A stretch of 32,349 nt of DNA from an uncultured Pseudomonadota bacterium. GTDB lineage: Bacteria > Myxococcota_A > UBA796 > GCA-2862545. The number at the start of each line of letters is the position of its first letter. The stretch's first letter is position 1. The DNA lies in the NCBI GenBank assembly GCA_903861005.1, contig CAIOSP010000092.1, forward strand, positions 1 through 32,349, given 5' to 3'. Below, piece by piece: positions 1-32,349 of the stretch. The notes beneath the pieces are model-generated. The model did not search any database, was not told where the DNA came from, and saw nothing but the letters and a program-made list of their open reading frames with translations. The position numbers and the translations under genes are program-made.

Positions 1-81
1 AGGCGGAACGGTCGACGGAGCGACCACGGGCCCGTCTGCGGCAAGGGCGCCGCCGACGAGCAGAAGGCTCGGCAAGAACAT
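1..81 (-). CDS. Exported protein, N-terminal fragment (cut by window edge)
   Basis: An ATG at 81 on the minus strand opens a frame that runs off the left edge after 27 codons. The visible residues (MFLPSLLLVGGALAADGPVV) form a compact signal peptide: a short hydrophobic core followed by an ALA-A type cleavage site. The protein is therefore probably exported. It lies 75 bp downstream of the His-rich gene on the same strand and could be cotranscribed with it. Nothing beyond export can be said. Confidence 0.55.
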   Translation of the reverse strand, partial: MFLPSLLLVGGALAADGPVVAPSTVPP

Positions 82-156
82 GGTTGGATTTCCCGAATGT
101 GGATGACCGGATCACCCCGTCGGACGACATGTCCTCGGGGCAGGAAGGGTTGGCGG

Positions 157-555
157 TCAGCCAGAGACGGGCGGGCTTGTCTTGGGCGCGTAGCGGAGGG
201 GCGGCGGGCGAGCCGCGCGCAGCGACACCACCGACTGGGTGGGCCAGAACGCGACGAAGTGCATCGCGGGCATGGTGAAGCTGGGGAGCACGTCGGGCGG
301 CGCCGGCATGGCCGGGAGCGCGCAGCCGTGGTCGTGCTGGTCCGATCCCAACGGCGCATCGCGGGCGGTCGGGTGGTCAGCCTGGGCGGTCAGGTCCTCG
401 TGACCGGGGCCCAACTCCACCACCTCGCCGTGGTCGGCGCAGATGACGTGCGCGACTGTGTACTCGTGCACCAGCGCGGCGCTGCCCGCGCTCACCCACG
501 CCAGCAGCGTGAGGAGCCACAGACGCAGCGCGTAGCGGTGGCGAAGCAGGTTCAT
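157..555 (-). CDS. Small His-rich membrane/exported protein, unknown function
   Basis: 132 residues from the ATG at 555, chosen because it places an Arg-rich n-region and a hydrophobic helix (about residues 8-28) at the N terminus; a start further upstream would add an Arg-rich non-signal extension. After the helix comes a His/Cys/acidic segment (HEYTVAHVICADHGEVVEL, then further His residues and one more Cys), which resembles the small metal-associated DUF2946-like proteins of proteobacteria. Metal binding on the outer face of the membrane is an inference from these residues. It follows the HELLH membrane protein on the same strand after an 83-bp gap. The family assignment is weak. Confidence 0.55.
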   Translation of the reverse strand: MNLLRHRYALRLWLLTLLAWVSAGSAALVHEYTVAHVICADHGEVVELGPGHEDLTAQADHPTARDAPLGSDQHDHGCALPAMPAPPDVLPSFTMPAMHFVAFWPTQSVVSLRAARPPPLRYAPKTSPPVSG

Positions 556-638
556 CGTCGGGGTCCTATCCCCTGACCCGCCGGTACGGCCAAGACGTCC
601 CCGATCTTGCGTACGCGCGGTGAAGCGCGTCACCGCAG

Positions 639-1808
639 CTAGAACTCGCGCGGCTCCAGCAGCGCCGAGACCAGACCGCGTCGGCCCATGTCCTCGACGT
701 AGTCCTCGTTGAGGTAGCCCGCGAAGGACTGGTAGATGCCGTTCGTCCGGTCCATCCCGGCAAGCACCGCGAACGGCAGGACCAAGTAGTACACGAGCTT
801 CTCGACGTAGCGACCCACGGAGTCGACGCCCACGCCGTCAAAGTAGGACCCGACCGCCTCCATGGGCGCCTTGTCCAACAGCTTGAAGTAGAAGATCAGG
901 TCCGCGCCGTCCCAGCGGACGCTCTCCGACAGGTCGGCGAGCGGCTCGGCGTCCAGGAAGCCTCGCACCCGGTCGATCGTCTCGTCGATGAACTCAGCGC
1001 TGCGGGACTTGTCGACCTTGGTGAGCACCCTCTCCAGGTCGCGACGGGTCAGCGCACGCATCACGGCCTTGTGGTGAAGCGCGTGCAGCAGCTCGTGGGC
1101 CACGACGCGGGGCGTTCGGCTGCGCACGTTGACCTCCATCGTCCGGTTGAACGGGAGGTAGCTCGCGCTGAACAGGAGGTTGGTGAACATGTTCAGCGAC
1201 GCCTGCCGGACGCGGAGGTGCGCGAGCTCCTGTCGCAGGTCCACACGCGCGGGCAAGCCAAACAGCGACGGGAGCGACGAGTCGGCGAGCCGCGCCTCCA
1301 GCAGCATCAGGCCCTCCGCGAGGTGCGGCATGCTCTGCACGGCCTCGGCGAGCGGCAGGCCCTCGTCCCGAGCCATCCGCAGGGTCGCCGAGCTCAGCTC
1401 CTCGGTGATCAGGTCGGGCTCATAGGTCTTCATCCACCGGACCAGCAGCCCGCCGGCCACAAAGCCCGCGAACTGCCGCAGGAAGGCCTCGCCCGCCGCC
1501 ATGTGGGGGTCTTGGAGCAGAACGACGAGGCTGGCCGTCAGGTTCCAGGTCATCCACCCGCCGACCACGTAGTCGCGCAGCTCGCCCCCGAAGAGCCGCT
1601 CCGCGAACACCAGCATGGCCACAAATTGGAGGGTCTGGGTCTTGCCCGGCCCGAGCTCAAGCACGACCGGAAACGGCCCGAACGCGCCGACCAGGATGGC
1701 CGCCGCGCCCAGGTACGACAGGTAGGTGACCCACCGCTGCCGGAGGTCGGCCGCGACACCGCGCAGCACGGCGCTCAAGGTGCCGGAGGGCGGTGTCGTC
1801 GCCGTCAC
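639..1808 (-). CDS. Membrane protein with HELLH metalloprotease-like motif
   Basis: 389 residues from a GTG at 1808 that overlaps the TGA of the upstream WXXGXW gene as GTGA, indicating translational coupling. A hydrophobic segment lies near residues 27-52, others near 84-100 and 110-125, and another near the C terminus (about 340-356), so it is likely an inner-membrane protein. The motif HELLH at about residues 238-242, preceded by VVA and followed by ALHH, matches the zinc-binding HExxH signature of metallopeptidases (gluzincin type). The third ligand is not obvious. I do not recognise a named family. A role in processing or anchoring the coupled WXXGXW surface protein is speculative but fits the shared message. 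Confidence 0.7.
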   Translation of the reverse strand: MTATTPPSGTLSAVLRGVAADLRQRWVTYLSYLGAAAILVGAFGPFPVVLELGPGKTQTLQFVAMLVFAERLFGGELRDYVVGGWMTWNLTASLVVLLQDPHMAAGEAFLRQFAGFVAGGLLVRWMKTYEPDLITEELSSATLRMARDEGLPLAEAVQSMPHLAEGLMLLEARLADSSLPSLFGLPARVDLRQELAHLRVRQASLNMFTNLLFSASYLPFNRTMEVNVRSRTPRVVAHELLHALHHKAVMRALTRRDLERVLTKVDKSRSAEFIDETIDRVRGFLDAEPLADLSESVRWDGADLIFYFKLLDKAPMEAVGSYFDGVGVDSVGRYVEKLVYYLVLPFAVLAGMDRTNGIYQSFAGYLNEDYVEDMGRRGLVSALLEPREF

Positions 1809-3619
1809 TCGACGGGGATCCCGAGCGGCTGCTCGTCGTCGGGTGAGGCCTGGGGTGCGGCCTCGCGGCGGTCGTCGTGACCGTCGTCCCACCCCTGCTC
1901 GGGCTGCCAGCTCTGGACGTCCTCGTTGTCGTACTGCGACTCAGCCACCCAGTAGCCCTCAATCCACTGGTTGCCGTCGAACCAGCCGGGGATCCAGACC
2001 GATCCCTGCCGCTGCTCGAGCGGGGCCCAGTAGCCGGCGTGCATCACGCCGTCCTCGTCGTAGTAGGCGCTGACCCAGGTGAACCCAGAGCGGAACTCAG
2101 GGCGCCAGAAGCCTTCCACCCAGGTCTGGCCGTCCCAGAAGCCGGCCTCCCAGGTGTAGCCGGACGGACCCTGGCGGGTGGGCTCCCAGTGGCCGCGCAC
2201 GTAGGTGCCGTCGTCCAGGTAGTAGCCATCCTGCCAGCGCCAGTCGCCGTCGTGGCGGATCTGCGGGCGGTAGTAGCCGTCGATGTAGACGGTCCCCTGC
2301 CACCAGCCAGGCACGTAGGCGTAGCCCACAGGCGCGACCGCCATGGGCGACCAGTAGCCGGGCATCCAGTAGGCGCCGGCCCAGTAGCCGTCCATCCACA
2401 TCCAGCCCGAACGAACCGGCGGCATCCAGCCCACCGACCACGGGTAGCAGGGGAACCCGAAGCCCACGACCACGGTCGTGGCGTAGGTGTAGCGGTAGTA
2501 CGGGTGGACGTACCAGCGCGTGTAGTAAGGCCGGTAGGCGTAGCGCACCGGGACCGGCCGCGGCGCGGACGGGTAGGCGTGCACGGTGTGGTAGTCCGGG
2601 CGGCCGTAGCGGTGATCGTCGGACCTCGACGGGGGCGTCGGGCGGTGCGAGCCGTCCGACGTGTAGGGCCGCGTGCCGCCCTCAGGGCGACCGCCATGGC
2701 TCGGCGGCGCCGCGCGCGAGGGCGCCGCGCTCAGCGGGATGGGCGGGCGCGACACGGGCACCGGGCGATCGGCCGCCGTGCCCGGGGGGCGCGTGCTGGT
2801 CGACGGGTTGGGGCGGGTCGCGGACGTCGGCTGGCTCGGACGGCTGGCCGGAGTGGGCTGGGCCGTCGGGCGGGTGGACGGCGACGGCTGGGTGGTCGGC
2901 CGCGGCGACGTGCTCGGCTGGGTCGTCGGCTGCGGGCGCGGCGTCTGGGTGGGCGACGTCGGGTGCGACGACGGCGCCGGCGAGGTCGGGCGCGTGGACG
3001 GCTGCGCCGGCGTAGGGCGCGGCGTGCTGCCGGTCGGCTGGGGGCGATCGCTCGGATCGCTGGTCGGGCGCGACGGCGTCGGCGAAGGCTGCGGCGTGTA
3101 GCCCGGGCGGCTCGCCGGCTGCGACGACGACGGCTGCGGCGCCGGCTGGTAGTTCGGGCGGCTCGGGGTCTGCGTGACGGGCGGGCGCGACTGCGGCGCG
3201 GGCTGGTAGCTGGGCGCCGGGTGTGACTGCGACGCGGGAGCCGACTGCGGACGCGACTGCGGCGCGGGCTGGGTGCTCGACTGCGGGTGCGACTGCGGCG
3301 CGGGCGCCGGGGACGGACGGGGCGCGGGCTGGTGGCTCGGCTGCGGCGCAGGACGCGACTGCGGCGCGGACGCAGGGTGCGGCGCAGGCGCAGGGTGAGG
3401 CGCGGACGCAGGGTGCGGCGCAGGCGCAGGCGCAGGACGCGGGGCCGACTGCGGGGCGGGCGCCGGACGCGAGGCCGGCGCGCTCGGGTGCGGGGCGGGC
3501 GTGGGGCGCGCGCCGGACGTCGGATGCGAGGGCGCCGGTCGGCGATCTGACCCGTCCGGAGCCGACATCGCCACGGCGGGGACGGTCAGGGCGAGCCAAA
3601 GGAGCAGGGAGCGCGACAT
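1805..3619 (-). CDS. Exported proline-rich protein with C-terminal WXXGXW repeats
   Basis: 604 residues from the ATG at 3619, which follows an AGAGGTGG Shine-Dalgarno and begins a clean signal peptide (MSRSLLLWLALTVPAVAMSA). Residues about 25-300 are low-complexity Pro/Ala/Ser/Gln/Thr, first in PAPxP units and then in SxRPTxxP units. The rest is rich in aromatic residues: Tyr/Pro, then from about 395 to 560 a series of W..G.W/Y units such as WMDGYW, WMPGYW, WEAGFW, WVEGFW, WIPGWF and WIEGYW, characteristic of WXXGXW (YXWGXW) repeat proteins of the proteobacterial envelope. The Pro-rich part probably spans peptidoglycan or the periplasm and presents the aromatic domain. An alternative ATG at 3694 also has a good AAGGAG site, but it would bury the signal peptide 25 residues in. 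It heads the coupled pair with the HELLH protein. Confidence 0.8.
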   Translation of the reverse strand: MSRSLLLWLALTVPAVAMSAPDGSDRRPAPSHPTSGARPTPAPHPSAPASRPAPAPQSAPRPAPAPAPHPASAPHPAPAPHPASAPQSRPAPQPSHQPAPRPSPAPAPQSHPQSSTQPAPQSRPQSAPASQSHPAPSYQPAPQSRPPVTQTPSRPNYQPAPQPSSSQPASRPGYTPQPSPTPSRPTSDPSDRPQPTGSTPRPTPAQPSTRPTSPAPSSHPTSPTQTPRPQPTTQPSTSPRPTTQPSPSTRPTAQPTPASRPSQPTSATRPNPSTSTRPPGTAADRPVPVSRPPIPLSAAPSRAAPPSHGGRPEGGTRPYTSDGSHRPTPPSRSDDHRYGRPDYHTVHAYPSAPRPVPVRYAYRPYYTRWYVHPYYRYTYATTVVVGFGFPCYPWSVGWMPPVRSGWMWMDGYWAGAYWMPGYWSPMAVAPVGYAYVPGWWQGTVYIDGYYRPQIRHDGDWRWQDGYYLDDGTYVRGHWEPTRQGPSGYTWEAGFWDGQTWVEGFWRPEFRSGFTWVSAYYDEDGVMHAGYWAPLEQRQGSVWIPGWFDGNQWIEGYWVAESQYDNEDVQSWQPEQGWDDGHDDRREAAPQASPDDEQPLGIPVE

Positions 3620-3763
3620 GGATCCACCTCTTGCCAAGACACCTATGACGCTGTCGTCCCCTCCCGTATTCGAACCATCTTTGCGGTGAGGCATCGTTTC
3701 TTCTCCTTCCCCCAAACAACCCCTACACCACGCGCGACCGGCCGTCAGGATAGGTCAAGGCCC

Positions 3764-4600
3764 GTGGTACCCCTGTACGCCATCTGGAACGTGACCGCGG
3801 CGGCGCTCGGCGCTTGCCTGGGCAGCTTCCTGTCGGTGTGTGTGCTGCGCATCCCCGAGGGCGAGTCGATCGTCTCGCCGCCGTCGCACTGCCCGATCTG
3901 CGAAGCGCGCGTGGCCTGGTACGACAATGTGCCGATGCTGAGCTGGCTCGCGCTGCGTGGCCGGTGCCGGTCGTGTGGCGCGCCCATCTCCCCGCTGTAC
4001 CCCATGCTCGAAGGGACGATGACCCTGGTCGGCTGGCTGGTGTGGCGGCGCTTCGTCCCCACCCCGCATGACTTGGATGCGGCGCACCTGTCGGCCTTCT
4101 TCACGTACCTGCTGTTCGCGTGGGCGCTCCTGTGCGCGACCTACACCGACCTGCGCGCGCGCATCGTGCCGGAGATCGCGTCGCAGTGGATGGTGCCCAT
4201 CATCTTGGTGGGCACCGGCATCACGGACCTGCTCGGCTACGACGGCTGGCTGTCGATCGGCTGGCGGGCGTCGGTGATCGGCGCCTTCGGCGGCGGCGGG
4301 TTCGTGTTTCTGCTCGCGGAGCTGTGGGCGCGGGTGTTCGGCCACGAGGGCCTCGGCCGCGGTGACGTCTGGCTGATGGCGCTGATCGGCGCGGCCGTCG
4401 GGCTTGTGCCGGGCGCCTGGGCGGTGCTGCTGCTCGCGTCGTTCCTGGGCGCCATCCTAGGCGTGCTCGCGACGCTGGTCCGTGGGCCGGGCGGCTTCGC
4501 CTTCGCGCCGTGGCTGTCGATCGCGGCCCTGCTCTACATGCTGTGGGGCGACACGCTGGTGGCTCGGTTCCTGCCGACGCTGGCGCCCTTCGTTCACTAG
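3764..4600 (+). CDS. pilD: Prepilin peptidase / type IV prepilin leader peptidase (A24 family)
   Basis: Inner-membrane aspartic protease that cleaves the leader from type IV prepilins and pseudopilins and usually N-methylates the new N terminus. From the GTG at 3764 (AGG 9 bases upstream) the protein is 278 residues, normal for the family. The N-terminal cytoplasmic domain carries both CxxC pairs (C43/C46 and C68/C71) around the conserved WYDNVPMLSWLALRGRC segment. The two catalytic aspartates are visible: D129 in YTDLR and D201 in the GRGD motif. About seven further hydrophobic helices follow. A GTG at 3686 is an alternative start that would add 26 polar residues. It is divergent from the WXXGXW gene with a 144-bp shared upstream region; no pilin genes are adjacent. 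Confidence 0.93.
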   Translation: MVPLYAIWNVTAAALGACLGSFLSVCVLRIPEGESIVSPPSHCPICEARVAWYDNVPMLSWLALRGRCRSCGAPISPLYPMLEGTMTLVGWLVWRRFVPTPHDLDAAHLSAFFTYLLFAWALLCATYTDLRARIVPEIASQWMVPIILVGTGITDLLGYDGWLSIGWRASVIGAFGGGGFVFLLAELWARVFGHEGLGRGDVWLMALIGAAVGLVPGAWAVLLLASFLGAILGVLATLVRGPGGFAFAPWLSIAALLYMLWGDTLVARFLPTLAPFVH

Positions 4601-4697
4601 TCGGCCGCGATCGAACTTCTTGCGCCGTCCGGTTGCGACACGCTGACGTCGCGCAGCGCATCGGGTACTCCCCACGCCTCGCGCGAGCGCCCAGGCC

Positions 4698-6182
4698 ATG
4701 TCCGACACGTCCGAGCCGATCTCCATCGACGTCGTCCTGGTGGGCGCCGGGTTCGGCGGTCTGTGCGCGGCCATCAAGCTGCGCGAGGCCGGCCGCAGCG
4801 TGCTGATCCTGGAGAAGGGTCAGGACGTCGGCGGCACCTGGCGCGACAACACGTACCCGGGTGCGGCCTGTGACGTGCAGTCGCACCTCTACTCGTTCTC
4901 GTTCGCGCCCAAGACGGACTGGTCGCGCCGCTACGCAGGCTGGGAGGAGATCCTCGCCTACATCCGCGGCGTGGTCGATCAGTTCAACCTGCGCCCGGTG
5001 ATCCGCCTGGGACAAGAGGTCATCGGCGCCACGTTCGACGCGAGCGCCGCGCGGTGGACCGTCACCACCCGCCAAGGCCTGCGCGTCACGGCCCGCTACG
5101 TGGTGCTGGCGACCGGCCCGCTGCACGTGCCCGCCATCCCCAACCTTCCTGGCCTGGACCAGTTCCAAGGGAAGGTGTTCCACTCGGCGCGCTGGGATCA
5201 CGACTACGACCTGACCGGCAAGGACGTCGTGTCGATCGGCACCGGCGGCAGCGCCATCCAGTACGTGCCGGAGATCGCCCCGATCGTTCACAAGTTGACG
5301 GTGTTCCAGCGGTCGGCCGCCTGGGTCATCCCGCGCGACAACCGCGAGTACAGCGCCGCCAAGAAGCGCCTCTACGCCGCCGTCCCCCTCGCCCGCGCCG
5401 CGCACCGCAGCGCGCTCTACTGGCGCAACGAGTCCCGCGGCCTCGTGATGTTCGCGCCCGGCGTCGCGCGCGCGGCGCAGAAGCTCGCCACGCGCTTCAT
5501 CCGCATGCAGGTCAAAGACCCGGCCGTCGCCGCGCGCCTCACGCCCGACTACACGCTCGGCTGCAAGCGGGTGCTGATCTCGAACGTCTACTTCCCTGTG
5601 TTCAACCGTCCGAACGTGGAGCTGGTGACCGACGGCATCCGAGAAATCCGCGCCCACTCGATCGTGTCGTCCGCCGGCGTCGAGCGGCCCTGCGACTGCC
5701 TCATCCTGGGCACGGGCTTCGTGGTCGATCCGCGGATCTACATGAAGGGGTTTGAGGTGGTCGGCCTGGGCGGTCGGCGCCTCGCCGACGACTGGAAGAA
5801 CGCGCCCGAGGCGTACTTTGGCGTCACGGTCGCGGGGTACCCCAACCTGTTCCAGCTGGTCGGCCCCAACACCGGCCTGGGCCACAACTCGATCGTGTTC
5901 ATGATCGAGGCGCAGGTGCACTACCTGGTGCGGCTGATGGCGTTGATCGACGCGCGCCACGCCGACTACGCCACCGTGCGCGCCGACGCGCAGCGCGCGT
6001 TCAACGACGACCTGCAGGCCAACCTCAAGGGCACCGTGTGGGAGACCGGCTGCGCCAGCTGGTACCGCACCGCTGAGGGTCGAAACATCTCGCTCTGGCC
6101 GTGGTCCACGTGGCGCTACTGGCTGCGGATGCGCACGCCGGACGCGGCCGCCTACGACTTCGGCAAGGGAACGCGCGCGTAG
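4698..6182 (+). CDS. Flavin-containing monooxygenase, Baeyer-Villiger type
   Basis: 494 residues, the usual size for a type I Baeyer-Villiger monooxygenase, a cytosolic FAD/NADPH enzyme that inserts oxygen next to a ketone to give an ester or lactone. Visible motifs in order: FAD Rossmann GAGFGG (16-21); the BVMO signature GGTWRDNTYPGAACD (45-59); the fingerprint FxGxxxHxxxW as FQGKVFHSARWD (156-167); and the NADPH Rossmann GTGGSA (181-186). The C-terminal part keeps the GPNTGLGHNS segment typical of the family. It converges on the HEAGH membrane protein, with the coding ends overlapping by 31 bp. It stands alone on this strand, but given the nearby steroid-like operon a cyclic ketone or steroid substrate is plausible. 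That is inference. Confidence 0.9.
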   Translation: MSDTSEPISIDVVLVGAGFGGLCAAIKLREAGRSVLILEKGQDVGGTWRDNTYPGAACDVQSHLYSFSFAPKTDWSRRYAGWEEILAYIRGVVDQFNLRPVIRLGQEVIGATFDASAARWTVTTRQGLRVTARYVVLATGPLHVPAIPNLPGLDQFQGKVFHSARWDHDYDLTGKDVVSIGTGGSAIQYVPEIAPIVHKLTVFQRSAAWVIPRDNREYSAAKKRLYAAVPLARAAHRSALYWRNESRGLVMFAPGVARAAQKLATRFIRMQVKDPAVAARLTPDYTLGCKRVLISNVYFPVFNRPNVELVTDGIREIRAHSIVSSAGVERPCDCLILGTGFVVDPRIYMKGFEVVGLGGRRLADDWKNAPEAYFGVTVAGYPNLFQLVGPNTGLGHNSIVFMIEAQVHYLVRLMALIDARHADYATVRADAQRAFNDDLQANLKGTVWETGCASWYRTAEGRNISLWPWSTWRYWLRMRTPDAAAYDFGKGTRA

Positions 6183-6892
6183 GGACCGGTCGGGCCCGCC
6201 TCGCGCGAGGTCAGCGCGACCAGCAAACCCGCGACGTTCGCCGCGACCAGCGCCGCCACGCCGAGCGCCACCGTGATCCAGGCGAGCCGCTCGACGGTCA
6301 GCTCCGGGAACTGCTTCGCCAGGACCAAGAAGTCGTTGTCGATCCCGAACCCGTTGCCGCCGGGCTTGCTGTACGCGACACGGTACGCCTCGTCCGTCGC
6401 GATCCGCGCGCAGACGCCCACCGCGTCGAAGACCATCGAGAAGCCGGCGAACGCGATGAGCCCCAGGTCCGCCCCCGCCGCCGTCCACGACGCGAACACC
6501 AGCCCGCTCCCGATCAGCACCGCGCCGCCGTTGCCCATGTACGCGCTCACCGGCGCAGACAGGCCCAGGGCCGCCAGCACGCCCAGCGCCGCGGTGCAGG
6601 CGAGCGCGGGCAGCACCACCCACGGCCTGCCACGCCCCGCCGCCACGCTCGTCGCGGTCAGGGCCACCAGCACCACCACCTGCACCGTCCAGCTGAACGT
6701 CCAGTGGATGGTCAGGTACGGCACGGGGAAGCTCGGCACGCCGAGCAGCCAGCCGGAGACGGCGTGACCGGCCTCATGGCCCGCCATGCCGATCACGTGC
6801 GCGAGCACCGGGAACACCGCGTAGAGCAGCGCCGACACCACAAAGGCCGCGCCGATCATGACCGCACGCCAAAGCCAAGTCGGCCCGCTCAT
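6152..6892 (-). CDS. M50-like polytopic membrane protein with HEAGH motif
   Basis: 246 residues. The motif HEAGH (39-43), sitting in a hydrophobic helix and followed by AVSGWLLGVP, is the HExxH zinc site of M50-type intramembrane metalloproteases. About five to six hydrophobic helices follow. No clear second NxxPxxxxDG motif of classical site-2 proteases is visible, so it belongs to a divergent M50-like group or is an inactive relative. It begins 71 bp after the globin-P450 gene on the same strand, so it could be the last operon member or separate. The intervening DNA contains the perfect palindrome CGCGACGTCGCG at 6939-6950. The 3' end overlaps the converging flavin monooxygenase by 31 bp. 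Confidence 0.7.
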   Translation of the reverse strand: MSGPTWLWRAVMIGAAFVVSALLYAVFPVLAHVIGMAGHEAGHAVSGWLLGVPSFPVPYLTIHWTFSWTVQVVVLVALTATSVAAGRGRPWVVLPALACTAALGVLAALGLSAPVSAYMGNGGAVLIGSGLVFASWTAAGADLGLIAFAGFSMVFDAVGVCARIATDEAYRVAYSKPGGNGFGIDNDFLVLAKQFPELTVERLAWITVALGVAALVAANVAGLLVALTSREAGPTGPYARVPLPKS

Positions 6893-6963
6893 GTTGGATC
6901 CAGGAGCGTCACGAGACCCCGCCTGGACCCGATCCTACCGCGACGTCGCGAACGACGCGCGGC

Positions 6964-8664
6964 TCACTTCGCGGAGAACTCGACCGGCAGGCTGGTGAGG
7001 CTTCGCACAAAGCACGAGCGCAAGCGCACCGGCGGCGCGTCGGCGCTCATGTGGATGTCCGGCAGGCGGCGCAGCAGCGCCTCCAGGGCTAGGCGCGTGT
7101 CCAGGCGCGCGAGCGAGGCGCCGGGGCAGTAGTGCTTGCCGATGCCGAACGAGAGCGCGGGCTTCTCCGGATCGCGGCGCACGTCGAACACGTCGGGCTC
7201 GTGGAAGGCGCGCGGGTCGCGGTTGGCGGACGGGTAGAGCAGCACGATCTCCTCGCCGGCGCGGATGGTCTTGCCGTGGAACTCGACGTCCTGCGTCGCC
7301 GTGCGGCGCATGCGCACGAACGGACACGAGTAGCGGATCATCTCCTCGACCGCCGCGTTGAGGACCTCGTCGTTGTCGACGTTGGCCACCAGGTACGCGA
7401 GCTGTTCCGGGTGGGCCATCAGCCCCTGCATACCGATCGCGATCGCCGAGCGCGTGGTCTCGCTGCCGCCGACGAGGAGCAGGTTATGCTCCCACAGCAG
7501 CATGTCGTCGGTGAGCTTCTGCCCGTCGACCTCGGCCGCCAGCAGCGCGGACACCAGATCCTTGCCCGGGCAGGCGCGACGCTCCTCGATGATCGACTCG
7601 TGGAAGCCGTGGAAGTTGGCGAACGCGTCCACCACCTCCTCGGTCACGCCGGCGGGGCCGTTGCCGCCGCCGCAGTAGATGTCGGTCCAGTCGAGCACGT
7701 CGCCGACGATGTCCTCGGGATAGCCGAGCATGTCGGCGATCACGCGGAACGGGAGCGGGCGCGAGAACTCCTTCACCAGATCGGCCGAGCCGCGGGCGAT
7801 GAAATTGTTGATCAGGCCGTCGATGATCTCGCGGATGCGCGGCTCCAGCTCCTCGACGCGGCGCGGGGTCAGCGCCTTCGAGACGAGCGCGCGGCGGCAG
7901 GTGTGCTCGTCGCCGTCCTTGTTGATCATCGCGTCGTCCGGCCAGATGTCCAGGCCCAGCTTGGGGATGACTCCCTGGCCGCTGCAGAACAGGTCGGTGC
8001 GGCGCGACACCCACATGATGTCGTCGTAGCGCGACACGGCCCACATCTCGTTGTGGCGATCCCAGAACAGCGGCTCCTCGTCGCGCAGCCACGCGTAGAA
8101 CTCCCACGGGTCCTCGGTGTGCAGGTCGAGCGAGAGCAGGTCGGCGTTCTCGAACTCGTCGCGGCGCGTGTCGGACGGCGCGACCGTGTGGTCCTGCGGC
8201 GCCGCGGCGGCGATCGGCGTGGCGTGCGCCGGGTCCTTGGCGATGCCCGAGCCACGCATCATGCGCAGGGCGACCTCGTCGAGGCTGGCGCGCCACTCCG
8301 CGGCGTCCGCCGCGGTCCAGTCGTCGGCGAGGACCTCGGCCAGCGCGCCCACCAGCGCATCGACTGCGAGCGGGTACATGTGCGAACACACCTCGTACTC
8401 GGTGTGCCGCGCGCCCAGCTCCGCCAGGTCCTTGTTGATCCAGCCGGTGGTGTCCGTCAGATCGATCACCGCCGAGAGCATGCGCAGGAGCATCTCCTTC
8501 TGCTTCTCGCGGGATTGGTGCCCGAACAGCGGCTTGATATCGGGGTGCGCCGCGAACAGGCGCGCGTAGAACACGTCGAGCAGCGTCTTCATGCGCTCGT
8601 CGACGCGATCGAGGGTGTGCTCAAAGCGCGAGCGCGTGCTGCTGTCGGTTTCGGCCATGCTCAT
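6964..8664 (-). CDS. Globin-cytochrome P450 fusion protein
   Basis: One uninterrupted 566-residue frame. Residues about 10-138 are a flavohaemoglobin-type globin: VFYARLF with B10 Tyr33, PLF with CD1 Phe47, E7 Gln55 in EKQKEML, and the proximal F8 His87 in ELGARHTEYEV. An Ala/Pro/Asp-rich linker (about 139-170) leads into a complete P450: I-helix VGGSETT (398-404), ExxR at E441-R444, RMRRTA, and the haem loop FGIGKHYCPG with ligand Cys513. The P450 part resembles bacterial CYP125/CYP142/CYP124-like enzymes that oxidise steroid side chains and other isoprenoids. No FAD/NAD reductase domain follows the globin, unlike in flavohaemoglobins. The start at 8664 has an AAGGA site spaced 7 that overlaps the TAA of the preceding gene. 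It is last of five tightly packed genes. The substrate and the globin's role are unproven. Confidence 0.93.
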   Translation of the reverse strand: MSMAETDSSTRSRFEHTLDRVDERMKTLLDVFYARLFAAHPDIKPLFGHQSREKQKEMLLRMLSAVIDLTDTTGWINKDLAELGARHTEYEVCSHMYPLAVDALVGALAEVLADDWTAADAAEWRASLDEVALRMMRGSGIAKDPAHATPIAAAAPQDHTVAPSDTRRDEFENADLLSLDLHTEDPWEFYAWLRDEEPLFWDRHNEMWAVSRYDDIMWVSRRTDLFCSGQGVIPKLGLDIWPDDAMINKDGDEHTCRRALVSKALTPRRVEELEPRIREIIDGLINNFIARGSADLVKEFSRPLPFRVIADMLGYPEDIVGDVLDWTDIYCGGGNGPAGVTEEVVDAFANFHGFHESIIEERRACPGKDLVSALLAAEVDGQKLTDDMLLWEHNLLLVGGSETTRSAIAIGMQGLMAHPEQLAYLVANVDNDEVLNAAVEEMIRYSCPFVRMRRTATQDVEFHGKTIRAGEEIVLLYPSANRDPRAFHEPDVFDVRRDPEKPALSFGIGKHYCPGASLARLDTRLALEALLRRLPDIHMSADAPPVRLRSCFVRSLTSLPVEFSAK

Positions 8665-8665
8665 G

Positions 8666-8678
8666 GTGTGTCCTTAGG
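8666..8678 (-). promoter_or_regulatory. Shine-Dalgarno overlapping upstream stop, fixes start of globin-P450 gene
   Basis: On the minus strand CTAAGGACACACC precedes the ATG at 8664. The AAGGA core overlaps the TAA stop (8676-8674) of the extradiol dioxygenase gene, so the two genes are translationally linked. This selects the first ATG over the in-frame ATG six bases later, so the globin domain is translated from its natural N terminus. Confidence 0.7.
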
Positions 8679-9549
8679 GTGCGTCGACCGGCATGTGGCC
8701 CCACAGGGCCACGCGGTCGTAGGTGGTGGTAGACCACGTGGTGTCGTCGACCTCAAGCCCGCCCCAGCCGATCTCGATCTGGAAGCCGGCGGGGGTGCGG
8801 ACGTAGAACGACACCATGCGATCGTTGGGATGGCGCCCGAGCGTGGTCGCGTTGACCTGCGCGCGGACCGCGCGGTCGTAGGCGCGCCCCAGGTCGTCGA
8901 GCGTGGCCACCTGAAGCATCATGTGGTGCATGCGCGCGGGAATGGGACCGGCGAGCGCCACGCTGTGATGGCGCGAGTTCGTCCGCATGAAGGCGATGTC
9001 GACGTCGATGTCACCCGCGCGGCAGGTGATCCGGTCCGACAGCTTGAGGCCGAGCAGGTCGCCGTAGAAGCGCTCGCTCGCGCCGCGCACGTCAGAGCGG
9101 ATGGCCGCGTGGCCGAGCCCCTGCCCGCCCGTCACGAACCCGCCCTTGATCTTGGGCGAGACGAATGGGTCCGGGTGCAGCGTCTCGTCGACGACGAATA
9201 GCTCGCCAGGCACACCCGCCGGATCGACGAACGCGACCACGCGCCGCGCGCCGCGCGAGTGCGCCCAGTCGGCCGCGAGCTCAGTGGTCGTGACCCGAAG
9301 CGACGCGACCAGCGCGTCGAGCGTCGCGTCGTCCGCCGCCTGCCAGCCCAGGTAGGCCAGATCGTTTCGCTCGCCTTGGTGCACGCGGATGCGGTGCGAG
9401 CGCTCGTCCATGCGCAGCGCGCGCGCGGCGCCCTGGACAGGCACCGACACCATGCCCAGCACACGCTCGGCGAACGTGGCGAAGGTGTCCGGATCGGACA
9501 CCGACAGGCCCACGTAGCCAAGCTGCAGCGGTCGCACGGCGGCGGTCAT
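8674..9549 (-). CDS. Extradiol ring-cleavage dioxygenase, HsaC/BphC type
   Basis: 291 residues, the typical size of two-domain vicinal-oxygen-chelate dioxygenases such as HsaC and BphC, which cleave a catechol next to its hydroxyl pair using Fe(II). The C-terminal catalytic module shows the metal ligands H147 (GLGHAAI), H209 (RMHHMMLQV) and E259 (FQIEIGWGG), the acid-base histidines at 194-195 (NSRHHSVAL) and Tyr249. The ending WGHMP is also typical. In steroid degradation HsaC opens the catecholic ring A of the seco-steroid. The ATG overlaps the previous stop as TGATG. The neighbouring HsaA-like hydroxylase would make its catechol substrate, which supports the assignment. A biphenyl-type substrate remains possible. 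Confidence 0.9.
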   Translation of the reverse strand: MTAAVRPLQLGYVGLSVSDPDTFATFAERVLGMVSVPVQGAARALRMDERSHRIRVHQGERNDLAYLGWQAADDATLDALVASLRVTTTELAADWAHSRGARRVVAFVDPAGVPGELFVVDETLHPDPFVSPKIKGGFVTGGQGLGHAAIRSDVRGASERFYGDLLGLKLSDRITCRAGDIDVDIAFMRTNSRHHSVALAGPIPARMHHMMLQVATLDDLGRAYDRAVRAQVNATTLGRHPNDRMVSFYVRTPAGFQIEIGWGGLEVDDTTWSTTTYDRVALWGHMPVDAP

Positions 9550-10745
9550 CAGAGGAACAGGTCGGTGTTGTCGAGGCCGAGCATCACGCCGCCAAAGTTC
9601 AAGCCGGGCTTCTCCGGCTTGTTGGCGAAGTGCGCGCGGATCGCGTGCGCGTCCTGGAAGAAGCGTAGGATCTCCGACCCGTCGAAGATCGCGCGACCGC
9701 CCGCCGTGGTGAACAGCCCGTCCACCGCGTCGCAGCAGCGCTGCACCGCACGAGACGACTCGTAGCGGAACTGCGCCCGGCGCTCGAGCGGGATGGGCTG
9801 ATCGCGACGCGCGTAGTCCATCATCTCGGCGAACGCGCGGTCGAGGACCGCCTTGCACTCGTCGAGCGTGGCCGCCGCGTCGGCGCACGCGGCCTGCGCC
9901 ACGGCCTCACCCGCCACCTTGGCCCCGCTGGACGCGGCGACGCGCTGGCGCGCCACCGACGTGTACGCGTCGAGCGCGCCCTCCAGCACACCCAGGATGG
10001 TGGACGACACGGAGCGCACGAACACCTGGCCGAACGGCAGGCGGAAGAGCGGCGCGTCGAACACGGCGCGGCCCGGGTTGCGCCCGGTGAAGCCGTCGAT
10101 GAACTTGTGCGTGCGGTGCTCGGGCACAAACGCGCCGTCGACCACGATGTCCTTGCTGCCGGATCCGACCAGCCCGGTCACGTGCCAGTTGTCCTCGATG
10201 CGCCAGTCGGCGCGCGGGAGCAGGAAGGTGCGCATCTGCGGCGCGCCGTCGGGCGTGGCCGGGGGCACCATGCCGCCCAGGAAGATCCACGAGCAGTGAT
10301 CGCAGCCGCTGGAGAAGGACCAGCGACCCGACACGCGGAACCCGCCCTCGACCGGCTCGATTCGGCCGGTGGGCGCGTACGACGACGCGATGAGCGCGTC
10401 CGGATCGTTGCCCCACACGTCGTGGTGCGCGGCCTCCGGGAAGAGCGCGAGCTGCCATGCGTGGACGGCGAGCACGCTCATCACCCACGCGGTGGACGGA
10501 CAGCCCCGGCCCAGGTTGGCCTGCACGGCGTAAAGCGTGCGCGGGTCGGCCTCGTGGCCACCCCACGCGCGCGGCTTGAGCAGGTCGAAGAACCCGGCGG
10601 CGCGCAGCTCGGCGATGGTCTCGTCGGGCACGCGGCGCAGCTCACGGGTCAGCGGGATGCGCGCCTTGAGCGTGGGGATCATGTCGATCGCGGCGCGAAC
10701 GAACGCGCCATCGTCGAGCGTCGTCACGGTGGCGAGCTCAGCCAT
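9549..10745 (-). CDS. Flavin-dependent hydroxylase, HsaA-like (acyl-CoA dehydrogenase fold)
   Basis: 398 residues with the acyl-CoA-dehydrogenase fold of group D flavin monooxygenases (HsaA/HpaB-like oxygenase component). The N-terminal helical domain (RVPDETIAELRAAGFFDLL, then PRAWGG) is followed by the strand region SGRWSFSSGCDHCSW (about residues 135-149), which is characteristic of HsaA-type proteins, and a C-terminal helical bundle. Such enzymes ortho-hydroxylate a phenol using reduced flavin from a separate reductase (HsaB in actinobacteria); no such reductase is in the window. The start overlaps the end of the second Rieske gene by 8 bp. Its position immediately before the extradiol dioxygenase matches hydroxylation then ring cleavage. 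Confidence 0.87.
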   Translation of the reverse strand: MAELATVTTLDDGAFVRAAIDMIPTLKARIPLTRELRRVPDETIAELRAAGFFDLLKPRAWGGHEADPRTLYAVQANLGRGCPSTAWVMSVLAVHAWQLALFPEAAHHDVWGNDPDALIASSYAPTGRIEPVEGGFRVSGRWSFSSGCDHCSWIFLGGMVPPATPDGAPQMRTFLLPRADWRIEDNWHVTGLVGSGSKDIVVDGAFVPEHRTHKFIDGFTGRNPGRAVFDAPLFRLPFGQVFVRSVSSTILGVLEGALDAYTSVARQRVAASSGAKVAGEAVAQAACADAAATLDECKAVLDRAFAEMMDYARRDQPIPLERRAQFRYESSRAVQRCCDAVDGLFTTAGGRAIFDGSEILRFFQDAHAIRAHFANKPEKPGLNFGGVMLGLDNTDLFL

Positions 10746-11703
10746 GGAGGGCCTCCATACGCTTGGCCTCGGGCTGGTAGAAGGTGCGGTACCACTGGCG
10801 CAGCTTGATCAGCGGGCCGTCGGCGTCGCACAGCACCGGGTGATCCTTGGTGTGCATGTTCTCCCAGATGCGGATGTCCTGGAAGAAGCCCTGACGCAGG
10901 TTCTCGACGTACTTGGCGAGGAAGGCCTCATCGAGCATGACACCGTCACGCTTGCGCACCGACACGGCGAAGCGCAGCAGCAGCGTGTTCTCGTCGATCG
11001 GCGTGTGCGCGTTGATGAGGTGGCTCTCGAGGTAGCCCTTCATGTGCGTGTACTGCCAACCCGGCCCATGGTAGGTCGCGCGCAGCGAGTACTTGTCCTT
11101 GCCGCCGCCGAGCGGGTACGCCGTGCCGCTGTTGATCTGCGTCGCCATGTGGCCTGTGAACTCGTTGGAGATCGTGTCGACGTGCGTGCCGTGCACCGGG
11201 ATGAAGTGGCCGACGTCGACCACGTTCTCCACGATCTCGCGCGGGTGCGTCTTCACGATGATCTGGCCGAAGGACCACGGCGTCCAGTCGGGGGTGCCGT
11301 GGCCTTCGACCGCGGGGATATTCCAGGTCGGCGCGCCCTTCGCGCGGTCGTGCCACACGAACAGCATCCCGTCGTGCTCGTCCACGGGCCAGCAGTCGAT
11401 CTTGGCGCGCGGCGGGATCTTGGTCGCGTACGGGATGGTGGTGCACTCGCCGTCGCCGTTGAACTCCCACGCGTGGAACGGGCAGCGGACGCTCTCACCG
11501 TCGACCACGCCGCCGTAGCCCAGGTGCGCGCCCATGTGCGGGCAGTAGGCGTCGAGCACCTTGGCCTGACCGGCCGCCGTGCGGAACAGCACCAGCTCCT
11601 TGCCGAAGAAGGTGACGGGCTTCACCTCGCCGACCGCGAGCTCCTCGCTGAAGCAGACGAGGAACCAGCCGCTCGCGAAGCCTTGGAAGGACGTGTCGCT
11701 CAT
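10738..11703 (-). CDS. Rieske oxygenase, KshA-like (second copy)
   Basis: 321 residues from the ATG at 11703, which overlaps the previous stop as ATGA. The N-terminal Rieske domain has the [2Fe-2S] ligands C54/H56 (CPHMGAH) and C74/H77 (CPFHAW). The catalytic domain has N160, D163, H166 and H171 in ENVVDVGHFIPVHGT, the bridging Asp and the mononuclear-iron histidines. Near the C terminus the block QDIRIWENM followed by PVLCDADGP and QWYRTFY closely matches the 3-ketosteroid 9-alpha-hydroxylase oxygenase KshA. KshA takes electrons from a ferredoxin reductase (KshB), which is absent here. It is clearly paralogous to the gene just upstream. Confidence 0.88.
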   Translation of the reverse strand: MSDTSFQGFASGWFLVCFSEELAVGEVKPVTFFGKELVLFRTAAGQAKVLDAYCPHMGAHLGYGGVVDGESVRCPFHAWEFNGDGECTTIPYATKIPPRAKIDCWPVDEHDGMLFVWHDRAKGAPTWNIPAVEGHGTPDWTPWSFGQIIVKTHPREIVENVVDVGHFIPVHGTHVDTISNEFTGHMATQINSGTAYPLGGGKDKYSLRATYHGPGWQYTHMKGYLESHLINAHTPIDENTLLLRFAVSVRKRDGVMLDEAFLAKYVENLRQGFFQDIRIWENMHTKDHPVLCDADGPLIKLRQWYRTFYQPEAKRMEALHG

Positions 11704-12737
11704 GCGCCCTCCCCCGGGCCCGCCATCGGGCGACCGTAGAAGGCCTGGTAGGTCTCGCGCACGGAGGAGTCCGGGTAGAACTGCTTGCACCACACGCGGA
11801 AGCGACCGATGGGGCCGTCACCGTCGCACAGCAGCGGCGGGTCGATGTAGATCTTGTTCTCCCACACCGGCGTGTCCTGCTCAAGCTGACGCGCGATCTC
11901 GGCGACGAACGCGCGGCCGATGCCCTCGGTGATGTCGCGGCCGCCGAACTTCTTCACGACGAAGCTGAAGCGCACGTCGACGAACTCGTCGTCCACCGGG
12001 CAGACGGCGCCGATCAGCAGCGTCTCCACCAGGCCGGTGAAGCGGTTCACCGAGAAGCCAAAGCCATGCGCGGACACGTCGAGGTTGCCCTCGACCTCAC
12101 CGTGCGCGGTCTCCATGACGGTGATCGCCTTCACCTTGAAGAGCGGGCCCTCCACGGTGATCTCGGCGGGAGGCATGTTCTTGGTGCCGTGGAGGTACTT
12201 GAAGTGGGCCACGTCCACCATGTTCTCCGCCATCTCCTGGTTGTGCGTGCGGATGCGCCACACGCGGTGCCAGGCGGTCGACCACTTGTCGCTGGAGAAC
12301 TCGGGCAGGTCGGGGATCTCCCAGGTGGGCGCGCGCTTCTCGGCGTCGTGCCACACCATGATGCCGCCGTTCACTTCGTTCACCGGCCAGCAGTCGACCT
12401 TGGCGCGCGGCGGCACCTTCTGGGCGTACGGGATGGTCGTGCAGACGCCGTCCCCGTTGAATTGCCAGGCGTGGAACGGACAGACGAGCTCGTCGTCCTT
12501 GAGCACGCCGCCGTGGCCCAGGTGGGCGCCCATGTGCGGGCAGTAGGCGTCGAGGACCTTGATCACGCCGTCCGAGCGACGGAAGAGCACCAGCTCCTTG
12601 CCGAAGCGCGTCATCGGCACGACCTGGCCGACCGCCACCTCCTCAGACCACCCGATCTGGAACCAGCCCGTCGGGTACCGAGGAAAGGGAAAGCGGGGGC
12701 GGCCCGAAGAGGCCCGCTCGGAAACAGTCTTGTTCAT
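11700..12737 (-). CDS. Rieske oxygenase, KshA-like (first gene of operon)
   Basis: 345 residues from the ATG at 12737; an ATG at 12740 is also possible, but the GGAG site is better spaced (7) for 12737. Rieske ligands are C66/H68 (CPHMGAH) and C86/H89 (CPFHAW). The iron site is ENMVDVAHFKYLHGT (N172, D175, H178, H183), and the C-terminal block QDTPVWENKIYIDPPLLCDG with DGPIGRFRVW is strongly KshA-like. KshA hydroxylates C9 of 3-ketosteroids, which triggers opening of ring B. It heads the operon and lies 50 bp downstream of the KstR-like palindrome. Two KshA-type proteins in a row suggest two substrates or two positions of attack. Confidence 0.9.
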   Translation of the reverse strand: MNKTVSERASSGRPRFPFPRYPTGWFQIGWSEEVAVGQVVPMTRFGKELVLFRRSDGVIKVLDAYCPHMGAHLGHGGVLKDDELVCPFHAWQFNGDGVCTTIPYAQKVPPRAKVDCWPVNEVNGGIMVWHDAEKRAPTWEIPDLPEFSSDKWSTAWHRVWRIRTHNQEMAENMVDVAHFKYLHGTKNMPPAEITVEGPLFKVKAITVMETAHGEVEGNLDVSAHGFGFSVNRFTGLVETLLIGAVCPVDDEFVDVRFSFVVKKFGGRDITEGIGRAFVAEIARQLEQDTPVWENKIYIDPPLLCDGDGPIGRFRVWCKQFYPDSSVRETYQAFYGRPMAGPGEGA

Positions 12738-12787
12738 CATGACTCCGTCGTCGTCCCCGCCCATGGGGAACGCCCTCGACGTGACAG

Positions 12788-12803
12788 GTAGAACATGTTC
12801 TAC
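12788..12803. promoter_or_regulatory. Perfect 16-bp palindrome, KstR-like TetR operator
   Basis: GTAGAACATGTTCTAC is its own reverse complement. The inner 14 bases (12789-12802) fit the KstR operator consensus TnnAACnnGTTnnA at every fixed position. It lies in the 125-bp divergent region, 50 bp before the Rieske gene start and 59 bp before the LuxR-type gene start, so one regulator could control both. KstR is the TetR-family repressor of cholesterol catabolism in actinobacteria; related TetR proteins use similar half-sites. No TetR gene is in the window. Confidence 0.75.
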
Positions 12804-12815
12804 TTGTGCAAGAAT

Positions 12816-12829
12816 CGGTCGTTTGACCG
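12816..12829. promoter_or_regulatory. Small inverted repeat in divergent promoter
   Basis: CGGTC-GTTT-GACCG forms a 5-bp stem with a 4-base loop. It lies between the KstR-like site and the start of the LuxR-type gene, so it may be a second binding site or an RNA hairpin in the leader. It is too short to call firmly. Confidence 0.35.
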
Positions 12830-12832
12830 ACC

Positions 12833-12849
12833 CCCCCACGTTGTGGGGG
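12833..12849 (+). promoter_or_regulatory. GC-rich leader hairpin next to the LuxR-type gene's ribosome site
   Basis: CCCCCAC-GTT-GTGGGGG is a perfect 7-bp stem with a 3-base loop, ending 3 bases before the GAGG ribosome-binding site (12853-12856) of the regulator gene. In RNA it would be very stable and could limit ribosome access or protect the 5' end. There is no T-run, so it is not an obvious intrinsic terminator. Confidence 0.5.
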
Positions 12850-12862
12850 AACGAGGCGGATC

Positions 12863-13372
12863 GTGGCGAAGGGTCCAGCGCCGGTGATCGTGGTGGATGC
12901 CCGCGGGATGGTCTCCCGCGTGAGCACGTCCGCTCACGAGGCCCTGGGACCCAGCTCGGGCCGCCGCTGCTCCGAGGTCGTCCGCATGCGCGGCGTGCGG
13001 GGCGAGGCCGGCTGCTACCCCGGCTGCGCGGCGGATCTGACGAAGAACGGCGGCGCCCAGAGCAGCGTCGGCACGGTGCGCGGCGCCCTGCATCGCGTGT
13101 CGTGCTCGAGCGTGGGCGACGGCGTGGTGGTGGTGCTGGAGGAGGTCGATGCCGAGCTGCCCGAGGCCAGCCTGCCCTCCGCGCGCGAGCTGGAGGTCCT
13201 CGCCCTGGTGGCGACGGGCATGACCAACGTGCAGGTCGCGGCCCAGCTCGGCGTGTCCTTCGCCACCGTGCGCACGCACATGGAGCACGTACGGGCCCGC
13301 CTGGGCGCGCGCACGCGGGCGGAGGCGGTGGCCAAGGCCGTGGCGCTCGGGCTGTTCAGCCAGCCCAAGTAG
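12863..13372 (+). CDS. LuxR-type transcription regulator with Cys-rich PAS-like sensor domain
   Basis: 169 residues from a GTG with GAGG spaced 6. Residues about 5-95 look like a reduced PAS domain (PVIVVDARGMVSRV at the start, VGDGVVVVLEEV at the end) carrying a Cys pattern: C36 in GRRCSEVV, then C51 and C55 in GCYPGCAADL, plus C81. Residues about 103-165 are a LuxR/GerE helix-turn-helix (SARELEVLALVATGMTNVQV, then FATVRTHMEHVRARLGARTR). The Cys set suggests redox, metal or NO sensing, but no cofactor can be assigned from sequence. It is divergent from the oxygenase operon and shares its promoter region, so it probably regulates it. The gene ends 18 bp from the converging histidine kinase. 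Confidence 0.85.
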   Translation: MAKGPAPVIVVDARGMVSRVSTSAHEALGPSSGRRCSEVVRMRGVRGEAGCYPGCAADLTKNGGAQSSVGTVRGALHRVSCSSVGDGVVVVLEEVDAELPEASLPSARELEVLALVATGMTNVQVAAQLGVSFATVRTHMEHVRARLGARTRAEAVAKAVALGLFSQPK

Positions 13373-13390
13373 TGCGATGCGCCGGCCTGA

Positions 13391-14641
13391 TCAGCCGAAC
13401 GCCGCCTCGCCCGCGGGCAAGACCAGCGCGAGCCGCGCGCCCCCGCCCGGCGCGTCGTCGACCTCCAGCGAACCATGGTGCAGCGCGGCGATCTGCTCGA
13501 CCAGCGCGAGCCCGAGTCCCAGGCCACCGTCCGCGCGCGACGGATCCAGGCGCACGAACGGCTCGCGCACGCGCGTCCGATCGGACGCCGGGATGCCCGG
13601 GCCCTGATCACGCACGACGACCTCGATCTGATCCTCGCCCACCGACGCGGCCGCGAGCGTGATGACGCCGCGTCCGTGGCGCACCGCGTTCGTCGCCAGG
13701 TTGCGGACGGCGCGCAGGACCAGCCTGCGATCGGCGGTCAGGACGAGCCCGCTCGGCACCCAGTCGACGGGGCGCTCCGGCGCGAGCCGACGCGTCTCCT
13801 CCACGACCTCCGCGAGCAGCGCGTCCACGTCCCACGTGGTCGCGTCGACGGTGGCCGAGCCGCGCACCTTGGCGAAGGTCAGGATCTCACCGATGAGCGT
13901 GTCGAGCTCTTGGATGTCGCCCTGGATGTCCGCCGCGCGCCGCTCGCGCTCGGCCGGGTCGTCCAGATCGGGCAGCATCTCCACGGCGAAGCGCAGGCGC
14001 ATCAGCGGCGTGCGCAGCTCGTGGGACACGCCGGTGAGCAGCTCTTGCTGCGCCTTCACCATGTGGTCCACGCGCTCCGCCATGGCGTTGAAGGCCACCG
14101 CCAGCTCGTGCGTCGGCTTGCGCGGGTCTTCGGATACCCGCGCGGAGAGGTCGTGGTCCCCGAAGCGCTCCGCGCCGGCGATCAGCTCACGCAGCGACCG
14201 ATCGAGGCCGACCAGCCACCACACCAGCGCGCCGGACGCCGCGAGCAGCGCGGCCAACGCGAGGACCGGCGGACCGAGGTGGGGCGGCGGTCGATCCCAG
14301 ATCACCCGAACACGGCGCCCGTCGTCGAGCGTCACCAAGCGGTCGACGGGCGGCGCCCAGATCCGGTCCATCAGGTTTGGCGGGTGCGGCGGGCGGAGCG
14401 GCGGCGCGTCCTCGGGGAGCACATCGACGCGCACCCGGTAACGGTCCGCGACGCTGCGCATGGCCGCTTGAGCGTCGCCACGCGTGAACGCGTCCCGCAC
14501 CGCCGCCTCGGCGTCGGCCAGCACCGCCGCGTCGACCGGCTTGGGCGGCGCGAGCACGCTCTGCACCAGGAACACCGACAGCCCCGCCGCCACCATCGCC
14601 GCGGCGAGCGACAGGTAGAGCCTCAGGAAGTGCCGGTTCAC
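13391..14641 (-). CDS. Sensor histidine kinase of OmpR-type two-component system
   Basis: 416 residues from a GTG that overlaps the regulator's TGA as GTGA. An N-terminal helix (about 9-30), a periplasmic domain of roughly 90 residues with a Pro-rich stretch near 80-98, and a second helix (about 124-145) lead into a HAMP segment. The H-box is VSHELRTPLMRLRF with phospho-acceptor H207; N-box RNLATNAVRHG (N318), G1 DQGPGI (345-350) and G2 GGLGLGLAL (372-380) are all present, so the kinase should be active. The layout is RstB/CpxA/EnvZ-like, implying an envelope signal, but the ligand is unknown. Confidence 0.92.
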   Translation of the reverse strand: MNRHFLRLYLSLAAAMVAAGLSVFLVQSVLAPPKPVDAAVLADAEAAVRDAFTRGDAQAAMRSVADRYRVRVDVLPEDAPPLRPPHPPNLMDRIWAPPVDRLVTLDDGRRVRVIWDRPPPHLGPPVLALAALLAASGALVWWLVGLDRSLRELIAGAERFGDHDLSARVSEDPRKPTHELAVAFNAMAERVDHMVKAQQELLTGVSHELRTPLMRLRFAVEMLPDLDDPAERERRAADIQGDIQELDTLIGEILTFAKVRGSATVDATTWDVDALLAEVVEETRRLAPERPVDWVPSGLVLTADRRLVLRAVRNLATNAVRHGRGVITLAAASVGEDQIEVVVRDQGPGIPASDRTRVREPFVRLDPSRADGGLGLGLALVEQIAALHHGSLEVDDAPGGGARLALVLPAGEAAFG

Positions 14642-15333
14642 GCCCCACCGTCCGGCGCGACCAGGATGTAGCCCTCACCTCGCACGGTCTTGATCCAGGT
14701 GCGGTGGTCGCGCTCAATGCGCTTGCGAACCGACGACACGCGCATGTCGATCGAGCGGTCGAGGCCATCGTACGGGATGCCGCGCAGCGCCTCGAACAGC
14801 TCGCCGCGCCCGATCACCTCGCCCGCCCGCGACGCGAGGATCCACAGCAGGTCGAACTCGGCGGTGGTCAGCTCCACCTCCACGCCGTCGACCTTCACCT
14901 CGCGCCGCGCGCGGTCGACGACGAGCGTGCCCACCTCCACCCGCTCAGACGGCTCGGCGCGCACGCCACGGCGCAGCAGCGCGCGGATCCGCGCCACCAG
15001 CAGCCGCGGCCCCACCGGCTTGGCGACGTAGTCGTCGGCGCCCAGCTCCAGGCCGACCACCTGATCGATCTCTTCGCCGCGCGCGGTCATCATGAGGATC
15101 GGCCCCGTGTAGGCGGGCCGGACCTCGCGGCAAATCGTGAGGCCGTCCTTCCCGGGCAGCATCAGGTCGAGCACCACCAGATCGGGCTGCTCGGCGACGA
15201 TCCGACGCGCGGCGCGGGCTCCGTCGGCCTCGTGGTCGACGACGAAGCCCTGGGCCGTGAGGTACTCGCAGACCAGCGCGGCGGTGCGCAAGTCGTCCTC
15301 GACGAGCAAGAGGCGGGCGGTCGGCGTGGTCAT
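14638..15333 (-). CDS. OmpR/PhoB-family response regulator
   Basis: 231 residues from the ATG at 15333, preceded by an AAGGGAAG ribosome site. The receiver domain shows the acidic pocket E12/D13/D14, phosphorylation site D56 (VVLDLMLPGKDG), T83 (MMTARG) and K105 (AKPVGP). The C-terminal winged helix (about 130-228) ends with the typical YDGLDRSIDMRVSSVRKR and RTWIKTVRGEGYIL blocks. It is first in a two-gene operon with the kinase. On the coding strand its leader carries two related GTTCGC-containing segments near 15390-15415, a possible autoregulatory site. Confidence 0.94.
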   Translation of the reverse strand: MTTPTARLLLVEDDLRTAALVCEYLTAQGFVVDHEADGARAARRIVAEQPDLVVLDLMLPGKDGLTICREVRPAYTGPILMMTARGEEIDQVVGLELGADDYVAKPVGPRLLVARIRALLRRGVRAEPSERVEVGTLVVDRARREVKVDGVEVELTTAEFDLLWILASRAGEVIGRGELFEALRGIPYDGLDRSIDMRVSSVRKRIERDHRTWIKTVRGEGYILVAPDGGA

Positions 15334-15426
15334 CGGGGCTTCCCTTGACCACGCTATCACCGGCGCCGCGCACCCGATCCGTCGCGAACGGGTCAGGCCG
15401 CGTCAGCGAACGTAAGCTCGCCGCGC

Positions 15427-15670
15427 CTAGGCGCGACGGCGACGACGGGCCGCCGCGAGCGCGAGCGCCATCAGCGCCACACCGCCCGAGGGGGTTCGAG
15501 TCGGTCGCGCAGCCGCAGTCGCCGGAGGAGGTGTTCTCCTCGTCGGTGTCTGCGCCGCCGTCGCCGTCGACCGCGGGCGGGTCGATGTCGTCGCACAGCC
15601 AATCGTTGTCGCCGGACGCGTCGTCACCCTGGCACACTCCGTCAGGCCAGGAATTGGTTAGGTCGACAGG
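15427..15670 (-). pseudogene. 3' remnant of a MYXO-CTERM surface protein, frameshifted
   Basis: Reading leftwards from about 15670 one frame gives NSWPDGVCQGDD, an acidic Asp/Gly/Thr stretch with CDD, then SGDCGCATDSN. At a run of five C (near 15490) the sense shifts frame and continues SGGVALMALALAAARRRRRA to a TAG at 15427. Joined, this is a classic MYXO-CTERM tail: Cys-Gly-Cys, hydrophobic helix, Arg run, used to sort proteins to the myxobacterial surface. One extra C in the run explains the shift. No start or signal peptide is present, since a TAG blocks the frame near 15671, so the gene is also truncated at its 5' end. A 14-bp palindrome CGCGCCTAGGCGCG (15422-15435) covers the stop. Confidence 0.75.
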
Positions 15671-15727
15671 CTAGTTGGCGGGTCCGCGCTGCCGCCCGCT
15701 AAGAGCCGCTCCTTCACTGAGGCCTCC

Positions 15728-16585
15728 ATGTCTCGCCTCCCGCTGCTCCCGGTCCTCGTGCTCACCGCATGTTCGGACTTCAATCTCGCGCTGACCAAGC
15801 CCGACGAGACGGTGGGCGGGGTCGACACGGACGTCGGGCTCCCACTGCCGCAGGACACCGACGTTCCGGACACCGACGTCCCGCCGCCGGCCGACACCGA
15901 CCCGTCCGTCGCCACGTTCGCCATGTACGCGCACTCCAACATCGACCTCTTCTCGGTCGAGCCGACGACCGCCGCGGTGACCCGAATCGGCCGCTTCCTC
16001 ACGCCGAACGGCGCGGCGGTCGCCATGGCGGACATTGCCATCGACCTGCGCGGTCGCCTGTTCGCCGGGTCCTACGAGGCGACGGTGGCGGGTGCGCACA
16101 CGATCTACACCGTGATGCCGACGACCGCGGCAGTGAGGCGCGTGTGCGACGTGGACGTCGCGCTGACCGGAATGACCTTCCTGTCCGACGGACGACTGGT
16201 GGCGGCGACCGAGCACGCGCTTACCCTGATCGACCTCGCGAACGGCTGCGCCACGAGCGAGCTCTACCGGGACAACAACCTCACCACCAGCGGCGACGTG
16301 GTGGGCCTGCCTGACGGCAAGCTGTACTGGACGGTGACCGGTTCGGGGAACGATGTCCTGATGGTGGTCGACCCCGTCGCCAAGACGGCGCGTACCGTCG
16401 GGACGACCGGCTCGATCCAGCTGTACGGGCTCGGCTACGACGAGGCGTCCGGCGTGCTGTACGGGTTCTCGTCGTTCTCTCAGCGGGTGGTCACCATCGA
16501 TCCACACGACGCCGCCACCCGCGTCGTCCAGGGGACCACGCCCCAGTACTGGTGGGGCGCCACCACCAACCCCGTGGTGTGGTGA
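15728..16585 (+). CDS. Lipoprotein with DTD spacer and propeller-like domain
   Basis: 285 residues, with a GAGG site 5 bases before the ATG. The signal peptide ends in the lipobox LTAC (Cys15), so the protein is lipidated. Residues about 28-58 are an acidic spacer with repeated DTD units (DTDVPDTDVPPPADTDP). The rest contains repeated strand patterns such as NIDLFSVEPTTAAVTRIG, HTIYTVMPTTAAVRRV and DVLMVVDPVAKTARTVG, suggesting blades of a beta-propeller like those in SMP-30/NHL or YncE proteins. No catalytic residues can be assigned. It converges on the Cys-rich lipoprotein gene. Confidence 0.8.
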   Translation: MSRLPLLPVLVLTACSDFNLALTKPDETVGGVDTDVGLPLPQDTDVPDTDVPPPADTDPSVATFAMYAHSNIDLFSVEPTTAAVTRIGRFLTPNGAAVAMADIAIDLRGRLFAGSYEATVAGAHTIYTVMPTTAAVRRVCDVDVALTGMTFLSDGRLVAATEHALTLIDLANGCATSELYRDNNLTTSGDVVGLPDGKLYWTVTGSGNDVLMVVDPVAKTARTVGTTGSIQLYGLGYDEASGVLYGFSSFSQRVVTIDPHDAATRVVQGTTPQYWWGATTNPVVW

Positions 16586-16602
16586 GTCGGTCGACTGCGA
16601 CG

Positions 16603-16627
16603 GCGCGCGAGCACCGGCGCCGCGCGC
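16603..16627. terminator. Possible bidirectional hairpin between converging lipoprotein genes
   Basis: GCGCGCG (16603-16609) and CGCGCGC (16621-16627) can form a 7-bp stem around an 11-base loop in the 42-bp gap between two converging genes. There is no T-run on either side, so it is only a candidate terminator in a very GC-rich genome. Confidence 0.3.
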
Positions 16628-17035
16628 TCACGGCACCGGCGGGTCCTCGCACAGGAAGATCCCGCTCGTCTCCGAGCTGACGCCGGTGCACCACTTGCCT
16701 TCCGAACACGCCGCCGCAACGCAGTCGCAGCGCACCGTGTCCCCGCACCCGGTGGGCGCGTAGCACTGGTAGGTCATGGGCGGCGTCGGCCCGCAGCAGC
16801 ACGCGTACCCGGCGCCGCCGCACAGCGACTCGGTGGTGCCTTCGGGACAGGGAGCATCGGTGTCCTGCCGCGCCTCGCAGACGGGAGGTTCGCTCTCCTC
16901 CACACACACCTTGCCGCCGGTGCAGGTGAGCGCCGCGCCGCAGGCGATCGCGGGCACGTCGGTGTCGCGCGTGGTGCCGTCGGTGGCCGGGTGGCCCGTG
17001 CAAGCGGCCAGGATCAGCAGGCCGAAGGGTCGCAT
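16628..17035 (-). CDS. Small Cys-rich lipoprotein
   Basis: 135 residues from the ATG at 17035, with a strong GGAGG spaced 7. The lipobox is LAAC (Cys12) after MRPFGLLI. A DTD unit follows, then a domain with over a dozen cysteines (for example ACGAALTCTGGKVCVEE, YACCCGPTP, VRCDCVAAACSEGKWC) that probably forms disulphides outside the cell. Such Cys-rich modules are common in Myxococcota lipoproteins, but the function is unknown. The left end of the IS256-type element lies 29 bp upstream of the start codon, so the native promoter has probably been displaced. Confidence 0.78.
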   Translation of the reverse strand: MRPFGLLILAACTGHPATDGTTRDTDVPAIACGAALTCTGGKVCVEESEPPVCEARQDTDAPCPEGTTESLCGGAGYACCCGPTPPMTYQCYAPTGCGDTVRCDCVAAACSEGKWCTGVSSETSGIFLCEDPPVP

Positions 17036-17064
17036 TGGAATGCCTCCAGCGAGTGTCCGACCGT

Positions 17065-17077
17065 CCGTGTAAACCCC
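17065..17077 (+). repeat. Left inverted repeat of the IS256-family element
   Basis: CCGTGTAAACCCC. It matches the reverse complement of 18520-18532 at 13 of 13 positions. It lies directly upstream of the Cys-rich lipoprotein gene's ribosome site. Confidence 0.82.
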
Positions 17078-17249
17078 TCTCTGGCAAGCTCCTCGGGTGA
17101 ACGCTTCGTCGGTGAACGGTAGCACAGGCCGCGGAAGTGCTGCCAGCGCGAGGGTCACAGGGTGCACACCACGTGTGCGGAAAGCGGTCGGCGAAGCCGA
17201 ACGCCTGTGATCTCGATGGGAGTGCTCTGGTGTCGACGTTGTCGAGGCT

Positions 17250-18485
17250 CTAGTCGACCGGCAGGCGGTCGGGGAACGCGATGGCCAGCTGCTGTCGTAC
17301 GCGACCCCAGTGCGGGATGGGCATCTCCCACTTCTTCGCGGCGCGGTCGATCGCGAGCCACAGAAGCTTCATCACCGAGCCGTCCGTCGGGAACGCGCCG
17401 CGCGTCTTTGTGATTTTGCGAAGCTGACGGTTCAACGCCTCGATGGGGTTCGTCGTGTCGATGGCGCGGCGCAGCTCCGGCGGGAACGCCAGGAACGGCG
17501 ACACCCGCGCCCAATTCGACCGCCACGACGCGCCGATGCTGGGGTACGCCTTCGCCCACTTGGTCTCGAAGGCGGTCAGCGCATCCAGCGCGGCCTGCTC
17601 GTTGAGGGCGGCGTACACCGTGCGCAGGTCGCGCGTCAGCGCCTTCTGGTCCTTCCAGTTCACGAAGCGCGTGCTGCTGCGCACCATGTGGACCACGCAC
17701 GTATGCACGACCGTGCGCCCGAACACGGCCTCAATGGCCTCTGGCAGGCCCTTCAGGCCGTCGCAGCAGGCGACCAGGATGTCCTGGACCTCGCGCTGCC
17801 GCAGGTCGCTGGCAACCTGCATCCAGAACTTCGCGCCCGCGGTCTGGGCCATCCACATGCCGAGCACGTCCTTGTGCCCGTCTGAGTCGACGCCCAGGAC
17901 GATGTACACCGTCTTGTTGCGCACCATGCCTTCGTCACGCACCCGCACGACGAACCCGTCGAAGTAGACGATGGCGTACACGGCATCCAGGGGCCGAGTC
18001 TGCCACGCCCGCACGTCGTCCATCACCTGGTCCGTGACGCGCGAGATGAGGTCGGGACTGACGTCCACGTCGTACATCTCCTTCACGTGCTCCTGGATCT
18101 CGCGGACGGACAGGCCGCGCGCGTAGAGCGCGATGACCTGGTCATCGAAGCCGGCGATGCGACGCTGGCCCTTCTTCACCAGCTGCGCCTCAAACTCGCC
18201 GTCGCGGTCGCGCGCCACGTCGAGCTCGAGCGTCTCGTCCGCGACGATGACCCGCTTCGTGTTGTGCCCGTTCCGCGAGTTGTCCCCGTTGAAACCCTCC
18301 GGCGCGTGCTTGTCGTACCCAAGGTGCGCCGACATCTCGGCCTCGAGCATGCTCTCCAGGGCGGCCTTCTTCAGCTTGGTGAAGAGGCCGTCCTTACCAA
18401 ACAGCTCGTCGGTGGTCTTGAGGTCCTTGACCAGCTCGCCAATCAGCTCGCGGGCCCGGTCGGTCTTGTCTCTCGTCTTGGGCAT
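17250..18485 (-). CDS. IS256-family (mutator type) transposase
   Basis: 411 residues, full length for the family. DDE catalytic residues are visible: D176 (VYFDGFVV), D242 (ACCDGLKGLPEA) and E349 (TTNPIEALNRQLR). Conserved flanking blocks are also intact: RSSTRFVNWKDQK and KITKTRGAFPTD. The N-terminal region (DGLFTKLKKAALESMLEAEM and NGDNSRNGHNTK) is the usual DNA-binding part. No stop or frameshift interrupts it, so the element may be active. A strong AGGAGG lies upstream of the ATG at 18485 but within a hairpin. Confidence 0.95.
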   Translation of the reverse strand: MPKTRDKTDRARELIGELVKDLKTTDELFGKDGLFTKLKKAALESMLEAEMSAHLGYDKHAPEGFNGDNSRNGHNTKRVIVADETLELDVARDRDGEFEAQLVKKGQRRIAGFDDQVIALYARGLSVREIQEHVKEMYDVDVSPDLISRVTDQVMDDVRAWQTRPLDAVYAIVYFDGFVVRVRDEGMVRNKTVYIVLGVDSDGHKDVLGMWMAQTAGAKFWMQVASDLRQREVQDILVACCDGLKGLPEAIEAVFGRTVVHTCVVHMVRSSTRFVNWKDQKALTRDLRTVYAALNEQAALDALTAFETKWAKAYPSIGASWRSNWARVSPFLAFPPELRRAIDTTNPIEALNRQLRKITKTRGAFPTDGSVMKLLWLAIDRAAKKWEMPIPHWGRVRQQLAIAFPDRLPVD

Positions 18486-18491
18486 GACGCC

Positions 18492-18507
18492 CCTCCTGGT
18501 AAGGAGG
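18492..18507 (-). promoter_or_regulatory. Hairpin hiding the transposase ribosome-binding site
   Basis: On the minus strand CCTCCT-TACC-AGGAGG is a perfect 6-bp stem with a 4-base loop. The 3' arm is the Shine-Dalgarno of the transposase. Sequestered initiation of this kind is a known way for insertion sequences to limit transposase made from read-through transcripts. Confidence 0.55.
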
Positions 18508-18519
18508 AGCCAACCTGAG

Positions 18520-18532
18520 GGGGTTTACACGG
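18520..18532 (-). repeat. Right inverted repeat of the IS256-family element
   Basis: On the minus strand CCGTGTAAACCCC, identical to 17065-17077. It defines the right end of the element, 34 bp upstream of the transposase start codon at its inner edge. Confidence 0.82.
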
Positions 18533-18610
18533 GCTGCCTGACAGACCCCGGGTGCCGCGTCGCGGCGGAAGCGCGGGAGGCCACGCTGGACCGGCCGTCG
18601 GCCTAGGCCG

Positions 18611-20764
18611 CTACGGCGACGCGTCCCACCAGAGGTGGGGTCGAGCCGGCTGCACCACGCCGTCCACCGCGACCTCCACGATGGCCCAGCCTGCCGAGGA
18701 CGGCGCGCGCAGCGACTGGGTCGTCGTCACGCCCGCCGTCGTCGGAGCCCCCACCCAGGTGCCGGTGCCCGCGACGAGTCGGAAGGCGACGACCGCGCCC
18801 GCGCGCGGCGCGCCGTCCGGCGCGCGCGGCGTCATCGACAGCGCGAGGGTCGAGACGCCGTCTGCCGGTGCGTGTCGATCGTCGTCGAGCACGGCCAGCG
18901 TCACGGGCTCGGTGACGGTGTGCACCGAGCCGGCGGTCAGGCCGTGGACCACCTGCTCGTCCCCGCTCGGCCAGCGGATGGTCAGCGTGTCGAGGACGCC
19001 GTCCGCGCCCGCCGCCAGGAACACGAGCGGCTCAGACAGGGGCCCCCGAGACACGATCCCGCCCATCACCGACGCGTCGAACGGCACGCCCTGGTCGGTC
19101 CCCTGGACCCACGCGCCGACGCCCAGCGGGTTGCTTGTCGTGCCGACGAGGCGCACCGCGAGCCCTGCTGGCGTGGCGTCCACGCGATTGAGGAAGACCC
19201 TTGGGAGCTTGCCCGAGCCCCCGAACAACAGGTCGACGGCGCCGTCGCCGTCGAGATCCCCCGCCGCCAGCGTCTGACCGTTGGACGGCAGCGTGAGCCC
19301 GGCCTGCAGCGCGGACTCCACGAACGCGGCGCCACGGCGCATGTAGAGGATCGGCCGGTATCCGTCGACGAGCGGACCGTAGGCGTCGGAGACGTCGTCC
19401 CCCGCGGCGGCCACAAGGTCGTTTCGACCATCCCGATCCACGTCGACGCCGATCAAGCCCCAGGGACGCATGGTCGGACGTAAGATCCCCAGACCCGTGT
19501 CGGAGGTCGACCGAGGAGGCAGCGCCGCCTCCCAGTCGTAGGACCGGTCGACCAGCGTCGGCCCGCCCATATCGCCAAAGATCATCAGCTCGCGCGCCGT
19601 GGTGGTGACCGCGATGTCTGGGCGACCATCGGCGTCGAGGTCCGTGATCGCGGCGCCCATCGGCCGCAGCCAGCTAAGCGACCGACCCGCGACCGACGGA
19701 TCCTGCTTGTACAGGCTCGTCGCAGGCGTTGGATCCATACCGACATAGAGCGGGAAACCCTCCGAGTCCTGTCCGGCGAGCGAGAAGAACGCCGGACCGT
19801 CGATGGAGCTGTTGCATGGCCCACCGAGCGCCATCACCATCGTTGCCGCGCCAAGGAGCGGGCCTGCGCCGACCACGAATGGGTTGATGTCGTCCTGACC
19901 GTCGATCCGGGCCGGGCGTGCCTCGAAGCGCCGCGGCTCCGTCTGGAACTCCGGCCAGAACGACTCCGTCGACGGATCACAGCCGCCAGACGTGTGGACC
20001 AGGTCGAGCCAGCCGTCGTTGTCCAGGTCCGCGACGCCGAGGCCGACCGAATGATCTCCGACGAGCGCGCCGTAGGACGGGACCGGGTCTCCCCAGTTGG
20101 CCCCCGCGGCGCCCCACCGCACGCCAGAGAACGGGGGCGCGCCGGCGACGCCGTCCGGGTGTCCGTCGCCGTCCATGTCCCACATTGCACCGAGCAAGGG
20201 CGCCGTCCCGAGCAAGGCGTTGGTCAGCGCGACATCCGGGACAAGCGCCTCAGTGACCGGATCGTAGCGAAGGACCCAGGACACTGGCGGGTCCACGGCG
20301 CCGACCGGCGCGGTGCCCGTCAGTACGACCTCGTCACGACCGTCTCCGTCCAGGTCGGCGAACAGGCCGCCTGTCTGGATCGCCGGCGCGTTCAGCACGA
20401 GATCGGCCTCGACCGTGACGCGTGGCGCCGACAGGTAGAGCGCCGTCGTGAGGTCGAGAAAGCCGCGTCCGAACAGGATCGGCGGGGGCACCACCGGCGT
20501 GCCGGTGTCGGTGTCCCCCACCGGGTCCGAGTCCTCCGCCGCGTCCGAGTCCGTGATTGGGTCGGAGTCCGCCGTCGCGTCGGTGTCGACCGCGGCGTCG
20601 GTGTCGGTGTCTGCGGCGGTGGTGTCCGAGGGGTGATCGGTGTCGCGCGCGTCGGTGTCCGACCCGCCATGCGCCGCGTCGTCCACCGCAAGGCGATTGG
20701 AGTCGCACGCGCACCCGGCAACCGAGCTCAGCAGCAAGCAGGTGCGCAGCAGGGACGATGGCAT
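18611..20764 (-). CDS. Large lipoprotein with FG-GAP/VCBS repeats and UnbV-like C-terminal domain
   Basis: 717 residues. The lipobox is VAGC (Cys18). Residues about 35-92 are an acidic spacer of DTD and DSD units. The body holds repeated calcium-binding FG-GAP/VCBS blades: FADLDGDGRDEVVLTG, MWDMDGDGHPDGVAG, VADLDNDGWLDLVH, ITDLDADGRPDIAV, VDVDRDGRNDLVAA and AAGDLDGDGAVDLLFGG. Around residues 530-600 a segment with RLVGTTSNPLGVGAWVQG and TIRWPSGDEQVV matches the ASPIC/UnbV domain. It is probably a surface-displayed beta-propeller with adhesive or binding roles. The IS256 element begins 78 bp beyond its stop. Confidence 0.88.
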   Translation of the reverse strand: MPSSLLRTCLLLSSVAGCACDSNRLAVDDAAHGGSDTDARDTDHPSDTTAADTDTDAAVDTDATADSDPITDSDAAEDSDPVGDTDTGTPVVPPPILFGRGFLDLTTALYLSAPRVTVEADLVLNAPAIQTGGLFADLDGDGRDEVVLTGTAPVGAVDPPVSWVLRYDPVTEALVPDVALTNALLGTAPLLGAMWDMDGDGHPDGVAGAPPFSGVRWGAAGANWGDPVPSYGALVGDHSVGLGVADLDNDGWLDLVHTSGGCDPSTESFWPEFQTEPRRFEARPARIDGQDDINPFVVGAGPLLGAATMVMALGGPCNSSIDGPAFFSLAGQDSEGFPLYVGMDPTPATSLYKQDPSVAGRSLSWLRPMGAAITDLDADGRPDIAVTTTARELMIFGDMGGPTLVDRSYDWEAALPPRSTSDTGLGILRPTMRPWGLIGVDVDRDGRNDLVAAAGDDVSDAYGPLVDGYRPILYMRRGAAFVESALQAGLTLPSNGQTLAAGDLDGDGAVDLLFGGSGKLPRVFLNRVDATPAGLAVRLVGTTSNPLGVGAWVQGTDQGVPFDASVMGGIVSRGPLSEPLVFLAAGADGVLDTLTIRWPSGDEQVVHGLTAGSVHTVTEPVTLAVLDDDRHAPADGVSTLALSMTPRAPDGAPRAGAVVAFRLVAGTGTWVGAPTTAGVTTTQSLRAPSSAGWAIVEVAVDGVVQPARPHLWWDASP

Positions 20765-20827
20765 GTTCGCCCCATAACCTGCCCCCTCCGCCGGGCGCCT
20801 CGCGCCGACATGGCGCGCGTCACACCG

Positions 20828-21165
20828 GCGCTGGGGTTCGGGTCGCGCGGAAGGACCGCGAGGGGCTGCAGAAGATCTGTCGGTACGTGCTGCGGCCCGG
20901 TCGGAAGGACCCGCCGTGGCGCTGTCGCGGCTCTACGCGCTCCCCGACGACCGCGTCCAACTGAGGCTCCGGCACGCGTGGGACGACGGGACGGAGGCGG
21001 TGGAGTTCAGCGCGTTGAAGATCGTGGGGCGCCTGGCCGCGCAGGTGCCGCCGAAGGGTCAGCACCTGATCCGCTCGGCCCGTACACGTTACGCGTGCCG
21101 GGCCCCTCCGGGGCGACGGGGTGTTCGCGCCGGCGTCGAAGCAGCCGTGGTCAGCGGCGATCTCC
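20828..21165 (+). pseudogene. IS91-family transposase remnant (middle part), frameshifted and interrupted
   Basis: One frame gives VARKDREGLQKICRYVLRP. A second frame, entered near 20905, gives LSRLYALPDDRVQLRLRHAW, EAVEFSALKIVGRLA and AQVPPKGQHLIR. This is the conserved core of IS91-type transposases, and the window's right edge carries the same block (EFSALEFVGRLAAQVPPKGQ). After LIR the expected YHGVFAPASK is interrupted by about 40 bp of foreign sequence (about 21074-21115), and FAPASK resumes at 21124. Two frame disruptions and the lack of both ends mark it as dead. Confidence 0.75.
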
Positions 21166-21189
21166 GAGCGGCCGCTGCGCATCGTCCAG

Positions 21190-21400
21190 GACATGCAGCC
21201 CAAGCACAAGCTGACGAAGCGCTCGAACGTCCGTGCCGTCATGCTCGCGATCGCCGCCGCAGGCGGTCACATCAAGAACAACGGCGAGCCGGGATGGATC
21301 ACGCTTGGACGGGCATTCGACGACATCCTGGATCGTGCGGCAGGCTGGCTCGCCGCGGAACGTTGGATGGCGAAGGCGCGGCCGTGGGTCGGGTTCTACG
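21190..21400 (+). pseudogene. IS4/Tn5-like transposase C-terminal remnant
   Basis: Directly after the IS91 remnant the frame reads MQPKHKLTKRSNVRAVMLAI, AAAGGHIKNNGEPGWITLGR and AFDDILDRAAGWLAAERW. The pattern GGHxKxNGEPGWxTLxR followed by an Asp-containing helix is the C-terminal block of IS4-family (Tn5-like) transposases, which follows the catalytic Glu region. Only about 60-70 residues remain and no start is present. Its fusion to the IS91 piece shows nested insertion and deletion at this spot. Confidence 0.6.
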
Positions 21401-21450
21401 ATCGCAATTCGACTTGTGATCGATGCTCCGGCGTTCCAGGCCGCTGCCGA

Positions 21451-22752
21451 TTAGCTCGGCCGGGCGGGGTTTCGAGGCTCCGGGACGCCACCGCTTGGGG
21501 ACACGACCGGCACAAGCTCGCCGTCGCCGTATCGGTCTAGGTAGACTCGCCAGTACCCGCTGCACCGCTCCACCAGCATGCAAGACGCGCACTGCGGCGC
21601 GTAGCGACGAGTCTCCAGCCGGGGTGGCGGGTTGGGATCCTGGAACTCCGCAAAGCGCGCCGCGTGCTCGGGCATCTGGCAGAGCGGCAGCCCGCACAGG
21701 CCAGGGATCTCGTAGTCGATGCCGGCGGCCTCGCAGATCGCGAGCGCCTCGCGCAGCGGTGGCACCGCGTCCGACAGCCGGGGGATCACCTCGAGGTGCT
21801 CAAGCGCCCAGCCGATCGGCGACACGAAGCTCCACGTGAGCTGCGGCTTCGACTGGAAGCGGTCGCGCACCATCCGCGCGAACGACGGCGCATCCGCGAC
21901 GTTGTCCGCCTGCAGCACGTGGTTGAGGCGCACCAGGATGCCCGCGGCGAGCAGGTTCTCCACGCCCGCCGTGGCACCCTCGAACGCGCCCTCTAGGTGG
22001 AGCAGCGCGTCGTGCCGTTCGGCCGTGTGGGCGTGAAGCGACAGGAAGACCGAGTCGAGGCCCGCGTCCGCCAGACGCTGGACGCGCGCGGCGTCCACCA
22101 GCCGCACGCCATTGGTCTGCAGCGAGACGTGCGCAAACCCGCGCGCACGCGCGAGCGCGACGATGTCCTCCAGATCCCGGCGCAGCGTCGGCTCTCCGCC
22201 GGTGAAGGTCACGGTCGAAGCACCGCGCGCCAGGCCTGCGTCCAGCTCGGCCTCGATCTGCGCGACTGTCGTGGCGTAGTCAGGCATGATGCCGATGCAG
22301 CTGCAGAAATCGCACCGGGCATTGCAGGGCTCGTGGATGCGGACGAGCAGGTCGCCGCCGGACGTGGTGCGATCCTCTGGCCGCACCTTTGCGAGGCTCA
22401 CGCCCGGCTTGGCGTCGGCCCACTCCAGGAAGTCGCCCCAGCCGTCGAGCCGCTCCACGAAGGCGAGGGTGAGGCGGAAGGCGTCCAGCCACCTGCGCCA
22501 CGTCGCGGGCAGATCGTCGCGACCCGTGAAGCGGCCGACCGTCCGGTCCGAGACATACCAGCCGTCGCGGCCGGGCCGGGGCGGCCGCAGCTCCACGTGG
22601 AGCGGATACTCGCTGTCGTCGTGGATCAGCACGTGCACGCCCTGTCCCAGGCGCAGCTTGAGCTGCGTGGGCGGCGGGCGGCACGCCGCGAGCTCGCGTG
22701 CGAGCAGCGGCTTCCAGTGGCGGATGGAACGTGTAACGGCGGGTTGTTCCAT
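21451..22752 (-). CDS. Radical SAM enzyme with SPASM-like C-terminal cysteine cluster
   Basis: 433 residues from the ATG at 22752 (GGGGAGG upstream; a GTG three bases earlier is too close to it). The radical SAM cluster CxxxCxxC is C143-C147-C150 in EPCNARCDFCSCIG, followed by TFTGGEPTLRRD (GGEP at 185-188) and LQTNGVR. The C-terminal cysteines PGLCGLPLCQM and YAPQCASCMLVERCSGYW look like a SPASM/twitch auxiliary iron-sulphur site, as in enzymes that modify peptides or make cofactors. The first 130 residues are a separate domain I do not recognise. No precursor peptide or transporter is next to it, so its substrate is unknown. An AT-richer stretch at 22846-22891 upstream is the likely promoter region. 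Confidence 0.88.
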   Translation of the reverse strand: MEQPAVTRSIRHWKPLLARELAACRPPPTQLKLRLGQGVHVLIHDDSEYPLHVELRPPRPGRDGWYVSDRTVGRFTGRDDLPATWRRWLDAFRLTLAFVERLDGWGDFLEWADAKPGVSLAKVRPEDRTTSGGDLLVRIHEPCNARCDFCSCIGIMPDYATTVAQIEAELDAGLARGASTVTFTGGEPTLRRDLEDIVALARARGFAHVSLQTNGVRLVDAARVQRLADAGLDSVFLSLHAHTAERHDALLHLEGAFEGATAGVENLLAAGILVRLNHVLQADNVADAPSFARMVRDRFQSKPQLTWSFVSPIGWALEHLEVIPRLSDAVPPLREALAICEAAGIDYEIPGLCGLPLCQMPEHAARFAEFQDPNPPPRLETRRYAPQCASCMLVERCSGYWRVYLDRYGDGELVPVVSPSGGVPEPRNPARPS

Positions 22753-22845
22753 CACGCCTCCCCGTCACCCCTAACGCACCCTCCGTCCGCGTGTCCGGAT
22801 GCCCACCACAGGTCACGTGTGGCCCCGCTGCACGCGCTCCTGATC

Positions 22846-22891
22846 GGTTAATGATAAGCCGTTCTTGAACCTCAACTTTTAGCGCTTGACC
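22846..22891 (-). promoter_or_regulatory. AT-rich upstream region of the radical SAM gene
   Basis: This stretch is clearly richer in A and T than its surroundings. On the minus strand it includes GCTAAAAGTTGAGG and CGGCTTATCATTAACC. I could not place a well-spaced -35/-10 pair, so it is only a likely promoter region for the gene starting at 22752. Confidence 0.3.
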
Positions 22892-23004
22892 AACTTCTCT
22901 CGGGTCGGCGTGCGGCGCCGATTGGAGTCGAGCACCCCGCGCGGTCACAGCGTGCGACCCAGGGAGCCGGACGCCGACGGAAAGGGCGGGGCCACCGTCG
23001 AGGC

Positions 23005-23450
23005 GACGCCCGAGAAGGCCGCGCCTACCTGATCGAGGTGCCAGACTACGAGGACGACGCCGTCCAGTCGAACAACTCGAAGCCCGTGGTTGTGCGGGTG
23101 GTGCTCGACAAGATCCGCGCCCTGCAGGTGGTGGGGGCGCCGACCTCGGACGTGAAGTTCCTGCGCCGCTTCCTCAAGGGCGCCCCGAGCGTGGAGCTGG
23201 TGTCCTCTTCATTCTGCGCACGCGCCGGAACCTGGCGCGTGGCTGGAGCCCGGACGAACTGTCGCTGATCGAGTTTCCCTACGCGCACCTGTTCACCGAG
23301 GAACTCAAGAGCTTCGACCTCGTGGTCTTCCAGAACTTCGACTACGAGCCATGCTTCGATGGCGGATCCAAGAGCAGCATTGCTGCGGATCCTCAAGGAC
23401 TTCGTGACCCGCGATGGCCACGCGTTCGTCATGGTCATGGCTCGGGCTGT
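23005..23450 (+). pseudogene. Frameshifted fragment of a glutamine amidotransferase-like membrane protein
   Basis: Three successive frames together spell a continuous conserved protein: GRAYLIEVPDYEDDAVQSNN through DVKFLRRFLKGAPSVELVS; then, after a shift near 23205, FILRTRRNLARGWSPDELSL, IEFPYAHLFTEELKSFDLVV and FQNFDYEPCF; then, after a shift near 23375, LLRILKDFVTRDGHAFVMVM. The pattern matches the C-terminal amidotransferase-like domain (GATase1-like/DUF1355) of large bacterial membrane proteins often linked to von Willebrand and BatA-type genes. The N-terminal part and the rest of the domain are missing. Its end overlaps the 3' end of the converging membrane protein gene at 23435. Confidence 0.7.
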
Positions 23451-25621
23451 TCGCCGGGCTCGCTTGGATCGTCCGTCGCCGGGCCGGGATGCGCGGACAC
23501 GTCCGGGGTGCGGCGGCGCAACACCCGGTACACACCCACCACGGCGTCCGGGCGCAGCACCATCCAAGCGTCCTCGCTGTCGCGACCGGGCTGAACCGTC
23601 GTCTCGAACACCGGCTCCAGCACCCACGCCGCCTCCACTGCCGCGCACGCCGGCTGCACGAACGGCGGAGGCGTGTCGCCGCAGCTGTCTGGGAACTGCC
23701 AGGCGAGGCAGCCGTCCGGCGTGTTGTCCACGCACCGCGCGAGCCCATCCTGGTGACGGCACGGCAGGCTGGCGTCGGCGTTCCACTCCTCCCAGGAGCG
23801 CGCGGGCCCCCACACCATGGGCGGGGGTGTCGGGCCGCGTCGCTCGGGCACCCGCACCGGGCGATCTCCGACCAGGATCTCGAACGGCTGGTTCTCACCG
23901 GCGTCGTGGAGCGGGGCGCGGAAGCAGCTGGCGGTGCGCACCCACAAACGCGGCGTGCCGTCGTCGGGTGCGGCGAGCAGGTCGGTGGCGTCCGAGATGC
24001 CTGCGCCGGTGCGCCCCTTGAGGAAGGTGGGCGCAAAGCCCAGCAGGTCCACGCGGAAGCGGTCGCGCAGAGTGGTGGGGAAGTCGTCCGGGGTGAGCGT
24101 GTACAGCGCGCCCCCGGACCGCGAGGCGGCGACCGCGGCGGACAGCACCCGGTAGTCGGTCTGCGTGGAGTACTCCCAGCCGATCCAGCGCGCGTAGCCG
24201 AGCGGGGCGACGACGGCGGGTAGCAGCAACAGCGGCCACAGCCGCGCGCCGCCGGCGTCGAGCAGGGCGCCCGCGGCGATCGCCATCACCGCCACCAGCA
24301 GCCAGTGCACCGCCAGCCCGAAGCGCAGGTAGGTGGCGACGGCGTCATACTGGCTGGCGTACAGCACCAGCATGAGCACGGTGGGCAGCACCAGGCGGGT
24401 GAAGGTTCGCAGGTCGTTTCGCACCAACCAGGCCAGACCGGTGAGCAGGAGGAGCGGCTGGAGGGCGGGCGTGTAGTTCAGATTGAACACGAAGTGCAGG
24501 ATGTGCAGCGGGTAGAACAGATACGCGCGGTCGGCCCCGTCGTAGGCCTTTGGCGCCATGCCCGGCACCCACGGAGACACCAGCACCGTCCCGAGCACGA
24601 CCCAAGCGATCCGCGGCGCCATCGCGCCGGGCTCGTCCGACCACCGGGCGCGTCCACGCCACACCACGGCCAGCACCGCCGCGGTGAGCAGAAGCCCTGG
24701 GGTCATCGGCAGCGCGTACTGAAGCAGCGTGTCGAGCAGGCCTCGATCGTTGAGGATCGGCATGTCGGTGTGCGAGGCCCCGAGCAGCGGGTCGACGACG
24801 CGGGTCGACCACAGCAGCGCCGCCGTTGACCACGCCACCGGGCTGCGCAGCGCGCGGCGCGCCGCCTGGGGGTCACGGGTCGCCGCGTGCAGGCCCAGCA
24901 CCATCGGCGCGTACACGGTGAACTCCAAGTGGCAGTTGGCCGCCAGCCCGGTGAGCGCCACCGCGACCGCCAGGGTGTCCTGCCCGCCGCGCCGCACGTA
25001 GAGCTCCCAGGCGACCAGCCCGGACACCATGAACAGCTCAAAGGGGATGAAGTAGCTGTCGGCCGCGGTCAGCCGCAGGTGCGCGGGCGTGAAGGCGAGC
25101 AGAAGCACGCCGAGCACCGTCACGTCGCGACGGCCGGTCGTGAGCCACAGCCAGGCCGCAAAGGCGACCAGGGCCGCAGTGCCCATGCCAACCATCGCGT
25201 CATACGGGCTGACCCACCCGGCTGGAAACCCATGGACCAGCAGCTTGGACGGTGCGTAGAGGCCCAGCCCGTGCACCCGGAGGTGGGGTGGGGCGAACCA
25301 CGGGGCGTCGGCGATGTCGATGTACTTGTAGAAGCCGTGCATGTTGGTGTGCCACGGCGCGTGCGGCACCAGCACACGCACCAGGACGAGCTGCATGGTG
25401 ACCACGGCGACGATCGCCGCGGCCGCGCGGCCGCCCAGGCCATGGAAGGCCGCGATCACCGTCCGCCATCGTAGCACCGACCACAACAGCAGCAGGAGCA
25501 GCACCCCGTCCAGCAGAGTGTAGCCGTACAGATCGGCGGTGCTCGGCTGTTCGAACACGCTCCCCGTGTCGCTCCAAGGGATGCCTCGGGGCCGCGGCGA
25601 CGTGGCGGGATCGGGATTCAC
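23435..25621 (-). CDS. Polytopic membrane protein, possibly glycosyltransferase-C-like
   Basis: 728 residues from a GTG at 25621 with GAGG spaced 5. About a dozen hydrophobic helices fill residues 30-495, with a first large loop containing HAPWHTNMHGFYKYIDIADA. This topology, with conserved acidic and His residues in the first exported loop, resembles GT-C/ArnT-like sugar or lipid transferases, but I see no decisive motif. Residues about 500-700 form a soluble, probably periplasmic domain with several Cys and Trp, followed by a Pro/Asp-rich tail. No partners are adjacent. It converges on the amidotransferase-like pseudogene. Confidence 0.7.
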   Translation of the reverse strand: MNPDPATSPRPRGIPWSDTGSVFEQPSTADLYGYTLLDGVLLLLLLWSVLRWRTVIAAFHGLGGRAAAAIVAVVTMQLVLVRVLVPHAPWHTNMHGFYKYIDIADAPWFAPPHLRVHGLGLYAPSKLLVHGFPAGWVSPYDAMVGMGTAALVAFAAWLWLTTGRRDVTVLGVLLLAFTPAHLRLTAADSYFIPFELFMVSGLVAWELYVRRGGQDTLAVAVALTGLAANCHLEFTVYAPMVLGLHAATRDPQAARRALRSPVAWSTAALLWSTRVVDPLLGASHTDMPILNDRGLLDTLLQYALPMTPGLLLTAAVLAVVWRGRARWSDEPGAMAPRIAWVVLGTVLVSPWVPGMAPKAYDGADRAYLFYPLHILHFVFNLNYTPALQPLLLLTGLAWLVRNDLRTFTRLVLPTVLMLVLYASQYDAVATYLRFGLAVHWLLVAVMAIAAGALLDAGGARLWPLLLLPAVVAPLGYARWIGWEYSTQTDYRVLSAAVAASRSGGALYTLTPDDFPTTLRDRFRVDLLGFAPTFLKGRTGAGISDATDLLAAPDDGTPRLWVRTASCFRAPLHDAGENQPFEILVGDRPVRVPERRGPTPPPMVWGPARSWEEWNADASLPCRHQDGLARCVDNTPDGCLAWQFPDSCGDTPPPFVQPACAAVEAAWVLEPVFETTVQPGRDSEDAWMVLRPDAVVGVYRVLRRRTPDVSAHPGPATDDPSEPGEQPEP

Positions 25622-25943
25622 GTGACCTCGGGATGCGGGTCGGACACTCCGGGAGATAACCTCGCCCGGTCGCCGTGGGAGCCAAGGCGTGTTCCGCCGG
25701 CGTCGAGGGGTTCGGTGACGGAGCGGGGCGAGGGCGACGACGACGGACGGGGCAGAGGGCGACAGCGCTCGAGGTGGCGCGGCGCGCGGTGGTCGGCGCG
25801 ACAGTGTGAAGGGCAGCGCGCCGCGGCCGGCGGCCGCCCACCGGGTCCTTCATGTCCTCCCCCGTCCCCCTCCGAAGACGGGGGGGCGTCTAGCGATCGC
25901 CAGCCGGACACGGTAGGCCAGATCCTCTTTCTGGAAGGCCTCG
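25622..25943. other. Divergent intergenic region without a gene
   Basis: 322 bp between the starts of the membrane protein (minus) and the hydrolase (plus), so it should hold both promoters. I see no convincing gene; short open frames here have no ribosome sites or recognisable sequence. The only clear structure is the hairpin at 25859-25884. Confidence 0.5.
25859..25884. promoter_or_regulatory. Strong GC hairpin upstream of the hydrolase gene
   Basis: CCCCCGTC (25859-25866) and GACGGGGG (25877-25884) pair as an 8-bp stem with a 10-base loop, 59 bp before the hydrolase start. It could be a terminator for upstream transcription or a leader structure. There is no T-run. Confidence 0.4.
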
Positions 25944-26834
25944 TTGCGCTCGCTGATACTCCTCCTGCTCGGCGCCTGCGCGGCCACCCCGCTCGACCAG
26001 ACGGCGCCCGCGCGCGACGAGCGCACGGTGATCGACGACACCCGGATCGCCCCGGCGCTCGGCGGCCAGCCCGAGGAGTCGTTCCGCTCGCTCGACGTGA
26101 TCACCTGGACGGGCGCCGCGACCGGCGCCGAGCGGCTCGAGCGGCCGCTGCTGCTGTTCGCGCACGGCATTGGCGGCGACCCCACCAAGCTCGAGGGCTT
26201 CGCCACCTCGCTCGCCGACCAGGGCATCGCCGTCGCGGCCGTCCGCTTCCCCCGGTCGAGCGCCGGGGCCGGCGCGGGCCTCGCGGGGGCCTTGGACCTG
26301 CCGGAGCAGCCCGCCGACCTCGCCTTCGTGCTCGATGCGCTGCGGGCCGCCGTGGACGACCGCGACGACCCGCTGTTCCGCGCCTTCGACGCGGACAGGC
26401 TGATCCTCGGCGGCCACAGCCTCGGCGGCGCCACGGTGATGTGGTGGACGCGGTGGTCCGATGCGCCGCCCGAGACGCTCGGCACGCTCCTCGTGGCGCC
26501 GTTCGCGCCCATCCTGGACACCTACGCCGACGAGCACGGGGCGCTAAGCCCCGAGGCGTCGCCCACGCTCGTGGTGCAGGGCACCGAGGACCCGCTGGTG
26601 GCGCCGTTCGTCAGCGAGGCCGTCGTCGCCTCGCTCACCACGCCCGCCTGGCTCGTGCTGCTGCCCGGGGTCGACCACGCGTCGCTCATCGAAGGCGCCG
26701 ACCCGTCCCTGCCGCAGCTCGCCACCACGATCGCGCTTACGCGGGCGTTCGTGCGCGAGGTCGACGGCGAGCCCGGCGCGCTCGATCCCGCGCTCGACGA
26801 CGCCGAGGCCGACGGCGCCGTCGTCACCCGCTGA
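25944..26834 (+). CDS. Alpha/beta-hydrolase lipoprotein
   Basis: 296 residues from a TTG start supported by GGAAGG about 5 bases upstream; this start gives a short signal peptide ending in the lipobox LGAC (Cys12). The alpha/beta-hydrolase core has the oxyanion motif HGIGG (74-78), nucleophile S159 in GGHSLGG, acid D216 in GTEDPL and H245 in VDHASL. The layout resembles chlorophyllase/PET-hydrolase-like esterases that act on esters outside the cell. The C terminus is acidic (LDPALDDAEADG). The substrate is unknown. It converges on the Ig-like lipoprotein gene. Confidence 0.85.
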   Translation: MRSLILLLLGACAATPLDQTAPARDERTVIDDTRIAPALGGQPEESFRSLDVITWTGAATGAERLERPLLLFAHGIGGDPTKLEGFATSLADQGIAVAAVRFPRSSAGAGAGLAGALDLPEQPADLAFVLDALRAAVDDRDDPLFRAFDADRLILGGHSLGGATVMWWTRWSDAPPETLGTLLVAPFAPILDTYADEHGALSPEASPTLVVQGTEDPLVAPFVSEAVVASLTTPAWLVLLPGVDHASLIEGADPSLPQLATTIALTRAFVREVDGEPGALDPALDDAEADGAVVTR

Positions 26835-26911
26835 TCTCACCCGCGGCGCGTCTGGGGTGAGCGTCTACAGGTGAGCAGCGGCGACAGCTGGGGCAGGTCG
26901 ACGCGACCTGG

Positions 26912-28867
26912 TCACTCTGGCGTGAGCGCCACGGTCGCGCTCTCGACGCGAACCGTGCCGTTCGGGTCCATCGCGGAGACGGTGAGCTGGCCACGGTAGC
27001 TCCCGTCTGGCTGGAGGACGGCGCCTGGGACGGAGCGGCCGGACGAAGCGACCTGGACCAGCGAGCAGCCGGCGATGGAACCGCGACGGCCGTTGACGCC
27101 CTCGGCAGGTCCCACGAGCACGAGTGAGAGGCGGTCGTTGAACTCGAAGGGCGGTTCGGTCGTCTGGAAGGTGATCGTCTCGGTCAAGTCGCACAGCTCG
27201 TAGTACGACTGCGTGTAGATGCCGGACACCTCGAGCTGCTCCCACGTCCCGTCTGGGTGGCGTCGCAGCCGGAAGGACGCGCTTCCCTGGCCGACACCGT
27301 CCCCGTCCAGGCGACGGCCGAGCCCGTCGAGGCGGGTGTGGGTGAAGCTCTCGCTGTAGGTGCCGCTGTAGTCGACCGCCTGCGGCGCATCGGCCACGGT
27401 GATCGCATGGCTCACCGTGCCGTCCCGGCCGTTGAGCGTGGCGCTCGCGGTGATCACGTCGGGGCTGGTCGTGGCGGTGGCCGGCGGCTGGTAGCGGGTG
27501 CACACGCGCCCGTTCGCACCGAACGCGGACGAATCCTGCAGCGCGCCGTCGCCGGCGAGTCCGAACGAGACGGTCACGGCGCCTACGGGCACGTCGTTGA
27601 GCGTCACGTCGACGCACACGTCGATCGCGTCGGAACCGGGCGCCACGCGGGCGGGGAGCGCGGGCGCCAACGTGAGCGCCAGCAGCGCCTCGTCGACCAC
27701 ACGCACCGCGCGGAGATCGACGCCCTCGCGTCCGGGGCCGAGGCGCACCACCGCGGCGATGTCGACGGGCTGCCCGTCGACGCCGAGGTTGTCGGACTCG
27801 GGCACCGTGAACGACGCGCACGCCTGCCCGCCGTCGTCCGTGCTCCCCTGGAATGCGAGCGGCAGGAAGGTCGACGCGAACGAGGTCAGCTCGATGGGGT
27901 AGCCGACGGTCGGCCGGGCGTCGTCGAAGGAGAGGGTCGCGCAGACCTCACGCGTCGTCCCGACCGCCAGCTCCTCGCCTTCGGTGACGCCGGTCAGCGT
28001 GACGTGGGGGGGCTCACCGCCCCACAGGAATGTCGTCGCGACCTCGAGCTCGAACGGCGCGCCCTCGAGCACGATCGCCTTCAGCTCGACGAGCGTGCCG
28101 AACGGGCCCGGTGTGCCTCGGCTGTTCCAGGACACGCACGCCCTCCCGTTGGCGATGGTGCGCAGATCGGGGTCGGAGAGGAAGCCCGCTTCGTCGGCCG
28201 AGCCGCTGATCGCGAAGCGGACCGGCAGGTTCGGCTGCTCGCGGCCCGCGCCGTTGGTGACCGTCGCGCACACGAAGCGCGAGGTGTCGCCGAAGCCGGG
28301 TGCGGCCGCGACGGCGTCCAGTTGGACCTCCGGCAGCACGCCTAGCGTGTCCAGCAAGTCGATGAACTGCTCGGGCAGGAAGCTCGCGAGGCCGCCGCCC
28401 GAGAAGTGGGGGACCTGCAGCGTCCACGTGTCGGCCGTGCCGCCGGGCATCTGCCACTCGACCGGGCCGTCGTCGGACCACACGAAGCCGATGGCGAGCT
28501 CGGCCGGGGCGTAGCCTGTCGCGGTGAGTGTGGCCGGGGTGGCGAACTGCAGCCCACTGGGGGCGAACGCCACGCCCAGGCCGACGCCGTCGATCGGGCC
28601 GTCCAGGTCGACGAGCGTGACCGGCGTGGCGGTGATCGGCGTCGCGCTGTCGAGCGCGCCGGCGGGGACGTCGAGGCGCCATGTCACGCCGTCCGCGGTG
28701 ACCGCGACCTCGCCGCCCTCGGGCCCGACCGTGACCGTCACGGGGTCGCCCACCGGAGTCTTGGAGACGGACCCGGACGGCGGGTCCGTGTCGGTCGGAG
28801 CGGCGGCGTCGTCGGCACTCGTCGTGCACGCGGCGAGCAGGGGCAGGAGCAGCGCGAGATGTCGCAT
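26912..28867 (-). CDS. Lipoprotein with ZU5-like and Ig-like domains
   Basis: 651 residues from the ATG at 28867; the ATG at 28870 is possible but sits only 3 bases from GAGG. The lipobox is LAAC (about Cys14), followed by a short acidic spacer with DTD. Residues about 45-100 (VTVGPEGGEVAVTADGVTWR, then LDVPAGAL) fit the start of ZU5-like domains seen in exported bacterial proteins. Several Ig-like modules follow, each with a conserved Cys pair (for example RFVCATVTNGAG with RACVSWNSRG). A C-terminal domain of about 150 residues carries FTHTRLDGLGRR and YTQSYYELCDLTET. It is probably surface exposed. No enzyme motif is visible. Confidence 0.82.
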   Translation of the reverse strand: MRHLALLLPLLAACTTSADDAAAPTDTDPPSGSVSKTPVGDPVTVTVGPEGGEVAVTADGVTWRLDVPAGALDSATPITATPVTLVDLDGPIDGVGLGVAFAPSGLQFATPATLTATGYAPAELAIGFVWSDDGPVEWQMPGGTADTWTLQVPHFSGGGLASFLPEQFIDLLDTLGVLPEVQLDAVAAAPGFGDTSRFVCATVTNGAGREQPNLPVRFAISGSADEAGFLSDPDLRTIANGRACVSWNSRGTPGPFGTLVELKAIVLEGAPFELEVATTFLWGGEPPHVTLTGVTEGEELAVGTTREVCATLSFDDARPTVGYPIELTSFASTFLPLAFQGSTDDGGQACASFTVPESDNLGVDGQPVDIAAVVRLGPGREGVDLRAVRVVDEALLALTLAPALPARVAPGSDAIDVCVDVTLNDVPVGAVTVSFGLAGDGALQDSSAFGANGRVCTRYQPPATATTSPDVITASATLNGRDGTVSHAITVADAPQAVDYSGTYSESFTHTRLDGLGRRLDGDGVGQGSASFRLRRHPDGTWEQLEVSGIYTQSYYELCDLTETITFQTTEPPFEFNDRLSLVLVGPAEGVNGRRGSIAGCSLVQVASSGRSVPGAVLQPDGSYRGQLTVSAMDPNGTVRVESATVALTPE

Positions 28868-28990
28868 CATGGGCCTCGGGGTGACGTGGGGTCTAATCGG
28901 ATGTCGCCGTCGGAGGAGTGCGACGGCATGGGGTGGACGACGGTAGCCGCGTCCGCTTTCGTGGACACCTCGCGAACGTAAGAGCAGGAG

Positions 28991-29123
28991 GTGTCCATCG
29001 AGTCGAAGGTGCCGAAGTCCGGGAGGCGCGCGGAGCCGCGCCGGCAGTACACGCCTGAGTTCCGCGCTGGCGCGGTCCGCCTCGTGCTCGAGGAAGGCCG
29101 CTCGCAGACGAGCGTGGCCAAGA
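28991..29123 (+). pseudogene. IS3-family OrfA fragment
   Basis: The frame reads KVPKSGRRAEPRRQYTPEFR and then AGAVRLVLEEGRSQTSVAK, the helix-turn-helix start of an IS3-family OrfA (Tnp_1 type). After the second helix begins, the sequence is replaced at 29124-29127 by the end of an IS91-type repeat, so only about 44 codons survive. Just upstream, GGACACCT (28963-28970) and AGGTGTCC (28989-28996) form an 8-bp inverted repeat that may belong to the element's left end. Confidence 0.7.
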
Positions 29124-29126
29124 GCC

Positions 29127-29226
29127 GAGCACAGGCATTTCCACCTCCTCCGCCCGCTTGCGAAGGTCTACTACAGCCCGTCCGCGCCCGCGATCGCCGT
29201 CTGCGCGCCCCACTCACCCGCGCCTT
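29127..29226 (-). repeat. IS91-type terminal repeat, copy A
   Basis: About 100 bp beginning GAGCACAGGCA on the plus strand, aligning along its whole length with copies B (30475) and C (31713). It contains the shared blocks CCCGCTT.CGAAG, CGCGATC and CTCAC. Read on the minus strand it is the end of an IS91-type transposase region and its terminus. It interrupts an IS3 OrfA on one side and a secreted-protein gene on the other. Confidence 0.7.
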
Positions 29227-29280
29227 GACCGCCGCGACGCAGCCCACCGCTCCGCACACCGTACGGACCGCCTAGCGCTG

Positions 29281-29550
29281 ATGGTGTACTCCGCGAGCCG
29301 GAAGTTCAACGTCCAGCAGATCGGAGTCGTCTTCTCCTACGACGACGGCGCCACCTGGGCCTTGAGCGGGTCCCCCCCGATCGGCGCCGTCAATGACGCC
29401 ATGATCGGGGGGTTCAGCACGATGAACCTCGGGACCATCGCATCACCGCCTGCCGACGTCTCAAACGCGCGCTTCGCGTTCATCTTGCGAGGAAACTCCT
29501 ATTTTGCGATCGTGGACGACGTGACGCTGCAGGCCTGCAACGCGCCCTGA
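29281..29550 (+). pseudogene. 3' fragment of a secreted protein
   Basis: 89 codons ending at 29550. The sequence VVFSYDDGATWALSG, VSNARFAFILRGNSYFAIVD, then DVTLQACNAP looks like the C-terminal strand domain of an exported protein (jelly-roll/choice-of-anchor type), in which the ending 'FAIVDDVTL' is typical. There is no signal peptide and no ribosome site before the ATG at 29281, and IS debris lies immediately upstream. The 5' part was probably lost in the insertion that left repeat copy A. It could be translated, but not as an exported protein. Confidence 0.55.
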
Positions 29551-29662
29551 CCGGCCGCAAGCAGGCATCGTGCCCGACCTCGGGCGTCCGACACGCCGCC
29601 CGGACGGGATGACGAGCGCTGCGGGTCTCATCGGGCTCGCGACGACCACGGGAGGCGGCAAA

Positions 29663-30079
29663 CTACTCCGGCTCGGTCCAGATCACGACGCCCGGGAACG
29701 TCGCCTCGACGCGGATCCGCACCTCTCGGTCCAGCGTGCACAGCGGCGCCTCAGCCTGCATCGCCACCGCGACGTAGACTGCATCGTAGGCGCGAATGCG
29801 GGCAGCGCGCGACACCTTCAGCGCCACATCCAAGACCGCCGAGTCAAGGGGCACGGCGTGAAACCGTGGCCCGACCATCATGGCGTCCACCAAGTCCAGG
29901 AGCTCGACGCTCTCACCCCGACGCGAGAGCGCGGCGATCACCTCGACCCGAAATAACGTCGGGACCAGATACGGCGTGGACTCTGGCAGACGTTCAAACA
30001 GCCGCCTGGCTTGGGCGTGGTGGCGCTCGGTCGGCGACAACGCCGCCACGAACACGGAGGCGTCAAGCACCGCGTTCAA
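29663..30079 (-). CDS. vapC: PIN-domain toxin (VapC-like)
   Basis: 138 residues from a TTG at 30079 that overlaps the antitoxin's stop as TTGA; a GTG at 30070 is an alternative. PIN nucleases are Mg-dependent RNases. The acidic active site is complete: D6 (VLDASVF), E46 (FRVEVIAA), D99 (RAYDAVYVAVA) and D117 (CTLDREV). As part of a toxin-antitoxin pair it would cut RNA when the unstable antitoxin is lost. The target RNA cannot be read from sequence. The pair lies among IS91 remnants. Confidence 0.88.
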   Translation of the reverse strand: MNAVLDASVFVAALSPTERHHAQARRLFERLPESTPYLVPTLFRVEVIAALSRRGESVELLDLVDAMMVGPRFHAVPLDSAVLDVALKVSRAARIRAYDAVYVAVAMQAEAPLCTLDREVRIRVEATFPGVVIWTEPE

Positions 30080-30336
30080 CGCCGCCCCTCGCCGACCAGC
30101 TCCAACGCATCGAACTCGGACGACGCGCGCTCGACGCGCTGCAGACCGCTCCACAGCGCCCGAGCGACCGAGACCTCTGCGTCCGTCAGCGTGCGAGGCG
30201 CGGACTGAATCGGCACGACGCGCACGGCGGGCTCACCGTCCACCGTGATGATGGTGTCCGCGCCGCTCAGGCGGACGTTGCGCACCAGCTCCGACAGCTT
30301 GGCCTTGGCCTCTGAGAGGCTCACGATGTCGCTCAC
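30076..30336 (-). CDS. Antitoxin, Phd/YefM-like
   Basis: 86 residues from a GTG at 30336 with GGAGG spaced 5; an ATG at 30348 would add four residues but has no ribosome site. The N-terminal VSLSEAKAKLSELVRNV, then ADTIITVDGEPAVRVVP, is the DNA-binding Phd/YefM fold. The C-terminal part (DAEVSVARALWSGLQRVERA) would wrap the toxin. It is first in the pair and normally represses its own promoter together with the toxin. Confidence 0.87.
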   Translation of the reverse strand: MSDIVSLSEAKAKLSELVRNVRLSGADTIITVDGEPAVRVVPIQSAPRTLTDAEVSVARALWSGLQRVERASSEFDALELVGEGRR

Positions 30337-30353
30337 GGCCACCTCCATCGACC

Positions 30354-30369
30354 AGTATAGTCAACGTAG
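30354..30369 (-). promoter_or_regulatory. Possible promoter/operator of the toxin-antitoxin pair
   Basis: On the minus strand GTCTACGTTGACTATACT precedes the antitoxin. TATACT (30359-30354) is a good -10 box, giving a very short leader. GTCTACGTTGAC is an imperfect palindrome overlapping it and could be the autoregulatory site. No good -35 at 17-bp spacing is visible. Confidence 0.4.
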
Positions 30370-30474
30370 ACCATTCAAACCAATGTGGCGAGGTCGTCTC
30401 GGGGCCGCAGCCCGGCGAGGGCGCGACGCGACCCCGCTCACCCCGTCGCCCGCGCGTACCACCCGTCCACGGCG

Positions 30475-30690
30475 GAGCACAGGCAAAACAATCTCCTTCC
30501 CCCGCTTCCGAAGGTCGTCCACAGCACGTCCGCACCCGCGATCCCCGTCTGCGCGCCCCACTCACCCGTGCTGCGAGCAGCAGCACCCACCCTGGCGCGC
30601 CCGCCCGGAAGGACTTGGTGCTGACCCTTCGGAGGCACCTGCACAGTCAGGCGCAACGCGAACTCCACCGCCTCGTCTCCAGACTCGAAC
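30475..30690 (-). pseudogene. IS91-family remnant with internal deletion, repeat copy B
   Basis: On the minus strand DEAVEFALRLTVQVPPKGQH matches the IS91 transposase core (EAVEF...VPPKGQH) seen at 20.9 and 32.3 kb. It then jumps to TGEWGAQTGIAGADVLW and the terminal segment GGRRLFCLCSA, which corresponds to the 3' end of the element. The shared terminal repeat runs 30475-30575 and begins GAGCACAGGCAAAACA on the plus strand. The catalytic region between is deleted. Confidence 0.72.
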
Positions 30691-30703
30691 CACGGCGAGT
30701 CGC

Positions 30704-31399
30704 TCACGCCACGCGCGGCAGCACCGCGTCGGGGATCGCGTCGGCGCGGAAGGTTCGCGGACGGTTTCGCCACGCCCAGAGCGCCGCGAGCGGGATGAGC
30801 ACCGCGAGGAGCACAAAGCGCAGGACGAGAAAGGGATCCAGCGGCACAGGAATCACCATCATCACGACGGCGAGGAGGCTCACGCCAGCGGCACCGACGA
30901 TCACGTTGAGCGCGTACATGAGGCCCGATGCCCCACACCGGAACCGCGCGTCCGGACGCGCCTGGGCCGTCGCGACGACGAGCGCCCGCACCAGCGCCGC
31001 GTAGGTCGTGCGCCGGTCATCGAACCGACCAAAGCCCGCCCAGTGCGTCGACACGATGACCACGTCCCGCCCCGCACCCTGGACGTGGCACGCGTAGCGG
31101 TTGAGGTCCACGCGCGAGGCCTCCCACGCGAGCCGGAGTTGCTCGACGCGATCGAGCGGGATGGCGCCGCCTCCCGCGGCGTCGTCCCAGCGCAGCGCGC
31201 CGTCTGCGACACGCCATGTGCGCTCGGGCTCGAGCATGCTGCGGCGGACGGTGTGGCTCAACGTCATGTCGTGCGCCCAGGTTCCTCCGTCCACCTCACG
31301 CGGCAAGGTCTCGCGGTCCAGCACGGCCCGGGCGCATGCCAGGCAGCCCCACCGCGCGGCCCGAGAGGTTCCAGGTTGCCTGCTGGCCCCGTGGACCAT
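30704..31399 (-). CDS. Unknown protein with CxxC and two C-terminal membrane helices
   Basis: 231 residues from the ATG at 31399, which follows a TGAGG site overlapping the stop of the small upstream gene; an internal ATG at 31267 is an alternative start. The N-terminal part has WGCLACARAVLD (CxxC). The middle domain contains RTWRVADGALRWDD and DVVIVSTHWAGFGRF. Two hydrophobic helices lie near residues 158-178 and 183-205, and the end is RPRTFRADAIPDAVLPRVA. I recognise it only as a conserved hypothetical type. It is the second gene of a two-gene unit. Its 3' end abuts IS91 copy B. Confidence 0.65.
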   Translation of the reverse strand: MVHGASRQPGTSRAARWGCLACARAVLDRETLPREVDGGTWAHDMTLSHTVRRSMLEPERTWRVADGALRWDDAAGGGAIPLDRVEQLRLAWEASRVDLNRYACHVQGAGRDVVIVSTHWAGFGRFDDRRTTYAALVRALVVATAQARPDARFRCGASGLMYALNVIVGAAGVSLLAVVMMVIPVPLDPFLVLRFVLLAVLIPLAALWAWRNRPRTFRADAIPDAVLPRVA

Positions 31400-31404
31400 A
31401 AACC

Positions 31405-31542
31405 TCAGCGCTTACGCCGATCGTAGAGCAGGACGACCACCACCGCGAGCAGGCCCAGACAGAGCACCCAGGCGGTCTCGTCATCGAGCCATCGCGAGTG
31501 TCCCCCCGCGACGCCGCCGATCGCCACCAGAACCACGCTCAT
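31405..31542 (-). CDS. Small membrane protein (45 residues)
   Basis: The ATG at 31542 has AAGG spaced 6. The sequence begins MSVVLVAIGGVAGG and contains a hydrophobic helix AWVLCLGLLAVVVVLLY followed by DRRKR, so it should sit in the inner membrane with a positive cytoplasmic tail. Its stop lies 5 bp before the next start, implying cotranscription with the CxxC protein. Function unknown. Confidence 0.55.
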   Translation of the reverse strand: MSVVLVAIGGVAGGHSRWLDDETAWVLCLGLLAVVVVLLYDRRKR

Positions 31543-31712
31543 CGCGCGCCTTGGCCGGTCGCGCCGGCACGCCAGGCCGACGTTGTACACGGTTGGGCAT
31601 GCGACAGGAGGAGCAGCGACCTGGGCATGAACGGACTCCGCGGACACGAGCGTTCCGGTCCCCTACTCCGGGCACAAGGTCATGGTCAGGTCGCGCGACC
31701 GGTCCTGCAAGG

Positions 31713-31815
31713 GAGCACAGGCAAAACACGCTCCTCCCCCCGCTTCCGAAGCTCTACCACAGCCAGTCGGCGACCGCGATCCCCTTCTGCACCCCCGGCT
31801 CACTGACCTGTCGAG
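31713..31815 (-). repeat. IS91-type terminal repeat, copy C
   Basis: Begins GAGCACAGGCAAAACACG on the plus strand. It aligns with copies A and B through the CCCGCTTCCGAAG and CGCGATCCCC blocks. It marks the downstream end of the IS91-type element. Confidence 0.7.
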
Positions 31816-32349
31816 CCCTTCCGCTCCGCGCCGGCCGGGGCCCCAAACCCGCCCGCCGACCCGCGCGCGCACCTACGCCTTCGCGGTCAACCCGCCGCAG
31901 CAGCCTGTCGATGTCCTCCCCCCGCCTCGCCCCGTCACCGAACCGACGACGTCGCCTGTGGGTCTCCGCGCGCCCGCGCCCCGAGCAGAACCAGGCCGCC
32001 CTGGGCAGCGCGCTCGTCGTCCAGCCAGCGCAGCACGTCGCCGCTCGCCGCCAGCACCAGCGCCACCTGACGCATCCGGCCGCCGCAGCCTGGGCAGGTG
32101 TGAGGGTCTTGCTTGAAGCCGGCTGGAAGAGCACCCGCAGGATCAGCTCACCCCAGGCGATCCAGCGCCGCCGCGGGCGGTCCAAGTACACCTCGGGCAC
32201 GTCCGCGCGACGACGGAGCACGGGCACGATCGCCGACCGCAGCTTCGACGCCGGCGCGAACACGCCATGGTAGCGGATCAAGTGCTGCCCCTTCGGCGGC
32301 ACCTGCGCGGCCAGGCGCCCCACGAACTCCAACGCGCTGAACTCCACCG
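31713..32349 (-). pseudogene. IS91-family transposase, 3' half, frameshifted (copy C, cut by window edge)
   Basis: From the right edge leftwards: EFSALEFVGRLAAQVPPKGQ, HLIRYHGVFAPASKLRSAIV, RRRWIAWGELILRVLF; then a frame change near 32105-32130 into DPHTCPGCGGRMRQVALVLA and LRWLDDERAAQGG, ending at a stop near 31950. The CPxCGGRM zinc site after WGELILRV is the standard C-terminal arrangement of IS91-type transposases. The terminal repeat lies at 31713-31815. The frame disruption makes this copy non-functional unless it is a sequencing error. Confidence 0.78.

Follow-up and report, generated by a model that had tools for sequence, protein, structure and literature searches.

Chimaeric globins are already known, as are P450 fusions, and P450 systems are usually described as a P450 plus its electron donors. 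Proteins of CYP102 and of the CYP116B type resemble the protein described here in joining a P450 to a second cofactor-binding domain; however, their partner carries electrons (a reductase or a ferredoxin), while the partner here is a globin and outside electrons are still required. Flavohaemoglobins and Vitreoscilla-type single-domain globins share with the fused globin their lineage, fold and the residues Tyr B10, Gln E7 and His F8, but the fused globin is without an FAD/NAD reductase domain, has a P450 for a partner and has its proximal Glu replaced. CYP125, CYP142 and CYP124, which are steroid C26 and branched-lipid hydroxylases, were the best full-length matches of the P450 half, but are single-domain proteins. 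The closest precedent for a globin-P450 fusion is SyNOS of Synechococcus PCC 7335 (PMC6104048), in which an N-terminal 3/3 globin stands on a haem-thiolate oxygenase, giving two haems per chain. The model of its globin was based on Hell's Gate globin I, which is also among the top fold matches of the globin described here. SyNOS differs in that its oxygenase is of the NO synthase (NOS) type and brings its own reductase domain, and in producing NO itself, whereas the present fusion has a P450. Since a globin is already linked to a haem-thiolate oxygenase in SyNOS, the globin-P450 architecture is not a wholly new category.

The fusion gene lies within the window, i.e., the whole stretch of 32,349 nucleotides that was analysed. 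The original prediction had assigned a single 566-codon frame to positions 6964–8664, which was right; the strand, which it did not give, is minus. The frame ran uninterrupted from an ATG at 8664 to a stop at 6964–6966, encoding 566 amino acids, and an AAGGA ribosome-binding site preceded the ATG; the plus-strand frame over the same interval was interrupted by a stop. A stop or frameshift between residues 138 and 175, named in the prediction as grounds for rejecting it, was absent from the sequence. Third-position GC stood at 0.93 for the globin part, 1.00 for the linker and 0.96 for the P450 part, and this uniformly high value shows that coding is continuous over the junction. The only start codons within residues 130–190 were Met135/136, in the last globin helix; GAGG, as read from the sequence, stands 11 nt before them, and a P450-only product may start here. 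The globin-P450 fusion is genuine, and chance is not an issue. A Pfam search of the whole protein, a check that had been proposed with the prediction, returned the Globin and p450 domains only, both over their curated cut-offs.

The globin domain occupied residues 10–138 (8251–8637, minus strand), with the match to PF00042 covering residues 32–132 (E = 3.9e-13). Tyr33 (B10), Phe47 (CD1), Gln55 (E7) and the proximal His87 were all present at the predicted positions. An AlphaFold2 model of the globin, built from an alignment of 14 sequences, had seven helices and a mean pLDDT of 89.6; its fold neighbours in the PDB were neuroglobin, Hell's Gate globin I and Vitreoscilla haemoglobin (VHb), with TM-scores of about 0.75–0.85. 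Thus, the structure search by which the prediction might have failed did find a globin fold. As judged from sequence and model, residues 10–138 are a 3/3 globin of the F/M (flavohaemoglobin) lineage, closest to VHb-type globins, and their distal Tyr B10/Gln E7 pocket is the same as that of VHb and Hell's Gate globin I. The predicted label 'flavohaemoglobin-type' was therefore borne out for the lineage, but not beyond it. An actual flavohaemoglobin was rejected: Pfam found no C-terminal FAD/NAD reductase domain, the flavohaemoprotein model NF009805 scored 39.8 bits, far under its cut-off of 432, and, by reading of the alignment, a Ser took the place of VHb Glu137, which stands third in the proximal triad of flavohaemoglobins. 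A globin-coupled sensor was likewise rejected, as the Protoglobin score was 15 bits where 25 are required and there was no signalling domain. In the globin tree the fused globin sat on a long branch and its placement was without support; it was the sole PF00042 globin found in the host genome.

Residues 139–174 (8143–8250, minus strand) formed the Ala/Pro linker that had been predicted to join the domains, as confirmed by its composition, and the full-length model, of mean pLDDT 78, showed disorder at residues 143–161. The P450 domain followed at residues 175–566 (6967–8142, minus strand; PF00067, E = 1e-30). The predicted motifs of a complete P450 were each found in place: GGSETT (399–404), which carries the I-helix acid-alcohol pair, ExxR (441–444), and the haem loop FGIGKHYCPG containing Cys513. 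The match to solved P450s covered residues 175–564, with CYP125, CYP142 and CYP124 nearest. By its sequence, this half is a cytochrome P450 in fold, ExxR, acid-alcohol pair and Cys haem loop alike, while its likeness to steroid C26 monooxygenases (CYP125/CYP142) is read as sequence similarity only. A self-sufficient P450 was rejected because Pfam found no fused electron-transfer domain, and a SyNOS-type globin-NO synthase because the oxygenase domain is a P450 and not a NOS oxygenase. Within the phylum, the P450s nearest to this half (54% and 51% identical) were unfused, and no globin was found near them on their short contigs.

Genome surveys covered about 1,170 genomes from three phyla, with P450s being sought in the flanks of the better globin matches. 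A second fusion was absent among the globin matches in 71 class genomes, including one from the same genus, in 379 genomes of the phylum (overlapping with the 71), in 396 genomes of Gordonia's phylum and in 398 of Jannaschia's phylum. It was absent also from the top 80 globin loci in a scan of 85,000 species genomes, made with a profile of four closer globins, a profile of 14 being too diverse. Long frames, the longest of 1,423 aa, surrounded other globins too; where flanks were examined, no P450 was in frame with the globin. The whole fusion protein had no match in viral contigs, and among 1,268 matching plasmid records none covered 80% of it. A described globin-P450 fusion was not found in an open-access full-text library. 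Within these surveys, the assertion that no such protein had been described held. The fusion is known from one genome, a draft assembly of 223 contigs, which is the chief weakness of the case.

The fusion was the last gene of a five-gene operon on the minus strand, with junctions ranging from a 1-nt overlap to a 9-nt gap. The operon begins with two Rieske oxygenases with KshA C-terminal domains, at 11700–12740 (PF19298, 3e-42, and PF00355, with motifs) and 10738–11703 (PF19298, 3e-55, and PF00355, with Rieske and Fe-ligand motifs intact). These are followed by an HsaA-like flavin monooxygenase (9549–10745) and an HsaC/BphC-like extradiol dioxygenase (8674–9549; BphC_D1 and Glyoxalase domains; TIGR03213, 268 bits, below cut-off), the stop of which is 9 nt before the fusion ATG. 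Both neighbours failed the NCBIfam equivalog tests, for HsaA (NF045629, 409 bits, cut-off 450) and for HsaC (NF045631, 196.7 bits of 450). Classified by family, the operon enzymes would carry out the O2-using steps of steroid ring opening. No reductase or ferredoxin gene was encoded beside the fusion. A flavin monooxygenase of Baeyer-Villiger type (4698–6182, plus strand; FMO-like, 244 bits to the Baeyer-Villiger model, below cut-off) possibly belongs to the same pathway.

A further steroid-type set was present in the host on contig C86 (G000:C86 1968–19600 and 31995–45614; L230, L231 and L198), without a globin. It encoded an enzyme resembling 3-ketosteroid dehydrogenase (581 bits against a cut-off of 789), acetaldehyde dehydrogenase, oxopentenoate hydratase and an unfused P450 about 40% identical to the fused one. 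Identity between C86 and the window operon was 51% for the HsaA-like enzymes, 45% for the extradiol dioxygenases, and 51% and 58% for the two KshA-like enzymes. The window operon is a second set, paralogous to the putative main steroid-degradation set on C86.

Several globin matches across the phylum adjoined a P450 gene. When a globin profile, drawn mostly from P450-adjoining globins, was run on 91 genomes of one class of the phylum, 22 matches were obtained, and a same-strand P450 lay within 1.5 kb of 11 of these (P450 first in nine, globin first in two). With the densest P450 content measured, 82 in 5.9 Mb, chance alone would give this at 2.9% of loci; the probability of at least 11 in 22 is about 7e-12 if loci are independent, but they are not, and seven pairs were within the profile, so the value gives just a rough indication. 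The paired P450s fell into three clades, with identities of 59–83% inside and about 24–29% between clades, and the paired globins formed three groups matching them; therefore, either the pairing is old or it arose more than once. Of the six clade-A pairs, four had a start codon of the globin frame overlapping the P450 stop as ATGA or GTGA, which suggests translational coupling. One clade-A pair occupies 6759–7946 and 7943–8440 of L038. Together, the 11 of 22 pairings, the three clades and the four overlaps point to a P450-specific globin partnership, and the pairs are the strongest of the new evidence. Among the best 80 loci of the 85,000-genome scan, one had a same-strand P450 within 1.5 kb, itself a known pair. 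Derivation of the fusion from a paired P450 clade was rejected, since the P450s with which the fused one grouped were unfused and came from its own class and phylum. Paired and fused P450s were 26–32% identical and, given this distance and the unsupported place of the fused globin, the pairs back the idea of partnership by analogy. Recurring P450-globin pairs were not found described, and they add interest beyond a single fusion.

Some pair-like loci stood apart. The clade-B loci L221 (G259) and L039 (G135) were 99% identical in P450 and ferredoxin although their genomes are assigned to different families; this near-identity reflects either recent transfer or a binning error, and the two may therefore count as one locus. 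At L220 (G343; 1518–2039), the globin beside a clade-A P450 matched in two separate pieces, perhaps through a frameshift or because the gene is decaying. L247 (1507–3205), from Gordonia's phylum, had a globin-containing gene directly downstream of a same-strand P450, with about 90 nt between the matches, and is possibly a flavohaemoglobin-P450 operon.

Divergent from the fusion operon was a LuxR-type regulator (12863–13372, plus strand; PF00196), with four Cys in its N-terminal region (C, CxxxC, C) that were conserved in homologues at P450-globin loci. These homologues lay between globin and P450 in L039 (5208–5723), about 4 kb off the pair in L040 (657–1205) and about 7 kb off in L038 (15221–15730); there was none in 121 other loci of at least 7 kb (Fisher P = 1e-4, although the loci are not a random sample). 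From its sequence, the regulator is possibly an Fe-S protein or a sensor of redox state or NO. The gene order in L039 (4Fe-4S ferredoxin, globin, LuxR-type gene, P450) suggests a putative module responding to redox state, O2 or NO. Related 4Fe-4S ferredoxins, 45–53% identical, occurred in L039 (4287–4685), L038 (15823–16200) and L047 (5373–5726), adjoining globin, LuxR-type or P450 genes; they are candidate electron donors common to P450 and globin. The window also contained an intact Mutator-family (IS256-like) transposase (17250–18485, minus strand; PF00872, 1.5e-111) and three short frames with the common motif QVPPKGQHL (about 20916–21419, 30438–30938 and 31754–32347). The last of these matched the end of the Y2_Tnp family, and IS91-like remnants are therefore likely.

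The explanation tentatively placed first, at a little under an even chance, is a two-haem protein in which a steroid-type or branched-lipid P450, encoded in a paralogous operon, has the globin as its dedicated gas-ligand partner for removing NO. It builds on the observed frame, globin fold, ligand residues, operon and globin-P450 pairing in relatives; the completeness of both domains, with all haem ligands, and the globin fold support two haems. We infer the substrate, redox partner and gas chemistry as follows. The P450 half would hydroxylate a steroid-like or branched-lipid substrate with electrons from a separate ferredoxin and reductase, an outside ferredoxin system being needed for turnover because no redox domain is present in the chain. 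The globin would be held ferrous through the P450's own electron supply, bind O2 tightly and oxidise NO, and this would spare the haem-thiolate centre from block or destruction. Irreversible inhibition of P450 by NO is reported in literature cited in PMC3820574, and for SyNOS, where a globin stands on a haem-thiolate oxygenase, NO removal is the proposal of its authors (PMC6104048). Counting for NO removal are this precedent, the O2-using, steroid-type operon and the VHb-like Tyr B10/Gln E7 pocket; against it count the lack of an adjacent reductase or ferredoxin, the distance of the paired P450s and the single genome. Copper nitrite reductase was over its cut-off in four of 11 pair genomes; none was found in the fusion host, which counts against NO removal.

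Alternatively, the globin might capture O2 at high affinity and raise its local level for the P450 when O2 is scarce, perhaps also for other operon enzymes, all of which are O2-using by family. An extra set beside the main one is what would be expected for use under another condition, and added Vitreoscilla haemoglobin eases oxygen limits in engineered sterol conversion (PMC10049677). However, in the relatives examined the partner of the globin was a P450, and pairing with Rieske or extradiol enzymes was not seen. Moreover, a single O2 per chain provides little storage, and globins with a Tyr B10/Gln E7 pocket tend to slow O2 release. O2 supply was accordingly considered rather unlikely, and NO removal slightly favoured over it, since NO removal does not require the globin to let go of tightly bound O2 and copper nitrite reductase occurred in those four pair genomes. 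That a ligand at the globin alters P450 conformation, switching the P450 by O2 or NO, was thought improbable: globins do act as sensor domains in other proteins, and several P450-globin loci come with a LuxR-type gene that has conserved Cys, but this is not a sensor-family globin by its Protoglobin score and a flexible linker of 36 residues, as modelled, would transmit little. An error joining separate globin and P450 genes in one contig would account for the restriction to a single 223-contig assembly and for absence from the 71 class genomes, including that of the same genus; yet frame and codon composition were continuous over the junction between two complete domains, the gene followed its operon neighbour by 9 nt with a ribosome-binding site, and P450-globin pairing recurred among relatives, leaving such a chimaera very improbable. 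Electron transfer from globin haem to P450 haem, for which two haems in one chain and the ferredoxin gene ahead of the globin in L039 might speak, was judged the most improbable, as no globin was found near the unfused 54% and 51% relatives and we know of no precedent for a globin reducing a P450.

More generally, and with slightly less than even confidence, globins are proposed as unrecognised dedicated partners of certain bacterial P450s, beside ferredoxin and reductase. They would serve several unrelated clades, usually as adjacent and often translationally coupled pairs, in part with a possible O2-, NO- or redox-sensing regulator, and be fused here as a two-haem enzyme. The P450-globin pairs offer several independent, clonable systems for direct tests of function. 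If the proposal is true, the globin would be a natural extra P450 component and a new way of managing O2 or NO at a haem-thiolate centre, and would be nature's counterpart of the addition of Vitreoscilla haemoglobin to steroid bioconversions.

Follow-up and report, generated by a model that had tools for sequence, protein, structure and literature searches.

A perfect 16-bp palindrome precedes an operon for steroid ring cleavage in a genome that appears to belong to Myxococcota. Very probably it is recognised by a homologue of KstR, the TetR protein that represses cholesterol breakdown in Mycobacterium. We consider it highly likely that the palindrome is an operator at which the only KstR-type TetR of this genome, bound as a dimer, would repress the operon. 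We favour this reading because of the regulon-wide pattern of the motif, the presence of one KstR homologue only, the likely self-regulation site of that homologue, and the conservation of the site in relatives. The palindrome lies in the window, meaning the whole stretch of DNA analysed (32,349 nucleotides); this corresponds to contig C92 in a draft assembly of 5.81 Mb and 223 contigs. The site and its surroundings are as follows.

12788 to 12803, no strand assigned: predicted KstR-type operator, the perfect 16-bp palindrome GTAGAACATGTTCTAC (from the sequence, the genome-wide set and conservation at kshA orthologues)
12741 to 12862, no strand assigned: divergent promoter region containing the operator (from the flanking gene starts read from the sequence)

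The sequence GTAGAACATGTTCTAC is its own reverse complement, and its core at 12789-12802, TAGAACATGTTCTA, agrees with all eight fixed positions of the KstR consensus TNNAACNNGTTNNA; both properties had been claimed in the original prediction and were confirmed. It is the only TNNAACNNGTTNNA match in the window, where shuffled sequences gave an expectation of 0.02. The core is an exact instance of TAGAAC(N2)GTTCTA, the palindrome described by Kendall and co-workers in the mycobacterial kstR promoter (PMC1995591), and the site has the form of a KstR operator, a 14-bp palindrome with the core TnnAACnnGTTnnA. Its placement in a promoter shared by the operon and a divergent regulator, also part of the prediction, held as well. 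The operator ends 47 nt upstream of the likeliest KshA start (ATG at 12740, minus strand, preceded by GGAG), and the operator stands 59 nt upstream of the GTG at 12863 (plus strand) of a LuxR-type gene. This divergent regulator is of the LuxR type and not the repressor expected at the operator; its gene is a possible second target. A promoter consensus scan of the divergent region found no sigma-70 consensus. Adjoining the operator, at 12817-12830, is a short inverted repeat, CGGTC-GTTT-GACCG, perhaps the site of another regulator.

To the left of the operator, five minus-strand genes form a tightly packed operon in which adjacent genes overlap or are about 9 bp apart. These genes and the divergent regulator gene are listed below.

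11700 to 12740, minus: KshA-type Rieske oxygenase, first gene of the operon (PF19298 KshA_C, 3e-42; PF00355; best solved structures KshA, 1.9e-53)
10738 to 11703, minus: second KshA-type Rieske oxygenase (PF19298 KshA_C, 4e-55)
9549 to 10745, minus: HsaA-type flavin monooxygenase, oxygenase part (closest match among solved structures: 3-HSA hydroxylase, 9e-90)
8674 to 9549, minus: HsaC/BphC-type extradiol dioxygenase (PF00903, PF22632; solved structures BphC, 3.5e-59, and 2zi8/2zyq, 7e-40)
6964 to 8664, minus: fusion of a globin domain and a CYP125/CYP142-type P450, at the distal end of the operon (PF00042, PF00067)
12863 to 13372, plus: divergent LuxR-type (GerE) regulator gene (PF00196, 2.7e-15)

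The HsaA-type protein matched NCBIfam HsaA at 1.2e-122 with 409 bits, below the cut-off of 450, and the NCBIfam scores of the HsaC/BphC-type dioxygenase were likewise under the cut-offs. For the P450 part of the fusion protein, the CYP125 and CYP142 steroid C26-monooxygenases were among the best solved-structure matches. The fusion is one 566-aa frame with the globin domain at residues 32-132. It looks private to this genome, judging from protein alignments, because almost all of the matches listed among the 141 genomes of our comparative set align only from about residue 140-200 onward. A literature search found no paper on such a protein. A Mutator-type transposase gene (17250-18485, minus strand, PF00872) is located a few kb from the operon.

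The distribution of the motif over the genome was then examined. The exact 14-mer TAGAACRYGTTCTA is present in 11 copies (seven on contig C86, two on C85, and one each on C62 and C92), compared with 0.006 expected from composition and none for the reversed control. None of them falls in coding sequence, and each stands ahead of a gene for steroid or sterol catabolism or for a cytochrome P450; the C62 and C68 copies that have one mismatch are also outside coding sequence. Such a scan had been proposed along with the original prediction, and the clustering of the 11 matches at steroid-degradation genes favours the KstR-type operator reading. That the palindrome is a functionless chance occurrence is hardly credible in view of these numbers, the expectation of 0.02 for the window, and the conservation of the site in relatives. 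The sites outside the window are given below; target gene names going past the family matches were assigned from gene order and similarity.

C86:4440: site upstream of HsaD-HsaE-HsaG-HsaF type genes
C86:14729/14767: sites between an amidohydrolase-HsaA-HsaC operon and KstD-KshA
C86:36399/36414: sites at SCP2, ChsH2-type, thiolase, acyl-CoA dehydrogenase and P450 genes
C86:57339: site between a CoA transferase and a FadA5-like thiolase
C86:64364: site at a GMC oxidoreductase
C85:41421/41455: sites at a P450
C62:13014/13040: sites between FadD3-type and EchA20-IpdA-IpdB-IpdC type genes
C68:143112: one-mismatch operator, 23 bp before the gene for a protein of 216 aa that has no Pfam match

The 216-aa protein behind the C68 site is a candidate for a steroid gene of a new sort. 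For two C86 genes the called start falls within an operator (57345 and 64370); the call is probably wrong in both cases, an in-frame ATG being available a short way downstream. In four promoters (C86:14729/14767, C86:36399/36414, C85:41421/41455 and C62:13014/13040), operators occur in pairs spaced by 15 to 38 bp, a hint that each of these promoters may take two repressor dimers; the window palindrome stands alone. The looser TNNAACNNGTTNNA gave 42 matches in the genome against 17 for its control, and nearly all the other loose matches examined were within coding frames. We therefore rejected TNNAACNNGTTNNA alone as a site predictor, most of its matches in this GC-rich genome being coding and due to chance. 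A match on C89, TAGAACGCGTTCGA, was also rejected as an operator because it sits within a coding frame.

The SOS box of Gram-positive LexA, GAAC-N4-GTTC, has the half-sites GAAC and GTTC in common with the window palindrome. The spacer in the window is two bases, however, and not the four of an SOS box, and the sites precede genes for steroid catabolism, not for DNA repair. We give next to no weight to the idea that the palindrome is a LexA box of this type.

We searched the genome for a protein that could read a KstR-type operator, as the original prediction had suggested. TetR_N has 23 matches, and exactly one of them is a clear KstR homologue.

C86:32963-33553, minus: KstR-like TetR gene in the main steroid cluster, adjoining a KshA gene; the cluster contains seven exact sites

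The best match of this protein among all solved structures in the PDB was M. tuberculosis KstR (1.8e-19). In the reverse test with the KstR sequence, it scored 72.7 bits and the next TetR in the genome 35.3 bits. The protein has the Pfam domain TetR_C_20, is about 30% identical to KstR overall, and has NCBIfam KstR (NF033703) as its best family (E 4e-32). Since its score of 111 bits is under the NF033703 equivalog cut-off of 280 bits, we call it KstR-type and not a KstR equivalog. With its AlphaFold2 model (pLDDT 93), the top 17 Foldseek matches were all KstR chains, including the DNA-bound and cholesteryl-CoA-bound forms. In a phylogenetic tree, the Myxococcota KstR proteins grouped as sister to those of Actinobacteria, and the remaining TetRs of the genome branched outside both; support for the Myxococcota group was moderate (92/53). 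A recent acquisition of the gene from Actinobacteria seems unlikely; an old one may have taken place. At C86:33566-33579, 12 bp upstream of its called start, is the near-operator TAGAACATGTTTCA, whose core is intact and whose outer bases are imperfect. This is likely the self-regulation site of the repressor, and with it a site is present in the repressor's own promoter, as in KstR regulons.

We compared 141 genomes, own included, for the motif and the homologue. The exact motif was found in 23 and a KstR homologue in 29, with both in 20. Thus 20/23 motif-bearing genomes have the homologue versus 9/118 motif-free genomes (Fisher 1.5e-14). Among the nine relatives with a homologue and no exact motif, some have TGAAAC variants instead. 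Sites occur upstream of orthologues of the window kshA (in G112, G037, G080, G135 and others), and upstream of kstD, hsaA-hsaC and hsaG-hsaF orthologues in relatives. In the promoters of kstR-type genes, TnnAACnnGTTnnA was present at 46/61 actinobacterial loci and at 9/19 loci grouped as Myxococcota, several of whose records are titled otherwise; four control patterns of like composition scored 0. In the kstR promoters of more distant relatives (L124, L128, L130, L132, L133, L136 and L137), the operator drifts to TGAAACGTGTTTCA and similar sequences, with the AAC-N2-GTT core kept.

In two assemblies we detected exact sites but no KstR homologue: G011 (97% complete), with 15 sites, and G001, with three; this counts against the main reading. 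An assembly gap may explain both cases, because the kshA gene that adjoins kstR elsewhere was not seen in them either. Alternatively, their sites may be read by another regulator. Extended to the window, this would make the site the operator of one of the other 22 TetRs or of the divergent LuxR-type protein, whose gene adjoins it, with the KstR homologue uninvolved. We regard that as improbable. The remaining TetRs reach at most some 35 bits against KstR, versus 72.7, and it is the KstR homologue that lies within the seven-site cluster, has a near-operator in its own promoter, and co-occurs with the motif across relatives. As for the LuxR-type protein, no relative of it was seen beside the G112 kshA orthologue.

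The reading of the palindrome as a KstR-type operator extends to the lower pathway. Mycobacteria control their HIP (C/D-ring) genes separately, as a regulon of KstR2 marked by AnCAAGnnCTTGnT (PMC3068626, PMC5380842). Here, the HIP operon on C62 carries a KstR-type palindrome. An echA20 homologue was found in 27 genomes, own included. A KstR-type site was present just upstream of echA20 in all 13 of the closest (64% identity or more), own included, and in none of the 14 others. The KstR2 motif AnCAAGnnCTTGnT occurred in 0/27 echA20 promoters, and three control patterns also scored 0 in this test. Genome-wide, AnCAAGnnCTTGnT had one match versus 6 for its control, and none in the C62 stretch read. 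Because the HIP genes bear a KstR-type site without the KstR2 motif, one KstR-type repressor probably governs the whole pathway in this clade, replacing the KstR and KstR2 pair of Actinobacteria. We think it likely that a single KstR-type repressor controls a near-complete sterol degradation pathway in this Myxococcota clade, the HIP genes having a KstR and not a KstR2 operator; either the two-repressor system of Actinobacteria would derive from such an arrangement, or these Myxococcota would have lost KstR2 or never possessed it.

At the window promoter, a dimer of the KstR-type protein (C86:32963-33553, minus strand) would bind the palindrome. As long as steroid is absent, the repressor would sit some 50 bp ahead of the kshA-like start codon and block the five-gene operon, and perhaps the divergent LuxR-type gene too. 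Upon sterol uptake, the CoA thioester of an early steroid intermediate would release the repressor, and the window operon would be turned on together with the dispersed steroid regulon. Binding to DNA, repression and the CoA-thioester ligand are what we infer; steroid-responsive control of the site would follow from homology to KstR.

The regulon resembles that of Mycobacterium KstR (Rv3574/MSMEG_6042; PMC1995591) in its identical 14-bp palindrome, in its like targets (kstD, kshA, hsa, sterol side chain), and in a TetR repressor whose own promoter carries a site. It differs in that the host appears to belong to another phylum, Myxococcota, and that the repressor, which falls in a sister clade, has about 30% identity and scores under the NCBIfam equivalog cut-off. 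In addition, the regulon here includes the HIP genes, and the window operon has a second KshA/HsaA/HsaC set with a globin-P450. With the KstR2 regulon of Actinobacteria (PMC3068626, PMC5380842), it shares the same HIP genes (EchA20-IpdA-IpdB-IpdC order, and FadD3, FadA6 and FadE types), likewise divergently arranged, here on C62, but these have a KstR-type operator and lack AnCAAGnnCTTGnT. A search of open-access papers turned up no report of a KstR regulon, or of sterol degradation, for Myxococcota. Our results support a KstR-type regulon outside the groups previously surveyed for steroid degradation, with altered wiring of the lower pathway. If true, this would extend the sterol pathway and KstR-type control to another phylum and provide a clean motif for predicting steroid genes in Myxococcota. 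Comparison could then also test how the wiring with two repressors, KstR and KstR2, arose, a system studied on account of M. tuberculosis.
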